The translations under genes were made by a program, and so were the position numbers. Shown here one piece after another: positions 1-64,000 of a stretch of DNA of 64,000 bases (position 1 is the stretch's first letter; the number at the start of each line of letters is the position of its first letter). Source of the stretch: Bacteroidota bacterium (GTDB lineage Bacteria; Bacteroidota; Bacteroidia; JACCXN01); contig JACCXN010000091.1 in the NCBI GenBank assembly GCA_013696965.1, positions 62,001 through 126,000 on the forward strand, given 5' to 3'. A model generated the notes under the pieces. That model saw nothing but the letters and a program-made list of their open reading frames with translations. It made no database searches and was not told where the DNA came from.

Positions 1-1020
1 TTTTGATAATCTTTTACTTCTGTAAATATCCCCATTGCCAAAACCTCCCCTTTTTTCACTAACAAAATAAAAATAACTCTCATCAGCACAAATGCTTGCA
101 GAACTTTCGAAATAGGAAGAATTTATTTCTTTTGCCATAGGTTTTGGAGCTGCCCAGACTTGCTTATTGTTTAATTTTGAAACATAAATATCGCCACTTC
201 CTGTTTCTCCCGGTACATTTCTATATACAAAAATTTGAGTGCCATCAGGTGAAATACTTAAGGCTGCATCATGAAAATCAGTATTTAATCTACCTGGAAC
301 AGGTTTTGCCTCAGACCAAGTATTAGAAGCATCATTCCAAGAAGAAATGAAAATATCCTCATAAAATTTCCCATCACCAGGATCAGTTCTGCCTCCAGTT
401 GTTTCTGGTCTTCTTGAAGTAAAAATCAAGGTTTTTCCATCACCAGATATGGAGGGTCCATAATCCTCAAAAGGTGAATTAATAAAGACCCCTGGATTGC
501 TTATTTTCACGTTAACAGGATTAGCCATTAATTTTTTAGCTGTTTTACACTGCTCTATAAATGTCAAAGCATCTTTATTTTCTTCCAGAATTTCTTTAGA
601 AGAATTCACGAATTCCTGTAATACCTCAATAGCCTTATCAATTTTCCCTGTTCTATGATATGCTTGTCCTAATATAAAATTCAAATTTTTATGAACCAAT
701 GAATTTTGAGCTTTTGAATTCTCTAAAAACTCAACGGTAGCAGCAAAATTGAGCAAAGCAAAGTAACATTCCCCCACTCTGAAATTTGCCATAGCATCAT
801 TCGGATAGGAGCTTTGCAACTCCCTGTAATTTTCTAAAGCAAGTTGATAATTCTCTGCCAAAAAATTATTTCTGGCTTGCTTGAGTTTAACTTGGTTGGA
901 TAGGCTGTTAAATCCTTTTTGGGAAGTTGTATCTTTTACGCTTATTATTGAAGCGTTTGAACACTCTGTTAACAGAATAATGGAAAATATTAAGAGAACT
1001 AAGTTTTTAATATAATTCAT
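1..1020 (-). CDS. TPR and PD40 (WD40-like propeller) lipoprotein, partial at window edge
   Basis: I translated this gene by hand from the ATG at 1020; 340 residues read open to the window edge, so the C-terminus is missing. It begins with a hydrophobic signal segment ending at Cys20 (LLTEC), a plausible though imperfect lipobox. Residues about 45-140 look like TPR helices (repeats such as NYQLALENYRELQ and AYHRTGKIDKAIEVLQ). From about 165 there are PD40 blades with the typical SISGDGKTLIFTSRR, SISPDGTQIFVYR and KRGGFGNGDIYRSKR motifs. TPR-PD40 proteins of Bacteroidota commonly end in a CarboxypepD_reg and an OmpA peptidoglycan-binding domain, as in PorE-type proteins; that end lies outside the window, so assignment stops at the domain level. 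Confidence 0.85.
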   Translation of the reverse strand, partial: MNYIKNLVLLIFSIILLTECSNASIISVKDTTSQKGFNSLSNQVKLKQARNNFLAENYQLALENYRELQSSYPNDAMANFRVGECYFALLNFAATVEFLENSKAQNSLVHKNLNFILGQAYHRTGKIDKAIEVLQEFVNSSKEILEENKDALTFIEQCKTAKKLMANPVNVKISNPGVFINSPFEDYGPSISGDGKTLIFTSRRPETTGGRTDPGDGKFYEDIFISSWNDASNTWSEAKPVPGRLNTDFHDAALSISPDGTQIFVYRNVPGETGSGDIYVSKLNNKQVWAAPKPMAKEINSSYFESSASICADESYFYFVSEKRGGFGNGDIYRSKRLSK

Positions 1021-1137
1021 TCCACGTTTTTTAAAGATGTTTTCATATGACATTTAACAAATTTAAAAATAACTAAAAATTATGATAGTTAATAATCCTT
1101 TTAATTATTAACAATATAATAAAGTTTTCAAGAAAAA

Positions 1138-1896
1138 TTAAAGCAGATTAATCTCAGAGGCTTTGTGTAAAAACAAGGCAAGTGCATCTTTTTTTTCTTT
1201 ATCAAATTCATATTTAATATGTTTTGTAAAGTATTCCAACAGATTATTGTTTTTTAAAGCATGCAAATTAGCCACATGCTCCAAATTTTCTAATCCATGT
1301 TTTAGAGCATGATTAAAATCACGGACAAAATCATCGGGAAGTTTTTTATTTGCAACCCAGCAAGCAAAAACAAAAGGCATGCCGGTTAAGATTTGCCATT
1401 GTTCCGACAAATCATATTCATATTTATATTTGCCATTCATTTCAAAGGCTCTGTCACCAATTACAACAGCAGCAGTGGTTTTGCTTATCAAATTTTCATA
1501 CCCATTTAAAGCGGGAATCCATTGAGGGTTAATATCCCATAGTTCTGATGCTAGTATTCTTGTTAACATAACAGAACTTTTTGATTGGTAATCTAAATAA
1601 ATCTGTTTAATTTCTTTTACAGGAACCTCACTGTATAACATTACTGTCTTTACTGGGCCATTTGCACCTATGCAAAATTCGCTTATTATATAGGATTCCT
1701 TTAACTTAGGAATAACTATCACAGGAACCAATCCAATGTCGACCTTTCCATTAATAAGTTTTTCCGCACATTGTGCTGGAAGATCCAGCTGTAATTCAAA
1801 ATCATGCTTTTTTAATTCTGGTGAATCCTGAATTCCATATATAAATGGCTTGGAATTAAGATAGGATACTACAGATATTTTAATTTTCGAAATCAT
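1138..1896 (-). CDS. mqnA: Chorismate dehydratase MqnA (futalosine menaquinone pathway)
   Basis: The protein is of the MqnA/MqnD periplasmic-binding-like fold, about 252 residues, close to the family's usual length. The N-terminal motif VSYLNSKPFIYGI and the later KLINGKVDIGLVPV are characteristic of MqnA, which dehydrates chorismate to 3-enolpyruvylbenzoate, the first step of futalosine-dependent menaquinone synthesis. A GTG nine bases upstream (1905) is in frame, but the ATG at 1896 puts the start next to the conserved ISKIKISVVSYLN block. It is divergent from purB with about 97 bp between them. No other mqn gene is in the window. MqnD is the main alternative, but the YLNSKPF motif fits MqnA better. 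Confidence 0.9.
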   Translation of the reverse strand: MISKIKISVVSYLNSKPFIYGIQDSPELKKHDFELQLDLPAQCAEKLINGKVDIGLVPVIVIPKLKESYIISEFCIGANGPVKTVMLYSEVPVKEIKQIYLDYQSKSSVMLTRILASELWDINPQWIPALNGYENLISKTTAAVVIGDRAFEMNGKYKYEYDLSEQWQILTGMPFVFACWVANKKLPDDFVRDFNHALKHGLENLEHVANLHALKNNNLLEYFTKHIKYEFDKEKKDALALFLHKASEINLL

Positions 1897-1993
1897 TGCT
1901 TGCACTCATTAATGTGGGTATGGAATACAAATTTATCAATATAATCTCAAACAATTTGTAAATTCGTTGCCCTAAAAGAATAAACATTTTAAA

Positions 1994-3337
1994 ATGAAAC
2001 TATCCCAACTCACTGCAATATCACCTGTTGATGGCAGATATAGAAAATCCACCGAACAACTTGCCGACTTTTTTTCTGAATCAGCATTGATAAAATACCG
2101 TCTTTTAATCGAGGTTGAATATTTTATTTCTCTATGTAAACTGCCATTGCCACAATTAAAATCCGTTAAGCATGAGGTTTTTGAAAAGTTAAGGCTGATT
2201 TATACAGATTTCACTTTAGAAGATGCACAAAAAGTTAAGGACACAGAAAGTATCACCAACCATGATGTAAAAGCTGTTGAATATTTTTTGAAAGATAAAT
2301 TTGAACAACTTGGTTTGGGTGAATCAATTGAATTCATCCATTTTGGATTAACTTCCCAGGATATTAACAATACAGCAATTCCTTATTCAATAAAGGAAGC
2401 CCTGGAAAAATGTTTTTATCCTGTTTTAGAAGAAACAATTTCAAAAATAAAAGAATTTGCAATTCAGTGGAAAGAAATACCAATGCTGGCCAAAACACAT
2501 GGACAACCTGCCTCACCTACCAAGCTTGGTAAGGAATTAATGGTATTTGTGGAAAGGCTTGAAAAGCAAAAATCACAATTAAAAGCAGTACCAATGTCAG
2601 CTAAATTCGGTGGTGCAACAGGTAATCTTAATGCACATTTTGTAGCCTATCCTAAAACAGATTGGGTAAGCTTTGCCAATGATTTTGTAAATCATACTCT
2701 TGGCCTTGATCGCTCCCAATATACAACCCAAATTGAGCATTATGATAATATTGCTGCACTTTGCGATGCAATTAAAAGAATCAATACTATTCTAATTGAT
2801 CTTAACAGGGACATGTGGATGTACATTTCAATGAATTATTTTAAACAACAAATAAAAGCAGGTGAAATTGGATCTTCAGCAATGCCGCATAAAGTAAATC
2901 CAATTGACTTTGAAAATTCAGAAGGAAACGCAGGAATTGCAAATGCTTTATTTGAGCATTTTTCCGCCAAATTACCTGTATCCAGGTTACAAAGAGATTT
3001 AACTGATTCTACAGTTTTAAGAAATATTGGGCTTCCCTTTGCCCATACGCTCATCACTCTTATATCCTTAAATAAGGGCTTAAGTAAAATAATACTCAAT
3101 GAACAAGCATTGCATGATGATTTGGATGCAAATTGGGCTGTGGTAGCTGAGGCTATACAAACTGTTTTAAGAAGAGAGGGCTATCCTAAACCTTATGAAA
3201 AACTAAAGGATTTAACACGTATTAATACCCAAATAAATAAAGAGGCTATTCAAAGCTTTATTTCTACTCTTGATGTAAAGGATGAAATAAAAGAGGAGCT
3301 AATGAAAATATCTCCTTTTAATTATACCGGGGTTTAA
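1994..3337 (+). CDS. purB: Adenylosuccinate lyase
   Basis: This 447-residue protein belongs to the fumarase/aspartase superfamily. It shows the superfamily signature SSAMPHKVNPIDFEN near residue 295, and the catalytic-His segment KTHGQPASPTKLGKE near residue 168. PurB cleaves SAICAR to AICAR and adenylosuccinate to AMP in purine synthesis, releasing fumarate in the cytoplasm. The N-terminal LTAISPVDGRYR is typical of the E. coli-type PurB, as opposed to the shorter B. subtilis type. It ends 66 bp before the convergent lutA-like gene; no clear terminator hairpin was seen between them. Confidence 0.96.
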   Translation: MKLSQLTAISPVDGRYRKSTEQLADFFSESALIKYRLLIEVEYFISLCKLPLPQLKSVKHEVFEKLRLIYTDFTLEDAQKVKDTESITNHDVKAVEYFLKDKFEQLGLGESIEFIHFGLTSQDINNTAIPYSIKEALEKCFYPVLEETISKIKEFAIQWKEIPMLAKTHGQPASPTKLGKELMVFVERLEKQKSQLKAVPMSAKFGGATGNLNAHFVAYPKTDWVSFANDFVNHTLGLDRSQYTTQIEHYDNIAALCDAIKRINTILIDLNRDMWMYISMNYFKQQIKAGEIGSSAMPHKVNPIDFENSEGNAGIANALFEHFSAKLPVSRLQRDLTDSTVLRNIGLPFAHTLITLISLNKGLSKIILNEQALHDDLDANWAVVAEAIQTVLRREGYPKPYEKLKDLTRINTQINKEAIQSFISTLDVKDEIKEELMKISPFNYTGV

Positions 3338-3403
3338 TTTTCTTAAAAAACAACAGGACACATAAAAGGAACAAAAACAATCTTCTTTTTATTCAAATAA
3401 GGA

Positions 3404-4126
3404 TTACTCAATGCCCGAAGCAAGCACATCAACTAGATGCATAATCTTGATTTGATGATTTTCTTTTTGGAGATAAGTATCCAAGTGCATCAGACAGGAC
3501 ATATCAGTGGAAACAATATATTTTGCACCTGTTGCAACTGCATTGTCAACTTTTTGCTGAGCCATACCAATTGAAATAGATTCAAATTTTGCAGCAAAGG
3601 TACCACCAAAACCGCAACATGTTTCTACATCATGCATTTCAATTAATTCAAGGCCTTTCACTTTTTCCAACAAAACCCTTGGCTCTCTTTTAATGCCATA
3701 TTCTCTTAGTGCTGCGCAGGAATCATGGTAGGTGGCTATTCCATCCAGTTTTGCACCCAAATCAGTAATTTTAAGAATGTTTACTAAAAAATCGCTGAAT
3801 TCGAAAAGGTTCTTCTTCACTTGTTTGTATTCATTGTGCAGGGATGAATTGTGAAACATTTCTCCGTAATAGTTTTTAACCATGCCTGCGCATGAGGCCG
3901 AAGGAGTAATGATGTACCTGTCTTCGGGAAATTCTTTAATGAACTTTTCTCCCACCTCTTTGCAATGATCCCAATAACCCGCATTAAAAGCGGGTTGGCC
4001 GCAACAGGTTTGTTCAACATTGTAATTTACCTTACAGCCTACATGCTCAAGAATTTTGACCATATTAAGGGCTGTTCCTGGGTAAATCTGATCCATAAAA
4101 CAGGGAATAAAAATATCTACAATCAT
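3404..4126 (-). CDS. lutA: LutA/YkgE-type (Fe-S)-binding protein, CCG domains
   Basis: The 240-residue protein carries two cysteine-rich CCG domains: Cys9 in the IPCFMD segment with Cys41-Cys42 in TCCGQPAFNAG, and a second TCCGFGGTFA near residue 168. This is the composition of LutA/LldE, the heterodisulfide-reductase-like subunit of the LutABC L-lactate oxidation complex. LutB and LutC are not adjacent, so a role in lactate use is inferred from family only, and another CCG-domain redox role is possible. It lies 7 bp downstream of the UMF1-family transporter on the same strand and is probably co-transcribed with it. Confidence 0.85.
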   Translation of the reverse strand: MIVDIFIPCFMDQIYPGTALNMVKILEHVGCKVNYNVEQTCCGQPAFNAGYWDHCKEVGEKFIKEFPEDRYIITPSASCAGMVKNYYGEMFHNSSLHNEYKQVKKNLFEFSDFLVNILKITDLGAKLDGIATYHDSCAALREYGIKREPRVLLEKVKGLELIEMHDVETCCGFGGTFAAKFESISIGMAQQKVDNAVATGAKYIVSTDMSCLMHLDTYLQKENHQIKIMHLVDVLASGIE

Positions 4127-4133
4127 AGGAAAA

Positions 4134-5462
4134 CTAGTGTTTAACGGCTTTTACTCCGGGTATGCGAAGTAACAAAATAAAACCAACAACAAAAAATACA
4201 ATCAGGGCCAAAACTGAATTTCGCATGCTTCCTGTTATCCCTTCTATTAAACCAAAGGAAAACATACCGATAACAATACCAATTTTTTCAAGAATTTCAT
4301 AAAAACTAAAATAGGAAGCATGATCAATTGTTTCAGGAAGCATTTTTGCATATGTTGAACGTGAAAGAGACTGAATTCCTCCCATAACAAGCCCAACGGT
4401 GACTGCAACAATATAAAAATCAACAGAAGTATAAACAAAATAATAAGTTCCTGCACATATTAATATCCAAATAAAAACCGCAGTACTTAAGGCTTTAATA
4501 TTTCCTATTTTTGAAGAAAGCCAGGAAAAAAAATAAGCCCCACCAATGCCTATAAACTGAATTATCAAAACACTTATAATAAGACTGCTTGTCTGCATAT
4601 TAATAACTTTGCTTGCAAATAAAACTGCCATTAACATTACAGTCTGTACTCCCATGCTATAAACAAAAAAAGAACCAAGAAAAGTTTTAAGTGCTTTATT
4701 TTGCTTCAATTCAAGCCATACCCTGTAAAGTTCCTTAATACCTTGAAATACAAGGTTCCCCTTTGGTTTTTTATTGTAAATATTGTCGGGCAACCTGCTA
4801 AAAGTGATCTGGCTGAAGCCTATCCACCATATAGCTACAGATAAAAATGCCAAACGGGTAGGCTCTCCCGCATTATTAAATCCAAAAAAATCATAGTTCA
4901 TGATTACCATTAGATTTAGTATCAATAATATTGAGCTTCCAAGATAGCCAAGTGAGTACCCTTTGGCACTTAAACGGTCGTGTTCAATTCTCGGAGCTAT
5001 TTCTGGAAGAAAGGCATTGTAAAACACGAGACTCCCCCAAAAGCCAATACTTGCAAAAAATACAGAAAGCATACTAAGTTCCAGATTTTCTATATTAAAG
5101 AAGTACAAAGAGGCACAAGAAAAAGCACCCAGATAACAATAAAAACGCATAAACATTTTTTTACTGCCCGTATAATCTGCAATGCCCGATAGAAAAGGGG
5201 AGCTAAAAGAAACCACAAGAAAGGATAATGCAATTACATAAGAATAAAGTTCGGTATTAATAAAGGATGTGCCAAAGAATTGAACGGAATCAGAAACAAC
5301 ATTTCCATCAATTTTAGAGGATGTTAAATTTTCATAAAAAATGGGAAAAACTGCTGTAGTAATTACAAGGGGATACACGGAGTTGGCCCAGTCATAAAAA
5401 GCCCATGCATTTGTTAACCTATTCTTACTTTTAATAGACCTTTGTATTGTGGTGGCTTGCAT
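4134..5462 (-). CDS. MFS transporter, UMF1 (Atg22-like) family
   Basis: A 442-residue integral membrane protein with about 11-12 hydrophobic segments. The N-terminal motif NAWAFYDWANSVYPLVITTAVFP, given here in part (AFYDWANSVYPLVI), is the hallmark of the UMF1 family related to the yeast vacuolar amino-acid effluxer Atg22. The middle motif GGIQSLSRSTYAKMLPE is also typical. Substrate is unknown in bacteria; efflux of amino acids or other small metabolites is inferred from the yeast relative. It is followed after 7 bp by the lutA-like gene, which might hint at an organic-acid link but does not establish one. Confidence 0.88.
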   Translation of the reverse strand: MQATTIQRSIKSKNRLTNAWAFYDWANSVYPLVITTAVFPIFYENLTSSKIDGNVVSDSVQFFGTSFINTELYSYVIALSFLVVSFSSPFLSGIADYTGSKKMFMRFYCYLGAFSCASLYFFNIENLELSMLSVFFASIGFWGSLVFYNAFLPEIAPRIEHDRLSAKGYSLGYLGSSILLILNLMVIMNYDFFGFNNAGEPTRLAFLSVAIWWIGFSQITFSRLPDNIYNKKPKGNLVFQGIKELYRVWLELKQNKALKTFLGSFFVYSMGVQTVMLMAVLFASKVINMQTSSLIISVLIIQFIGIGGAYFFSWLSSKIGNIKALSTAVFIWILICAGTYYFVYTSVDFYIVAVTVGLVMGGIQSLSRSTYAKMLPETIDHASYFSFYEILEKIGIVIGMFSFGLIEGITGSMRNSVLALIVFFVVGFILLLRIPGVKAVKH

Positions 5463-5520
5463 TTAGGGGATTATGTACTTAATTAATACAAAGGGTATTG
5501 ATATAAATTGGAAGATTAAA

Positions 5521-6654
5521 TTATTCAATAATCACAGAGAAATCTACTTTTCTGCTTCTTGAAGCATCGACAACCCTGCCTGGCATTTTTGTAATTGTTC
5601 CACTAGAAGAAATTATTCTATCCTTTCTGATTCCATTCTTAACCAAATGCTCTGCTATTTTATTAGCCCTTTGTTCCCCGATAGTTGAATTTGCTGTTAA
5701 TTCTGCATCATCACCATAACCAGTAATTTCTAAAACAAAATCATTGTTTTGATTCATTAATTTAATCAATACATTTAAATCAGCAAGGGCTGAAGTTGGA
5801 AAATCGATTTTGCCTGTTTCAAAATAAACATTTTTGGATTCAATTAAATCCTCTGGATGCAACCTTTCCTCATTTTCTCCGGTAACTTTGCTATAAACAA
5901 TATTTACCGTGTTTGCTCCATGCGTTTTTTTAAAACAATCACAAGCATAATTCACATCTTGTTCAATAACCGATACATCATCAATAAAATAATACCCGTA
6001 TTCATTTTGAGCACCAACCATTTTTGGTTTTTTTAATCTCCCCACCTTTAATTGCTTGTCAGTGGAAAAATTGCCAATGGTAATAAATTTCTCCCCTCCT
6101 TTTGCTTTCATTTCCCCGCAAACAATTTCCCACTCCGCTTGATTTCCCAAAACCCTTCCGGATTTATTTACAACTTGGGGAACAACACCAATAGGATCCA
6201 TATTTTGGTAAGAAAATTCTTTTTCTGATAAATATGCTCCAACCAGATCAACAGAATATTTTGAAAAATCAGCAACATTTACAAAAAATTCAATACAGTA
6301 AACTTTTCCTGAATCAAGCTCTTCCATTAACTCAACCTGAATATATTCTCTTAAGTCCTGATTTTTTTTATCATAAAGTATAGCACCGGCATAATTATTT
6401 CCGGTGCGCGCAACCTGATAACCCAGTTTGTTTTTTGGTGAACTAATATCATCGGATTTTGAACCTGTCCAAAAAATTTCCGCTGTACCTAATGTTGGGC
6501 TTTTCCAGGGAGCGGCTTTATCAATTTCACCTATTTTTTTAGGTTTGCCATTAAGGTCCTCAAAACTTGGATTTGGAACAAGATTATCTTGTCCAAATAA
6601 AAAGTAAGCTTGTGAAACCAGAAAAAAACTGATTATTTGTTTTAAATTTTTCAA
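5521..6654 (-). CDS. OmpA-family C-terminal domain envelope protein
   Basis: The 377-residue protein starts with a Sec signal peptide (residues 1-21, ending near YFLFGQ). Residues about 25-240 form an N-terminal region opening with NLVPNPSFED, a motif frequent at the start of carbohydrate-binding-like jelly-roll domains in Bacteroidota. Residues about 265-377 form an OmpA/MotB peptidoglycan-binding domain: an YFETGK start, ITGYGDDAE in place of the more common ITGHTD, and the GEQRANKIAEHLVKNGI helix. It probably links the outer envelope to peptidoglycan. It is 10 bp downstream of hemE on the same strand, probably a chance operon partner. Confidence 0.85.
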   Translation of the reverse strand: MKNLKQIISFFLVSQAYFLFGQDNLVPNPSFEDLNGKPKKIGEIDKAAPWKSPTLGTAEIFWTGSKSDDISSPKNKLGYQVARTGNNYAGAILYDKKNQDLREYIQVELMEELDSGKVYCIEFFVNVADFSKYSVDLVGAYLSEKEFSYQNMDPIGVVPQVVNKSGRVLGNQAEWEIVCGEMKAKGGEKFITIGNFSTDKQLKVGRLKKPKMVGAQNEYGYYFIDDVSVIEQDVNYACDCFKKTHGANTVNIVYSKVTGENEERLHPEDLIESKNVYFETGKIDFPTSALADLNVLIKLMNQNNDFVLEITGYGDDAELTANSTIGEQRANKIAEHLVKNGIRKDRIISSSGTITKMPGRVVDASRSRKVDFSVIIE

Positions 6655-6664
6655 CTTTCTATCA

Positions 6665-7693
6665 TTAATAATGATAATCTTTCACTGCATTAATAAAGCA
6701 TTTCACCTTTTCAGGTTCAATATCAGGATAAAGTCCATGGCCTAAATTAGCTATATGTTTTGTTTTACCAAAACGTTTAAGCATTTTTTTAGTTTCATTT
6801 TCAATAACATGAAAATCTGCATATAGAACGCAAGGATCCAGATTTCCTTGTAAAGTTTTATCCGGGCCAATAAGTTCTCTTGATTCCACCGGATCCATAT
6901 TCCAATCAAGTCCTATTGTTTGACAATTTAAATCCCCCATTTGCTTTCGTGCAAAATAGGCTCCTTTTGCAAAAACAGTTACAGGAACCTCATGTATGGA
7001 ATCACAAATTTTACTTATATAAGGTAAGGCAAAGGTATTATATTGGTCAGGGCTTAAAATTCCTGCCCATGAATCAAATATTTGTACCATGTCTGCACCG
7101 GCTTTGATTTGGGCTTTTAAATATCCAATAGTGCTTTGTGTAATTTTTTCAAGCAATAAATGTGCTATTTCTGGTTGTGTATAAAGAAACTTTTTTGCTT
7201 TTGAAAATGTTTTTGATCCTTGTCCTTCTGTCATATATGAAAAAATAGTCCAGGGAGCACCGGCAAAACCTATTAAAGGAACTCTTTGATTGAGTTCTTT
7301 CTTTGTCATTCTGATTGCATCCAATACATACTTTAAGTCAACATCTGGTGTTACAATTTTAAGCTTGTTTATATCTTCCAGGCTATTAATTGTATTTTCA
7401 AACCAAGGTCCTTTAGCCTCAATCATTTCATAGGGTAGTCCCATAGCTTCAGGAATAACGAGTATATCTGAAAAAATTATGGCCGCATCAACTTCAAGAA
7501 TATCTACAGGCTGAATGGTTACCTCACATGCAAATTCAGGGTTTTTAACCAGATCTATAAATCCACCCATTTTCTTTCGTACTTCACGGTACTCAGGCAA
7601 AATTCTACCAGCTTGACGCATAAGCCAAACAGGAGTTCGTTCGACCTGTTCTCCCCTTGCAGCTCTTAATATTAAATCATTTTTAAATTCCAT
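6665..7693 (-). CDS. hemE: Uroporphyrinogen decarboxylase
   Basis: The 342-residue length and the N-terminal signature [20 protein letters not shown] identify HemE, which decarboxylates the four acetate side chains of uroporphyrinogen III to coproporphyrinogen III in heme synthesis. The second family signature, [16 protein letters not shown], is near residue 140. Catalytic-site Arg and Asp residues are present ([18 protein letters not shown]). Heme made by this pathway feeds the Ccm system encoded later in the window. The start is well placed, 319 bp from the divergent HU gene. Confidence 0.96.
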
Positions 7694-8012
7694 CTTATTT
7701 CACTCTATTGTTATTTAGGATTTTTACCCTTCTGATTTTTTACATCACAAAAATAGAGATTTATTGTTGTTTATGATTTATCTGGAATTAAAACTGTAAA
7801 AAAATTCATCGAACAGACATATTTAACCTGCATTTATAAGGGTTAACGGTTTATAAAATGAGCAAAAAGGCAGGTTTTAGGCAAAAGTTATTAACAAAAA
7901 GGTTCTTTTTAAACAAAAATGTACTTTTTTCCCTCTAAAAGTTGCGCAATAAAAGAGATTGATATAAATTCGTTACAGAAAAATCATTGTTTAACCCTTT
8001 AAAATTAAAAAA
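7694..8012. other. Divergent intergenic region between hemE and the HU gene
   Basis: This 319-bp gap holds the promoters of hemE (leftwards) and the HU gene (rightwards). It is very AT-rich with several A and T runs. I see no ORF, riboswitch or strong hairpin in it. A candidate HU promoter is listed separately. Confidence 0.6.
7942..7972 (+). promoter_or_regulatory. Candidate promoter of the HU gene
   Basis: TTG at 7942-7944 and TAAATTCG at 7965-7972 are separated by 20 bp. This approximates the Bacteroidota -33 TTTG / -7 TAnnTTTG pattern, with one mismatch in the -7 element. Transcription would start near 7979, about 35 bp before the ATG at 8013. Confidence 0.35.
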
Positions 8013-8285
8013 ATGAACAAAGCAGAATTAGTTGAAGCAATTGCTACTGAAGCAAAAATGACTAAAGCAGATGCTCAAAGAGCACTTGAGGCATTTGTAA
8101 ATGCTACTACCAAAGCTCTTAAAAAAGGAGACAGAGTAGCTTTAGTTGGATTCGGATCTTTCTCTGTAGCTAAAAGAGCTGCGAGAACAGGAAGAAATCC
8201 TCAAACTGGTAAAGAAATTAAAATTGCTGCTAAAAAAGTAGCTAAATTTAAGCCAGGATCTGAGTTAGCAGGAAAAGTTAAATAA
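8013..8285 (+). CDS. HU-family DNA-binding protein
   Basis: A 90-residue HU/IHF protein. The sequence [22 protein letters not shown] forms the dimerisation helices, [21 protein letters not shown] is the beta-arm signature, and the end [16 protein letters not shown] is standard. HU binds and bends DNA non-specifically as a dimer in the nucleoid. It is a single-gene unit closed by a strong terminator. Codons are regular and translation is expected to be high. Whether it is the only HU copy in the genome cannot be seen here. Confidence 0.97.
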
Positions 8286-8294
8286 GCTTTACTT

Positions 8295-8350
8295 TAACTG
8301 AAAAAAAAGAGGCTGACCCAAAAGGGTCAGCCTCTTTTTTTTTCAGTTAA
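8295..8350. terminator. Long bidirectional intrinsic terminator between the HU gene and nnrDE
   Basis: A near-perfect palindrome: the left arm (8295-8319) and right arm (8324-8350) pair through the core GAGGCTGACCC / GGGTCAGCCTC, with loop AAAA. Flanking A and T runs give a U tract in either direction. It would end both the HU transcript and the convergent nnrDE transcript. Confidence 0.92.
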
Positions 8351-8369
8351 AAGCCAATACAACATTTAC

Positions 8370-9899
8370 TCAAACAGCGGGTTTATAACTACTCAAAGCA
8401 AGAAATGCCTTTGGCAAATACTTAATGATATCAGATGCTATTAATGCATCCTCTCCTAATTCCTCTTTTGCAAAGTCACCAGAGAGGCCATGCAAATAAA
8501 CACCAAATATACTCGCTTGTAAAACACCATATCCCTGGGCTATTAGCCCAGTTAAAATTCCTGTTAAAACATCTCCTGAACCTGCAGTTGCCATGCCTGG
8601 GTTTCCTGTAGAATTAAACCAAACAGTACCATCAGCAAATGCTATAGCAGTATTAGCTCCCTTAAGAACTAAAACTAAATTGTTTTTTTTGGCAAACTCT
8701 CTTACTAAAGCAAGCCTTTGAAAACTATTTGAAGTTTTCCCTGCTAATCGCTCAAACTCTTTGAGATGGGGAGTTAGAATTGTTGAAGGTGGTAAAAAAG
8801 AAAGCCATGTTTTATTTTCTGAAAGTATATTTAACGCATCGGCATCAAGCACAAGGGGAGATGTGGAATTTTGCAAAAGCGCTTTAATTACTACTGCCGT
8901 TATTTTTTCCGTACCAATTCCAGGCCCTGCACCTATGGCTGTATATTTTTCAATTGCAAAGCATTCTGAAATTGTTTTTTCATTTATGTCACTGTGTACC
9001 ATTGACTCGGGTACAGTAGTTTGTAATATTGAATAACCAGAACCTGGTATATGAGTGGTAAGTAATCCGGTTCCGCTTCTTAAACATGCTTTGGCAGCCA
9101 GCACTGCTGCGCCCATTTTCCCATATGATCCGGCAATCAGCAATGCATGACCAAAAATTCCTTTATGAGAAAATACATCTCTTCTTTTATATAATGATGC
9201 TGCTGTTTTAAAATCAATGTAATTATAGGGTGATGAAAGTTTTTCAATATACCCTTCATCCAAACCAATATTTAATACCTTCCACTTGCCTACATAAACC
9301 GAATTTTCAGAAAACATAAAAGCCAATTTTGGAACCTGAAAGGTTAATGTTATGCTTGCCCGGATAATATTGTGAGTATTATTAGAGGAATTATCCTCAT
9401 CAAACAATCCTGAAGGAAGATCAATAGAAACAACTGGAATTCCTTTTTCCGAAACTAAATTTAAATGGTGTATTGTTTTGGCATATTCGCCCTGCACTTC
9501 ACGGTTAAGACCAATGCCGAAAACTGCGTCTATTATAACTGAATTTCCCTTTATGAACGGTAATCCTTTTTCAGATAAACGAATAACATCAATACCATAA
9601 TTCTTCAATTTTTTCTTGTTGATTAAATATCCTTCGGATTCATTTGAAGAAAAATCTGCCAAAAAAACTTTTACATCATAACCTCGCTCATAGAGTTGCC
9701 TTGAAATTGCCAGACCATCTCCACCATTATTACCCTGGCCACAAAAAACAAAAAACAACTTTGTTTTATCAAACATGGAACTAATTTCATCGGTACAAGC
9801 CATTGCCGCTCTTTCCATTAAATCTATCGAATCAATGGGTTCGTTTGCTATTGTGTGAGCATCAACATCCCGAATTTGTTGGGCGTTAAGTATTTTCAT
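8370..9899 (-). CDS. nnr: Bifunctional NAD(P)HX epimerase / ADP-dependent NAD(P)HX dehydratase
   Basis: A 509-residue fusion of two repair enzymes for hydrated NAD(P)H. Residues 1-215 are the YjeF_N epimerase domain with the GQGNNGGDGLAI motif near residue 53. Residues about 230-500 are the ribokinase-like dehydratase domain with the nucleotide-binding GMATAGSGDVLTGILTG motif near residue 440. The order epimerase then dehydratase is the usual bacterial Nnr arrangement and the length is normal. It acts in the cytoplasm. It stands alone on its strand, sharing the terminator with the HU gene. Confidence 0.95.
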   Translation of the reverse strand: MKILNAQQIRDVDAHTIANEPIDSIDLMERAAMACTDEISSMFDKTKLFFVFCGQGNNGGDGLAISRQLYERGYDVKVFLADFSSNESEGYLINKKKLKNYGIDVIRLSEKGLPFIKGNSVIIDAVFGIGLNREVQGEYAKTIHHLNLVSEKGIPVVSIDLPSGLFDEDNSSNNTHNIIRASITLTFQVPKLAFMFSENSVYVGKWKVLNIGLDEGYIEKLSSPYNYIDFKTAASLYKRRDVFSHKGIFGHALLIAGSYGKMGAAVLAAKACLRSGTGLLTTHIPGSGYSILQTTVPESMVHSDINEKTISECFAIEKYTAIGAGPGIGTEKITAVVIKALLQNSTSPLVLDADALNILSENKTWLSFLPPSTILTPHLKEFERLAGKTSNSFQRLALVREFAKKNNLVLVLKGANTAIAFADGTVWFNSTGNPGMATAGSGDVLTGILTGLIAQGYGVLQASIFGVYLHGLSGDFAKEELGEDALIASDIIKYLPKAFLALSSYKPAV

Positions 9900-10178
9900 G
9901 GAATTGATGCATGTTAATAGTTTGGCATAGGTTTAAATTAAAGGTTCTATTTTAAAATTAAGTATTTTAAATAGATTGATTGCCAAAGGAAAGAAATAAT
10001 TAAAAAAGAATAATTAAGGCTGATTTTATGCTTGTAAATGCAAAGAAAAAACAGACTTTCTAAATTTAAAAGATTTGAAAAGTTGAATCCTGGAAATTTA
10101 TTTCAAATAAAATCTGATCCCAGCTCCATTTTTAGTCCTAATTTTAAGTTTGGAAATATTTTTATAGAATTGATATGA

Positions 10179-11459
10179 CTAGGGAATGTCTTTTAATTGA
10201 TTCTCACTACTTGCCACGATTACTGCTACAGATGCATCTCCTGTAACATTTACCACTGTGCGGCACATATCAAGTATTCTGTCCACAGCAACTATTAAAG
10301 CTAAACCTTCGGGATCAATACCAACCGATTGCAAAATAATAATTAGCATAACCATTCCTGCTCCTGGCACAGGGGCTGCGCCAATAGATGAAAGTGTGGC
10401 CATTAAAACAATGGTGAGTTGTTGAGCAATTGTTAAATCATAACCAAATGCCTGGGCTATAAAAACTACTGCTACGGCTTGGTAAAGGCTGGTACCATCC
10501 ATATTAATGGTTGCACCCAGGGGAAGAACAAAACTTGTTACTTCTTCTGAAACACCAAGTTTTTCCTCTACTCTTTCCATTGTAACGGGTAAAGTGGCGG
10601 CACTCGAACTGGTAGAAAAAGCCAAAAGTTGCGCAGGAGAAATTCCAAGGAAAAATTTCTTATAGGACATTTTGGTGAAAATCATCATTAAACCAGGATA
10701 AACTAGGAATGCCATTATTGCCAGGCCAAGTAAAACAGTTAAGGAATACAATCCTAATGCCTGCATTAATTCACCTATTTGTCCGGCAAAATCAGCTACA
10801 ATTGCAGATATTAATGCAAAAACACCATAAGGAGCAATTACCATAACAAGGTCAACTATTTTTAAAATAACTTCATTGGTACCTTTAAAAAAAGCCTTCA
10901 CAACAGTTGTACTTTCTCCAGGTATGCTGATTAATGCAATCCCAAATAACAATGCGAAAAATATCACCTGAAGCAACCTTGTATTATCCTGAAGGGCTAA
11001 AAAAAGATTACTAGGAACAATATCAACCAAAAATTGCAAGGGTCCTCTTGTATTCACATCACCGGCTATTGCTTGTGTTGCCTCTACACGGGGGCCATAC
11101 ATTTGCTTGAATTCCTCCCTCTTTTGTTCGGAAAAATAATGCCCTGGCCGAATCAGATTTACTGCAGTTAAACCAATGGTTATTGCCACAACAGTGGTAA
11201 AAAGATACATTGCTACTGTTTTGCTACCCATCCTGCTTAGTCCGGCAACATCCTTAAGCCCCGAAATTCCTGTAATAAGCGAAACTAAAACAAGTGGAAC
11301 GGCAATTAATTTTAAAAGATTAATGAAAATAGTTCCAAAAGGGGCAATCCAATTTGAATTAAATTCAACCAATCCTGTTTCTCCTGCAATTACACCCCAA
11401 ATTGCTCCCAAAACAAGTCCTATTATTATTTTCCAGTGAAGTGCCATTTTTCTTTTCAT
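10179..11459 (-). CDS. Dicarboxylate/amino acid:cation symporter (DAACS family)
   Basis: A 426-residue membrane protein of the GltP/DctA/SdcL family. It carries the serine-rich re-entrant-loop motif AFSTSSSAATLPVTM near residue 280 and GATINMDGTSLYQA near residue 316, the cation- and substrate-binding core of the fold. Near the C-terminus, VDRILDMCRTVVNVTGD holds the Asp and Arg/Asn residues that ligand the substrate side chain. It would take up glutamate, aspartate or C4-dicarboxylates with Na+ or H+; which one cannot be told. Its start lies 5 bp after aroC, so the two are probably co-transcribed although functionally unrelated. Confidence 0.93.
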   Translation of the reverse strand: MKRKMALHWKIIIGLVLGAIWGVIAGETGLVEFNSNWIAPFGTIFINLLKLIAVPLVLVSLITGISGLKDVAGLSRMGSKTVAMYLFTTVVAITIGLTAVNLIRPGHYFSEQKREEFKQMYGPRVEATQAIAGDVNTRGPLQFLVDIVPSNLFLALQDNTRLLQVIFFALLFGIALISIPGESTTVVKAFFKGTNEVILKIVDLVMVIAPYGVFALISAIVADFAGQIGELMQALGLYSLTVLLGLAIMAFLVYPGLMMIFTKMSYKKFFLGISPAQLLAFSTSSSAATLPVTMERVEEKLGVSEEVTSFVLPLGATINMDGTSLYQAVAVVFIAQAFGYDLTIAQQLTIVLMATLSSIGAAPVPGAGMVMLIIILQSVGIDPEGLALIVAVDRILDMCRTVVNVTGDASVAVIVASSENQLKDIP

Positions 11460-11464
11460 CTTTT

Positions 11465-12562
11465 TTATCTCTGTATTGCGTTTGAAATTTTAGATACCCG
11501 GTTCCTTAAAAGATGATCTACTAATACAATTGCAGCCATTGCCTCCACAATAGGAACTGCCCTTGGTACAACACATGGATCATGCCTTCCACCTGGATTT
11601 ATGTTTACTTTTTCCCCGTTAGAATTAACTGATTCCTGCTCCTTCATAAGAGTTGCAACCGGCTTAAAGGCAACATTAAAATAAATATCTTCCCCGTTTG
11701 ATATTCCACCCTGTATGCCACCTGAGTAATTGGTCCTGGTTTTTATTTTATCATCCTTTGAATAATAAATGTCATTGTGTTCCGATCCTCTCATGCCAAC
11801 AGCTTTAAAACCACTACCATATTCAAAACCTTTCACCGCATTGATGTTCAACATGCTTTTTCCAAGGTCGGCTTGCAATTTGTCAAAAACAGGTTCTCCC
11901 AATCCATCAGGAACATTTTTTATAACACAGGAAATTATACCCCCAATGGTATCACCTGACTTTTTAATTTCTTCAATGAAATGAATCATTTTACTCGCAA
12001 TTCCCGAATCAGGACATCGCACTATATTGTTTTCAGATTCCTCCAAATTATAGGCAGAATAAGGCTTATCCAAACCAATGTTTCCTACTTGAGAAACAAA
12101 TGCATTAATTTTTACCTGATTTTCATTTAATATGAGTTTGGCAATTGCACCTGCCACAACCCTTGATGCAGTTTCCCTTGCAGATGACCTGCCCCCTCCT
12201 CTATAATCACGAGTTCCGTATTTTAAATCATAGGTTAAATCTGCATGAGAGGGACGATAAACGTCCTTTATTTTATCATAGTCTTTGGATTTTGCATCTA
12301 AATTTTTTATAAAAAAACCTATTGGTGTTCCAATTGTATGAGATTCAAAAATCCCTGAAAGAAACTCTACACAATCATTTTCTTTCCTTTGACTTACAAT
12401 TTTTGATTGTCCGGGTTTTCTCCTATTGAGTTCAGATTGTATAAATTCAAAATCAATTTTAAGACCTGCAGGACAACCATCAATTACACCTCCTATTGCT
12501 TCTCCATGGGACTCCCCGAAAGTAGTAAGTTTAAAAATAACACCAGTTGAATTACCTGTCAT
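11465..12562 (-). CDS. aroC: Chorismate synthase
   Basis: The protein is about 365 residues from the ATG at 12562. That start gives [20 protein letters not shown], aligned with the family's usual N-terminus ([16 protein letters not shown]); an upstream ATG at 12601 would add 13 atypical residues. Family signatures [28 protein letters not shown] and [12 protein letters not shown] are all present. AroC converts EPSP to chorismate using reduced FMN. Chorismate feeds both aromatic amino acids and the MqnA step encoded at 1.1-1.9 kb. It precedes the symporter gene by 5 bp. Confidence 0.96.
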
Positions 12563-12651
12563 AAAGGCAAAAATAGAAAACATATTATCATCTACATACA
12601 AACAGGAGAAAAATCAATTAATTAAATGTGGTTTAAATTATATAAGCCTCT

Positions 12652-12659
12652 TATTTTTG
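12652..12659 (+). promoter_or_regulatory. Candidate -7 element of the hutI promoter
   Basis: TATTTTTG matches the Bacteroidota -7 consensus TAnnTTTG, about 35 bp upstream of the hutI ATG. A TTTA at about 12632 is a weak -33 candidate. Confidence 0.4.
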
Positions 12660-12693
12660 CATCTTTGAAAAAATATTTAAACAAAAACAGGCA

Positions 12694-13950
12694 ATGAATT
12701 TATTAATAAAAAACATTAAAGCACTTCTTCAAACAGAAACAATATTTCGCGAAAAAATTTGCGGAAAGGATATGTCTGTATTAAACAAAATAGAAGATGC
12801 CTGGATTTATATAGAAGAAGATACGATTATAGGATTTGGAGAAATGAAAAATTGCCCTGATTCATACAATGAACAGGCCAATATTAAAATAATTGATGCC
12901 ACAGGAAAGATTGTATTGCCATGCTGGTGTGATTCTCATACTCATATAGTATATGCAGGAAGCCGGGAAAGGGAATTTGTGGATAGAATTAATGGATTGT
13001 CGTATGAAGAAATTGCAAAAAAAGGGGGTGGAATTTTAAACTCCGCTAAAAGATTACAGCAAACCTCAGAAGAGGATTTGTTAAAACAGGCTCTTGAAAG
13101 AACCAATGAAATAATGATGATGGGAACAGGAGCAGTAGAAATTAAAAGTGGTTATGGCCTTACTGTTCAGGATGAAATAAAAATGCTCCGAGTAATAAAA
13201 AAACTTAAAACAATTTCTCCTCTTGAAATTAAATCAACATTTCTTGGGGCACATGCCATGCCGGTTGAATATAAAAATAATCGTTCGGAATACATCAGGC
13301 AAATTACGGATGAAATGCTCCCTTTAATAGCCGAGGAAAAGCTTGCAGATTATTGCGATGTGTTTTGTGACAGGGGATTTTTTACTCCTGAAGAAACTGA
13401 AATTATTTTAAAGGCAGGCTGGAAATATGGGCTACAGCCAAAAATACATGCCAATGAACTTGATTATTCTGGAGGTATACAGGTGGGAGTCAATAATAAA
13501 GCATTATCCGTGGATCATTTGGAATTTACGGGTGATGCTGAAATCTTTGCATTGAAAGACACCGTAACCATGCCTACATTACTTCCATCAACTGCATTCT
13601 TCCTTGGTCTTCATTATCCACCTGCCCGAAAAATGATTGATGCAGGCCTTCCAGTTGCCTTAGCATCAGATTACAACCCTGGATCATCCCCTTCAGGAAA
13701 AATGAGTTTCATTTTATCCCTTGCTTGTATTAAAATGAAAATGACTCCTGAAGAAGCAATTAATGCTGCCACATTAAATTCTGCTTATGCAATGGGAATA
13801 AATAAAGAATACGGGAGTATTGCAATAGGAAAAAAAGCAAATTTAATAATTACTAGTAAAATTTCCTCCTATGTATATATACCCTATGCTTTCGGAGCAA
13901 ACCATATTGAAACAGTTATAATTAAAGGAGAAATAATGAGCAAAAATTAA
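12694..13950 (+). CDS. hutI: Imidazolonepropionase
   Basis: The 418-residue amidohydrolase has the metal-binding DSHTHIVYAGSREREF motif near residue 78, IHANELDYSGG near residue 250 and ASDYNPGSSPSG near residue 325. These match HutI, which opens the imidazolone ring to give N-formimino-L-glutamate in histidine degradation. Other hut genes are not adjacent, so the pathway is presumably scattered. The gene is free-standing, divergent from aroC and followed by the first PA-domain gene. Confidence 0.95.
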   Translation: MNLLIKNIKALLQTETIFREKICGKDMSVLNKIEDAWIYIEEDTIIGFGEMKNCPDSYNEQANIKIIDATGKIVLPCWCDSHTHIVYAGSREREFVDRINGLSYEEIAKKGGGILNSAKRLQQTSEEDLLKQALERTNEIMMMGTGAVEIKSGYGLTVQDEIKMLRVIKKLKTISPLEIKSTFLGAHAMPVEYKNNRSEYIRQITDEMLPLIAEEKLADYCDVFCDRGFFTPEETEIILKAGWKYGLQPKIHANELDYSGGIQVGVNNKALSVDHLEFTGDAEIFALKDTVTMPTLLPSTAFFLGLHYPPARKMIDAGLPVALASDYNPGSSPSGKMSFILSLACIKMKMTPEEAINAATLNSAYAMGINKEYGSIAIGKKANLIITSKISSYVYIPYAFGANHIETVIIKGEIMSKN

Positions 13951-13960
13951 AAAACAATGT

Positions 13961-13990
13961 GCTTTTTACATTAGCTTTTTTAACTTTGTA
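13961..13990 (+). promoter_or_regulatory. Promoter block shared by the two PA-domain genes, copy 1
   Basis: TAACTTTG at 13981-13988 fits the -7 consensus exactly. The 30 bp block is closely repeated at 16079-16109 before the paralogue, including the GCTTT and AGCTTTT words, so promoter and gene were duplicated together. Confidence 0.55.
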
Positions 13991-14026
13991 TCTATTAAAT
14001 TAAATTATTCACTTAAACCATATGAA

Positions 14027-15754
14027 ATGAAAAGAAAAATACTTTTAATATTAAGTCTTTTTGCAGGGATTATGATAAATAATCATGCAAATGCACAAAT
14101 TGTTTTTTTAGTAGAAACACCTTCCAGTGTTGCAGGAAGTTATGGCTTTACTTATTCATCTGATAACAATTGGGGCGCTGATATAAATACATCGGCAGTT
14201 TCTGCTCCTGTTGTAGTAATAAATGATTCTTTAGCCTGCACACCTGCAGTTAATCCTACGGCAATTAATGGTAATATAGCCATGGTTTACCGTGGTAGTT
14301 GTATGTTTAGCCTTAAAGCCTACCATGCACAACAAGCAGGTGCAGTAGCAGTTATAATTGTAAACAACAAACCCGGCGAGGGCCTTTTTGGCATGTTGGC
14401 CGGTGATTCTGCATCAGCAGTAACAATTCCTGTTATTCTTATAAGTTATGAAGATGGCGCATTTTTAAGATCTGCTATTGATGCAGGAACCCTAAATGCA
14501 TTTATTGGAAATAAATCAGGACTATATCCTAGCGACATGGGTTTTTATAATGGGGATATAGTAGTAGCATCCGGTGCCGCAATTCCGCAAGTATTAGCAT
14601 CAGATAGTAATTCTTTCTCAATCCCTGTTGGGGCTTGGGTAACAAATTTTGGTTCTGACAATCAAACAAATGCTACTTTAAACGCTGAAATAAAACATGA
14701 AAATGTTTCTATTTATTCTCAGAGCATGAGCGTAACGCTACTTTCCGGAGCAGATATTTTTGTAGCTCTACCTAAATTCGCACAAGCAAGTTATCCTATT
14801 GGAAGTTATACTTTAACTTATACAATTTCTCCAACAGTTGCCGATGGTTATCCAGCCGACAACCAAATCATTACTTATTTTCAAATAACGGAATCTAAAT
14901 ATTCTAAAGTAAGACTTGATCCAAATACTTTATTACCAATTAAAACAGGTTCTACCAGAGCTGCTGGTGCTTATGCTGAATTTACCTGGTGTTCATCAAT
15001 GAAAGTTAAGAATGCAGGCAATGCTAAAGTTCATGGATTTTCATTTAGCGCAACTCGCGAGAATAGCTCTTTAGCAGATAAAACTGTTTTATGCAAAATG
15101 TATGAATGGAACAATAAAAACCTTTCTAATTTTGATTCTATTTCCGAAGTAGGTAGTAAACTGTATGATTATTTAGGAAACTATCAGGATTCCGTTGTTT
15201 CTGCTTATTTTGAAAACAACCAGGAAGAACTTGAACCTATTACTCTTAAATCCAACCAATTGTATTTAGCTTGTATCACTGTATTTGATGATTCTATTAA
15301 TTTGGGATATAGTTCCTCAATTGATTATTTGTCTAATACAGTTCTTCATGATGATGCTTTTAGTCCTGTTGCAATAAAAGAACTTCCGGGTCAAGCAAAT
15401 CCTACATGGTATAATTCTGGGTTTGGAACTGAAATGGCTCCTGGATTAACTATTGAGTTTGGCCCTAGCACTGTTGGAATTAAGGAAAACAAAATTTCGA
15501 CTTTTGAACAAATGCCTTACCCTAACCCAACCAATAATTACATCAGTATTCCTTTAAAGGGAGATTATGCAGGCATGGTTGAACTTTTGGTAATTGATAT
15601 TACAGGTAAAATCGTGAAATCAGAAAGGATCAACATTTCAAATTCTACTATTTTAAACGTAAATACTTCAGATATTAATAGTGGAACTTATTTCTTCCAG
15701 GTAAAAAGTGAGAATAAAAAAACACTTTCTTTTCCTGTTGTTATTGCTAAATAG
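14027..15754 (+). CDS. PA-domain protein with type IX secretion C-terminal sorting domain (copy 1)
   Basis: A 575-residue secreted protein. Residues 1-24 are a Sec signal peptide (ending NHANAQ). Residues about 40-165 form a protease-associated (PA) domain: YRGSCMFSLKAYHAQQAGAVAVIIVNN, partly quoted as AQQAGAVAVIIVNN, followed by VTIPVILISYEDGAFLRSAI. The middle has extracellular beta-sandwich character with no protease catalytic motif that I can find. Residues about 500-575 are a type A T9SS sorting domain (MPYPNPTNNYISIPL, VIDITGKIVKSE, GTYFFQVKSENKK). It would cross the outer membrane by the Por/T9SS system and be released or anchored at the surface. It is about two-thirds identical by eye to the 16148 gene. 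Function is unknown. Confidence 0.88.
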   Translation: MKRKILLILSLFAGIMINNHANAQIVFLVETPSSVAGSYGFTYSSDNNWGADINTSAVSAPVVVINDSLACTPAVNPTAINGNIAMVYRGSCMFSLKAYHAQQAGAVAVIIVNNKPGEGLFGMLAGDSASAVTIPVILISYEDGAFLRSAIDAGTLNAFIGNKSGLYPSDMGFYNGDIVVASGAAIPQVLASDSNSFSIPVGAWVTNFGSDNQTNATLNAEIKHENVSIYSQSMSVTLLSGADIFVALPKFAQASYPIGSYTLTYTISPTVADGYPADNQIITYFQITESKYSKVRLDPNTLLPIKTGSTRAAGAYAEFTWCSSMKVKNAGNAKVHGFSFSATRENSSLADKTVLCKMYEWNNKNLSNFDSISEVGSKLYDYLGNYQDSVVSAYFENNQEELEPITLKSNQLYLACITVFDDSINLGYSSSIDYLSNTVLHDDAFSPVAIKELPGQANPTWYNSGFGTEMAPGLTIEFGPSTVGIKENKISTFEQMPYPNPTNNYISIPLKGDYAGMVELLVIDITGKIVKSERINISNSTILNVNTSDINSGTYFFQVKSENKKTLSFPVVIAK

Positions 15755-15772
15755 TTTATATTTATTTAATAA

Positions 15773-16009
15773 AAAAGAGGCTGCCCAAAAGGGAGGCCAC
15801 TGAAAAAGCTAACCCCAAGGGCTGACAGGATTACAGAAAATAACAACAATTAAAACCAAAACCCCGAAGGGGTGTTATAAAAATAAACAATCAATAATTT
15901 CACACCTCCGGGGTTGAACTGGAATTAAAAATATTAATCTATAATTGTATCATCCCTTCGGGATTAGCTTTTTCAGTGGCTCCCCAAAAGGGTAGCATCT
16001 TTTGTTTTT
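15773..16009 (+). terminator. Intrinsic terminator of PA-domain gene 1, split by an insertion
   Basis: The left half AGAGGCTGCCC (15776-15786) and the right half GGGTAGCATCT (15990-16000) pair with one mismatch and one G-U wobble, and a T-rich tract follows. The loop would have been AAAA as in the other terminators here, but a 189-bp element now lies between the halves. Confidence 0.65.
15794..15982. mobile_element. MITE-like element with 17-bp terminal inverted repeats
   Basis: GCCACTGAAAAAGCTAA at 15796-15812 is repeated exactly as its reverse complement at 15964-15980, and imperfect similarity continues inwards to about 40 bp. The element is flanked by CCCAAAAGGG at 15784-15793 and again at 15983-15992, which reads as a 10-bp target duplication. 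The interior holds smaller GC-rich hairpins (CCCCGAAGGGG; CACACCTCCGGGG). There is no ORF, so it would need a transposase supplied in trans. Confidence 0.65.
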
Positions 16010-16078
16010 TTAAACCCTTTAAAACAACTATTAGTAAAGAAAATTAAAAAAATTTGCAAAAAAAAAGTAAAACATAAT

Positions 16079-16109
16079 GCTTTATTAATAAGCTTTTCCT
16101 AACTTTGTA
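16079..16109 (+). promoter_or_regulatory. Promoter block shared by the two PA-domain genes, copy 2
   Basis: TAACTTTG at 16100-16107 fits the -7 consensus. The block matches the one at 13961-13990 with a one-base length difference. It lies about 40 bp before the ATG at 16148. Confidence 0.55.
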
Positions 16110-16147
16110 AGAATAAATAAATTATCAATTAACTAAAAATTTACAAA

Positions 16148-17911
16148 ATGAAAAGAAAAATACTTTTACTATTTGGTTTTTTTACAGCCCTGGCTATTAA
16201 CAACCAGGCAAATGCACAAGTTGTTTTTAATGTAAAAACACCACTAAGCATGGAAGGTAATTACGATTTTACTTATTCATCATCATCTGCAACGGGTACT
16301 TGGGGCGCTGATTTGTCTACAGTGGCTATTACAGATACTCTTGTAATAATAAGAGACAATGCTGTTGGAGATTCCCTTGGTTGTACTGCTGCGATTAATT
16401 CTGCACAAATTGCAGGACAATTTGCAGTTGTTTACCGTGGTTCATGCCAATTTGGAAAAAAAGCGCTTGAAGCTCAAAATGCAGGCGCTACTGCAGTAAT
16501 AATTATAAACAATGTAGCAGGTGGAGCAGTTGGAATGGCTGGTGGAGATTTTGGAAGCCAGGTAACAATTCCAGTTGTTATGATAAGTGCTGAGGACGGT
16601 GCATTATTTAGATCTGCAATTGATGCAGGAACAATGACTGCCTTTATTGGTTCTAAGGCAGGCCTTTTTGTAACTGATCTTGGATTTGATAAATCTGATA
16701 TCATCGTTGCATCAGGTGCAGCTATTCCTAAAGTTTTAGCCCAAAACGGAAGTGACTTTAATATCCCTGTTGGACTTTATGTTTATAACTATGGTTCTGC
16801 GAACCAAACTAATGTAACTGTTAGTGCTCAAATTATGCTAAGTACATCATCAGTTTATTCTCAAAGCACTACCATTAATCTTGCAAGCGGTGCAGATGCA
16901 TTTGTTGCTCTTCCTACTTTTTCCTTACCAAGTTATAGTGTAGGTGAATATACAATGACATATTCAATTACTCCTAGTGTTGCGGATGAAGATCCTTCTG
17001 ATAATTCAGTTGTAAGCAAATTCAGAATTACTGATTCTCAGTATTCCAAAGTAATGCTTAAACCAGATCCAAACAACGATGCGAATATGCTGCCAATTAC
17101 AACAGGTTCTACAAGTGCAGGAGGAGTTTACGAAGAATTTTACTGGTGTACTGCAATGAAGGTAAACAATGCAAATGGTGCACAAGTTCACGGATTTTCT
17201 TTTAGCACAAGAAATAATTTTAGAGATTTGACAGGATCATCAGTAAGATCTGAATTATACAAATGGAATAACATAAGTCCTTCAGGATTTGATTCACTTG
17301 TTCAAATAGGATCAATTTTATATGATTATGAGTCTGATTTACAAGATACTCTTGTCTATTCTTATTTCTTAGATTCTAATGAAGAGCTGCAACCAATTGC
17401 ACTTGAAAATAACCAGTTGTATTTAGCTTGTGTTGTTGTATTTGAAGATTCAACAAACATTGGATATAGCAATGCTATTAACCACAACGCAAGTACTGAA
17501 AAGTACAGAGATGCGTATAATCCTGTTGGGATTAAAGATTTATCAACTCAAGCAAGCGTTACATGGTATACAGGATTTTCTGGTGGTAATTCATCCCCAG
17601 CTATAACTATCCAGTTTGGCCCTAGTACAGTAGGTGTTGAAGAAAACAAAATTTCTACAATAGAGCACATGCCTTACCCAAATCCTGCCAATAATTACAT
17701 CAGCATTCCTTTAAAAGGAAATCATGCAGGCATGGTTGAACTTAAGGTAATTGATGTAACAGGTAAAATTGTGAAGTCTGAAACCATCAACGTTTCAAAT
17801 TCAAATGTTTTAACTGTAAGTACTTCTGATATTGAAAATGGTATCTATTTCTTCCAATTAAAAAGTGGAGATAACAAAGCAACTTCATTCTCTGTAGTGA
17901 TTGCTAAATAA
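16148..17911 (+). CDS. PA-domain protein with type IX secretion C-terminal sorting domain (copy 2)
   Basis: A 587-residue paralogue of the 14027 gene with the same layout: signal peptide 1-24 (MKRKILLLFGFF...NNQANAQ), PA domain about 40-175 (VVYRGSCQFGKKALEAQNAG, VTIPVVMISAEDGALFRSAI), a central region with YSKVMLKPDPNN and a WCTAMKVNNANG segment shared with copy 1, and a T9SS type A domain at about 512-587 (MPYPNPANNYISIPL, GIYFFQLKSGDNK). The sorting domains are nearly identical between copies whereas the PA domains have diverged more. It carries an insertion of a few residues near residue 40. No enzyme motif was found. A strong terminator follows. Confidence 0.88.
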   Translation: MKRKILLLFGFFTALAINNQANAQVVFNVKTPLSMEGNYDFTYSSSSATGTWGADLSTVAITDTLVIIRDNAVGDSLGCTAAINSAQIAGQFAVVYRGSCQFGKKALEAQNAGATAVIIINNVAGGAVGMAGGDFGSQVTIPVVMISAEDGALFRSAIDAGTMTAFIGSKAGLFVTDLGFDKSDIIVASGAAIPKVLAQNGSDFNIPVGLYVYNYGSANQTNVTVSAQIMLSTSSVYSQSTTINLASGADAFVALPTFSLPSYSVGEYTMTYSITPSVADEDPSDNSVVSKFRITDSQYSKVMLKPDPNNDANMLPITTGSTSAGGVYEEFYWCTAMKVNNANGAQVHGFSFSTRNNFRDLTGSSVRSELYKWNNISPSGFDSLVQIGSILYDYESDLQDTLVYSYFLDSNEELQPIALENNQLYLACVVVFEDSTNIGYSNAINHNASTEKYRDAYNPVGIKDLSTQASVTWYTGFSGGNSSPAITIQFGPSTVGVEENKISTIEHMPYPNPANNYISIPLKGNHAGMVELKVIDVTGKIVKSETINVSNSNVLTVSTSDIENGIYFFQLKSGDNKATSFSVVIAK

Positions 17912-17927
17912 TTTAATATTTTCTTTT

Positions 17928-17968
17928 CATAAAAAAAGGCTGTTCCAAAAGGACAGCCTTTTTTTATG
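17928..17968 (+). terminator. Intrinsic terminator of PA-domain gene 2
   Basis: CATAAAAAAAGGCTGT(T)CC, loop AAAA, GGACAGCCTTTTTTTATG: a long stem with one bulge followed by a T run. The distal ATG of this hairpin is also the first three bases of a repeat unit (see 17966-18137). Confidence 0.9.
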
Positions 17969-18137
17969 AAATAGCCATGCACGAACCGTTCACAAACGCT
18001 AATGAATATAGCATCGGGATGGCCTTAAAAAAACAAATTATATACATATGAAATAGCCATGCACTAACCATGCACTAACACTTATAAATATAACATGGAG
18101 TCCAAATAAATCGGGATGACATTTAAAAGACAAATGC
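17966..18137 (+). repeat. ATGAAATAG repeat family, locus A (two tandem units)
   Basis: Unit 1 starts at 17966 and unit 2 at 18048, each opening with ATGAAATAGCCATGCAC. Unit 1 ends AAACAAATTATATACAT directly before unit 2. Unit 2 has the CATGCACTAACC duplication and a half-degenerate ATCGGGATGAC palindrome, and fades out near 18137 without a gene following. The first unit begins exactly at the base of the terminator stem of the gene before it. Confidence 0.85.
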
Positions 18138-18254
18138 TTTAGCATTCATGATTTCCTTAGAGGAATAATTAAAAAACAATTAATTATCTGCATTAAAATA
18201 GCAATTCATAAAACATTAAAAAAACAGCGAGTTGGTCAGTTTTTTTTGATCATA

Positions 18255-18434
18255 AAGTTCAGGAAATCTCTGCGGCTCTCTGTTACTTCTCCGTGTAACT
18301 CCATGAAATAATAGGGTCCTGCAATCTGTGCAGACACTGCTTTTTTATTTTACAGAGGGGACCGGAATAAATCCTAAAAGTTTAGGGAATCTCTGTGGCC
18401 CTCTGTGACTTCTCCGTGCAACTCTGTGAAATAA
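18255..18434 (+). repeat. Imperfect direct repeat pair rich in CTCTGTG words
   Basis: Segments 18255-18311 and 18377-18434 align at roughly 80 percent by eye, sharing AATCTCTG, GGC.CTCTGT, ACTTCTCCGTG and AACTC...GAAATAA. There is no ORF. Together with the flanking DNA (18138-18254 and 18435-18540) this fills a 629-bp gap that otherwise holds nothing I can name. Confidence 0.6.
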
Positions 18435-18540
18435 AAGAAACTATGCCATCTCTAATATGAAGCTCAGCGTAATGAGGAATCAATATCGGGGTGCAGAAGT
18501 GTCATTTATATTCGAACTCAGGTTATTACAAAACTTATAG

Positions 18541-19296
18541 CTAAAACCTAAAAAGAAGATTAGCTTGAAAAAGACTTTGGTTAAAATCAAATTGGGTTGT
18601 ACCCGAATTCTTGATATGTACTCCTGTTGTTCGATCAATTAATTCACGCTCTCCAACAGAAAAAACAAAATCCATATAAACCTGGGCTGATAACAAAAAA
18701 TGCTCTGTAAGCGGGAAAATAAGTCCTGCAACAACACCTACTCCTCCTCCCATCAATTGATTTCTTTCCTGATAAAGTTCTTCAGGATCACCCATTGGTC
18801 TAACGTACTTATGCCTTTCAGGAAAAGCAGCAATGGAATCAATAAAATAATCTTGTTCCACAATTCTTCTAAATGTATTTTCTTGCCTATAAATAAGATC
18901 CGCGCCTATAAATCGTGTTATTTTGCTGTTGGTTTTCCGGTATTCAATTCCAATAAAACCAGCATAATGGTAACCTCCTCTTTCATTGGAAGTTGTAATT
19001 AGCAAACTATCCCCAACAATTACATCGTAACTTGTTGGGTCCCAATAATTTTGCTGGGGTGAAACTATGCCTCCTGCTCTTAACCAATATTTACCCTTTA
19101 AGTGTCGCTTATACATCAAACCAAACTCTGATTGATAAGGAGCACCAGCCCCAATAATAACCTGAACAACAGGAGTGAAATTAAGCCAAATCTCATTTTT
19201 GTTAATGGTATCTAATATACCTTGCTCTTCTATTTCCTGCGAAAAACTTTGATTGGAGCCAATACAAACCATAAAGCAAAACATTATTTTTTTCAT
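18541..19296 (-). CDS. Secreted, probably outer-membrane beta-barrel protein of unknown function
   Basis: A 251-residue protein with a signal peptide at residues 1-20 (ending NQSFSQ). The rest alternates polar and aromatic residues in short strands (GEFGLMYKRHLKGKYWLRAGG-like, HYAGFIGIEYRKT, FLLSAQVYMDFVFSVGER), and it ends in SLFQANLLFRF, an aromatic terminal strand typical of Bacteroidota outer-membrane barrels. No domain family was recognised. It is monocistronic, between repeat-rich DNA and bshB1. An adhesin or porin-like role is possible but unsupported. Confidence 0.75.
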   Translation of the reverse strand: MKKIMFCFMVCIGSNQSFSQEIEEQGILDTINKNEIWLNFTPVVQVIIGAGAPYQSEFGLMYKRHLKGKYWLRAGGIVSPQQNYWDPTSYDVIVGDSLLITTSNERGGYHYAGFIGIEYRKTNSKITRFIGADLIYRQENTFRRIVEQDYFIDSIAAFPERHKYVRPMGDPEELYQERNQLMGGGVGVVAGLIFPLTEHFLLSAQVYMDFVFSVGERELIDRTTGVHIKNSGTTQFDFNQSLFQANLLFRF

Positions 19297-19493
19297 GATG
19301 TTAAATTTAGTGGATAAACAAGATGTAATTTAATAAAATTGATTGAATATCTCTTATTGGTATATAAAAACAAATGTTTCTTATTAATTTTTTTATAGCA
19401 GGAATAAGCCAATGAATGGAAAAGGTTAATTTTTCATAAACATCAGCATACTTAATTTTAATGGGCCTTAATCTTTAAGTTAGTCCAATACTA

Positions 19494-20210
19494 CTATTTA
19501 AGGTCAAAGAAGCTATTCACTCCAATTAATCTTTCAACCGTATAACCCTCTGCATACCTTACTCCTATTTGGCGGCCAAAATCAGCGGCCCTTGATTTTA
19601 CCACTTCCAGGAAATCTTCACCTGATATAGGGGTTTGGGGTTCTATGGAATCAGGATTAAAAAACTGGGATGAAAAGGCAAGTATTGCTGTTGTTTTTTG
19701 CTCCATAAAGGCAGTAATATCTATTGCAATATCGGGTTTTATATACCTATCCTGTACATAATGATAAACAGAATCGGGTCTCCAGGCTTCTTGCGGAAAA
19801 CCATTCATATTTGTTTCAATCTTTATTAATCCTGAATAAAAACAAGCATCTGAAATAAGCTTGCCTGCTCTACCATGATCAGGATGTCTGTCTGACATGG
19901 CATTACAGAGAACAACCTTTGGCTTATAATGCCTTAATTTTTTAATCACTTGTAACAAATGATACTGGTCTGTATTGAAAAATCCATCGGCAAATAAAAG
20001 ATTTTCTCTTACTTTTACTTCAAGTATTTCTGCCGCTTTTTGAGCCTCTTTTACCCTTAAATCTGCATTACCCCTGGTTCCTAGTTCACCACGGGTAAGA
20101 TCAATTATTCCGGTTTGCAATCCAAGGGAATTATGGTGCAAAATGGTGCCTGAACAGCCAAGTTCAACATCATCGGGATGAGCACCAAAGGCAAGAATAT
20201 CAAGTTTCAT
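19494..20210 (-). CDS. bshB1: Bacillithiol biosynthesis deacetylase BshB1
   Basis: The 238-residue protein of the PIG-L/LmbE zinc deacetylase family has the metal-binding AFGAHPDDVELGCSG motif at residues 7-21 and the SDRHPDHGRAGKLISDA motif near residue 105. This combination fits BshB1, which removes acetyl from N-acetylglucosaminyl malate to give glucosaminyl malate in bacillithiol synthesis. Bacteroidota commonly use bacillithiol in place of glutathione. It lies one base downstream of the stop of the glutathione-peroxidase gene on the same strand, suggesting a thiol/peroxide unit. BshA and BshC are not in the window. Confidence 0.92.
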   Translation of the reverse strand: MKLDILAFGAHPDDVELGCSGTILHHNSLGLQTGIIDLTRGELGTRGNADLRVKEAQKAAEILEVKVRENLLFADGFFNTDQYHLLQVIKKLRHYKPKVVLCNAMSDRHPDHGRAGKLISDACFYSGLIKIETNMNGFPQEAWRPDSVYHYVQDRYIKPDIAIDITAFMEQKTTAILAFSSQFFNPDSIEPQTPISGEDFLEVVKSRAADFGRQIGVRYAEGYTVERLIGVNSFFDLK

Positions 20211-20211
20211 A

Positions 20212-20793
20212 CTAATTGTTGAGCCAGTTTAACACCTCTTCAGAATCAGGGCTTTCTTTAGGGGAAACCGATTTAACCCAATTGCCGTTTTCATCTATTA
20301 AAAATTTCTGAAAATTCCATGTTACTGAAGCATCTTGCACACCATTTTGTTCCTTCAATGTCAACCATTGATATATGGGATGGATTGCCTTTCCCTTTAC
20401 TGATATTTTTTCCATCATTTGAAAAGAAACACCGTAATTTTTTTGGCAAAATGCGGCAATTTCCTCATTGCTTGCCGGTTCTTGGCCAAGAAAATCATTT
20501 GCAGGAAAACCTATAATTACAAACTTTTCGGCTCCATATTTCTTGTATAATTGCTCTAATTGAACATATTGGGGAGTAAGTCCGCATTTGGAGGCCGTAT
20601 TTACTATCATTACTTTTTTCCCTTTAAGTTCCGAAAAATTAAATTCATTTCCATCAATGGTAGTGGCCCTATATTCATGCAATGTTTTCATAGTTACTTG
20701 ATTTTTCGTGTTCGTGTTTTTCGACTTATTTCCCTGTGCGCAACCAATTACTGGTATTAATACAAGGAAAATAAAAAAATTTACATTCATCAA
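20212..20793 (-). CDS. Glutathione peroxidase-family lipoprotein (thiol peroxidase)
   Basis: A 193-residue GPx-fold protein with a lipoprotein signal (VIGC, Cys18) that places it at the envelope. The active-site tetrad is visible: peroxidatic Cys70 in NTASKCGLTPQY, Gln104 in FLGQEP, and Trp159-Asn160 in VTWNFQKF. Cys replaces selenocysteine, as usual in bacteria. Such enzymes generally use thioredoxin or another thiol donor; linkage to bshB1 suggests bacillithiol-related reduction but does not prove it. An ATG one codon downstream could also serve as start. Confidence 0.93.
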   Translation of the reverse strand: MMNVNFFIFLVLIPVIGCAQGNKSKNTNTKNQVTMKTLHEYRATTIDGNEFNFSELKGKKVMIVNTASKCGLTPQYVQLEQLYKKYGAEKFVIIGFPANDFLGQEPASNEEIAAFCQKNYGVSFQMMEKISVKGKAIHPIYQWLTLKEQNGVQDASVTWNFQKFLIDENGNWVKSVSPKESPDSEEVLNWLNN

Positions 20794-20882
20794 CTTTATT
20801 TATTTAAGGATTAGAATAATCAAAAGTATGAAAATAACGGATATTGAATACATTTTAGTTTTAGCTAATATGCACAAATAAG

Positions 20883-20890
20883 TATCTTTG
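20883..20890 (+). promoter_or_regulatory. Candidate -7 element of the ccm operon promoter
   Basis: TATCTTTG fits TAnnTTTG exactly and ends only 10 bp before the ccmB ATG at 20901, which would give a very short leader of a few bases. Confidence 0.45.
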
Positions 20891-20900
20891 GACTCAAATT

Positions 20901-21560
20901 ATGATTCTAAAAGAAATAAAACACTTGCTTCATAAAGAAGTAATGCTGGAATGGAGACAAAAATCCTCAATAAACGGTATTCTGCTTTATGTTGCCTCTA
21001 CAATTTTTGTGGTGTACCTATCCTTTAGAACAGTAACCCATCCTGCAACCTGGAATGCTCTTTTCTGGATTATAATGCTTTTTGCTGCCACCAATGCAGC
21101 TGGCAAAAGTTTCAGCAGAGAGAGTAGATCAACAGGCCTATATATTTATTCTATTGTAAGTCCACAGGCCGTTATCTTATCAAAAATAATTTATAATATC
21201 ATCCTTATGATTGTAATTTCAATGATCAGCTATTTTTTTTACAGTCTGTTTATAGGAAATATTGTTCAGGATGTTCCAATGTTTTTGCTCTCCCTTTTAT
21301 TAGGAAGCATGGGCTTTGCCTCTGTACTTACCCTTGTTGCTGCTATTGCATCCAAATCAGGCAACAACCTTACTTTAATGGCTATTCTGAGTTTTCCCGT
21401 GCTACTTCCTCTTTTGATAACATTAATAAAAATCTCGAAAAATGCCATTGATGGTATCGATCCATCCATAAGTTATCAATATATGTTCATATTAATGCTT
21501 ATAAATATGATAATTGTCATTCTCTCCTTTATATTATTTCCATACCTTTGGCGGGATTAA
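20901..21560 (+). CDS. ccmB: Heme exporter protein CcmB
   Basis: The 219-residue membrane protein has about six hydrophobic segments and the N-terminal cytoplasmic stretch LLHKEVMLEWRQKSSINGILLY typical of CcmB, partly quoted as KEVMLEWRQKSSING. CcmB is the membrane subunit of the CcmABCD heme-handling ABC complex that frees holo-CcmE. The ATPase CcmA is normally adjacent in proteobacteria; here the neighbour is a divergent peroxidase gene, so ccmA must be elsewhere. This gene opens the ccm run. A gap of about 165 bp precedes ccmC. Confidence 0.92.
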   Translation: MILKEIKHLLHKEVMLEWRQKSSINGILLYVASTIFVVYLSFRTVTHPATWNALFWIIMLFAATNAAGKSFSRESRSTGLYIYSIVSPQAVILSKIIYNIILMIVISMISYFFYSLFIGNIVQDVPMFLLSLLLGSMGFASVLTLVAAIASKSGNNLTLMAILSFPVLLPLLITLIKISKNAIDGIDPSISYQYMFILMLINMIIVILSFILFPYLWRD

Positions 21561-21725
21561 TAGAAAAGTTGAGAACAGATGAATTTAGAATCAACATTTT
21601 TAATTGGTTCTACTTTTTAGTTGAAATTCTAAATGAAATAAAAATTTACAGGATAAATTGCTTTCATTTTGAAAATTAAATTGAAAATTAACTTTAATCC
21701 TGAAACCTTTAACCTATATTAAAAC

Positions 21726-22403
21726 TTGCAACAAATATTAAAAAAACACTGGTGGAAAATTCTTGCCGTTGTTTTAATTGTCTATACTATTATCGCGGGT
21801 TTTTTGTTTGATGTTCCCCGACTTCCAATATTAAATGAAACCATTAGAAATCTTTATTTCCATGTAACCATGTGGTTTAGCATGATGATCATTTTACTGG
21901 TTTCCTTGATTTATAGTATAAAATATTTATCCGGATTCAACATTAAGCATGATATTATTGCCTGTGAAGCTGCTAATACAGGAATTTTTCTTGGTGTATT
22001 AGGTTTATTAACAGGAATGGTATGGGCTAAGTTCACCTGGGGAGATTGGTGGGTGAATGACCCAAAACTCAATGGTGCTGCTATAACCATGCTTATTTAC
22101 CTTGCTTATTTTGTGCTAAGAAATTCTATGGATGAGGAACAAAAAAGAGGACGTGTAGCTGCAGTATACAATATTTTTTCATACATAATGCTTATTGTCT
22201 TTTTAATGATCCTGCCAAGAATGACCGATTCTCTTCATCCGGGAAACGGAGGAAATCCTGGGTTTGGAGGATATGATTTGAATGATAACATGAAACTTGT
22301 ATTTTATCCCGCAATCATTGGTTGGACATTAATGGGGGTTTGGCTAATGTCACTAAGGATTCGGACAAGTAAAATTCAAAGAAAAGTTGATTTTAACAAT
22401 TAG
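21726..22403 (+). CDS. ccmC: Heme exporter/lyase subunit CcmC (CcsA-like)
   Basis: A 225-residue protein with six predicted membrane helices and the tryptophan-rich WWD motif region KFTWGDWWVNDPKLNGAAIT near residue 105, which binds heme on the periplasmic side. CcmC loads heme onto CcmE. The start is a TTG at 21726: an in-frame stop (TAA at 21720-21722) excludes anything earlier, and no ATG lies before the first helix. It is followed after 5 bp by ccmD. Confidence 0.92.
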   Translation: MQQILKKHWWKILAVVLIVYTIIAGFLFDVPRLPILNETIRNLYFHVTMWFSMMIILLVSLIYSIKYLSGFNIKHDIIACEAANTGIFLGVLGLLTGMVWAKFTWGDWWVNDPKLNGAAITMLIYLAYFVLRNSMDEEQKRGRVAAVYNIFSYIMLIVFLMILPRMTDSLHPGNGGNPGFGGYDLNDNMKLVFYPAIIGWTLMGVWLMSLRIRTSKIQRKVDFNN

Positions 22404-22408
22404 GAAAA

Positions 22409-22627
22409 ATGGCGAAAAATAAATGGGTTTTAACCTTGTTTTTAATACTTACAGGCAAATTAATGTATGCTCAAGGCAATGATGTGGAAATGGCTGATTT
22501 TTTACACCAGTCAGGAAAAATATTTGTAGTTGTTGCGGTTCTTCTGATTATTTTTACAGGAATTCTTGTGTACCTTATTACGCTTGACAGGAAAATAGGC
22601 CAATTAGAAAAAAGAATAAAGGATTAA
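22409..22627 (+). CDS. ccmD: CcmD-family small membrane protein
   Basis: A 72-residue protein with a signal-like N-terminus (ending KLMYAQG), one strong transmembrane helix at about residues 35-55 (IFVVVAVLLIIFTGILVYLI) and a charged C-terminal tail (DRKIGQLEKRIKD). CcmD stabilises the CcmC-CcmE-heme complex. Identification rests on size, topology and its place between ccmC and ccmE. Such proteins are poorly conserved in sequence. Confidence 0.8.
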   Translation: MAKNKWVLTLFLILTGKLMYAQGNDVEMADFLHQSGKIFVVVAVLLIIFTGILVYLITLDRKIGQLEKRIKD

Positions 22628-22733
22628 AAGAATAATTGAAATTTGGAGTTGTAATAGCACCTGTGGTGATTAGAGTTTGAGTTGTTAAATGAACAAGCAA
22701 TTTGATCTCATATACTAAACAAATTAGATAAAT

Positions 22734-23141
22734 ATGAAAAAAACACATATTATCGGAATTATAATAATTGCTCTTGCAATTGGCGCTATATTAAGCACAG
22801 TTGCTGATTCTAGCACTTATGCCTCTTTTGAATTGGCTGAGAATAACCCTGGAGAAGAATTTCATGTGGTTGGACAATTGAATAAGGAAAAAGAAATGCT
22901 TTATGATCCTCAAGTAGATGTTAATTTATTTACTTTTTATCTTATTGATAATGAAGGTAAAGAATTAAAAGTAAACTTCAAAGGAACTAAACCTCAGGAT
23001 TTTGAACGATCAGAACAAATAGTTTTAACCGGAAAATATGAGGAGGGAAACTTTATTGCCAATAAAATTTTAATGAAATGTCCCTCAAAATACAATGAAG
23101 GAGCAAATTCAGAATTCACAGAGGTAAAAGCCAATAGTTAG
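22734..23141 (+). CDS. ccmE: Cytochrome c maturation protein CcmE, CxxxY variant
   Basis: A 135-residue periplasmic heme chaperone with an N-terminal membrane anchor (residues 5-24) and an OB-fold. In the classical E. coli protein the heme-binding residue is His in a HxxxY motif. Here the corresponding segment is LMKCPSKY with Cys116 and Tyr120, i.e. the CxxxY form known from some archaea and Desulfovibrio. The upstream LTGKYEEGNFIANKILMK strand, in part GKYEEGNFIANK, aligns with the normal ...G.F.A..VLAKH. It lies between ccmD and ccmF, which supports the identity. Confidence 0.88.
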   Translation: MKKTHIIGIIIIALAIGAILSTVADSSTYASFELAENNPGEEFHVVGQLNKEKEMLYDPQVDVNLFTFYLIDNEGKELKVNFKGTKPQDFERSEQIVLTGKYEEGNFIANKILMKCPSKYNEGANSEFTEVKANS

Positions 23142-23152
23142 GAAAAAAGTTA

Positions 23153-25564
23153 ATGGAAATACAATATATAGGGGAACAACTATTACCTGGCCAAACAGGT
23201 AATTTTTTCATTGTTCTATCATTCATAAGTGCGCTTGTTGCCGCAATAAGCTATTTTTTTGCAGTAAAGGAAAATCCACTTATTGGGTCTTGGAAAAGAT
23301 TTGCAAGAGTTTCTTTTCTTGTACATTCCCTGGCAATTTTTGGAATTATTGCAACCTTATTTTATCTTTTGTTTAATCACCGCTTTGAATATTACTATAT
23401 CTGGCAACATTCATCCACGGAACTTCCAATGCGTTATATACTTTCCTGTTTTTGGGAAGGACAGGAGGGCAGCTTTTTGCTCTGGTCATTTTGGCATGTG
23501 ATTTTGGGTCTTTTTCTTTTGCGTGTTTCTAAAAGTTGGGAAGCCCCTGTTATGTCAGTATTTTCAATGGTGCAGGTGTTTTTAACATCTATGCTTTTAG
23601 GAATATGGGTTTTAGGATACAAATTGGGAAGTAACCCTTTTCTCTTACTTCGCGATCATCCTGATATGGCAAATTTGCCTTTTCTTTTAAACCCTGAATA
23701 TTTAGCTCAAATTGATGGAAGGGGACTTAATCCACTTTTACAAAATTATTGGATGACAATTCATCCCCCGGTATTGTTCCTTGGTTTTGCCTCTACACTT
23801 GTTCCATTCGCTTATGCCATAGCAGGCTTATGGACACAAAAATATACAGAGTGGTTAAAACCTGCTATTCCATGGACTTATTTTGGAATAATGATTTTTG
23901 GAACAGGAATATTAATGGGTGGAGCCTGGGCTTATGAAGCATTAAGTTTTGGAGGATTTTGGGCATGGGATCCGGTTGAAAATGCCTCCCTTGTTCCCTG
24001 GCTTACAATGGTAGGAGCAGCTCACGTGATGATTATTCATAAAAACAAGGGAACTTCCCTTTTCACAACCTTTTTTCTTACAATAATCACTTTTATCCTT
24101 GTTTTGTATTCAACTTTTTTAACCAGAAGTGGAATATTAGGTGACTCTTCAGTCCATGCCTTTGCTGACCTTGGTATGGCAGGACAATTACTGGTTTACC
24201 TGTTGTTTTTTTCAATTGGAGCAGGAATTTTATTGGCTTTTAATTACAAGCATTTGCCAAAAAACGAAAAGGAAGAAAGCATAATGAGTAGGGAATTCTG
24301 GATGTTTATTGGTTCTCTTGTGCTTTTAATCTCTGCATTTCAAATATCTTTTACAACTTCAATACCTGTAATTAATGCTGTTTTTCAAACTAACCTGGCC
24401 CCCCCTCTGGATCCTGTTGCACATTATAACAGCTGGCAGCTTCCTTTTGCCATTATTATTGCCTTGTTAATTGCTATTGGGCAATATTTAAAATACAAGG
24501 ATACCTCATTAAAAGAATTTTTTAAAAAAATAAGTATTGCACTTGCTGCTGCAATCATTCTTTCTGCAACCTTTGCCTGGTCATTAAAAATGGATAATGT
24601 TTTTCATATCCTTCTTTTGTTCACCTCTATGTTTGCTGTAATTGCCAATATCAATTACTACATTTTTATTTTAAAAGGGAAAATAAACTTTTCAGGGGCT
24701 TCCATAGCCCATATTGGTTTTGCTTTATTACTTTTCGGAGCACTTTTATCTACTTCAAAAAGCACCATTATTTCCACCAATACTTCAGGAATTGATATAA
24801 AAAGCCTTGGCGATAGTTTCAGTAATCAGGATAATATAATGCTGGTAAAAGGCGATACGCTTAGAATGGGCAATTATTTTGTGATCTACAAGGGAAAAAA
24901 GACTGAAGGAATCAATATTCACTATGAAGTAGAATATCTTACAAAAGACAAAGAAGATAATTACACATCTGAATTTACGCTTTTTCCGTTAATACAAACA
25001 AATCCAAGAATGGGAAATGTAGCAGAACCTGATACAAGACACTTCCTTAGCTTTGATGTTTATACACATATTACCTATGCAGAATTAGATGAACCTAAAA
25101 TAACTGATTCAGATAAATACAAAGCCGCAAATTCCTTTATGGCCTCAATTGGCGATACTCTATTTTCAAGTAACAGCATAATTATTTTGGAAGATGTTTC
25201 ACGAAAGGTTGATAAAGAGAAATATCAACTGGCCGAAAATGATATGGCTGTAAAAGCAAGGTTAAAAATTACTGATATAAACAACACTGTAAGCTTTGTA
25301 GAGCCCTTATTTATTTTACGTGATGATTATATTGTTCCAGTTCAAGCCAGCAGTGAAGAATTAGGATTGAAATTCACCTTTGATAAAATTGACACAGAGA
25401 CAGGGAAAATACAAATCAATATTGCAGAAAAACATTCAAATTCTAGAGAATTCATTATTATGAAAGCCATTATTTTCCCTTACATTAACATTCTTTGGAT
25501 GGGTTGTATTATAATGGTTATTGGTACTATGCTTGCCATAAGACATAGGTTGATAAAAAAATGA
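23153..25564 (+). CDS. ccmF: Cytochrome c heme lyase CcmF
   Basis: An 803-residue polytopic protein with about 14-15 membrane segments. It has the heme-binding WWD motif GGFWAWDPVENASLVPWL near residue 265, the ILSCFWEGQEGSFLLW segment near residue 100, and NYWMTIHPPVLFLGFAS near 200. A large periplasmic domain (about residues 535-770) precedes the last helix. CcmF transfers heme from CcmE to apocytochrome cysteines. It is longer than E. coli CcmF (about 650) mainly through that soluble domain, a common Bacteroidota form. CcmH/CcmI are not adjacent. The start is 11 bp after ccmE. Confidence 0.95.
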   Translation: MEIQYIGEQLLPGQTGNFFIVLSFISALVAAISYFFAVKENPLIGSWKRFARVSFLVHSLAIFGIIATLFYLLFNHRFEYYYIWQHSSTELPMRYILSCFWEGQEGSFLLWSFWHVILGLFLLRVSKSWEAPVMSVFSMVQVFLTSMLLGIWVLGYKLGSNPFLLLRDHPDMANLPFLLNPEYLAQIDGRGLNPLLQNYWMTIHPPVLFLGFASTLVPFAYAIAGLWTQKYTEWLKPAIPWTYFGIMIFGTGILMGGAWAYEALSFGGFWAWDPVENASLVPWLTMVGAAHVMIIHKNKGTSLFTTFFLTIITFILVLYSTFLTRSGILGDSSVHAFADLGMAGQLLVYLLFFSIGAGILLAFNYKHLPKNEKEESIMSREFWMFIGSLVLLISAFQISFTTSIPVINAVFQTNLAPPLDPVAHYNSWQLPFAIIIALLIAIGQYLKYKDTSLKEFFKKISIALAAAIILSATFAWSLKMDNVFHILLLFTSMFAVIANINYYIFILKGKINFSGASIAHIGFALLLFGALLSTSKSTIISTNTSGIDIKSLGDSFSNQDNIMLVKGDTLRMGNYFVIYKGKKTEGINIHYEVEYLTKDKEDNYTSEFTLFPLIQTNPRMGNVAEPDTRHFLSFDVYTHITYAELDEPKITDSDKYKAANSFMASIGDTLFSSNSIIILEDVSRKVDKEKYQLAENDMAVKARLKITDINNTVSFVEPLFILRDDYIVPVQASSEELGLKFTFDKIDTETGKIQINIAEKHSNSREFIIMKAIIFPYINILWMGCIIMVIGTMLAIRHRLIKK

Positions 25565-25568
25565 AACG

Positions 25569-26366
25569 ATGAGTAAAAAGGCTTCAGCAAATTTCCCGGA
25601 AATTGTTTTGATCGGAGCCGGAAATCTGGCAACTCATCTGGGTAAATGCCTTTATGGAAAAGGTTTTAAAATAGCCCAGGTTTACAGTAAAACCCAAAAT
25701 TCTGCCAATATACTTGCAAAAGCCCTTAAAGCAGAGCCAATAACCAGTTTTACGAGTATAAAAAAAGATTCGGATTATTATTTTATCTGCCTAAAGGATG
25801 ATGTAATAAACGAATCCGTTAGTAAGATTCCTGTTGTGAAGGGAATTGTAATACATACTTCCGGGAGTGTTTCTATGGGCCTGTTGAGTGAAAAATTTGA
25901 GCATTGCGGGGTTTTATATCCCATTCAAACATTCAACAAAAAAATTAAAAAAATATCCTTTAAACACATACCATTATGTACAGAGGCAAGTAATGAATAT
26001 TCCCTGAATTCAATTTTACAGCTTGCCAATACCCTTTCAGATGATGTGAGGCTGATAAATTCAAAACAACGACAGGTTATTCACTTAGCAGCTGTTTTTG
26101 CTTGTAATTTCTCCAACCATCTTTTTGCTATTGCTGCTGATTTATTAAAAAAAGAAGAAATTGATTTTTCCATTTTATATCCCTTAATTGTTCAAACCAT
26201 TGAAAAGGTTAAATCAAATACTCCACTTGAAGTTCAAACTGGTCCAGCAGTAAGAAGTGATCTTAAAACAATTGAAAAGCACATGGAATTATTACAAAAC
26301 GAAATAAATTACCAGGAAATATATAGAGTAATTACCGGAAATATTTTAAATTCACATCAGAAATAA
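25569..26366 (+). CDS. Rossmann-fold DUF2520 protein (ProC/F420-oxidoreductase-like)
   Basis: A 265-residue protein with an N-terminal nucleotide-binding Rossmann domain (VLIGAGNLATHLGKCLYGKG, GxGNxxxH variant at residues 14-33) and a C-terminal helical DUF2520 domain (about 130-260, AVFACNFSNHLFAIAADLL). Relatives are annotated as NADP-dependent oxidoreductases of unknown substrate, resembling pyrroline-5-carboxylate reductase. It follows ccmF by 4 bp and precedes kdsC by 8 bp. The DUF2520-KdsC pairing is recurrent in Bacteroidota; I infer nothing firmer about its reaction. Confidence 0.85.
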   Translation: MSKKASANFPEIVLIGAGNLATHLGKCLYGKGFKIAQVYSKTQNSANILAKALKAEPITSFTSIKKDSDYYFICLKDDVINESVSKIPVVKGIVIHTSGSVSMGLLSEKFEHCGVLYPIQTFNKKIKKISFKHIPLCTEASNEYSLNSILQLANTLSDDVRLINSKQRQVIHLAAVFACNFSNHLFAIAADLLKKEEIDFSILYPLIVQTIEKVKSNTPLEVQTGPAVRSDLKTIEKHMELLQNEINYQEIYRVITGNILNSHQK

Positions 26367-26374
26367 GCCTAGAT

Positions 26375-26905
26375 ATGGAAGTTAATTTTAAAATCCTTAT
26401 GAAAGATATCACCACTTTTGTATTTGATGTGGATGGTGTTTTAACAGATGGCAATGTTATACTTCTGCCTACAGGAGAACAAGCGCGCAGAATGAATATT
26501 AAAGATGGTTATGCCTTGCAGCTGGCCATTAAAAAAGGATATAAAATTTGCATTATTACGGGTGGAAAATGTGAAATGGTAAAGCAAAGATTAAAGGGGC
26601 TGGGAATAAATGATATTTATTTAAATATTTCAGATAAGGCAGACAAATTAGAGGATTATATTTATGATAATGATTTGAAAAAAAAACACATTCTTTACAT
26701 GGGTGATGATATGCCTGATTATGAGGTTATGCTTATGGCAGGAATAGCTGCTTGTCCAAACGATTCAGCTCCTGAAATAAAAGAAATTTCTGCCTATGTT
26801 TCTCATTTAAATGGTGGGCAAGGTTGTGTTAGAGATGTAATTGAACAGGTTCTAAAGGTTCAGGGTAAATGGCAACATGAAGCTTCAGTAAAAAGTATAA
26901 TTTAA
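26375..26905 (+). CDS. kdsC: KdsC-type HAD phosphatase (Kdo-8-phosphate phosphatase)
   Basis: The 176-residue HAD-superfamily C0-type phosphatase has motif I FDVDGVLTDG near residue 17, motif II IITGG near 63, and the metal-binding YMGDDMPDYEVM near 107. It would hydrolyse 3-deoxy-D-manno-octulosonate 8-phosphate to Kdo for lipopolysaccharide inner core. An in-frame ATG at 26399 is an alternative start that removes 8 residues and better matches family N-termini. Some close relatives act on other sugar phosphates, so the substrate is likely rather than certain. Confidence 0.88.
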   Translation: MEVNFKILMKDITTFVFDVDGVLTDGNVILLPTGEQARRMNIKDGYALQLAIKKGYKICIITGGKCEMVKQRLKGLGINDIYLNISDKADKLEDYIYDNDLKKKHILYMGDDMPDYEVMLMAGIAACPNDSAPEIKEISAYVSHLNGGQGCVRDVIEQVLKVQGKWQHEASVKSII

Positions 26906-27121
26906 TCCTATCTTAAGTCATTTAAGCATTTCTCCTTAATAAATGCAAAAGTAATTTCTGTTGATTTAAAATTTTTCCCCTTTCTATTCCATTTTCCAAA
27001 TTAGCTCCTTTTAATTCAATCTTATTTTTATGGATTTTTATCAGAGAATATACTTGAAAGAGGATATATTTTATACACTTAAAAACCAAAAGGAAAGCCA
27101 AAGTTTATTATCTTTAATACA

Positions 27122-28069
27122 ATGATTCCATTTTTTAAATTAATCCGTTGGCCTAACCTGCTAATCATTGCACTTATCCAGTATCTAGTAAGGTATCTGA
27201 TATTAAAGCCAATGTTAGCATTGTCACATATTGATTTGCAATTAAGTCATTTTGATTTTTTTCTTTTGGTTTTGTCAACAATGCTTATTGCAGGGGGAGG
27301 ATATATTATCAATGATTATTTTGATACAAAAATAGATCGCATCAATCGTCCTGAAAATGTAGTTGTGGGAAAAACCATTAAACGAAGGGTAGCAATAGTT
27401 TCTCATATATTTTTAAGTCTTATAGGTATATTTCTTGGTTTTTACGTAGGTTATAAAGCAGGGATGTATAAATTGGGATTTGTTCATTTTATTTCTTCAG
27501 GCCTTTTGTGGTTCTACTCCACTGATTTTAAAAGGCTTCCCTTTACCGGTAATTTTATTGTTGCCATCCTTTCAGCCTTGGTTCCCGTGATTGTACCCTT
27601 ATTTGAGATTCCTCCATTAAATAATGCCTATTCAGATATTTTAATAGAAACACAAACCAATTTCAATTTCCTGTTTTATTTTCCTGCAGGCTTTTCCATT
27701 TTTGCATTTTTGTTCACCCTAATCAGGGAAATAATAAAGGATATTGAAGATTACAACGGGGATAAAGCTTTTGGATTAAACACTCTGCCAATATTGTATG
27801 GGATAAATAAAGCAAAAACACTTGTAATGACGGTAATTTTATTTACTATTATTTTGCTCGGATTTCTTCAATTCTGGCAATTGAAAAACAGTGATATTTT
27901 ATCTTTCATGTATATTTTACTGGCAATTCAACTGCCTACTATTTATCTGGTATTCAGATTAAAACAAGCCACAACCCCTGAAGATTTTCATGCTGCCAGC
28001 AGTTTCACCAAACTCATTATGCTCCTTGGCATATTGTATTCAGTAATAATATTTATGATTTTAAATTAA
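27122..28069 (+). CDS. UbiA-family prenyltransferase (geranylgeranylglycerol-phosphate geranylgeranyltransferase-like)
   Basis: A 315-residue integral membrane protein with about 8-9 helices. The first Asp-rich motif is INDYFDTKIDRINRPE (NDxxD...D) near residue 63, and the second is IKDIEDYNGDKAFG near residue 205; both coordinate Mg-prenyl diphosphate. Bacteroidota members next to DUF2520 and kdsC genes are usually annotated as digeranylgeranylglyceryl phosphate synthase-like. Menaquinone prenylation (MqnP/UbiA) is an alternative given the mqnA gene, and sequence alone does not separate these. It lies 216 bp after kdsC, with a TATCTTTA at 27109 as a weak -7 element. Confidence 0.85.
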   Translation: MIPFFKLIRWPNLLIIALIQYLVRYLILKPMLALSHIDLQLSHFDFFLLVLSTMLIAGGGYIINDYFDTKIDRINRPENVVVGKTIKRRVAIVSHIFLSLIGIFLGFYVGYKAGMYKLGFVHFISSGLLWFYSTDFKRLPFTGNFIVAILSALVPVIVPLFEIPPLNNAYSDILIETQTNFNFLFYFPAGFSIFAFLFTLIREIIKDIEDYNGDKAFGLNTLPILYGINKAKTLVMTVILFTIILLGFLQFWQLKNSDILSFMYILLAIQLPTIYLVFRLKQATTPEDFHAASSFTKLIMLLGILYSVIIFMILN

Positions 28070-28085
28070 ACCAATTACACAACAT

Positions 28086-28283
28086 ATGAAATAGCCATGC
28101 ACAAACCATGCACAAACGCTAATGAAGATAACCTGGCTATCCCGATAAATCGGGATGACAGTTAAAAACAAATTATATACATATGAAATAGCCATGCACA
28201 AACCATTCACAAACAGCAATGAATATAACCTGGCTATCCCGATAAATCGGGATGACAGTTAAAAAACAAATTATATACATATG
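28086..28283 (+). repeat. ATGAAATAG repeat family, locus B (two tandem units ending on a start codon)
   Basis: Units begin at 28086 and 28183 (97 and 98 bp) and the second ends at the ATG of the 28281 gene. Each reads ATGAAATAGCC, two copies of ATGCACAAAC-like words (the second unit has ATTCACAAAC), TAATGAA, CCTGGCT, the palindrome ATCCCGATAAATCGGGAT, then TTAAAAACAAATTATATAC. The two units are about 93 percent identical by eye. Confidence 0.9.
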
Positions 28284-28751
28284 AAAAATATTATTCGCTT
28301 CGCATTAATTTCTACTGCTTTTTTTTCTCCTTTTACTGTAAATACTGGATTTTCTCAGTGTAAATCAAAGGAAATCGTAAAATCATCAAAAACCAAACTT
28401 CAGCCCTATAAATATTCTGGTGCTGCTGTTAATGATTTTATTATTGATGATAAATCAAAAATGATTGATATTGAATTTACAGTTTACGAAGGACAGGAAT
28501 ACAGACTTGTTTTTTGTCCTTCGTTAAATCTCACTCAAGACATTAAAATCAGTATTTACGATAAAAGAAAAAACTTTAAATCACGAAAACTTATTTTTGA
28601 AACATCATCAAAAAGTGAAAATCCTCTTTTCTTTGATCCCCCAAAATCCGGTAACTACTATATTGAATATACAATACCTGCTAATGAAAATCCAGAAACA
28701 AAAAGTGAAGGTTGTATGGTACTGATGATTGGTTATCAAACAAAGAAATAA
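28281..28751 (+). CDS. Small secreted protein of unknown function, repeat-led
   Basis: A 156-residue protein with a signal peptide at residues 1-25 (ending NTGFSQ). The mature part is a probable beta-sandwich: MIDIEFTVYEGQEYRLVFCPS, given in part (FTVYEGQEYRLVFCPS), then DIKISIYDKRKNFKSRK and PPKSGNYYIEYTIPANENP, which resembles the PPC-type domains of secreted bacterial proteins. Two Cys near residues 27 and 146 could form a disulfide. The start codon is the last element of a 98-bp repeat unit. No enzyme motif was recognised. Confidence 0.75.
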   Translation: MKNIIRFALISTAFFSPFTVNTGFSQCKSKEIVKSSKTKLQPYKYSGAAVNDFIIDDKSKMIDIEFTVYEGQEYRLVFCPSLNLTQDIKISIYDKRKNFKSRKLIFETSSKSENPLFFDPPKSGNYYIEYTIPANENPETKSEGCMVLMIGYQTKK

Positions 28752-28846
28752 TAGATACTTTTTATTACTTAATAAAGAATAATGATCCGGATCATTTATT
28801 CATTTAATTATCGCAATCAATAATATAAAATACTCCGCAGATTATA

Positions 28847-30787
28847 ATGATTAACATAACCCTACCTGACGGCTCAATAAGAGAATATAAAGAAGGCATT
28901 ACTGCCCTGGAAATTGCAGCTTCAATTAGTGAGGGATTGGCACGCAATGTACTTGCTGCTAAAGTCGAAAATGAAGTTTGGGACGCAACAAGACCTATTC
29001 ATAAAGATTCATCCTTAAAGCTGTTAACATGGAATGATCAGGAAGGAAAGAATGCAATGTGGCATTCATCTGCCCACCTTTTAGCGGAGGCACTTGAAAC
29101 AATTTACCCTGGAGTTAAATTTGGAATAGGCCCCCCAATTGAAAATGGTTTTTATTATGATGTGGATTTGGAAGGTCAAAACATTTCATCGGATGATTTC
29201 AAAAAAATTGAAGATAAAATGCTTGAACTTGCCAGGCAAAAAAATAAATTTGAACGAAAAGAAATTTCAAAAAAAGAGGCCGTAGAATTTTTCAAGAAAA
29301 AAAAGGATGAATATAAATTAGAACTTCTTGAAGGTTTAAATGACGGAGATATTACCTTTTATTCCCAGGGAAATTTTACTGATTTATGCAAAGGTCCTCA
29401 TATTCCAGATACTGGTTTTATTAAGGCAATAAAATTATTGAACATTGCAGGTGCTTATTGGAGAGGAGACGAAAAAAGAAAACAATTAACCCGTATTTAT
29501 GGTATTACTTTTCCTAAACAAAAGGAACTGGATGAGTACTTGATTTTATTGGAAGAGGCAAAGAAAAGAGATCACCGCAAATTAGGTAAGGAACTCGAGC
29601 TTTTCACTTTTAGTGAAAAAGTAGGAATGGGTCTGCCATTATGGCTTCCCAAAGGAGCAGCACTGCGCGAAAGACTGGAGAATTTCCTTAAAAAAGCGCA
29701 ACTAAAAGCTGGTTATGAACCGGTAATTACTCCTCACATTGGCCATAAAAATTTATATGTAACTTCCGGTCATTATGAAAAATACGGGGCTGATTCATTT
29801 CAACCAATAAAAACACCACAAGAGGGTGAAGAGTTTTATTTAAAGCCCATGAATTGCCCCCATCACTGTGAAATCTATAAAAGTAAACCAAGATCCTATA
29901 AAGACCTTCCTGTTCGCTATGCTGAATTTGGGACAGTTTACCGGTATGAACAAAGCGGTGAGTTGCATGGCTTAACAAGGGTAAGGGGATTTACACAAGA
30001 TGATGCTCACTTGTTTTGCATGCCCGAGCAAGTAAAAGAAGAATTTATTAAAGTAATTGATTTAGTGCTTTATGTATTTAAAGCACTTGATTTTCCTGAT
30101 TATACCGCACAAATATCACTTCGGGATAAAATCAACAGAAGTAAATATATAGGAAGCGATGAGAATTGGGAAAAAGCAGAATCTGCAATTATAGAAGCTG
30201 CTGCAGAAAAAGGACTAAGCACGGTTGTGGAATATGGAGAGGCGGCCTTCTACGGCCCCAAACTCGATTTTATGGTAAAGGATGCTTTGGGAAGAAAGTG
30301 GCAGTTAGGTACAATTCAGGTGGATTATAATCTCCCAGAGCGTTTTGAACTGGAATATACCGGAAGTGACAATAAAAAACACCGTCCGGTAATGATACAT
30401 CGGGCTCCATTTGGTTCCCTGGAAAGATTTGTTGCGGTTCTGATTGAACATTGTGCCGGAAATTTTCCTATTTGGCTCACACCAGACCAGGTTGCAATAC
30501 TCCCTATCAGTGAGAAATACAACGATAATGCAAAAAATCTTTTAAATGTGTTAAAAAATTACGATATTCGCGGCTTTGTTGATGACAGGAATGAGAAAAT
30601 AGGCAAGAAAATAAGAGACACTGAAATGAAAAAAGTCCCTTATATGCTGATTTTGGGAGAAAAAGAAGTCAATGAGAATACCATTGCAGTAAGAAAACAC
30701 GTTGAAGGAGACTTAGGTACTTTTACAGTTGAAGGATTTAAGGATTTATTAAATAAAGAAATAGAAAACAAATTAGTAACATTTTAA
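28847..30787 (+). CDS. thrS: Threonyl-tRNA synthetase
   Basis: The 646-residue class II synthetase has a TGS domain (1-60, [17 protein letters not shown]), an editing domain (about 65-225 with SAHLLAEAL and the [18 protein letters not shown] boundary), a catalytic core with the zinc-ligand motif [10 protein letters not shown] near residue 337 and motif 2 [23 protein letters not shown], in part [16 protein letters not shown], and an anticodon-binding domain (about 545-640). All zinc-ligand contexts look intact. It charges tRNA-Thr. It begins the thrS-infC-rpmI-rplT cluster that is conserved in many bacteria. Confidence 0.97.
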
Positions 30788-30790
30788 TTT

Positions 30791-30797
30791 AAGGAGG
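30791..30797 (+). promoter_or_regulatory. Strong Shine-Dalgarno sequence of infC
   Basis: AAGGAGG lies 8 nt before an in-frame ATA at 30806, ideal spacing, but 29 nt before the first in-frame GTG at 30827. Genes in this window otherwise lack such sites, so it both stands out and decides the start of infC. Confidence 0.8.
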
Positions 30798-30805
30798 ATT
30801 AATTT

Positions 30806-31363
30806 ATAGCAACAGATAATAGGTTTGTGCGGCCAAGGTTTCAAAAAAAAGAAGAAGCGCATAAAATAAACGAGAAAATCAGAGCCAGGGAGATCAGGTT
30901 AGTAGGAGATAATGTAGAAACTGAGGTTGTTTCACTTGAAAAAGGATTAGAAATAGCCAAGGAAATGGATCTTGATTTAGTAGAAATTGTTCCCAATGCT
31001 ACCCCTCCAGTTTGTAAAGTAGTTGATTATAAAAAATTCCTTTATGAACTTAAAAAGAAGGCCAAGGAAATAAAAGCCAAAGCATCTAAAATAGTTGTAA
31101 AGGAAATACGTTTTGGGCCCAATACGGATGACCATGATTTTAATTTCAAACTAAATCATGCCATAAAATTTTTGGAAGAAGGAGCAAAAGTGAAGGCTTT
31201 TGTGTTTTTTAAAGGAAGATCGATTATTTATAAGGAACAAGGCGAAGTTTTACTTTTAAAGTTTGCCCAGGCCCTTGAAGAATTCGGAAAAGTTGAAAGT
31301 ATGCCTGCACTCGAGGGCAAAAGAATGATTATATTTTTAGCACCTAAAAAGAAAATTAAATAA
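30806..31363 (+). CDS. infC: Translation initiation factor IF-3, probable AUA start
   Basis: IF-3 prevents subunit joining and checks the start codon and initiator tRNA on the 30S subunit. The N-domain [20 protein letters not shown] and C-domain [18 protein letters not shown] with [12 protein letters not shown] are diagnostic. An in-frame GTG occurs at 30827, but the Shine-Dalgarno places the start at ATA 30806, giving (M)[14 protein letters not shown] and 185 residues. E. coli and B. subtilis infC also use a non-canonical start (AUU), which allows IF-3 to repress itself. TAA at 30800-30802 closes the frame upstream. It lies 18 bp after thrS. Confidence 0.9.
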
Positions 31364-31384
31364 CAATTAAATATATCCACGGAA

Positions 31385-31585
31385 ATGCCAAAGATGAAAA
31401 CAAATTCCAGTGCTAAGAAAAGGTTTAGACTAACCGGCTCTGGAAAACTTAAAAGAAAGCAAGCTTTTAAAAACCACATCCTTACTAAAAAATCTACCAA
31501 AAGAAAAAGAAATCTTACTGGTTTCACAATGGTACATGATGCAGATCAGGGGAACATCAAGCTTTTGCTTTGTATAGGTAAATAA
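31385..31585 (+). CDS. rpmI: 50S ribosomal protein L35
   Basis: A 66-residue basic protein starting [20 protein letters not shown], the family signature (PKMKT..SAKKRFK.TG.GK). The central [20 protein letters not shown] tract matches the usual H..TKKS.KRKR region. Length is standard. It lies between infC and rplT as in most bacteria and is probably translated from the infC operon transcript. Confidence 0.97.
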
Positions 31586-31661
31586 AAAATTATTAACCAG
31601 GTATTCAGCAACAAAGATTCTCTGAAAATGAGAACGCTGCTTATCAAAAAACCAATAAATT

Positions 31662-32006
31662 ATGCCAAGATCGGTCAATACGGTGGCTTCTAGAGCCCGC
31701 AGAAAAAAAATATTAAAATTAACCAGAGGTTATTTCGGTGCAAGAAAAAATGTTTGGACTGTTGCTAAAAATACTTTAGAAAAAGGTTTAACTTACGCAT
31801 ATCGCGATAGAAAAGCAAAAAAGAGAACTTTCAGAGGACTGTGGATCCAAAGAATTAATGCAGGAGTAAGAGAACACGGTATGTCTTATTCTGAATTTAT
31901 GGGTAAAGTTCATGCAAAAGGAATTAACCTTAACAGAAAAGTACTTGCTGATTTAGCAATGAACCATCCAATTGCTTTTAAAAGCGTTGTAGATTCTGTA
32001 AAGTAA
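31662..32006 (+). CDS. rplT: 50S ribosomal protein L20
   Basis: A 114-residue protein with [20 protein letters not shown] and the family block [26 protein letters not shown], in part [17 protein letters not shown], plus [21 protein letters not shown]20 binds 23S rRNA early in assembly and in some bacteria represses its own operon by binding the leader. I see no obvious rRNA mimic in the 76-bp rpmI-rplT gap. The gene ends the operon; a strong terminator follows. Confidence 0.97.
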
Positions 32007-32024
32007 AATCATATATCAAATAAC

Positions 32025-32060
32025 AAAAAAGGGAATCCTAATTTTAGGATTCCCTTTTTT
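32025..32060 (+). terminator. Intrinsic terminator of the thrS-infC-rpmI-rplT operon
   Basis: AAAAAAGGGAATCCTA, loop ATTT, TAGGATTCCCTTTTTT: a perfect stem followed by a T run, 18 bp after the rplT stop. Confidence 0.93.
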
Positions 32061-32084
32061 ATTGCATCATTTTTTCTGCTTAGC

Positions 32085-32445
32085 GGTCTTTGCATTTTTC
32101 TGGCTTGATCCATTTTTCTCGGTGCGCTTTTTACGTGAAAACTATTATTCTTCACTTTTTGTGTGAAAACATATTAGCGGACTTGCACATTTTTTCTCTG
32201 CGCTCTTTGCGTGAAAATCGTATAGTTAATAAGAAATCAAGGACTGATTACTTAATATTTGACTTTATTTTTAGATGGTTGAATTTGCAATATCTTAGCG
32301 ACCTTTGCGTCTTTTTTTCTTTGTGCTCTTTGCGTGAAAATGCAAATATAATTCCGAAATAAAAAAAAGCGAAAAATCCGGTTAATTCTATTTCTCTTTG
32401 TGTGAAAATTATTTATTCCCGTTTTTTGTATGAAAACAAATAAAA
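32085..32445. repeat. Cluster of degenerate CTTTGCGTGAAAA words
   Basis: A 446-bp gap lies between rplT and the next gene. After the terminator it contains at least five copies of variants of TTTGCGTGAAAA (near 32130, 32158, 32209, 32330 and 32398), often preceded by CTC(G/T)GTGCGCT or CTTAGCGACCTTTGCGT. Spacing is irregular. Any ORF across it is built from these words and is not a credible gene. Confidence 0.7.
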
Positions 32446-32452
32446 AAGAACA

Positions 32453-33475
32453 TTAATTCTTTTTTACTCTGCTTTTTCCAATATAAGCCAAATAATAATC
32501 AGGATTGATTTTCAATGCTAAATCATAATTTTCCAGCGCTTTAGGAAAATCCCCCAAGCGCTCATAACAATAACCGCGCATGTATAAAGCCTCATAATAG
32601 GAAGGCTTAAAAGATAAGGCATTACTAAAATGATCAATTGCTGTTTTATACTCTTTAAGATATTCAGAATGAACATAACCAAGGTTATAATGAGCATAGA
32701 CATGTTCAGTGTCTATTTCCAAAATATTGAAATAAGATTCAATCGCTTTCTTATGCATGTTGTTTTCCTGGCAAAAAACTCCTGCTGCATACCAAGCCTC
32801 AATACTATTGGGTGTTACTTTTAATGCATTGTTATAGTAATCAAGAGCAAGTTTGTTTTTTTGGGTTGCAAATAAAAGCCCCAGTTGCATATAAGCGTGG
32901 TAATAATCAGGATCCTGCTCAACAGTAGTTTGAAAGCTTGAAACAGCCTTGGCAGTATCTCCGGATTCCTTAAAAGCCATTCCCTTAATAAAATAAGCCT
33001 TCGCATTATACTTGTCTATTCTTAAAATTTTATCGATGTTTCCAATTGATTCCTTGTAATTTTTTAAATATAAATGCAGTTCTGCCAATTTCATACGTGC
33101 ATCAATATTTTCAGGCTCTAGCTCAAGCGCCTTTTCTAAGGCTGCCTTCACATTTCCGGCAAGACCTTTTGTAAAATACAAGTCGGAAAGAGTAACAAAA
33201 TATTCTGCCTTTGAGCTATCAAGCTTAAAAAGCCTGGACATATCAGAAAGCGCAGCATCTATATTGCCATTTGTTTGCAAAAAGTACTTTGCCCGCTCAT
33301 GATAGAGCTTGGGATCATTGGGGTTTTTCTTTATTTTTTCATTAATAAAAACAAGGGCGGAATCTGCAGAAACAGCAACAACAACATCTTCAATTTTTTC
33401 TTCCTGCTCTTTTTGAACACATGAAAAAAGCAAAAAAGAACAAATAAAAACGAGTAAAATCTTTGGATTGTACAT
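32453..33475 (-). CDS. TPR-repeat lipoprotein
   Basis: A 340-residue protein with a lipoprotein signal ending at Cys19 (LLFSC). From about residue 40 onwards it is nearly all tetratricopeptide repeats, about eight of them, with clear units such as DPKLYHERAKYFLQTNGNIDAAL, in part DPKLYHERAKYFLQT, and YYEALYMRGYCYERLGDFPKALENYDLAL, in part GYCYERLGDFPKALENY. TPRs mediate protein contacts; here they would do so at a membrane surface facing the periplasm. Its partner is unknown. It shares a bidirectional terminator region with recA, which lies upstream on the same strand. Confidence 0.88.
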   Translation of the reverse strand: MYNPKILLVFICSFLLFSCVQKEQEEKIEDVVVAVSADSALVFINEKIKKNPNDPKLYHERAKYFLQTNGNIDAALSDMSRLFKLDSSKAEYFVTLSDLYFTKGLAGNVKAALEKALELEPENIDARMKLAELHLYLKNYKESIGNIDKILRIDKYNAKAYFIKGMAFKESGDTAKAVSSFQTTVEQDPDYYHAYMQLGLLFATQKNKLALDYYNNALKVTPNSIEAWYAAGVFCQENNMHKKAIESYFNILEIDTEHVYAHYNLGYVHSEYLKEYKTAIDHFSNALSFKPSYYEALYMRGYCYERLGDFPKALENYDLALKINPDYYLAYIGKSRVKKN

Positions 33476-33478
33476 AAT

Positions 33479-33516
33479 AAAAAAAAGCCGGCTTACCTGT
33501 TTTGGGATAAGCCGGC
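33479..33516 (-). terminator. Intrinsic terminator of recA
   Basis: Read on the minus strand: GCCGGCTTATCC, loop CAAAACA-like, GGTAAGCCGGC, then a run of T (the A run at 33478-33486). The stem is nearly perfect. It lies between the recA stop and the start of the TPR lipoprotein gene. Confidence 0.9.
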
Positions 33517-33529
33517 AGAATTTGATTTT

Positions 33530-34567
33530 TTAATTAACCGGTACTTTATATAAAACAGCTTTAATTTTCATTTCCAATTCCTCGGCAAGCTCAAGGTTAT
33601 CCAGCAATAAATTCTTAACAGCATCTCTTCCCTGTCCAAGTTTGGTATCTCCATAACTGAACCATGATCCACTTTTCTTTATAATATTTTGCTCAACACC
33701 AATATCAATAATTTCTCCAACCTTTGAAATTCCTTCTCCATATAAAATGTCAAATTCAGCCTGACGAAAAGGTGGAGCAACTTTGTTTTTTACAACTTTT
33801 ACTCTTGTTCTGTTCCCAATTACATTATCGGCATCTTTAATTTGGCCTATTCTTCTTATATCAAGTCTTACAGAAGCATAAAACTTAAGTGCATTTCCAC
33901 CCGTTGTAGTTTCAGGATTACCAAACATTACACCGATCTTTTCCCTTAATTGATTGATAAATATGCAACAGCAACCTGTCCTGCTTATAGTGGCGGTTAA
34001 TTTTCTCAATGCCTGTGACATCAATCTTGCTTGTAAGCCCATTTTAGAATCACCCATCTCCCCTTCTATTTCACTTTTTGGTGTTAATGCGGCTACAGAG
34101 TCAATTACAATAATATCAATAGCTCCTGATCGGATAAGGTTTTCAGTGATTTCAAGTGCTTGCTCCCCATTATCTGGTTGAGAAATTAGCAGGTTATCTG
34201 TGTCAACACCTAAATTGTGAGCATATACTCTGTCAAATGCATGTTCTGCATCTATAAAGGCAGCTATTCCACCATTCTTCTGGGCCTGGGCAATAGCGTG
34301 AATGGCCAGGGTTGTTTTACCAGATGATTCAGGGCCATAAATCTCAATAACTCTTCCCTTTGGAAATCCACCAATCCCTAATGCAAGATCAAGTGTCAAT
34401 GAACCTGTGGATATTACCTCTACATTTTCAATGGCTGAATCTCCAAGTTTCATAATGGCACCTTTGCCATATGTTTTTTCCAACTTATCTAAAGTTAATT
34501 GAAGTGCTTTATACTTCTCCTTGTTAATTTCTTTATTCACGTCTTTTGTTTCTTTTTCTTTACTCAT
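33530..34567 (-). CDS. recA: Recombinase RecA
   Basis: A 345-residue protein with Walker [10 protein letters not shown] at residues 78-86, Walker [11 protein letters not shown] near 155, the L1/L2 DNA-binding region around [16 protein letters not shown], and the RecA signature [20 protein letters not shown], given in part ([13 protein letters not shown]). RecA forms filaments on single-stranded DNA for recombination and SOS activation. The charged N-terminal leader (about 20 residues) is slightly long but common in this phylum. No LexA-type operator was looked for beyond inspection, and none is obvious upstream. Confidence 0.97.
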
Positions 34568-34602
34568 ATAGGTTCAGGTATTTATATGTAACAATTATTA
34601 TT

Positions 34603-35064
34603 TTAATTTAGTATTGATAGGATTTGTTCTGTATGATTTTTAGTTGTCACTTTGGTAATTAGAGCCCTAATCAAGCTGTTTTCATCAATTAGAAAGGTGC
34701 TACGATGAATTCCATCAAACACTTTTCCCATAAATTTCTTTTCTCCCCATACACCATAAGCTTTACAGATTTTTTTGTCGGTATCTGCAAGTAAAGGAAA
34801 CGGCAGGTCATATTTTTCAATAAATTTTCTGTGTTTTTCCTCAGAATCAGCACTTACACCTAATATACTGATCCCTTTACTTTTTAAAACAGAATAATTA
34901 TCCCTCAAATTGCAAGCTTGAAGAGTACATCCAGGGGTATTGTCTTTGGGATAAAAATACAAAACAAGCATTTTGTCTTTAAAATCACTTAAAGAAACAA
35001 GGTTCCCATCCTGATCAACCCCTGTGAAATCGGGAGCTTTATCACCTTGTTTTAAATGTGTCAT
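34603..35064 (-). CDS. bcp: Thioredoxin-dependent peroxiredoxin (Bcp/PrxQ)
   Basis: The 153-residue peroxiredoxin has peroxidatic Cys46 and resolving Cys51 in DNTPGCTLQAC, the CxxxxC arrangement of atypical 2-Cys PrxQ/Bcp enzymes. FYPKDNTPGCT is the family signature. It reduces hydrogen and alkyl peroxides in the cytoplasm with thioredoxin. The length is normal. It sits between nth and recA on the same strand, all DNA repair or oxidative defence genes, though with separate gaps of 78 and 35 bp. Confidence 0.95.
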   Translation of the reverse strand: MTHLKQGDKAPDFTGVDQDGNLVSLSDFKDKMLVLYFYPKDNTPGCTLQACNLRDNYSVLKSKGISILGVSADSEEKHRKFIEKYDLPFPLLADTDKKICKAYGVWGEKKFMGKVFDGIHRSTFLIDENSLIRALITKVTTKNHTEQILSILN

Positions 35065-35142
35065 AAGTTTATTTCTCTATCCTACAAAGTAAACATAATA
35101 TTTGACAAAAAACTTCAGTGAAATTATTTTTTTTTGAACAAA

Positions 35143-35811
35143 TTAAGTATTGGTAATTTTATCTGGCAAAACAGAACTATTTTTCTGATAGTATTTGCAG
35201 TAGGCAGTTAGCGGACATATTAAACATTTGGGTTTTCGGGCTATACAAACATATCTTCCATGTAAAATCAACCAATGATGAGCAACAGCAATTTGAGATT
35301 CGGGGATGTATTTAACAAGCTGCCTTTCTGTTTCAAGAGGAGTTCGCGCATTAACAGTGAGCCCTAATCGGGCTGATACTCTGAAAACATGAGTGTCTAC
35401 AGCAAGGGCGGGTTTATTAAATACAACTGAGGCAATAACATTTGCAGTTTTTCTGCCAACTCCGGGCAATTTTTGCAAGGCATCAATTTCCGAGGGAATA
35501 ATTCCATTAAATTCTTCACAAAGCATTCTGGCCATACCAATAAGGCTCTTGGCTTTATTGTTAGGATAACTTATGCTTTTAATGTAATCAAAAACCTCCT
35601 CTTGGGATGAGGCAGCAAGAGTTTGTGGATCAGGAAAACGTTTAAACAAAGAAGGAGTAACAATATTTATTCTTTTGTCGGTACATTGAGCAGATAGAAT
35701 TACTGCTACAAGTAGTTCAAAAGCGCTGGAATAGCGCAACTCTGTTTCAGCCTCAGGATTGTGCTGGGCAAAATATTCCAATACTTTTTTAAAACGTTCT
35801 GTTTTGGTCAT
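35143..35811 (-). CDS. nth: Endonuclease III
   Basis: A 222-residue DNA glycosylase/AP lyase. The helix-hairpin-helix LQKLPGVGRKTANVIASVVF, in part LPGVGRKTANVIA, carries the catalytic Lys. AVDTHVFRV carries the catalytic Asp. The C-terminal Cys pattern C-x6-C-x2-C-x5-C (CIARKPKCLICPLTAYC) binds a 4Fe-4S cluster. The start at 35811 (MTKTERFKKVLEY) matches family N-termini; an upstream ATG at 35850 lies inside a terminator hairpin and is unlikely. It removes oxidised pyrimidines. It needs the Fe-S machinery encoded at 57-64 kb. Confidence 0.95.
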   Translation of the reverse strand: MTKTERFKKVLEYFAQHNPEAETELRYSSAFELLVAVILSAQCTDKRINIVTPSLFKRFPDPQTLAASSQEEVFDYIKSISYPNNKAKSLIGMARMLCEEFNGIIPSEIDALQKLPGVGRKTANVIASVVFNKPALAVDTHVFRVSARLGLTVNARTPLETERQLVKYIPESQIAVAHHWLILHGRYVCIARKPKCLICPLTAYCKYYQKNSSVLPDKITNT

Positions 35812-35833
35812 TGTAGAATAGAAAGGTACAAAA

Positions 35834-35866
35834 ATAAAAAACCTCCGCACTAAAAGTGCAGAGGTT
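35834..35866 (-). terminator. Intrinsic terminator downstream of the sigma factor and small-protein genes
   Basis: Read on the minus strand: AACCTCTGCACT, loop TTT, AGTGCGGAGGTTTTTTATTTTT, one mismatch in the stem, then a T tract. It separates the 35887 small gene from nth. Confidence 0.85.
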
Positions 35867-35886
35867 AATCTTTTAATAAAAAAGAA

Positions 35887-36087
35887 TTAATTAAGAACCA
35901 TTTCAATATTTTTACAATATTCAGATCCTGAAACACTCAAAACCTTAGAATAATTTAAAATATTGCTGATTGCAAAAGATGAAGGCTGAGGGCCATGTTC
36001 AAAATCTGCACCATTAATTAACTCTTCAAGAAGAGCATCGTCTTCAATAAATGATAAAAGATCTTTTAAATTGTAGGTTTGGCTCAT
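35887..36087 (-). CDS. Small conserved-looking protein of unknown function
   Basis: A 66-residue acidic protein starting MSQTYNLKDLLSFIEDDALLEEL; the ATG at 36087 is preferred to one two codons upstream. It has an N-terminal amphipathic helix and a C-terminal EYCKNIEMVLN with a single Cys. There is no membrane segment. It lies 150 bp downstream of the ECF sigma gene on the same strand and is closed by its own terminator, which with the compact composition supports it being real. No family was recognised; a regulatory partner of the sigma factor is possible but only by position. Confidence 0.6.
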   Translation of the reverse strand: MSQTYNLKDLLSFIEDDALLEELINGADFEHGPQPSSFAISNILNYSKVLSVSGSEYCKNIEMVLN

Positions 36088-36237
36088 AGGCACTTTAGAG
36101 GTTTATAAATATGATTTTTTTAGCTAACGTGAAGATAGTAAAAATTATTTCACTTAAAAAATCTTTTTTTTATAAAACAGCCTATTTGCGCACCAGTCAG
36201 GCCTATCCGTGTAGATTCAATCCAGTAATAAATACTT

Positions 36238-36819
36238 TTACCTGGTAAGAATTATGTCCTTTTCCGCAATAAGTTTTCTTAAATTAATCAAAGCGTATCT
36301 CATTCTTCCTAGCGCAGTATTTATACTAACATTAGTAAGATCAGCTATTTCTTTAAAGCTCATATCACTATAATGTCTTAACATTAACACTTCTTTCTGA
36401 TCGGGTGGAAGATATTGAATAAGTTTTCTAACATCCTCATGGATCTGATCCTTGATTAATTTATCTTCAATATTACCCTGTTTTAAAGGTAAAATATCAA
36501 ATATGTCAAAATCCTCACCACCGTCAACTACTGGCATTCTCTTGTTTTTTCTGAAATGGTCAATAACCAGATTATGCGCAATACGAAGAACCCAGGGAAG
36601 GAATTTCCCCTCTTCGTTATAATTTCCTTTGCGCAAGGTGTTAATTACCTTGAAAAAAGTATCCTGAAAAACATCCTCTGCGAGTTGATGATCTTTAACT
36701 ATTTGTAATATGTAGGAATAGATTTTGCTTTTGTGTCTGCTGATTAGCGTCTCAAGGGCATTTTCATTTCCACTTAAATACTGACTTACGAGTTCATGGT
36801 CATTTAATTGCTGACTCAT
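36238..36819 (-). CDS. ECF-type RNA polymerase sigma factor
   Basis: A 193-residue sigma-70 family protein. Region 2 is at about residues 25-95 (VFQDTFFKVINTLRKGNYNEEGKFLPWVLRIAHNLVIDHFRKNKR, of which FLPWVLRIAHNLVIDHFRK is the core -10-binding helix) and region 4 at about 130-185 (LPPDQKEVLMLRHYSDMSFKEIA). It has no anti-sigma gene of the usual FecR or zinc anti-sigma type next to it. The 68-bp stretch upstream and the downstream 66-residue gene might form its unit. Regulon unknown. Confidence 0.93.
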   Translation of the reverse strand: MSQQLNDHELVSQYLSGNENALETLISRHKSKIYSYILQIVKDHQLAEDVFQDTFFKVINTLRKGNYNEEGKFLPWVLRIAHNLVIDHFRKNKRMPVVDGGEDFDIFDILPLKQGNIEDKLIKDQIHEDVRKLIQYLPPDQKEVLMLRHYSDMSFKEIADLTNVSINTALGRMRYALINLRKLIAEKDIILTR

Positions 36820-37007
36820 TTTGACCTCCCTTTTTTATAATTTGTGAATAAAAGGTAGCTGTTTACTCGATAGTTTTTGGTTTAAAGTGAAATTAAATGT
36901 ATTTTTTTCGTTATATTAATTGACAAATTTAATATAATTTTTTTAAATAACACAATAATCAGAATTTTTACTGATTATTCTTTTTGTTTTTATTGCCTTA
37001 TTAATTA

Positions 37008-37015
37008 TATTTTTG
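37008..37015 (+). promoter_or_regulatory. Candidate -7 element of the uvrA promoter
   Basis: TATTTTTG fits TAnnTTTG, with TTTTTG about 22 bp upstream near 36980 as a -33 candidate. The uvrA ATG is 32 bp downstream. Confidence 0.4.
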
Positions 37016-37046
37016 CAAATTATTTGCTACAACTATTGCTAAATCT

Positions 37047-39899
37047 ATGCCAAAACAAGATATAAGTTCATTAGATCCTAAAAAATTCATCATTATAAAG
37101 GGTGCCAGGGTTCACAACCTCAAGAATGTGTCTATTGCCCTGCCCCGCAATAAATTTATTGTTATTACCGGTTTATCCGGCTCGGGTAAATCCTCCCTGG
37201 CCTTTGACACTTTGTTTGCCGAGGGCCAAAGGCGCTATGTGGAGAGCCTTTCCAGCTATGCCAGGCAGTTTTTGGGAAAAATAGACAAGCCTGATGTTGA
37301 TTACATAAAAGGAATTTCGCCCGCTATTGCCATTGAACAAAAAGTAATTACAAGAAGCTCAAGATCAACGGTTGGAACAACTACAGAAATTTTCGATTAT
37401 TTAAAACTTTTGTTTTCAAGAATAGGAAAAACATACTCTCCAGTATCAGGCAAAGTAGTAAAAAGGGATTCTGCTATGGATGTGGTGGATGTTATTAATT
37501 CATTTCCAGAAAACACTAAAGTAGCCCTTTACGCTCCTCCTGTTATTCCTGCGGGTAGAAAAATAAAAGAACACCTTAAGGTTTTATTGCAGCAGGGAAT
37601 AACCAGGATTAAACATAAGGATGAAATTATAACCATTGAAGACTTCCTTTCATCCACTGCCAGTGAAAAAGATCAGGTACTTATTTTAGTGGATCGTTTT
37701 TCTGTTCAAAAGGAAAATGATGAAAACAAGGTAAGAATTGCCGATTCGGTTCAAACTGCCTTTTTTGAAGGCGCGGGAGAATGTATGGTGGAAATGTTTT
37801 TGGAGGGGGGAGAAACTAAAATGCATTCATTCAATAACCGTTTCGAGGCTGATGGAATCATCTTTGAGGAGCCAACAGTACATTTCTTTAGTTTTAACAA
37901 TCCTATTGGTGCATGTAAAACCTGTGAGGGCTTTGGAAGCATTATCGGAATTGATGAAGATCTAGTAATTCCTGATAAAAGTTTATCGGTTTTTGAAGAT
38001 GCTATTGTTTGCTGGAAAGGGGAGAAAATGAAGGAATGGAAAGAAAAACTAATCCATTGTAGCAGCAAATTCGATTTTCCAATTCACAGGCCTTATTATG
38101 AACTCTCAAAAAAAGAAATTCAACTCATTTGGAATGGAAATAAATATTTCCAGGGATTAAATGATTTTTTCAAATTTCTTGAAGAACAAAGTTATAAGAT
38201 TCAGTATAGGGTAATGTTATCTAGATTCAGGGGGAAAGCAATATGCCCTGAATGCCTGGGAACTAGATTAAGAAAGGATGCATCTTACGTTAAAGTGGAT
38301 AATTATTCAATTATTGATATTGTTTTATTACCAATTGAAGATGTAATTGAAGTTTTTAAAAAAATTAAACTGAATGAATATGATACTCAGGTAGCAAGTC
38401 GATTATTAATTGAAATTAACAACAGGCTTAAATTCATGGATAAGGTTGGGCTTGGTTACCTAACCCTTAACCGTTTATCAAACACACTTTCGGGGGGTGA
38501 ATCACAGAGGATCAATTTAGCTACTTCTCTTGGAAGTAGTCTTGTTGGATCAATGTATATTCTTGATGAGCCTAGTATAGGACTTCACCCCAGAGATACT
38601 CACAGAATGATTGAAGTTTTGATAGCATTGAAAAATGCTGGAAATACCGTAATTGTAGTGGAACATGATGAGGAGATAATGAAAGCAGCAGATCAGTTAA
38701 TTGATATGGGACCATTAGCAGGAAGCCTTGGAGGAGAATTGATTTTTCAAGGAAACCATCAGGATATTCTTGTAGAGGAAAAAAGCCTTACAGCAAGGTA
38801 TTTAACAGGAAAAGATTTTATCTCCATTCCTGAAAGAAGAAGAACCTGGACAAGGTTTATTGAAATTAAAGGGGCCAGGGAAAACAACCTGAAAAACATT
38901 GATGTAAAAATCCCTTTGCATACACTAACAGTCATTACAGGAGTAAGCGGATCAGGCAAGAGCACATTGGTTAAAAAAATATTATATCCTGCTTTAAAAA
39001 AAATGCATAGTGGTTATGGAGAAAAAACAGGAAATCACGATAAGATCGAAGGAAACATCCGGGCTGTTGAGGCTGTAGAGTTTATAGATCAAAATCCAAT
39101 TGGAAAATCAACCCGGTCGAATCCGGTAACCTATGTTAAGGCATATGATGAAATCAGGGCTTTATTTGCCAATATTCCGCTTGCTAAAAACAAGAGCTAC
39201 AAACCCTCGCATTTTTCTTTTAATGTTGAGGGCGGAAGATGCGATGTGTGTGATGGAGAGGGCGAAGTGAAAATAGAAATGCAGTTTATGGCAGACATTC
39301 ATCTTGTTTGCGAGACTTGTAAGGGAAAAAGATTTAAAGATGAAATTCTTGAAATTGAATTCCAGGGAAAAAACATTTCTGATGTACTTGATATGACTGT
39401 GGATGATGCCATTGACTTTTTCGCATCAAACATGAATAAAGAAAACCCAAAAGAAAGTACTTTTGAAAGAAAAGTGGTGGAAAAACTAAAGCCTTTGCAA
39501 GAAGTTGGTTTAGGTTATGTTCATTTGGGGCAATCCTCCAATACTTTGAGCGGTGGCGAGGCCCAGAGAATTAAGCTTGCCTCTTTTTTGAGTTTGGGAA
39601 CATCGGCCTCCCCTACTCTTTTCATTTTTGATGAACCAACTACTGGTTTGCATTTTCACGATATTAAAAAATTGTTAACTGCCTTTAACGCCTTAATTGA
39701 AAAAGGACATTCACTGGTAGTGATTGAGCATAATGTGGAAATCATTAAATCAGGAGATTGGATTATTGATTTGGGGCCTGAAGGAGGAAACAAGGGAGGA
39801 GAATTAATATTCCAAGGAACTCCTGAGGACTTAGTTCATTGTGAGGGATCGTATACCGGTAAATTTTTGAAAGGCAAAATACCTGAAAAGGTGAATTAA
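37047..39899 (+). CDS. uvrA: UvrABC system protein A
   Basis: A 950-residue damage-recognition ATPase with two ABC modules. The first Walker A is GLSGSGKSS at residues 42-50, with signature LSGGESQRINLA near 485. The second is GVSGSGKST near 632, with LSGGEAQRIKLA near 835. Zinc-binding CxxC pairs include CKTCEGFG near 291, CPECLGTR near 402, and CDVCDGEG with CETCKGKR near 733 and 758. UvrA2 with UvrB finds bulky lesions in nucleotide excision repair. The length is typical and no frame problem is seen. Confidence 0.97.
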   Translation: MPKQDISSLDPKKFIIIKGARVHNLKNVSIALPRNKFIVITGLSGSGKSSLAFDTLFAEGQRRYVESLSSYARQFLGKIDKPDVDYIKGISPAIAIEQKVITRSSRSTVGTTTEIFDYLKLLFSRIGKTYSPVSGKVVKRDSAMDVVDVINSFPENTKVALYAPPVIPAGRKIKEHLKVLLQQGITRIKHKDEIITIEDFLSSTASEKDQVLILVDRFSVQKENDENKVRIADSVQTAFFEGAGECMVEMFLEGGETKMHSFNNRFEADGIIFEEPTVHFFSFNNPIGACKTCEGFGSIIGIDEDLVIPDKSLSVFEDAIVCWKGEKMKEWKEKLIHCSSKFDFPIHRPYYELSKKEIQLIWNGNKYFQGLNDFFKFLEEQSYKIQYRVMLSRFRGKAICPECLGTRLRKDASYVKVDNYSIIDIVLLPIEDVIEVFKKIKLNEYDTQVASRLLIEINNRLKFMDKVGLGYLTLNRLSNTLSGGESQRINLATSLGSSLVGSMYILDEPSIGLHPRDTHRMIEVLIALKNAGNTVIVVEHDEEIMKAADQLIDMGPLAGSLGGELIFQGNHQDILVEEKSLTARYLTGKDFISIPERRRTWTRFIEIKGARENNLKNIDVKIPLHTLTVITGVSGSGKSTLVKKILYPALKKMHSGYGEKTGNHDKIEGNIRAVEAVEFIDQNPIGKSTRSNPVTYVKAYDEIRALFANIPLAKNKSYKPSHFSFNVEGGRCDVCDGEGEVKIEMQFMADIHLVCETCKGKRFKDEILEIEFQGKNISDVLDMTVDDAIDFFASNMNKENPKESTFERKVVEKLKPLQEVGLGYVHLGQSSNTLSGGEAQRIKLASFLSLGTSASPTLFIFDEPTTGLHFHDIKKLLTAFNALIEKGHSLVVIEHNVEIIKSGDWIIDLGPEGGNKGGELIFQGTPEDLVHCEGSYTGKFLKGKIPEKVN

Positions 39900-39979
39900 T
39901 TCAGAATTCTTTTTCATTTGAAAGGGTATCAAAATAAAGAAAAATTGAACTGCAGTTTTTTAATTATTTAAACAGGCTA

Positions 39980-41017
39980 TTAAAACGGGGCTGGTTTGTT
40001 TAAAACAATCTTAATGTTTAAGCGCAATATTTCAGCCATGGAATTGCATTTTAGAAACATTTTGGATTCATGTTGTTTTGATAACTCTTCCCTGAGTTGA
40101 ACTATTTTCTCTTTAGATGAGATTGTATCCAGGTTTAAATTATCCATTAAATCCTTCATTCGGTAACGGTTTGATTGAAGCCTTTTTCCAATCAATGTTC
40201 TTTCTTCAAATTGATATTGCTTAATTGTTTGAGGGTTCAGAAGTTCGGAGCAAAGTTTTACCAGTTCGCTATTTTCCTTATAAAACTGGGGCAAATAAAG
40301 GCTTTTTCTTCCCTCATAGGATTGCTGGTCAAAATCGATGGCCCTTATGCGGTATTGTTCATCTTCAAAATCGGGGGTAATGTCAATTACATAATTGTAG
40401 GAACGCATGTCACCTAAAAGCCGGACAAAACAGCGCTCATTGAATTTCACAAATTCTTTGGCAATCCTTACTTTATTCACTCTTTCGGTAACTAAATATT
40501 CAAGGATAAAATTATCTCCTGGAATTCCTGCAATGTGTTCCTCTATAAGTGTTTCTTTTGATACAAAATAATTAATGTGATTTGGAGAAAGCATGTGTTC
40601 AAGTTCCAATCCATAGATCCTTGAAGCATCGGCCCTTTTAATATAGAAATAATCATAATTATCGTTAAGCTGATTCACTATTCTAACTCTAAAGGGTTTT
40701 GAATTTCCAAAAGTGCAAAAGTCAATGCGATCCACATAAAGGTGTTCCATTACAGAAATGTCGCCATCGGTTTTCAACAATGAATACATTTGGGTTAATC
40801 CTGTATTAAGTTCCTCATTACGGTATGGATCATAAAATATAGTTTCCCATAATGTGTCCTTGCCATATTTATCAATAAGAGGAAAAGCCTGAGCATACTG
40901 AAGCAAATCATTGTAATAAATGGTTAAATTAACAACTCGTTTGTATTTATCAAGGTATTGAAAAAGCCTTTCGTTTATTTTATAATAGGGCTTTTTTTTG
41001 GAGATATTGTTAATCAT
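39980..41017 (-). CDS. Protein of unknown family with kinase-like motifs
   Basis: A 345-residue soluble protein I do not recognise. Internal motifs resemble aminoglycoside-phosphotransferase/HipA-type kinases: a strand with Lys127 (YFYIKRAD), a hinge-like LIEEHIAGIPGDNFI at about 157-171, a catalytic-loop-like LGDMRSYN with Asp203 and Asn208 (the same D-x4-N spacing as HGDxHxxN), and AIDFD (Asp228, Asp230) in the place of the metal-binding IDxD. The N-terminal 100 residues and the C-terminal helical 80 residues match nothing I know. The kinase reading is inference from motif spacing. It is monocistronic, convergent with uvrA. Confidence 0.7.
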   Translation of the reverse strand: MINNISKKKPYYKINERLFQYLDKYKRVVNLTIYYNDLLQYAQAFPLIDKYGKDTLWETIFYDPYRNEELNTGLTQMYSLLKTDGDISVMEHLYVDRIDFCTFGNSKPFRVRIVNQLNDNYDYFYIKRADASRIYGLELEHMLSPNHINYFVSKETLIEEHIAGIPGDNFILEYLVTERVNKVRIAKEFVKFNERCFVRLLGDMRSYNYVIDITPDFEDEQYRIRAIDFDQQSYEGRKSLYLPQFYKENSELVKLCSELLNPQTIKQYQFEERTLIGKRLQSNRYRMKDLMDNLNLDTISSKEKIVQLREELSKQHESKMFLKCNSMAEILRLNIKIVLNKPAPF

Positions 41018-41150
41018 TTAGGACGTATTGGATGTAATCTAAAAGGATATATTAATCTTTGGTTCTTTGAGGATTTTGGATTAAGCAAAAGGATCAAATA
41101 TAAATTTAAAACCTTTTATAGAAAGATACCCTACTATTTCTAATTATTTA

Positions 41151-42920
41151 TCAATCATTATAGGTTCCTTTAAATTGAAGTTCAAATAATTTTCTGTATT
41201 GCCCATCAATTTTAAGTAATTCTTGATGGCTTCCCGATTCTACAATTTGCCCCTGGGAGAGTACTATAATTTTATCTGCCTTTTGCACGGTAGCAAGCCG
41301 GTGTGCAATTATTATGGAAGTTCTATTTTCTGTAATTTTATCAATAGCGTATTGAATAAGCTGTTCGGATCCTGTATCAACCGAGGAGGTAGCCTCATCA
41401 AGAATCAATATTTTTGGATTGTAAACATAAGCCCTGATAAAGGAAATTAATTGCCTTTGACCAACTGAAAGCATTCCTCCCCTTTCCATTACATTAAAAT
41501 CATATCCACCAGGGAGTTTAATAATAAAATCATGAGCACCTACAATTTTGGCCGCTTCTATTACCTCATCCCTGGTTATATCCGGATTATTCAATGTAAT
41601 GTTATTTAAAACAGAACCTGAAAAAAGAAAAACATCCTGTAATACCACAGCAATATTGTCTCTGATTGAACTAATCTTGTAATCCTTTAGTTCCTGATTA
41701 TCAACCAATATTTGGCCTTTCTGGTATTCATAAAACCTTCCAAGCACATTTATAATGGATGTTTTTCCTGAGCCTGTAGAACCAATCAAAGCAAGGGTTT
41801 CTCCCTTTTTAGCGGTAAAGGAAACACCCTTTAAAACATAATCTTCCTCATTGTATGCAAACCACACATTATTAAATTCAATGTTTCCCTGCACCTTATC
41901 CATACTATTTGTACCGGTATCCTGAATATATGCGTGAGTATCCATCACTTTAAAAACCCGCTCGGAACTTACCATTCCCATTTGAAGGACATTGAATTTA
42001 TCAGCAAGTTCACGGATAGGCCTAAAAAGCATGTGCAGGAAAAGTATGAATGCCGTTAATGTTCCCAGTGTAACACCCTCTACTTGTCGAATAATCGAGT
42101 TTGCTCCCCACCAAATAAGTAAACCAATGGAAACTGCGGAAAGAATTTCAACAACAGGCAAAAACACGGAATAATGCCAAACAGATCTAATATTGGCATC
42201 ACGATGACGCATATTGATGTGTTTAAACTTGTCCATCTCAGTTTCTTCCCTATTGAATATTTGAACAATGCTCATTCCTGTAATATGTTCCTGAACAAAT
42301 GCATTGAGATTTGCAACCTGAGTCCTTACATCCTGAAAAGCAGATTTAATAGCATTTTTAAAAACCCATGCACTGAATATCAATACAGGCAGCACGGATA
42401 AACTAATCAGTGTTAGTTTAATATTGAGAAAAAACATTACCCCTACAATTACAAAGATCTTTAATAAGTCACCAATAATTACCAAAAGACCTTCGGAGAA
42501 AATATCAGCTATAGTTTCAATATCAGAAATTGAGCGTGTTACCAATGTTCCTATTGGAGTTCTATCAAAATACTTTAATTTGAAACTCAAAAGGTGTTTG
42601 TAAACATCTACCCTTAAATCCTTTATAACTGTTTGCCCAAGCCAGTTTGCCATAAAGGTATTGTTGTATTGAACAATTGCCTCTACAAACAGCAATGCAG
42701 TCATAATTAGCGTCATTGTCAATAAACCAGAGGCATTGGAAAGTAAAATAAAATTATCAAAAGTATATTTAATTAACCATGGTCTTAAAGGCGCTAAAAC
42801 AGCAAGTAAAATTGTAGTAAAACAAGTAAGGAAAAAAGTTCTATTGTATGGTTTTACATATTTCAACACCCTTTTTAGCAGGAATAAATCTACTGCTTTC
42901 CCAGTAACGCTTTTACTCAT
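41151..42920 (-). CDS. ABC exporter, fused permease and ATPase (MsbA-like)
   Basis: A 589-residue half-transporter. Residues about 20-310 form six membrane helices (ABC_membrane), and residues about 345-585 are the nucleotide-binding domain with Walker A GSTGSGKTS near 372, signature LSVGQRQLISFIRA near 475 (with LSVGQ in place of LSGGQ), and Walker B ILILDEATSSVD near 500. It would work as a homodimer, or as a heterodimer with a partner elsewhere, exporting lipids or drugs. It overlaps the truA stop by 4 bp (ATGA), indicating translational coupling. Confidence 0.92.
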   Translation of the reverse strand: MSKSVTGKAVDLFLLKRVLKYVKPYNRTFFLTCFTTILLAVLAPLRPWLIKYTFDNFILLSNASGLLTMTLIMTALLFVEAIVQYNNTFMANWLGQTVIKDLRVDVYKHLLSFKLKYFDRTPIGTLVTRSISDIETIADIFSEGLLVIIGDLLKIFVIVGVMFFLNIKLTLISLSVLPVLIFSAWVFKNAIKSAFQDVRTQVANLNAFVQEHITGMSIVQIFNREETEMDKFKHINMRHRDANIRSVWHYSVFLPVVEILSAVSIGLLIWWGANSIIRQVEGVTLGTLTAFILFLHMLFRPIRELADKFNVLQMGMVSSERVFKVMDTHAYIQDTGTNSMDKVQGNIEFNNVWFAYNEEDYVLKGVSFTAKKGETLALIGSTGSGKTSIINVLGRFYEYQKGQILVDNQELKDYKISSIRDNIAVVLQDVFLFSGSVLNNITLNNPDITRDEVIEAAKIVGAHDFIIKLPGGYDFNVMERGGMLSVGQRQLISFIRAYVYNPKILILDEATSSVDTGSEQLIQYAIDKITENRTSIIIAHRLATVQKADKIIVLSQGQIVESGSHQELLKIDGQYRKLFELQFKGTYND

Positions 42921-43666
42921 AACATCAAGCCCTCCGGATAGGTAACTTTATCTAAAAACAATCCACAAGCAGGAACAGAAAAACCCGCAGCAGTACGATC
43001 TTTATTCTCTATGATTTTTTTAAAACCATCAGTAGTTAATTTATTTTTTCCAATGTCAATCATTGTTCCTACAATTGCCCTTACCATGTTTCTTAAAAAA
43101 CGATCGGCTGTAATGGTAAACAAAATGTGATCATCCTGTTTTGCCCATTTAGCATCTATTATTTTGCAAACATTTGTTTTTACATGTGTACCTGTTTTGC
43201 AAAAGCAACTAAAATCAGAATAATCAAAAAGCAGAGCTGATGCACTATTCATTTGTTCCAAATTCAATAATCCTGGATAATAATAAGCCGTATCGAAATT
43301 AAATGGATCTTTTTTTTGTACAATATAATATTTATATGTCCTGGAAACTGCATCATAGCGTGCATGCGAATGCTCCACGACTTTAACAATTTTTTTTATA
43401 GCTATATCTTTAGGCAAAAGTCTATTTAATTTGAAAGTAAAATCGGGATGAATTAAATCTGCTCTTTCTGCATCAAAATGAGCGTAAAAATCCCTGGCGT
43501 GCACACCTGTATCAGTTCTTCCGCATCCTGTTGATTCTATTTTTTCTTCAAATATCAAAGTCATTGCATTATTAAGTTCTGCCTGAACTGAATGTGCGTT
43601 TTGCTGAATCTGCCAGCCGTGATACCTGGTTCCCTTGTATGCTAATTGAATAAAATAACGCTGCAA
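42917..43666 (-). CDS. truA: tRNA pseudouridine(38-40) synthase TruA
   Basis: A 249-residue protein with the catalytic Asp motif GCGRTDTGVHARDFYAHFD, in part GRTDTGVHA, near residue 50 and RFLRNMVRAIVGTMIDIGK near residue 195. The N-terminal YKGTRYHGWQIQ is standard. TruA converts U38-U40 in the tRNA anticodon stem-loop to pseudouridine. It is the first gene of a two-gene unit with the ABC exporter, overlapping it by 4 bp. Confidence 0.96.
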   Translation of the reverse strand: MQRYFIQLAYKGTRYHGWQIQQNAHSVQAELNNAMTLIFEEKIESTGCGRTDTGVHARDFYAHFDAERADLIHPDFTFKLNRLLPKDIAIKKIVKVVEHSHARYDAVSRTYKYYIVQKKDPFNFDTAYYYPGLLNLEQMNSASALLFDYSDFSCFCKTGTHVKTNVCKIIDAKWAKQDDHILFTITADRFLRNMVRAIVGTMIDIGKNKLTTDGFKKIIENKDRTAAGFSVPACGLFLDKVTYPEGLML

Positions 43667-43893
43667 TTTTTGCTTTTAATAATGAACATGCAAAATTACT
43701 AAAAGCTTAAAGAAATAAGGGCGTATATTTTTCTTTCTTTAATTAATTATTGAAAATTTAATTATTATACAGATTTTTTCAGAATTTAGGCAAGCAAGAA
43801 AGTGATAAAAAGGTAATTATCAAAATGGAAAAGAGTGAATAAATAAAAAGATTTTTACTGATTTAACAATCCATTTTCCATTGCTCTTTTCTT

Positions 43894-43927
43894 AAAAACA
43901 AGACTACAAAAAGTCTTGTTTTTTTTA
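43894..43927 (+). terminator. Orphan intrinsic terminator
   Basis: AAAACAAGACT, short loop, AGTCTTGTTTTTTTT: a clean stem with a T run on the plus strand and an A run that also allows minus-strand use. No coding gene ends here on either strand. Confidence 0.75.
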
Positions 43928-44138
43928 CACATTTAATTTTTATTCATTTTTATTCATACAGCTATTCTAATTGCATGCGAATGAATTTTCATATCACCAT
44001 TCATTTTTATTAAATTTGCTTTTTTCTATTGAAAAAAGCATCGAAATTTTACTTATTAACCTGAGTTCGATTATAATTACTTTTCTTCCAATTTGTCAGA
44101 GATTCCACTTTCCGTCCGGAATGACTGTCATCGCAGAA

Positions 44139-44197
44139 ATGAAGCACGGTGTAATTAGGAATCAGTATCAGTATCAGATTGCAGGAGTTTCATTTAA
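44139..44197 (+). repeat. Short dispersed repeat shared with 18457-18509
   Basis: ATGAAGC.C.G.GTAAT.AGGAATCA.TATC and GCAG.AGT.TCATTTA are common to both places at about 80 percent by eye, with an 8-bp AGTATC duplication in this copy. Both lie in non-coding DNA next to ATGAAATAG repeats. Confidence 0.45.
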
Positions 44198-44339
44198 TAA
44201 CCGAAATAAGGAAATAATGTTAAATTTTTATGTTTATGGTAACACCAAGGAATCCAAATCAAATAATTACAAATTGAGGAAAAAGCGGATAGAATATTTT
44301 AAGGATATAACTGTTAATGTATAAAAGTTGAAAAAAATT

Positions 44340-44501
44340 ATGAAATGCCATTTTACTTATGAATAACATGGTTATACTCTTTGACTATTAAAAGACGAAT
44401 TATACACATATGAAATAGCCATGCACGAACCGTTCACAAACGCTAATGAATATAACCTGGCTTTACCATATGACAATTAAAAAACAAATTATATACATAT
44501 G
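44340..44501 (+). repeat. ATGAAATAG repeat family, locus C (one degenerate and one full unit)
   Basis: A degenerate 70-bp unit starts at 44340 (ATGAAATGCCAT...GACTATTAAAAGACGAATTATACACAT), followed by an 89-bp unit from 44410 that lacks the GC palindrome. The second ends AAACAAATTATATACAT exactly at the ATG (44499) of the lipoprotein gene. Confidence 0.85.
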
Positions 44502-45233
44502 AAATATTGGTTCAAGATTTTAATTATCATGCCACTTTTGGTCCTATTTTTTTATAGTTGCAAAAAGGATGCAGGAGAAGGTGGAGGAGCTAGCATTTCG
44601 GGAAAACTGTTCAGTAAAAATTTTCATTCTCCTGAAGCTCCTTATACTGAAGATGACATTGAAGCAGACAAGAAAATTTACATAACTTATGGAGATGAAA
44701 AAATACCTGATGATGATACTCGGACAGGGATTGATGGTAGTTTTAAATTTTCATATTTAAGAAAAGGCACATACAACATTTTTACATATTCCCTTAATCC
44801 GGCATCCGCTTCTGATGATAGTGAAATACCGGTTATACAAACGGTAGAAATAACAAAAAACAATCAGCAGATAACACTTGATGATCTTGTTATTTATGAA
44901 AAGGCCGATAACAATGGCAGTTCTACCATAAGAGGAAGAGTGTTTGTGAAAAAATACATCTCATCCTTTACTTTTGTTGTTGATTCCTTTTATGTTGCAG
45001 ATGAAGATGTATTTGCCGTGTATGGCAGAGAATTTGGAATTAGCAAAAGGATAAGAACCTCACATGATGGTTCATTTGAATTTTCTAACCTTAGAAAAGG
45101 CACCTATAGTATTTACGTTCTTTCAAAAGATAAGGAAATGCAAACCTCAACAAATATCCCTGTTCTAAAAGAAGTTAAAATAACCGCAAACAACCAGGTA
45201 GTGGTTATGCCAGATATAGTTATAGCTAAATAA
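44499..45233 (+). CDS. Lipoprotein with two tandem CarboxypepD_reg-like domains
   Basis: A 244-residue protein with a lipobox ending at Cys21 (FFYSC). Two similar beta-sandwich repeats follow: residues about 31-120 and about 135-243. Matching pieces are ISGKLFSKN / IRGRVFVKK, DGSFKFSYLRKGTYNIFTYS / DGSFEFSNLRKGTYSIYVLS, and EIPVIQTVEITKNNQQITLDDLVI / NIPVLKEVKITANNQVVVMPDIVI (quoted in part). This is an internal duplication of a carboxypeptidase-regulatory/SdrD_B-like fold, usually structural. It starts the 44.5-47.3 kb unit and lies 2 bp before the next gene. Confidence 0.82.
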   Translation: MKYWFKILIIMPLLVLFFYSCKKDAGEGGGASISGKLFSKNFHSPEAPYTEDDIEADKKIYITYGDEKIPDDDTRTGIDGSFKFSYLRKGTYNIFTYSLNPASASDDSEIPVIQTVEITKNNQQITLDDLVIYEKADNNGSSTIRGRVFVKKYISSFTFVVDSFYVADEDVFAVYGREFGISKRIRTSHDGSFEFSNLRKGTYSIYVLSKDKEMQTSTNIPVLKEVKITANNQVVVMPDIVIAK

Positions 45234-45235
45234 TC

Positions 45236-45805
45236 ATGAAAAATTTACTACTGTTTTTTTATATAGTTTCCTCTTTATTTGCATCAGAGTTATATGCTCA
45301 AAGTAAAAAAAACATTAAAAAAAACAAGATAGAAAGCTATAGGGAAGTAGTAACTGAAGGCATTGACGAAAAGCAAGTGACCTATACGGCTGTTGAAAAT
45401 AATTACAATCCCAATGGAAAATTAAACAGTGAGACTGTAAAAACAAAAGATGGAAAATTCAAAAAGAAAAGGATTATAACTTTCGACAAGTTGGGTAATG
45501 AAATTGAGGAAGAAATATACAACTCAGAAGGAAAACTAAAAGAAGTTATAAAAACCAAATACAAGGATGGAAAAAAAACAGAAGTAAGTACTTTCGATCC
45601 TAATCAAAAGCTCCTAACTAAACAAATGATTGTTTATAATAATCTTCAGGATAAGACCCAGGAAAAATTATTTGATGCCAGCGGTAAACTAATTGAAAAA
45701 ACAAATTACGAATACGATAAACGGGGGCTTAGAACCACCAAAACAATTTCAGATGGCAATGGGAAAATAATTTCCACAAGAAAATACGAATATCGTTTTT
45801 ATTGA
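45236..45805 (+). CDS. Secreted protein with YwqK-like / YD-type repeats
   Basis: A 189-residue protein with a signal peptide (residues 1-21, ending SELYAQ). The mature part is made of short beta repeats of the form NPNGKLNSETVKTKDGKF, NSEGKLKEVIKTKYKDGK, DPNQKLLTKQMIVYNNL, DASGKLIEKTNYEYDKRG, which resemble the antitoxin YwqK/MORN-like and YD repeat style of secreted beta-sheet proteins. It is highly charged. Function unknown. It overlaps the VTC frame region and is 2 bp after the lipoprotein gene, so co-transcription is very likely. Confidence 0.75.
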   Translation: MKNLLLFFYIVSSLFASELYAQSKKNIKKNKIESYREVVTEGIDEKQVTYTAVENNYNPNGKLNSETVKTKDGKFKKKRIITFDKLGNEIEEEIYNSEGKLKEVIKTKYKDGKKTEVSTFDPNQKLLTKQMIVYNNLQDKTQEKLFDASGKLIEKTNYEYDKRGLRTTKTISDGNGKIISTRKYEYRFY

Positions 45806-45813
45806 TTTTGAAC

Positions 45814-46548
45814 ATGCTTCAACAGTTTAAACAAATATCTCTTGCTGAAATGGATAAGGTAAAACTCCAAGACAGGGTTGATACTAAGTACTCCTTTCAG
45901 GCAAAACTACTTCCTGTTTTACTTGAAATGCTTTGCCCATTTTATAAAATTGTTGAAATAAATGGAAACAGGCTAAATAGTTATCATTCAATTTATTTTG
46001 ATACTCCCAAACTGGATATGTTTATTGACCATCACAGGGGAAAGAACAACAGGGTGAAAATACGCTTGCGTAATTATGTAGAATCAAATCTGAGCTTTTT
46101 TGAAATAAAAAAAAAGAACAATAAAGGAAGAACCATAAAAAACAGAATTAAGGTAAATGGTTTATCTGAAAAGCTTAATGAAGAATTAAAAAGTTTTTTA
46201 AATTCATTTGATTCAACTATCCCTCTGAATTTAACACAAACACTCACTGTAGATTACAATAGAATTACATTGGTTGGAATTAATGACCCCGAACGACTTA
46301 CCCTTGATATAAATCTTTCTTTTAATTCGGGTTCAAATTCATGCAATTTTAATAACATTGTGGTTGCTGAACTCAAGCAGGAAAAGCCAAATCCGTCTTC
46401 TATAGCAGTAAAAGCGCTGCATTCACTGCATATAAGGGAAGGATTTATGAGTAAATATTGCCTTGGCATAAGCTGTCTTTATAGTGGTGTTAAAAAAAAT
46501 TTATTTAATTCGCGTATCCGATACATTAAAAATCTCAACTCAATATGA
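45814..46548 (+). CDS. VTC-domain protein (polyphosphate polymerase-like)
   Basis: A 244-residue protein of the VTC/CYTH-like tunnel fold. It starts from the ATG at 45814 (MLQQFKQISLAEMDKVKLQDRVDTKYSF, in part VKLQDRVDTKYSF); a TTG at 45802 overlapping the previous stop is an alternative. Basic residues of the tunnel are visible in SYHSIYFDTPKLDMFIDHH, NNRVKIRLRNY and FFEIKKKNNKGRTIKNR, with an Arg/Lys/Glu pattern like that binding triphosphate in yeast Vtc4. Bacterial members often sit beside DUF4956 genes, as here. Polyphosphate synthesis is inferred from the family, not shown. Confidence 0.87.
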   Translation: MLQQFKQISLAEMDKVKLQDRVDTKYSFQAKLLPVLLEMLCPFYKIVEINGNRLNSYHSIYFDTPKLDMFIDHHRGKNNRVKIRLRNYVESNLSFFEIKKKNNKGRTIKNRIKVNGLSEKLNEELKSFLNSFDSTIPLNLTQTLTVDYNRITLVGINDPERLTLDINLSFNSGSNSCNFNNIVVAELKQEKPNPSSIAVKALHSLHIREGFMSKYCLGISCLYSGVKKNLFNSRIRYIKNLNSI

Positions 46549-47345
46549 ACCGTAACAATCTGCTATTTCTACTAATTATTCTCATTGCATTTATTTCTCC
46601 CTCCTCTGTTTTTTGCAGCAGTCATAATTATTCAGGCATTTCACCTAATGCTAATTTATTGGCTCAGAACAATGCTATGGATGAATTTGAAGAAGATTTA
46701 ACTGAGGAGGATAACAAAAGCAAGAAAAAAAAGAAAGACAAGGACAAAGACAAGGACAAAGACAAGGATAAGGCCAAGGAGGATGTAAGCCTGAACATGG
46801 ACTTCTTTTTGAGTCTTTTAATAAATATTATAACAGTTATTCTTATCATTCGTTTTATTTATTATCCAAATTATAAGAACCAGGACTCCCTTTTTACTTT
46901 TTTCCTTTTCAACATTATCGTATTCGTTCTTATGTATCTTCTTAACCAGATAAAAATATCTCTTGGAGCTGCCTTTGGATTGTTTGCAGTTTTTTCAATG
47001 CTTAGGTATAGAACAGAAAATATTACTGCAAAAGAAATGACCTACCTGTTTATAGTAATAGCTGTAGGACTTATTTCTGCTGTAAGGCTTGATACAATGG
47101 AATTAATAATGATAAACAGTGTTATTATTCTTATTACTTATGCCCTTGATGGCAACATATTGTTTAAAAGGGAATATTCAAAATTAGTTCAATATGAAAA
47201 TATTGAATTAATAAAGCCTGAACGTCATTTAGAACTCATTGAGGATTTAAAAAACAGAACAGGATTAAAAATCCGCAGAATAGATATAATTAAAATGGAT
47301 TTTTTAAGAGATACGGCTTCAATAAAAGTGTATTACCACAATTAA
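46545..47345 (+). CDS. DUF4956 membrane protein with Lys-Asp repeat tract
   Basis: A 266-residue protein: signal peptide or first helix 1-24 (ending SSVFCSS), an acidic then charged linker with the repeat KKKKKDKDKDKDKDKDK at about 59-76, and a membrane domain (about 85-200) with four helices and the DUF4956 core GAAFGLFAVFSMLRYRTENI. A C-terminal cytoplasmic alpha/beta domain (205-266, IKPERHLELIEDLKNRTGLKIRRI, in part LKNRTGLKIRRIDI) follows. It overlaps the VTC gene by 4 bp. The pairing suggests a membrane partner for a polyphosphate enzyme; the mechanism is unknown. Confidence 0.85.
   Translation: MNRNNLLFLLIILIAFISPSSVFCSSHNYSGISPNANLLAQNNAMDEFEEDLTEEDNKSKKKKKDKDKDKDKDKDKAKEDVSLNMDFFLSLLINIITVILIIRFIYYPNYKNQDSLFTFFLFNIIVFVLMYLLNQIKISLGAAFGLFAVFSMLRYRTENITAKEMTYLFIVIAVGLISAVRLDTMELIMINSVIILITYALDGNILFKREYSKLVQYENIELIKPERHLELIEDLKNRTGLKIRRIDIIKMDFLRDTASIKVYYHN
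46733..46776 (+). repeat. In-frame hexanucleotide repeat in the DUF4956 gene
   Basis: Alternating GACAAG and GACAAA hexamers, about six units, encode the Lys-Asp tract. Gain or loss of a unit keeps the frame. Confidence 0.85.
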
Positions 47346-47354
47346 TCTCAACTA

Positions 47355-48026
47355 TTAAAAGGCACGAATTTTATAACTTAAGCCAAGCACATATCTTTGC
47401 TTTGGTTGGTTTGAGAAAAAATGCTGATAAAGGTAATAAATTTCAATTCTTGAAGTAGTATTTAGCCTGTAACCCAATCCTGCCCCTAACCTAATTCGGC
47501 TTAATTCAGGAAATTCAAATCGTGAGAGCTGATGTTTTAATTCAGAATAAACAAAAGGGAGATAGGATTTCTTAATTTTATATTCCAGCTTAACTTTATT
47601 TCTTCCGGCAGTCCTGGGAATCATTTCCCTGGCATCGTTAATAAAATCCTTGTGATTGTTTTGAAGAATAAAATCATAATTTATACTTATTCCATTTATT
47701 TTCTTCTCATAACCTAAAGCTCCATAATATTGATGATGAGTTAAAAAACCATTTTTCAAGGTGTTTTTTCTAACAAATACATATGCCCCTGATACTTCTA
47801 CATTCTTAGAAAGGCGATAGGCTAAATTAAAATCTGCAAAAGCAATAGAAAAATGCATCATGTTTTCATTCAACCGTGATTGAAGGGTTAGAGTAGTTGC
47901 AATTCTCCTTGAATGAACTGTTTTATATTTAATTCCAGTCCAAACCTCAAAATCTTTTTGCTGCGCAAATAATGGAAAACTCAAAATAAAAAACAAGAGC
48001 GAAATACAGGCTTTCTTAAATTCCAT
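47355..48026 (-). CDS. DUF2490 outer-membrane-type protein
   Basis: About 223 residues from the ATG at 48026 (MEFKKACISLLFFILSFPLFAQQ), which gives a clean signal peptide; an upstream ATG at 48092 adds a hydrophobic leader and is less likely. The mature part is a transmembrane-barrel-like series (FEVWTGIKYKT, HFSIAFADFNLAYRLSKNVEVSG, RIRLGAGLGYRLNTTSRIEIYYLYQH, in part RLGAGLGYRLNTTSRIEIYY) ending in VLGLSYKIRAF with a C-terminal aromatic residue. This matches DUF2490. It is convergent with the DUF4956 gene, 9 bp apart. Confidence 0.82.
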   Translation of the reverse strand: MEFKKACISLLFFILSFPLFAQQKDFEVWTGIKYKTVHSRRIATTLTLQSRLNENMMHFSIAFADFNLAYRLSKNVEVSGAYVFVRKNTLKNGFLTHHQYYGALGYEKKINGISINYDFILQNNHKDFINDAREMIPRTAGRNKVKLEYKIKKSYLPFVYSELKHQLSRFEFPELSRIRLGAGLGYRLNTTSRIEIYYLYQHFFSNQPKQRYVLGLSYKIRAF

Positions 48027-48238
48027 TTTAATTTTATCTAACAACAAAGTTATTATTATCCTCAAAAATAATGTTAAAATTAAAAACAACACAGAGAAAG
48101 CCTAAAAAACAAGGCGTTTGAGTAAAAAAAATTAAAAGCAAAGGAATTGGGTGGCTATAATATAATCCTCCTAAAAATGCGAGATGGCATAGGCATAGTT
48201 ATATTTTTTATTTCTTGCTTGATTAAATTCCAAGAATA

Positions 48239-49114
48239 TTATTTCCGTATTTCATCCAGTTCCATGCCTTCAAGCATATGGGATAAAATAGGTTCGCATT
48301 TTTCGCGGCAGGCAGGGTAAAAATGGCCATGTTTCCAAAAGGCTGATTTAGGAGATAAACCCCACCAAAACTCAGCCATTGCCAAAGGTTTCATGTTATT
48401 TTGAAATGCATAATGTAAAAGCTTTGGGGCTGCACATTCTCCTGCTCCGCTTGGTGGATTTTTGTTTGAGTTCTTTTGAAAAACATCCCTTAAATTTTTT
48501 GCCTTCCCTGCCTGATTCAGAAAATAGTATTGATCAAAAAGCTTTTCTTGAAGGGCGGATGAGTTTTTCTTTCGCAATTTTTTAAGAGCTTCCGTTTTCT
48601 GTATATTTTCAGCTGACTTGGATTCTTGAAGTGTTTTTATTTCTTGATTTATTCGGGTAAGCTCTTCCATTCCAACATTTAAAAAACTGCCTTTTGTAAG
48701 TGCATCAAAAACCGGGGGAACAAATTTAGAATGGTGGTAACCTCCTGCCAATTTACCTGAAAATGCTGCAATAAAACCAATTTCATTATGCCGGGTTTTA
48801 ACCAACAAAACACCAAACATTTTTCCAATAATTATCCCTGCTTTTCCTTGCTCCAGGCCAAAATTATGTTCCCATTCTTTTTGCTTTTGTATATAAATTT
48901 GAAGTTTTTCTACAGCTAATAAACACAATGGATGAGGGGTATATTCAAAAGGGAATGTAAACTTTTCAGGCAATAAATAATTCTCAATTGATTTATCAAA
49001 AGGGGTAAAATAAGCGTCTATGGCTACCAATGGATTTGTCAATAGTTTAATTTTTATCTTTATTTTACTGCATTTCTTTATTCTAATGCTAAATGTCCAA
49101 AAATTTTCAGGCAT
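48239..49114 (-). CDS. Orphan N-terminal domain of RluA-family pseudouridine synthase (no catalytic domain)
   Basis: A 291-residue protein matching the extra N-terminal domain of long RluA-type synthases of Bacteroidota and gammaproteobacteria: YFTPFDKSIENYLLPEKFTFPFEYTPHPL (in part LPEKFTFPFEYTPHPL), KMFGVLLVKTRHNEIGFIAAFSG (in part KTRHNEIGFIAAFSG), a central coiled coil (about 145-205), then PSGAGECAAPKLLHYAF, MAEFWWGLSPKS, HGHFYPACREKCEPILSHML. Those proteins continue with the synthase fold; here a stop follows at once (ELDEIRK). The first about 30 residues are atypical, so the true start may be downstream. It may be a truncated gene or a stand-alone domain. Confidence 0.7.
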   Translation of the reverse strand: MPENFWTFSIRIKKCSKIKIKIKLLTNPLVAIDAYFTPFDKSIENYLLPEKFTFPFEYTPHPLCLLAVEKLQIYIQKQKEWEHNFGLEQGKAGIIIGKMFGVLLVKTRHNEIGFIAAFSGKLAGGYHHSKFVPPVFDALTKGSFLNVGMEELTRINQEIKTLQESKSAENIQKTEALKKLRKKNSSALQEKLFDQYYFLNQAGKAKNLRDVFQKNSNKNPPSGAGECAAPKLLHYAFQNNMKPLAMAEFWWGLSPKSAFWKHGHFYPACREKCEPILSHMLEGMELDEIRK

Positions 49115-49596
49115 TTAATTGTACACGAAAATAAAGAAAATTCCTTGAAATACGTGGAACAGGAAAAGTAGCTTCTGTAGAAATAAAAATTTACTTGCAT
49201 TGAGCTGTTTTTTTTTAATATAATTCAAGGCTCTGTCGTATGTTTCAATACCATGGCTAACATTATAAAAACTTTAAACACCTTTAATATCTTAAGAGAT
49301 TATTAATTAACCACTTAAATTTCAATTTTATATTTTAATTTCTATGCTCCCTTTTTACTGTATTAGTATTAATTTTTTTGATTCTTTTTTAAATTTACTC
49401 GCTGTTATTTTATGTGTTTTTTAGAATTTATTGGAAAAAAGAGGATTTGTTTCTTACTTTATCACTGCAATATTTAAATGAATAAATATGAATTCATTTA
49501 AATATTGCAGTGAAATGCAAAAAAAACTTTGTTTAAGGCCAGGCATAATTAATCCGTAGTGCTATTGATCAAAAAAACAACATTTAAAATCACAAT
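49115..49596. other. AT-rich intergenic region upstream of locus D
   Basis: No ORF of note. It holds the perfect inverted repeat at 49462-49513 and nothing else I can name. Confidence 0.5.
49462..49513. repeat. Perfect 22-bp inverted repeat with 8-base spacer
   Basis: The arm 49462-49483 (starting TCACTGCAATATTTAAATGA) is exactly complementary to 49492-49513, with spacer AAATATGA. It is AT-rich without a following T run, so it is not a normal terminator. Confidence 0.85.
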
Positions 49597-49696
49597 GTGA
49601 AATAGCCATGCACCAAACGTGCGCAAACACTAATGAATATAACATGGCGTCCCGATAAATCGGGATGACCTTTTAAAAACAAATTATCTACATATG
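49597..49696 (+). repeat. ATGAAATAG repeat family, locus D (one unit)
   Basis: A single 97-bp unit opens with GTGAAATAGCCATGCACC, contains TAATGAATATAACATGG and the palindrome TCCCGATAAATCGGGA, and ends AAAACAAATTATCTACAT exactly at the ATG (49694) of the Tim44-like gene. Confidence 0.88.
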
Positions 49697-51124
49697 AAAA
49701 AAACGGTTCAACTTTTAATCCTTCTGATGTTTCTATTTTCATGCGCTACTTCGCTTTATGCAAGGGCTGGTGGCGGTGGTGGAGGTGACAGCAGTTCAGG
49801 TTCATCTTCTTCAGGGTCCTCCTCCTCTTCATATTCCTCTTCATCGAGCAGTAATTCATCAGGCAATACCGTTGATGCCCCACCTTGGGTTGTAAAAGGG
49901 GTAATTGGTTTTGTTTCATGCTTTGTAATATTCATTCTATTTAATGTTATCAGAGAACTTATTTATTCAAAACGAAAACCTGGGCAATCCCCATCAAAGC
50001 GAAAAGATAACAACCAAGCTGTTTTTGACAATGTCTTTTTATCTGCAAATCCTGGCTTTGACAAAACCGTTTTTAAAACCAAAGTAAAAACTGCTTTTAT
50101 GGCAATCCAAAAGGCATGGGAGGAGCAAGACCTTTCCTTGGTGAGAAACTGGATAAGTGATGGTGTATACCAGCGTTTTTGTTTACAGTTTGATATGATG
50201 AAACATTTGGGACAGAAAAATATACTTTCCAATATTTCCATTACTAAAATTCATTTTATTAAAGCTTCCCTGGAGAGCAGTTATAGTATTATAACAGTGG
50301 CCATTTACTTTAAAATGGATGACCGTTTTATTTCAGAAAAACTACCTGAACTCACTAAAAACTACACAGGGGAAGCGGCTATGGAATACTGGACTTTTGT
50401 TAAAAAATCAGGCGCTGTCCTTAATGACCTTTACTCCAGTAGTTCTTGCCCAAATTGTGGAGATGAATTAAGCAAAACAGGTGGTCAGATTAGCAAATGC
50501 CCATCCTGCTCAACAGTTACATATCTTGGGGATTATGATTGGGTTTTATCAGAAATAACACAGGAAGCTGATTATTCAGAAGATACTTCCCTTTGCATAG
50601 AGGATGAAAAACTAGAAACCCTTAGAACCGAAGAAGAATTTTGTATACAAAACATGGAGGATAAAGCCTCCAATGCATTTGTTCATTACTTGTTTGCATC
50701 TGCCTGGAATAAAACCCTGCATTTTAAACGGTTTGCAACAGATGAGGTTATTTCTAAAATTGAAAAAGAAAAGGATGAGCCATACATATTCAATCGAATG
50801 TACATTAACCGGGTTACATGTTCCAATTATAATTGCACAGAAGACACTCATAATCTCATCTTTGTTATTGTTTATTCTGCCCAAAAAGTAATGCATAAGG
50901 ATAACAAAATAAAAAAATTAAATCGTGATGTGGAGTCGTTTCGAACTGCTATTACGCTGAGTCGAAAAATTGGAAAGGCCTCTTCCAAAAGCAAATTATG
51001 GAGTCATGAATGTTCAAATTGCGGTTCTCCATATGGAGATTCAATTAACTCCCAATGCGATTACTGCAAGGAAAAAATAAATTCCACAAAACATGATTGG
51101 ATAGTCACTGGAATTTTAGATTGA
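49694..51124 (+). CDS. Tim44-like domain membrane protein with two zinc ribbons
   Basis: A 476-residue protein. A signal sequence (1-24) is followed by a Gly/Ser-rich linker (25-58), a transmembrane helix (about 66-86, VIGFVSCFVIFILFNVI) and a Tim44-like domain (about 105-235, FKTKVKTAFMAIQKAWEEQD). Zinc ribbon 1 (CPNCGDELSKTGGQISKCPSC) starts near 252; here quoted as CPNC...CPSC. A second Tim44/NTF2-like domain (about 300-430) is followed by ribbon 2 (CSNCGSPYGDSINSQCDYC) near 439. Bacterial Tim44-like proteins have no settled function. The start codon is the end of a repeat unit. Confidence 0.83.
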   Translation: MKKTVQLLILLMFLFSCATSLYARAGGGGGGDSSSGSSSSGSSSSSYSSSSSSNSSGNTVDAPPWVVKGVIGFVSCFVIFILFNVIRELIYSKRKPGQSPSKRKDNNQAVFDNVFLSANPGFDKTVFKTKVKTAFMAIQKAWEEQDLSLVRNWISDGVYQRFCLQFDMMKHLGQKNILSNISITKIHFIKASLESSYSIITVAIYFKMDDRFISEKLPELTKNYTGEAAMEYWTFVKKSGAVLNDLYSSSSCPNCGDELSKTGGQISKCPSCSTVTYLGDYDWVLSEITQEADYSEDTSLCIEDEKLETLRTEEEFCIQNMEDKASNAFVHYLFASAWNKTLHFKRFATDEVISKIEKEKDEPYIFNRMYINRVTCSNYNCTEDTHNLIFVIVYSAQKVMHKDNKIKKLNRDVESFRTAITLSRKIGKASSKSKLWSHECSNCGSPYGDSINSQCDYCKEKINSTKHDWIVTGILD

Positions 51125-51286
51125 GGAATGAGGGCTATTTTCAGGTTAGATAACACCAGCATAAATGAATTATGAGCCTTTATACTTTACAATAACTTCC
51201 TCTAATACCCTGAGCGGCAAATCTGGTAAGGAACGGTGTCTCAGTACTGAAAAAAAAGAAGATGCAATCAATGCACAGGAAAGTTC

Positions 51287-51622
51287 CTATTTCTTTTTCG
51301 GTGCGGAACTCATTGTAACCAAATACTTCAAAATTAACTCTTGCTGGCCTTCGTCAATCTTTAGTGTTTTTTTATTTGCTTTATGAACCATTCTGGGTAC
51401 AATTTTATTCCATTGTTCCTCTGTGCGTGATGTTGGCTTTTTCAGGCCATGACAAGAACCACATTTTTGTTCAAAATGGGCTTTTCCCAAATTCAAATCA
51501 GCAAGGGTATAATCAGGAAATTTATTCGCTCTATCTACATCCTCTTGGGTTGGAATTGCAAGTTTAACTGAAACACAACTCACTAATAAAGCAAATACTG
51601 CAACAATACTTATTTTTTTCAT
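51287..51622 (-). CDS. Small c-type cytochrome lipoprotein
   Basis: A 111-residue protein from the ATG at 51622; the upstream ATG at 51667 adds residues before a good lipoprotein signal (ALLVSC, Cys16). The heme attachment site CGSCH is at residues 54-58 in FEQKCGSCHGLKKP, and Met in WNKIVPRMVHK near 81 is the probable axial ligand. It fits a membrane-anchored monoheme cytochrome c of about 9 kDa facing the periplasm. Its heme would be attached by the Ccm system at 20.9-25.6 kb. Partner oxidoreductase unknown. Confidence 0.9.
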   Translation of the reverse strand: MKKISIVAVFALLVSCVSVKLAIPTQEDVDRANKFPDYTLADLNLGKAHFEQKCGSCHGLKKPTSRTEEQWNKIVPRMVHKANKKTLKIDEGQQELILKYLVTMSSAPKKK

Positions 51623-51824
51623 TTTTTGATCATTTCGGTTATTTAGTCCCATTTTTTGAACAGGCAAGGCATAAAATATGCAAAAACAAAAGTACTAAAT
51701 GAATTTCAAATGCTTTTTATTCAAAAAAATAAAATGAAATAGAAATGCAAACTTTATGCAAACATTTTATTGGTATAATTAAATTTATATTTACTATTGG
51801 AGCCAAATCAGAAGAAATTTCAGC

Positions 51825-54800
51825 TTACAATTTTGCACCGAGCACACAAGTCTTTTTATATTTTTTTACATTTCCTGAGAGATCAAAAATCTCAAAATAA
51901 ATAATGTAAATTCCAATAGAAGCTTTCTCTCTACCTTCGTTAATTCCATCCCAGGAAATTATTCCTTCAGTACCAAGCAGTTCGCTTTTCATCAAATACC
52001 TTACAATTCTTCCCTGGGCATCAAATATGGTGATACTACCCACATAACCTGGGTTATCCAGTTTATAACTGATGTTTACAACATCATTGAAACCATCATT
52101 GTCTGGTGAAAATATTTTGGGTTCAATACCTATTGGATCTTCCGCAGGCACAATTCTTTTAAATTGCGAATTTAAGTATCCTGGGGTTGCAAAGCCAACA
52201 CTTTCTGCTGCCGAATGCCAGTTGGAATTATCGCTGCTTGGCCTTTCAGGATCAATACGCTCAAGAGAAACACCTTTAAGATTATTCAATAATGGAAAAT
52301 GCATTTTTTCTGTATAATCAAATCTGTCAACTATGGTATTGTCCTTTTTTGAAAGCACTACTCTGCCTTCTAAATTCGTAAAAGAAGGCAATGAGGCCAT
52401 CTTTAAAAAAGCCTTTTCATTATCAGTTTCATAATGCTCCTGAACAATTACCGGGTTAGTGGATAAAACAAGAAAATCACCCGGAAATAAAATGTAACCA
52501 ACAGTATCAATGTCCTTTATTGAAGATAATTCACCAGTGGTAGCCTCAGCAGTTGAAAGTCTTATTTCTTTTAAATTAATAATTTTGTTTGAACGATTAA
52601 AAATCTCAACAAAGTCAACACCCATATCTTTGGGATTGAATAAGATTTCATTAATAATAATATCATTACCTACACAAGATTCAGCAATTGCAAAGCGTGC
52701 AGAACTTTCGCTTACATTAATTTGATTTCCTACACAATCCCTGATATCCTGTGTTAGGGTAACTGTATAAATGATTTCACTTTTAATTGAAGATGGAAGC
52801 TTAAGAATTACAGAATTAAATTCAGGTTCGATCCCAATTGCCATCAAAGGATTTCCCATATCATTGTCAATTGAGTAAGAAAGCACATTGCCAATAGTTT
52901 GGGCACTAAGCGGTTCATTAAAATACAATCTAATCGTTATGGAATCTATTATTGAAACCCGAATCAATTGAGGAGTTTTGTTATCAGGATTTAAAGAATA
53001 AGTTGAATTTATTTTCCCAGGGGTTCCGCCTGAAAGGTCATTTGAAGCTTTCCAATTGTTAATTCCCCCACATGGATTTAAGGGGTCAATTTGCTCCAAA
53101 GACCAACCACCACCCGATTTATTGTTGTTTTTATACCAGGAATCCAAATAAGATACAGTTGATATTATTTCTCCTGTTTGATTTTTAATTGTTACCGTTC
53201 CACCTGTATTTGCAAGTGTACCCAAAGAAGCGATGCCTGTTGTTGAACCAAAGGTCGAAAAAACATCTACTGCAGTAGAATTGCATACTATTAAATAATC
53301 ATTGGGCATTATGCTAATGCAAGGAAAACTTTTGGTTGTATTTCCAATTGTAATTGTCCACCCGTTCAAATTAACAGGAAAATCAGTGCGGTTATATAAT
53401 TCTAAGTATTCCTGATCAGGTAAACCAACAACAGGATCAGCCTTAATCATAAGTTCATTTATTACAACATCAAAAGGCTTTGCCTGGTGGATTGCAAACT
53501 TTATGTTTTGCCCTGCCATTGTATTTCCTGCACAATCATTAATTCCGCTGTTAATTGCAAGTGTATAAATAACCTCAGGCAGCAGAGTACTGGATAGGGT
53601 CAAAACAATTGAGGAAACAAGAGTTCCCTGCAATGTTACCCCTGAAGGCACTCCAATGCCATTATCGATAATATAAGAAGAAAGGCTAGTTAAAGCCGCA
53701 CCTTGAACAGGTTCGCTAAATATAATTTCTATGCTGTTTCCAGTAATCACACACGTGCTAATTACTTTGGGTGCAACAATGTCAGGGTTTATTCCATAAA
53801 TGGAGTTTTTACTTCCGGGAGTGCCTCCCATTCCATTCACTGAGGCCTTCCAGTTTCCTTTTCCTCCACAGGGATTTTCCGGATCAATTTGTTCCAGAGA
53901 CCAACCACCTTCTTTTTTTATATTATCCATATACCATGTGTCATCATATTGTATGGCATGAATTGTGGCTCCTGTTCCATCTTTTAATGAAATGGAAGTT
54001 CCTGAATTTGTAAGAGCAGAACTTGATAAACTTGTTACAGCTACTACATTTCCAAATTGCTGAAGCTCTGCCAGGGCAGCAGGTGCACATAATAATAAAT
54101 AACCAAAAGGGGCAATAATTACTTCAGGTAAAGTTCGGTTAGTAGTGCCATGAGAGAAGGTCCAGTTTTTAACATTTATTGGTAAAGATGTGGTATTATA
54201 AAGCTCAATATATTCATAATCCGGCAATCCAATTACAGGACTAGGATCAACCATTAATTCATTCAATACAATATCATATTGCTTAACAGTATAATGGTAA
54301 AAATTATGATCAGAGCTAATTAAAGTATTTCCAGCAAAATCTTTTATGTTACTTACGGTAAGTAAATTATTAATGCCATCAGCAAAAGAAGTGGCAAAAG
54401 TGAGGTTAACCAATGCTGGATTTAAATTGTTGCGAACTGCGCTAAGTGGATTACCTAAACCATTATCTGCTGAATAATTAAAGGTGTTTTCTGCCTCAGT
54501 AGCTGAAACCCCCTCACTGAATATTACTTCCAACTCTGTTGTGGATAATACTTTTACGCTTTGAACTAAAGGAGCAGTGTTGTCAATTATAAAAGGTCCT
54601 GAATAAAAATCGTCAAAATAAAATTTGGTAATATTAGAAACTGTGTATTGACAATGAACACCAAAAAAACCACTTGTATTATACGTGTTATCAGTACCAC
54701 TAGCCTGACTTATAAAGTTGTACCCTCCATTAGGATCTGCAAATACATTCCATAAACCCAAATTATTTCTTTTAACCTTCACCCTGATTGTAAAAGCATT

Positions 54801-55232
54801 GGCAATAAGGCCATCAGAACCACGGCAAACCAGGGTAGAGATAGTTCCGCTTTGGCGATAAAGCTCTACCGCATCCAGCGAACCATTTTCTCCAAACTTT
54901 AGATAATAACCATTTAAGGAACCAGTTAGATTCGTATTATCAGAGGAAAGGTAAACCCTTGAAAGATTATTTATTGAAGGAGAAAAGCTAAGTTGAATAA
55001 AAAACTGCCATTCCATATTATCAATTGAGGTTCCGGCACTGGGTGTAGAAAGGTAAGATGTACCAGCAAGGCTTGAATTTAACTGAAGTTGAAAATTTGT
55101 GTTTATTGTAAAGTCACTTGTGCTTCCTGTCCATATTGGATCTGCGGTAAAATTTCCATCACTGAAATTATCTGTTATGCTTTGAGCGTTTACCATTAAA
55201 GGAAAGAACAGCAGAAAAAGAATTTTTTTCAT
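51825..55232 (-). CDS. Giant secreted lamin-tail-domain protein
   Basis: A 1135-residue extracellular protein with a signal peptide (1-17, ending LMVNAQ). Residues about 20-215 form a concanavalin-like sandwich. Then Big_5-like Ig domains (APLVQSVKVLSTTELEVIFSEGV; APKVISTCVITGNSIEIIFSEPV) alternate with lamin tail domains (VLNELMVDPSPVIGLPDYEYIELYN near 325; VINELMIKADPVVGLPDQEYLELYN near 592; IIINEILFNPKDMGVDFVEIFN near 857), all quoted in part only. Each of the first two LTDs ends in GGWSLEQIDP.NPCGG. The C-terminal about 85 residues (FSPDNDGFNDVVNISY...WDGINEG) form a FlgD-Ig-like/T9SS type B-like domain. Surface or matrix role inferred. Confidence 0.88.
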   Translation of the reverse strand: MKKILFLLFFPLMVNAQSITDNFSDGNFTADPIWTGSTSDFTINTNFQLQLNSSLAGTSYLSTPSAGTSIDNMEWQFFIQLSFSPSINNLSRVYLSSDNTNLTGSLNGYYLKFGENGSLDAVELYRQSGTISTLVCRGSDGLIANAFTIRVKVKRNNLGLWNVFADPNGGYNFISQASGTDNTYNTSGFFGVHCQYTVSNITKFYFDDFYSGPFIIDNTAPLVQSVKVLSTTELEVIFSEGVSATEAENTFNYSADNGLGNPLSAVRNNLNPALVNLTFATSFADGINNLLTVSNIKDFAGNTLISSDHNFYHYTVKQYDIVLNELMVDPSPVIGLPDYEYIELYNTTSLPINVKNWTFSHGTTNRTLPEVIIAPFGYLLLCAPAALAELQQFGNVVAVTSLSSSALTNSGTSISLKDGTGATIHAIQYDDTWYMDNIKKEGGWSLEQIDPENPCGGKGNWKASVNGMGGTPGSKNSIYGINPDIVAPKVISTCVITGNSIEIIFSEPVQGAALTSLSSYIIDNGIGVPSGVTLQGTLVSSIVLTLSSTLLPEVIYTLAINSGINDCAGNTMAGQNIKFAIHQAKPFDVVINELMIKADPVVGLPDQEYLELYNRTDFPVNLNGWTITIGNTTKSFPCISIMPNDYLIVCNSTAVDVFSTFGSTTGIASLGTLANTGGTVTIKNQTGEIISTVSYLDSWYKNNNKSGGGWSLEQIDPLNPCGGINNWKASNDLSGGTPGKINSTYSLNPDNKTPQLIRVSIIDSITIRLYFNEPLSAQTIGNVLSYSIDNDMGNPLMAIGIEPEFNSVILKLPSSIKSEIIYTVTLTQDIRDCVGNQINVSESSARFAIAESCVGNDIIINEILFNPKDMGVDFVEIFNRSNKIINLKEIRLSTAEATTGELSSIKDIDTVGYILFPGDFLVLSTNPVIVQEHYETDNEKAFLKMASLPSFTNLEGRVVLSKKDNTIVDRFDYTEKMHFPLLNNLKGVSLERIDPERPSSDNSNWHSAAESVGFATPGYLNSQFKRIVPAEDPIGIEPKIFSPDNDGFNDVVNISYKLDNPGYVGSITIFDAQGRIVRYLMKSELLGTEGIISWDGINEGREKASIGIYIIYFEIFDLSGNVKKYKKTCVLGAKL

Positions 55233-55272
55233 TTTTTTGTATCGCTTAACTCATTGTAATGCGTAAATATAG

Positions 55273-55280
55273 TAATTTTG
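55273..55280 (+). promoter_or_regulatory. Candidate -7 element of the asd promoter
   Basis: TAATTTTG fits TAnnTTTG, 32 bp before the asd ATG. TTG at 55254-55256 is a possible but close -33 element. Confidence 0.4.
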
Positions 55281-55312
55281 CATCCGTTTAAGTATTAATA
55301 AATTGTAAATAA

Positions 55313-56305
55313 ATGAAAATCGCAGTTGTTGGCGTAACCGGATTGGTGGGTACGGTGATGTTAAAAGTTCTGGAAGAAAGGAAGTTTCCCTTAACTGAAT
55401 TAATTCCTGTCGCCTCAGAAAATTCAGTTGGAAAAAAAGTCCTGTTTAATGGAAAATCATTTGAAATTGTTTCCATGCAGGATGCCATAAAACAAAAACC
55501 GCACATTGCAATATTTTCCGCGGGAGGTGAAGTTTCTTTAAAATGGGCTCCTGAATTTGCCAAAGTGGGAACTTCAGTAATTGATAATTCTTCAGCATGG
55601 AGAATGCATCCGGATAAAAAATTAATTGTTCCTGAAATTAATGCCTCAGAACTTACTAAAGAGGATAAAATAATTGCAAATCCTAATTGTTCAACTATTC
55701 AATTGGTTATGGCCCTGGCCCCATTACATAAAATTTATGGTCTAGAAAGAATTGTTGTATCCACCTATCAGTCAGTTACTGGTACAGGCGTAAAAGCGGT
55801 AACTCAACTTGAAAACGAAAGAAAAGGCATTACCTCCGAAATGGCCTACAGGTATCCGATAGATAAAAACTGCATTCCACAATGTGATGATTTTACATCT
55901 AACGGATACACAAAAGAAGAAATGAAACTGGTAAATGAGCCACGTAAAATTTTTAGCGATCCTGGTATTTCAATAACTGCCACTGCTGTTCGTGTTCCTG
56001 TTGTTGGTGGGCATTCAGAATCTGTAAATGTTTCATTTAAAAAAGATTTTGATCTTGAGCATGTAAGGGAATTATTGAAAAACACGAAAGGAATCAGTGT
56101 AAAAGATGATATCGCTTCTTTTGAATATCCCATGCCTAGAGATTCTCAAGGAAGAGATGAGGTTTTTGTTGGAAGATTAAGAAGAGATTATTCATTTCCT
56201 AATTCTCTAAACATGTGGATAGTGGCAGATAATTTAAGAAAAGGGGCTGCTACAAATGCAATACAAATTGCAGAGTATTTAGTCCAAAACAATTTGATTT
56301 CATAA
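55313..56305 (+). CDS. asd: Aspartate-semialdehyde dehydrogenase
   Basis: A 330-residue protein. The Rossmann motif VVGVTGLVGTVML is at residues 5-17, the catalytic Cys sits in NPNCSTIQLVMAL near residue 127, and the catalytic His in GGHSESVNV near residue 231. Asd reduces aspartyl phosphate to the semialdehyde, the branch point to lysine/diaminopimelate, methionine and threonine. The length is normal. It is divergent from the lamin-tail gene with 80 bp between starts. Confidence 0.96.
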   Translation: MKIAVVGVTGLVGTVMLKVLEERKFPLTELIPVASENSVGKKVLFNGKSFEIVSMQDAIKQKPHIAIFSAGGEVSLKWAPEFAKVGTSVIDNSSAWRMHPDKKLIVPEINASELTKEDKIIANPNCSTIQLVMALAPLHKIYGLERIVVSTYQSVTGTGVKAVTQLENERKGITSEMAYRYPIDKNCIPQCDDFTSNGYTKEEMKLVNEPRKIFSDPGISITATAVRVPVVGGHSESVNVSFKKDFDLEHVRELLKNTKGISVKDDIASFEYPMPRDSQGRDEVFVGRLRRDYSFPNSLNMWIVADNLRKGAATNAIQIAEYLVQNNLIS

Positions 56306-56504
56306 AATTCATTACACCTTAAAATTTAATTTTTTCTCTTTTTTGATAGGAAAACAATTGAAAGAAAATTATTTATTTAAACATTTTTTTTTGTGTTTAT
56401 AAACGCTTATCTTAGCAATAAATAAAGAAAAAACAGCGTTAGCAAAATAACATATTTACACTAATTAATTAATCGTTTACAAACCCACTTAATCCCCCCT
56501 TTCC

Positions 56505-57008
56505 TTGAATCTCATCAGCATAAAAAAACGTATTCGGAAATACTGGCTTCAATTGTTGATGGAAAAAACATCATCAAGAGCTGTTGCTTTTAGTTTTGCT
56601 ATGGGTACTTTTATTGCAATTCTTCCTACACCTGGTTTCGGAATTTTTCTTGCCTTACTATTGGCATATTTTTTTAAACAGTTAAACAGTCTTTCAATTG
56701 TAGTTTCATTTGCAGTTTGGAATCCTTTACTACTTGCCCCTGTTTACCTTTTAAGCTATAAACTTGGTGATTGGATTTTTGATCCATCTTTAACATTGTT
56801 AACCAATATTGCCTGGGTAAACACTTCAATTGCATTCCTCAAGACTTATTTAGTTGGAAATGCAATAGCCGCAGTTGTTATATCCACAATCTGCTACTTC
56901 ATTGTTTATAAAATAATGGAAGCCTACAAATTGAAAAAAGTAGAAAGAAGAAACAACAGGAGGATTAAAAATATTACTCCCCCAACTCAATCAGAAGAAG
57001 CAGCTTAG
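56505..57008 (+). CDS. DUF2062 membrane protein
   Basis: A 167-residue protein with three or four hydrophobic helices and the DUF2062 pattern SSRAVAFSFAMGTFIAILPTPGFG (in part AMGTFIAILPTPGFG) followed by VSFAVWNPLLLAPVYLLSYKLG, quoted in part. The start is TTG at 56505, which includes the basic leader IKKRIRKYWLQLL expected before the domain; the first ATG (56559) would cut that off. Function unknown, sometimes next to glycosyltransferases. It stands alone, with TATCTTAG near 56408 as a weak -7 element. Confidence 0.85.
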   Translation: MNLISIKKRIRKYWLQLLMEKTSSRAVAFSFAMGTFIAILPTPGFGIFLALLLAYFFKQLNSLSIVVSFAVWNPLLLAPVYLLSYKLGDWIFDPSLTLLTNIAWVNTSIAFLKTYLVGNAIAAVVISTICYFIVYKIMEAYKLKKVERRNNRRIKNITPPTQSEEAA

Positions 57009-57222
57009 ACACTTCATTTGCCTTTATTGTTGCTTCAAAGCCTACATACTTACACCACCATTTCATAAATTTCCTCTTTCTACCTTTTCAAGCAAATTTA
57101 GAATCACTGAACTTTTAATAAGAATCAGGAAAAGGCTAAGGTTGGACAAGGAAATGCTTCCAGGAAATAATATTTAAACATACAATAAAATCTGAATAAT
57201 CAGAAAAGCAGTGTGGCATCAA

Positions 57223-57474
57223 TTAAAAGTCTACCGCTTCAACTGATATAATTTGGGGAACTGCTTTTTTTACAGCCTCCTCCACTCCATTTTTCAAGGT
57301 CATAGCACTCATTGAGCAGGAACTGCAAGCACCCGTTAATTTCACTTTAAGAACATAATTTTCAGTGACTTCAACAAGTTCCATATCACCTCCATCAGCA
57401 TTTAAGAAAGGTCTTAACTGAGCCAGAGCTTCTTCGATTTTATTTAACATGTCAGGATCAGTGATAATTCCCAT
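57223..57474 (-). CDS. NifU-family Fe-S scaffold protein
   Basis: An 83-residue protein corresponding to the C-terminal NifU/Nfu domain: ALAQLRPFLNADGGDMELVEV and Cys50-Cys53 in LTGACSSCSMSAMTLKNGVE, in part GACSSCSMSAMTLK, which bind a cluster to be passed on. I take the ATG at 57474; ATG 57513, overlapping the end of the Mrp gene, is in frame and may be the true start, adding 13 residues. Directly downstream of the Mrp gene on the same strand, so they act together in Fe-S delivery. Confidence 0.9.
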   Translation of the reverse strand: MGIITDPDMLNKIEEALAQLRPFLNADGGDMELVEVTENYVLKVKLTGACSSCSMSAMTLKNGVEEAVKKAVPQIISVEAVDF

Positions 57475-57490
57475 TGAATTTATGATTATT

Positions 57491-58570
57491 TTAGGCTTTT
57501 GCGAATTTAACATTTATTTTCAACACCTGTTCAACAAGATTTTCAGTTACCTCTTTAAAGGCCAATGCTTGAGGAGTTGTTTGTTGTAACACCGCAGGCC
57601 TTCCTGAATCTCCCGATTCACAAATGCTTTGTACAAGAGGTATTTGCCCTAGTAAAGGGACCTCAAGCGTTTCTGCAAGTATTTTTGCACCATCTTTTCC
57701 AAAAATATAATACTTGTTTTCAGGTAATTCGGCAGGAGTAAAATAGGCCATGTTTTCTATTATACCAAGAATTGGAATATTTATTTGAGGCAGTTGGAAC
57801 ATTGCCACTCCCTTTTTAGCATCAGCAAGGGCTACAGATTGTGGTGTACTTACAATAACAATACCTGTTAAATTTATTGTTTGAACCAATGAAAGATGAA
57901 TATCTCCAGTTCCAGGAGGTAAATCAATGAGAAGATAATCCAACTCTCCCCAATTTGCTTCAGTGAAAAGCTGAGTAAGGGCTTTTGTTGCCATAGGACC
58001 ACGCCATACAACAGCTTGATTGATGTCAGCAAAAAAACCAATAGATAGCAATTTAACCCCATGGCTTTCAATAGGCTTAATAAGGCTTTTTCCATCAATA
58101 TTCTCAACTACCGGGCGTTCATGTAAAACATCAAACATCATCGGAATAGAAGGACCATAAATATCTGCATCAACCAAACCTACCTTATAACCTTGTAAAG
58201 CCAAAGAAACTGCAAGGTTTGAGGCCACTGTGGATTTCCCAACGCCACCTTTTCCAGATGCAACCGCAATTGTATTTTTTACCTGCTTAAGAATATTTCT
58301 TTGCTCGGGCTCCCTTTCACTTTCTACAGGAAGTGCAAGAATATTAATTTCACTTTTAACGCCCTTGCCAAAAAAACGTTCAATAGCATGTTCACAAGCC
58401 TCTTCCATGCGCTTGCGACTGTGCATGGCAGGATTGTTTATTTTAACGCTGAATTTCAAAACCTCATCAACTATTTCAATATCAGAAACCAGTCCAAGGG
58501 CAACAATGTCTTTTTTCAAATCCGGCTCTATCACATAAGTTAAAGCTTCGATCAATTTTTCTTTTGTCAT
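57491..58570 (-). CDS. apbC: Mrp/NBP35-type Fe-S carrier ATPase
   Basis: A 359-residue protein with an N-terminal MIP18/DUF59 domain (about 1-85) and a P-loop ATPase of the deviant Walker A type, SGKGGVGKST at residues 105-114. IENMAYFTP near 273 is typical although the C-terminal CxxC of many homologues is replaced by sequence lacking it (AYFTPAELPENKYYIFGKDG region). Mrp/ApbC carries Fe-S clusters to apoproteins. It is the first gene of the pair with the Nfu-like gene; the SufBC system lies at 60-64 kb. Confidence 0.92.
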   Translation of the reverse strand: MTKEKLIEALTYVIEPDLKKDIVALGLVSDIEIVDEVLKFSVKINNPAMHSRKRMEEACEHAIERFFGKGVKSEINILALPVESEREPEQRNILKQVKNTIAVASGKGGVGKSTVASNLAVSLALQGYKVGLVDADIYGPSIPMMFDVLHERPVVENIDGKSLIKPIESHGVKLLSIGFFADINQAVVWRGPMATKALTQLFTEANWGELDYLLIDLPPGTGDIHLSLVQTINLTGIVIVSTPQSVALADAKKGVAMFQLPQINIPILGIIENMAYFTPAELPENKYYIFGKDGAKILAETLEVPLLGQIPLVQSICESGDSGRPAVLQQTTPQALAFKEVTENLVEQVLKINVKFAKA

Positions 58571-58658
58571 TTTTTATAGCTCAGATTTTTATTTAAAACA
58601 GAACTCCAATGAATTTTGTTTTACTCTTTATATAAATCTTTTAATTTTAGTACCTATT

Positions 58659-59708
58659 TTATATATTCTTCTTTAGGAACGCGTCCCATCCCTGTGCTGT
58701 TATAGGATGAAGGGTATTTGTTTTTGTAACCAAATTAATTCCCGAGGCCATATCAGTTATGTGACCAATAACAGTAAGATTTGGATTCGCTTTTATTTTA
58801 TCGAAATCATTTTGTGCTATAGTAAAAAGCAATTCATAATCTTCTCCCCCACTAAGAGCACAAAGAGTAGGATCAAGATTAAAATCCCTTGCCGTATTAT
58901 ATGTAACAGGATCAATAGGTATTTTTTCCTCATATAACCTGCACCCAACCTTAGATTGGTTGCATAAATGAAGAATTTCCGAGGCCAAACCATCAGATAT
59001 GTCAATCATGGAATTGGGATGAACCGCAAGTGCATTTAACAAACCCTTTATATCTGCTCTTGCTTCAGGTTTTAATTGTCTTTCAAGGATATAATCATGG
59101 CCTTCAAGATCGGGTTGTATTTTTGGGTTTTCCTTAAAAACACTATATTCCCTTTCAAGAACTTGCAAACCAACGTATGCTCCACCTAAATCGCCTGTAA
59201 CTACAATTAAATCACCTTCTTTTGCAGTATTACGAAAAACAGCCTTATCTGCTTCAACCTCGCCAAGAGCTGTAACACTAATAACCAAACCACTTAAGGA
59301 AGAAGTGGTATCTCCTCCAACTAGATCAATTCCATATTTTTCACATGCAATATAAATTCCCTGGTAAAGCTCCTCTACCGCGTCAACTCCAAATTTGCTG
59401 GAAACAGCAATTGAAACAGTTACTTGTTTGGGACTCGCATGCATAGCGCATATATCCGAAAGATTAACCACAATGGCTTTATAACCCAAATGCTTAAGAG
59501 GAACATAAGAAAGGTTGAAATGTACCCCTTCAACAAGCATATCGGTAGTTATAACAGTTTGTTTATCCTTATAATCAATTATCGCAGCATCATCTCCCAC
59601 CCCTTTAACAGAACTCGGGTTTCTTAATTTTATATTTTTGGTTAAATGGTCAATCAAACCAAATTCTCCCAATTCGCTCAATTCCATTTTTGAAGGGTTT
59701 TCCAACAT
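58659..59708 (-). CDS. thiL: Thiamine-monophosphate kinase
   Basis: A 349-residue protein of the PurM/ThiL ATP-binding fold. The N-terminal SELGEFGLIDHLTKNI, the metal-binding GVGDDAAIID near residue 40, TTDMLVEGVHFNL near 55 and VGGDTTSS near 130 are diagnostic. DISDGLASEILHLC near 240 is also typical. ThiL phosphorylates thiamine phosphate to the coenzyme diphosphate. An ATG seven codons in (59687) is an alternative start. No thi gene or TPP riboswitch is nearby. Confidence 0.94.
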   Translation of the reverse strand: MLENPSKMELSELGEFGLIDHLTKNIKLRNPSSVKGVGDDAAIIDYKDKQTVITTDMLVEGVHFNLSYVPLKHLGYKAIVVNLSDICAMHASPKQVTVSIAVSSKFGVDAVEELYQGIYIACEKYGIDLVGGDTTSSLSGLVISVTALGEVEADKAVFRNTAKEGDLIVVTGDLGGAYVGLQVLEREYSVFKENPKIQPDLEGHDYILERQLKPEARADIKGLLNALAVHPNSMIDISDGLASEILHLCNQSKVGCRLYEEKIPIDPVTYNTARDFNLDPTLCALSGGEDYELLFTIAQNDFDKIKANPNLTVIGHITDMASGINLVTKTNTLHPITAQGWDAFLKKNI

Positions 59709-59922
59709 AATTCCAATTGTTTTTACTTGAAAATTTTACGGATGCAAAGGTAGGGATAATTACTTTTTATCGAATCGTTTTTATTGAAATACCAAAAACA
59801 ATTGTTTACATACAATTAAGGAGTCCAAAAATTGATTATATTTAAGAGTTGTTAATCCTAACTTCAGAATTAAAATCCATTATTTTAAAAATAGCATTCA
59901 GCCTGTTTTAAACATACACAAT

Positions 59923-60273
59923 ATGAATGAAATAAGCATCTATATTAAGTACATAGCCCATTTCATAGAAATTATTGGAGTTCTTACTATTGTTATTGGC
60001 ATAACACTGGCTTTAATTAAATATATTTTTACATTTCAGGGAATTAAACCAAGGTCGTATAAAACATTGAGACATGAGCTTGGAAAAGGTATATTATTAG
60101 GATTGGAGATATTGGTGGCAGCAGACATTATTGCAACAGTTGTTACAGAAGCAACAATGGAAAGGGTTTTAACATTAGGGGTAATTATATTGATAAGAAC
60201 TTTATTGAGCCTATCTCTGGAAGTAGAATTAGAGGGAAGATTTCCATGGAAAAAATCCCAAAATAAAATATAA
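59923..60273 (+). CDS. DUF1622 membrane protein
   Basis: A 116-residue protein with three hydrophobic helices: FIEIIGVLTIVIGITLALI (about 12-30), a central ILLGLEILVAADIIATVVTE and TLGVIILIRTLLSLSLEVELEG near the end. These match DUF1622, an integral membrane family of unknown role. It has its own start 215 bp after the divergent thiL gene and is followed by AAAGCCC hairpin repeats that could end its transcript. Confidence 0.85.
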   Translation: MNEISIYIKYIAHFIEIIGVLTIVIGITLALIKYIFTFQGIKPRSYKTLRHELGKGILLGLEILVAADIIATVVTEATMERVLTLGVIILIRTLLSLSLEVELEGRFPWKKSQNKI

Positions 60274-60328
60274 AATATTCCTGGTTTACTTTCTTTAGGA
60301 AAGATGTAACAATAGATAAAAGCCAATC

Positions 60329-60408
60329 AAGCCCAAAGGGCTTTAACTTAAATGACCTGGATTCATTCCTTCATAAAAAGCAAAAAGCAAAAGCCCAAAG
60401 GGCTTTAA
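60329..60408 (+). repeat. Pair of AAGCCCAAAGGGCTTTAA hairpin repeats
   Basis: The 18-bp sequence occurs exactly at 60329-60346 and 60391-60408, 62 bp apart. Each is a small hairpin with stem AAGCCC/GGGCTT around AAA. The first might terminate the DUF1622 transcript. Such words recur in Bacteroidota intergenic DNA. Confidence 0.8.
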
Positions 60409-60440
60409 TATGAATAACCACTTTTAAATTCAACTATTTA

Positions 60441-60472
60441 TTTGTATCAATACCATAAAAAAGGTATTTTTG
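60441..60472 (+). promoter_or_regulatory. Promoter of the suf operon
   Basis: TTTG at 60441-60444 and TATTTTTG at 60465-60472 are 20 bp apart. This is the best match in the window to the Bacteroidota -33 / -7 promoter, about 90 bp before the first gene. Confidence 0.6.
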
Positions 60473-60562
60473 TATTCGATTTAAGCCTTACTTAGATTTA
60501 ATCTAAATAACAATAAGGGCTTAAAATCGTTTTATAAGTACATTAAAAACATTGGACACATT

Positions 60563-60886
60563 ATGATAACAGTATCAGACAATGCCAGGTCAAAGGTTTT
60601 AAGCCTAATGGCAGAGGAAGGCATGGAAAACGGTTTTGTACGTGTTGGCGTGCAGGGCGGGGGTTGTTCAGGGCTTTCATATAAAATGGAATTTGACAAC
60701 AATATGAAACCAGAGGATCAGGTTTTTGAGGATAAAGGAGTGAAAGTAGTGGTGGATAAAAAAAGTATTTTATACCTGGTAGGTACGGAACTTGATTATT
60801 CAGGCGGACTTAATGGAAAAGGCTTTCAGTTTATAAATCCTAATGCATCAAGAACATGCGGATGCGGAGAAAGCTTTGCAGTTTAA
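60563..60886 (+). CDS. HesB/IscA-type Fe-S assembly protein (SufA-like)
   Basis: A 107-residue A-type carrier with the three conserved cysteines: Cys35 in GGGCSGLSYKMEF, and Cys99 and Cys101 in SRTCGCGESF. It carries or delivers Fe-S clusters. Placement directly ahead of sufB suggests the SufA role; IscA or ErpA naming cannot be separated by sequence. It is the first gene of the suf unit. Confidence 0.93.
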   Translation: MITVSDNARSKVLSLMAEEGMENGFVRVGVQGGGCSGLSYKMEFDNNMKPEDQVFEDKGVKVVVDKKSILYLVGTELDYSGGLNGKGFQFINPNASRTCGCGESFAV

Positions 60887-60957
60887 TCCTAATTGCTTAA
60901 TTAAGCTAGAGGATTGATTTTAAAACTTATAAAACAGTAGAATAAAGAATAAAATTA

Positions 60958-62403
60958 ATGGCAGAAGATAAGGACATATTAGAGCAGGTAACGGGCACAG
61001 AATATAAATATGGTTTTGTTACCAATATAGAATCCGACATGGCTCCAAAAGGGCTGAGTGAAGATACTATTCGATTTATTTCAGCCAAAAAAAACGAACC
61101 TCAATGGATGCTTGATTGGAGACTTAAAGCATACAAACAGTGGTTAAAAATGCAAGAACCTAAATGGGCGCATGTACATTACCCTAAAATTGATTTCCAG
61201 GATTCTTATTATTATGCGGCCCCAAAGCAGAAACCAAAATTAGATAGCCTTGACCAGGTGGACCCGGAATTGCTGGATACCTTCAATAAGCTTGGTATAT
61301 CATTGGTTGAACAAAAAAGATTGAGCGGAGTGGCAATTGATGTGGTGATGGATAGTGTTTCAGTAGCCACTACTTTTAAAGAAAAACTTGGAGAGCTTGG
61401 TATCATCTTTTGTTCCTTTGGTGAAGCAGTACAAAAACATCCGGAACTTGTACAAAAATATATGGGATCCGTTGTACCTGTTTCTGATAATTTTTATGCC
61501 GCACTTAATTCCGCGGTATTTACAGATGGTTCTTTTTGCTATATTCCAAAAGGAGTAAAATGCCCAATGGAATTATCAACTTATTTCAGAATAAACGAAG
61601 CCAAAACAGGACAATTTGAAAGAACACTTATTATAGCAGACGAGGACAGTAAGGTGAGTTACCTTGAGGGCTGCACAGCTCCAATGCGCGATGAGAACCA
61701 GCTTCACGCTGCTATAGTGGAAATTATTGCATTGAAAAATGCAGATGTAAAATATTCAACGGTACAGAACTGGTATCCGGGAAATAAAGAAGGAATTGGA
61801 GGAGTATATAACTTTGTTACAAAAAGAGGGATTTGCCTTGGAGATAATTCTAAAATTTCATGGACACAGGTAGAAACAGGCTCTGCAATTACATGGAAGT
61901 ACCCCAGTTGCATTTTAAAAGGCGACAACTCAGTTGGTGAATTTTATTCTGTTGCAGTTACAAACAACTTTCAACAAGCCGATACTGGAACCAAAATGAT
62001 CCACATTGGAAAAAACACAAAAAGCATTATTATTTCCAAAGGAATTTCTGCCGGAAATAGCAATAATTCCTACAGGGGATTGGTAAAAATTCAAAAAAGT
62101 GCAGAAAATGCAAGAAATTTCTCCCAGTGTGATTCATTGTTAATGGGTGATAAATGTGGAGCGCATACCTTTCCTTATATAGAAGTTGCTAATAAATCCT
62201 CTAAAGTGGAACATGAGGCAACTACATCTAAAATAGGAGAAGATCAAATATTTTATTGCAATCAAAGAGGAATTGCAACTGAAAAGGCTGTAAGTTTAAT
62301 TGTAAACGGTTACTGTAAAGATGTGTTAAATCAATTGCCAATGGAATTTGCTGTAGAAGCTCAAAAATTACTTGCCATTTCTTTGGAAGGCAGTGTCGGT
62401 TAA
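60958..62403 (+). CDS. sufB: Fe-S cluster assembly protein SufB
   Basis: A 481-residue scaffold subunit of the SufBCD complex. Family motifs are [20 protein letters not shown] (in part [19 protein letters not shown]), [10 protein letters not shown] near residue 240, [21 protein letters not shown] (in part [16 protein letters not shown]) and [22 protein letters not shown] (in part [12 protein letters not shown]) with the ligand Cys/Glu/His set. The length matches E. coli SufB (495). It is followed by sufC after 117 bp with no terminator seen. Confidence 0.97.
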
Positions 62404-62520
62404 AGAAAAAGTGAATAGATTAACCAGAACTATTTTAATAGATAAAAATAATATTATTTAAAAAGTAAATAATTGAAATCCTAAAGCAAATTCAATTATC
62501 AACTTTAAACGCTAAAAAAG

Positions 62521-63291
62521 ATGTTAAAAATTACAAATTTAGAAGCCTCCATAAATGGAAAGCAAATCCTTAAAGGTTTAAACTTAGAAATTAAAGCAGG
62601 TGAGATACATGCCATTATGGGGCCTAATGGTTCTGGAAAAAGCACGCTTGCTTCCGTTCTTGCTGGAAGAGAAGATTATGAAATTACCGGGGGAGAAATT
62701 ACCTTCAATGGAAAAGATTTATTGGAAATGGCTCCGGAGGAAAGAGCAAGAGAAGGGGTGTTTTTAGCTTTTCAATATCCTGTGGAAATTCCAGGAGTTA
62801 GCAATATAAATTTTTTAAAAACAGCTATCAATGAAATTCGTGAACATAAAGGACTTGAGCCTATAAGTGCAAAGGATTTCCTTGCAATGGTTAAAGAAAA
62901 ACAGAAATTAGTTGAATTTGATGCCAAACTTACCAAACGCTCCGTTAATGAGGGCTTTTCGGGTGGAGAAAAAAAACGAAATGAAATTTTTCAGATGGCT
63001 ATGCTTGAACCTAAATTTTCAATCCTTGATGAAACAGACTCAGGACTTGATATTGATGCTTTGAGAATTGTTGCAAATGGTGTAAACAAATTGCGTTCAA
63101 AGGACAATGCTGTTGTTTTAATTACCCATTATCAAAGGCTTTTAGATTATATCGTTCCTGATTTTGTACATGTGCTTTACAATGGGAAAATTGTTAAATC
63201 AGGTGGCAAAGAATTGGCCCTGGAACTTGAAGAAAAAGGATATGATTGGATTAAAGAAGAAGCTGCTCAATTTAACATGAAAATTAGCTGA
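62521..63291 (+). CDS. sufC: Fe-S cluster assembly ATPase SufC
   Basis: A 256-residue ABC-type ATPase. Walker [10 protein letters not shown] is at residues 34-42, the SufC-specific signature [14 protein letters not shown] is near 149, and Walker B is [14 protein letters not shown] near 168. SufC drives conformational change in SufBD to accept sulfur and iron. The length is typical. It lies between sufB and sufD as in most suf operons. Confidence 0.97.
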
Positions 63292-63365
63292 TTGAATTTA
63301 AAGTTAAATTGACTTCTACATCTTGTTTTTAGGGGTGTAAAAGCTTAGAAATTAAAGTATATTAA

Positions 63366-64000
63366 ATGGAAACAACAACAGCAATAAATCCCAGGGATAA
63401 ATTCATAAAACAACTTTCTGGTCTTGAATTTAATGATCAGGAAATTTATCTTGCAAATATCCGTAAGCAAGCCAAGGAAGCTTATCACACATTGGATTTC
63501 CCAACCTCCAGAACTGAGGATTGGAAGTATACTAAAGTAACTGGAATTGTTAAAAATGAATTTCAGGCTTTACCTTCAAATGTTCCAGTTGATATTAAAC
63601 CCTATTTGCTTGATGGTGCGGATAAAAACCGCCTGGTATTTGTAAATGGTTTTTTTAGAAAAGATCTTTCTGTTATCGGCACATTACCTGGTCAGCTGAT
63701 TATAGAAAACATTACAAATGCTGCCGATTTACATCCAGAATTATTTAATAACTATTTTGCCCGTTTTGCCGATTTCAAATCAACTATTTTCACCTCATTA
63801 AATACGGCATTTTTTACTGGGGGGGCTTTTATTTTTATTGCAGATAAAGCTATTATTGAAAACCCAATTCATGTTATTCACCTAATTGTTGGAGACAATG
63901 TAATTTCCCAACCAAGAAATCTCATTATATCAGGAAAGAGTTCCCAGGCAAACGTTATTTACACCTTTGATACAATTCATTCCAAACTTGCATTTACAAA
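63366..64000 (+). CDS. sufD: Fe-S cluster assembly protein SufD, partial at window edge
   Basis: The gene starts at ATG 63366 and reads open to the window end (211 residues). It shows the N-terminal METTTAINPRDKFIKQLSG helix region, the SufD/SufB-family segment TSRTEDWKYTKVT near residue 46, and NRLVFVNGFFRKDLS near 87. The remainder would include the right-handed beta-helix shared with SufB. It follows sufC by 74 bp. SufD completes the SufBCD complex. Confidence 0.9.
   Translation, partial: METTTAINPRDKFIKQLSGLEFNDQEIYLANIRKQAKEAYHTLDFPTSRTEDWKYTKVTGIVKNEFQALPSNVPVDIKPYLLDGADKNRLVFVNGFFRKDLSVIGTLPGQLIIENITNAADLHPELFNNYFARFADFKSTIFTSLNTAFFTGGAFIFIADKAIIENPIHVIHLIVGDNVISQPRNLIISGKSSQANVIYTFDTIHSKLAFT

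Follow-up and report, generated by a model that had tools for sequence, protein, structure and literature searches.

Mobile elements usually damage or avoid the start sites of genes. Among the described systems closest to the repeat reported here, IS200/IS605 elements are characterized by the pairing of a guide with the cleavage site (background section of PMC6006769). Quentin et al. 2018 (PMC6006769) describe Bacteroidetes TnpA genes of subclass 2.6 flanked by genome-repeated 'atypical secondary structures', and TAACTGA direct repeats have been reported from some Bacteroidetes, in tandem near the start codons of genes unrelated in function (PMC4679880). The unit presented here sits on the start codons of genes with housekeeping roles, such as those for phosphoglycerate kinase, Phe-tRNA synthetase and NADH dehydrogenase, where it appears to survive by bringing its own translation start.

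Units of the window and their distribution in Bacteroidia

The window, by which we mean the whole 64-kb stretch of DNA that was analysed, contains seven units at four loci, six of them clear and one degraded, all on the + strand and spanning ATGAAATAG to ACAAATTATNTACAT (Table 1). Inside the window the copies were detected with BLAST E-values of 1e-17 to 1e-43, and the sequence-only profile used here, which is partly built from the window copies themselves, recovers exactly these units (E 3e-7 to 6e-26). Both searches confirmed the original observation of a repeat family at four loci, far beyond chance. The bare 9-mer ATGAAATAG was not enriched at one mismatch (44 found against 38.5 expected), so the evidence for the unit is the unit as a whole. 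The base after the unit, reported to be the A of a gene's ATG at three loci, is indeed so at 28281, 44499 and 49694. The first copy at 44340 proved to be a degraded unit, and the array at 17966 ends in an extended variant with no gene.

Table 1. Repeat units and adjoining genes in the 64-kb window
Feature	Position	Strand	Remarks
Shortened unit, first of tandem pair	17966..18047	+	Directly 3' of the T-run of a terminator-like hairpin
Extended-variant unit, second of pair	18048..18200	+	AAATGCTTTAGCATT and TTCCTTAGAGGAA palindromes, then degraded right end; no gene start after
Unit, 97 bp, first of tandem pair	28086..28182	+	Begins with target core ATGAA
Long-variant unit, 98 bp	28183..28280	+	Hairpin CCCGATAAATCGGG at 28238-28251; last base adjoins start codon
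Gene 3' of 28183 unit	28281..28751	+	Start ATGAAA; signal-peptide-like N-terminus; no Pfam match
Degraded unit, right half	44363..44409	+	Of the 44340 copy, the profile recognises 44363-44414 alone
Short-variant unit	44410..44498	+	Internal hexamer CATATG (44467-44472) complementary to CATATG over start codon (44496-44501)
Gene 3' of 44410 unit	44499..45233	+	Lipoprotein-like; carboxypeptidase-regulatory-like domain
Long-variant unit	49597..49693	+	Opens GTGAAATAG
Gene 3' of 49597 unit	49694..51124	+	Tim44-like domain

Other repetition was also observed in the window. The adjacent genes of about 580 aa at 14027-15754 and 16148-17911 are tandem duplicates (13938-17911, DNA blocks about 72-80% identical), the second carrying a PA domain and a Por secretion C-terminal sorting domain. 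An intergenic repeat at 18254-18437 (AAAGTTCAGGAAATCTCTGCGGCTCTCTGTTACTTCTCCGTGTAACTCC, two 61-bp copies, 85% identical) is unrelated to the unit, and a 12-bp tandem repeat (AAAGACAAGGAC) lies at 46734-46780 within a gene, where it encodes a Lys/Asp-rich stretch.

A BLAST search of the 3.86-Mb draft source genome with one unit gave at least 90 matches. They are distributed over at least some 42 loci, each with a run of between one and six, and a number of contigs stop inside unit arrays. Contig pairs L033/L047 and L034/L058 each share one array flank and differ in the other, through assembly breaks in the repeat or through recombination between arrays. Dozens of more diverged units with identical edges were found in the MAG nzgw115 (JAHEXY01), from a different family within the class. 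A class-wide search profile, built purely from the sequences of source-genome and nzgw115 units, detected the unit in 60 of 395 sampled Bacteroidia genomes (29 of 197 genera), usually with end-to-end matches, and every positive from a phylum-wide genome draw belongs to class Bacteroidia. The unit of about 95 bp typically runs from ATGAAAT to ...ACATATGAA and usually ends on a start codon; at 28 loci in other genomes it usually extends from ATGAAAT to ATGAA, mostly at a real gene start, and further copies agree. One copy (L171) has the left end only, with the right end absent and no obvious cargo. Matches to a 17-base pattern outside nzgw115 and UWPOB_BACT3 look like chance, the profile having confirmed none of them. 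Searches of phages, plasmids and viral contigs gave no match to the unit, nor did a literature search with its sequence strings; Rfam 15 had no match in the window and, in six relatives, none near a unit at gathering score.

Insertion boundaries, downstream genes and empty sites

In all arrays with flanks listed, the right edge is constant, TACAT being followed directly by ATGAA, and the left flank before ATGAAATAG is variable. Of the source-genome arrays with a readable right flank, about two thirds stop precisely at the start codon that opens a reading frame; the remaining arrays end at ATGAA motifs without an obvious gene or have decayed ends. For comparison, 18 of the 68 non-coding ATGAA sites in the window (26%) are gene starts. 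The five bases on the gene side are nearly always ATGAA, against only 15 of the 49 other gene starts of the window, and the sixth base can be A, T or C. At position -1 the left flank carries T at 47 of 55 loci from two genomes, against 16 of 49 native starts. At pgk, at pheS and at a site within a coding sequence (L295), the unit lies between two copies of ATGAA.

The genes downstream of the units are not related to one another and often have housekeeping roles (thiC, maf, purT, pgk, pheS, nuoA). Their products include ThiC, Maf, PurT, arginase, an M61 peptidase, a cyclopropane synthase and an FAA hydrolase in the source genome; NuoA, a universal stress protein, a response regulator and RidA in nzgw115; RimK in UWPOB_BACT3; and, from N-terminal sequences read by eye, Pgk, PheS, GcvT and RidA among those of other genomes. 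Several of these proteins have Pfam domains that start at residue 1-7 (e.g. Maf, RimK, Usp and M61), which argues that the starts adjoining the units are native. The statement that the genes all encode exported or membrane proteins is true of the three window genes and fails in the rest of the genome, where ThiC, Maf, PurT and others lie downstream; the exported pattern is a small-sample effect. A shared regulatory leader, the other reading first offered, is not supported in the sense of a regulon, the downstream genes having no common function.

Comparison among relatives provided filled and empty versions of the same sites. In one genus the pgk start is filled in G302, G415, G402 and G401 and empty in G363 and G399 (protein 95% identical), the leader TTAGTTTAAATTTAT... 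of the empty sites running directly into ATGAAAAC and being kept upstream in the filled ones. A second genus has the pheS start filled in G219 but empty in G313 (93%), the two sharing the upstream sequence CTTCGCGCCATTAATTT; here too the native leader is retained upstream. In the source genome, the unit at L295 splits a Y1-transposase-like gene between AATAA and ATGAA, with the frame resuming past the second ATGAA, and of two neighbouring paralogous small genes at L061 one has a plain leader and the other three units. From the empty sites and the copy within a coding sequence we conclude that the unit is an insertion whose target is ATGAA in DNA, a start codon not being strictly required. Its presence and absence at the identical start codon in close relatives show that the unit is mobile; the pgk and pheS differences could in principle be losses instead of gains. 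With filled and empty orthologous sites at hand, the original idea of a mobile 5' leader inserting at ATGAAA was essentially right, its core being ATGAA and the sixth base variable.

The Y1_Tnp loci scanned yielded no transposase for the unit and no autonomous copy of it: the 36 loci around Y1_Tnp matches held one unit insertion and weak fragments, with no unit ends flanking. Y1_Tnp was found in 24 of 27 unit-bearing genomes and had no match in three; it is also present in most unit-free genomes, and its co-occurrence is therefore uninformative. Linkage to a RAYT was rejected, as the Y1_Tnp genes examined had no flanking units, and G250 and L295 hold units inside such genes. The diverged units of G250 (L302, G250:C8, 1154-1219 and 3872-3924) lie in reverse orientation within Y1-transposase-like genes. 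Their right end is CAGAAGAA, matched by the internal hexamer (CTTCTG in one copy), a possible case of guide and end having changed together.

The internal hexamer and the folding of the unit

The internal hexamer is fully complementary to the hexamer over the start codon in 37 of 52 units, against a mean of 14 and a maximum of 25 in 10,000 shuffles, a result that is strong but carries no formal probability, 13 of the hexamers having been anchored by hand and the sequences being related. When each genus and type is counted once, 23 are complementary versus 7 after shuffling (maximum 16). The complementary units fall into seven pair types, among them CATATG/CATATG, CATGTG/CACATG, CATCTG/CAGATG, CATACG/CGTATG and CACGTG/CACGTG. 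If the TTC in front of the hexamer is included, the internal strand is TTC-C-AT, which can pair with ATGAA if one base bulges out. The covariation suggests that the hexamer guides the unit to its target in the manner of IS200/IS605 elements. The long variant, common in the source genome, has a CCCGAT..ATCGGG hairpin in place of the guide hexamer, yet it is present at many independent sites, which argues that the pairing can sometimes be dispensed with.

When distant members are included, the two arms of the left stem are seen to covary in several genomes (TAGCCATG/CATGGC-G-TA, TAACCATG/CATGGTTA, TATCCATG/CATGGATA and TCCCCA/TGGGGA); a scripted test of this stem was weakly supportive, owing to the bulge. 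The stems of the inner hairpin are longer than in shuffled sequence (2.6 vs 1.2), and a subterminal structure of left stem-loop and inner hairpin is plausible, with the right end pairing through its own terminus. RNAalifold returned no consensus structure for the two-genome alignment. Terminal inverted repeats are absent from the ends, read directly as ATAGCCATG... and ...TACATATGAA. The Met-Lys-stop frame said to begin each unit is not conserved, relatives having ATGAAATCC, ATGAAATAT and ATGAAATTT, and we reject it as a functional mini-ORF on account of this variation; its TAG appears to belong to a stem, the opposite arm of which varies along with it in several genomes. At L210, at L219 and in the long units of G000 and nzgw115, differing G+C-rich palindromes occur at about one internal position, after GGCGTAT, as if this spot accepts other palindromic repeats across genera.

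Proposed mechanism, rival explanations and known systems

We consider it likely that the unit is a small non-autonomous mobile element of Bacteroidia, inserted at ATGAA by guide pairing, served in trans by an HUH (Y1) enzyme and maintained at start codons by survivorship. The internal guide TTC-C-AT would pair with ATGAA and place the insertion beside (T)ATGAA, the element being moved as a single strand by an HUH (Y1) transposase acting in trans. The right end would regenerate ATGAA, so that later units could insert next to earlier ones and give rise to tandem arrays. This end resembles an A-rich translation-initiation region (TTAAAAAACAAATTATNTACATATGAA), so that a gene hit at its start codon would still be translated, from the leader of the element, with the native leader shifted about 95 bp upstream. 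Insertions elsewhere would be lost or decay, and those at start codons would become the working leader of the gene. The enrichment at start codons probably arises because the unit brings its own initiation region, and active targeting of start codons may be the alternative to such survivorship. More tentatively, and with confidence somewhat short of even, we propose that the unit represents an undescribed class of Bacteroidia mobile DNA that finds ATGAA by means of a base-paired guide of its own and installs a ready-made initiation region at the starts of essential genes, changing their expression.

The hexamer covariation takes in the start codon, the units lie in the 5' UTR in the same orientation as the gene, and orthologous pgk copies drift but retain their stems, all of which would be expected of a conserved cis-regulatory RNA leader (riboswitch-like or protein-bound) in which the internal hexamer sequesters the start codon under a common regulator. 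We regard such a leader as unlikely, given downstream genes without a common function, presence that varies among close relatives, long variants that lack the pairing, copies at non-gene sites and within a coding sequence, and the lack of an Rfam family. Site-specific recombination of small circles at a TATGAA core by a tyrosine or serine recombinase would give both insertion and tandem arrays, and it agrees with the identical ATGAA core at both edges, the single core per junction in tandem arrays and the lack of terminal inverted repeats; a core of 5-6 bp with no visible flanking recombinase arms, no recombinase noticed in linkage with the unit, and a guide covariation that it does not by itself explain, render it quite unlikely. 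Homologous recombination or gene conversion among leaders, or slippage between ATGAA motifs, would require no transposition enzyme and could draw on tandem units with ATGAA microhomology and on the several contigs that end in arrays, two pairs of which have one flank in common. However, 5 bp of homology would hardly seed loci as unrelated as pgk, pheS and the site within a coding sequence, and we hold this explanation to be very improbable.

Established classes of repeat were compared as well. Integron attC sites were rejected, the unit occurring many times in tandem with no gene between and lying 5' of genes that are ordinary chromosomal loci. A classical MITE (DDE) does not fit a unit without terminal inverted repeats, though copies of ATGAA lie on both sides, and REP/REPIN does not fit a consensus with no GT[AG]G foot at the unit ends or the stem base.

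If it does survive by bringing its own translation start, the unit would allow translation to be rewired across the genome in a major class of bacteria; on the more tentative proposal it would act as a natural 'leader replacement' system altering the expression of any gene hit. The units would also amount to a natural collection of Bacteroidia leaders that can stand in for one another, and would allow a test of whether a guide selects its target by base pairing.

Like IS200/IS605 elements and their non-autonomous derivatives, the unit has internal structure and no terminal inverted repeats, and insertion takes place beside a short fixed target resembling the element's own end. It differs from them in that no tnpA was found for it, its putative guide pairs with the start-codon site and one of its ends is a putative translation start. 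REP/REPIN sequences, thought to be dispersed in trans by the Y1 transposase TnpA-REP (RAYT), resemble the unit in being high-copy, structured and present in Bacteroidetes, whereas the unit has no GTAG foot, measures about 95 nt and lies at start codons. The subclass-2.6-like genes examined are flanked by other repeats and not by the unit; a distant relative of the unit may be among the 'atypical secondary structures' of that subclass. TAACTGA repeats are heptamers several nucleotides upstream of the start, in contrast to a structured unit of about 95 bp with exact ends at ATGAA. Of the known kinds, IS200/IS605 derivatives and REP/TnpA-REP systems come closest, and the unit is best filed as non-autonomous structured mobile DNA.
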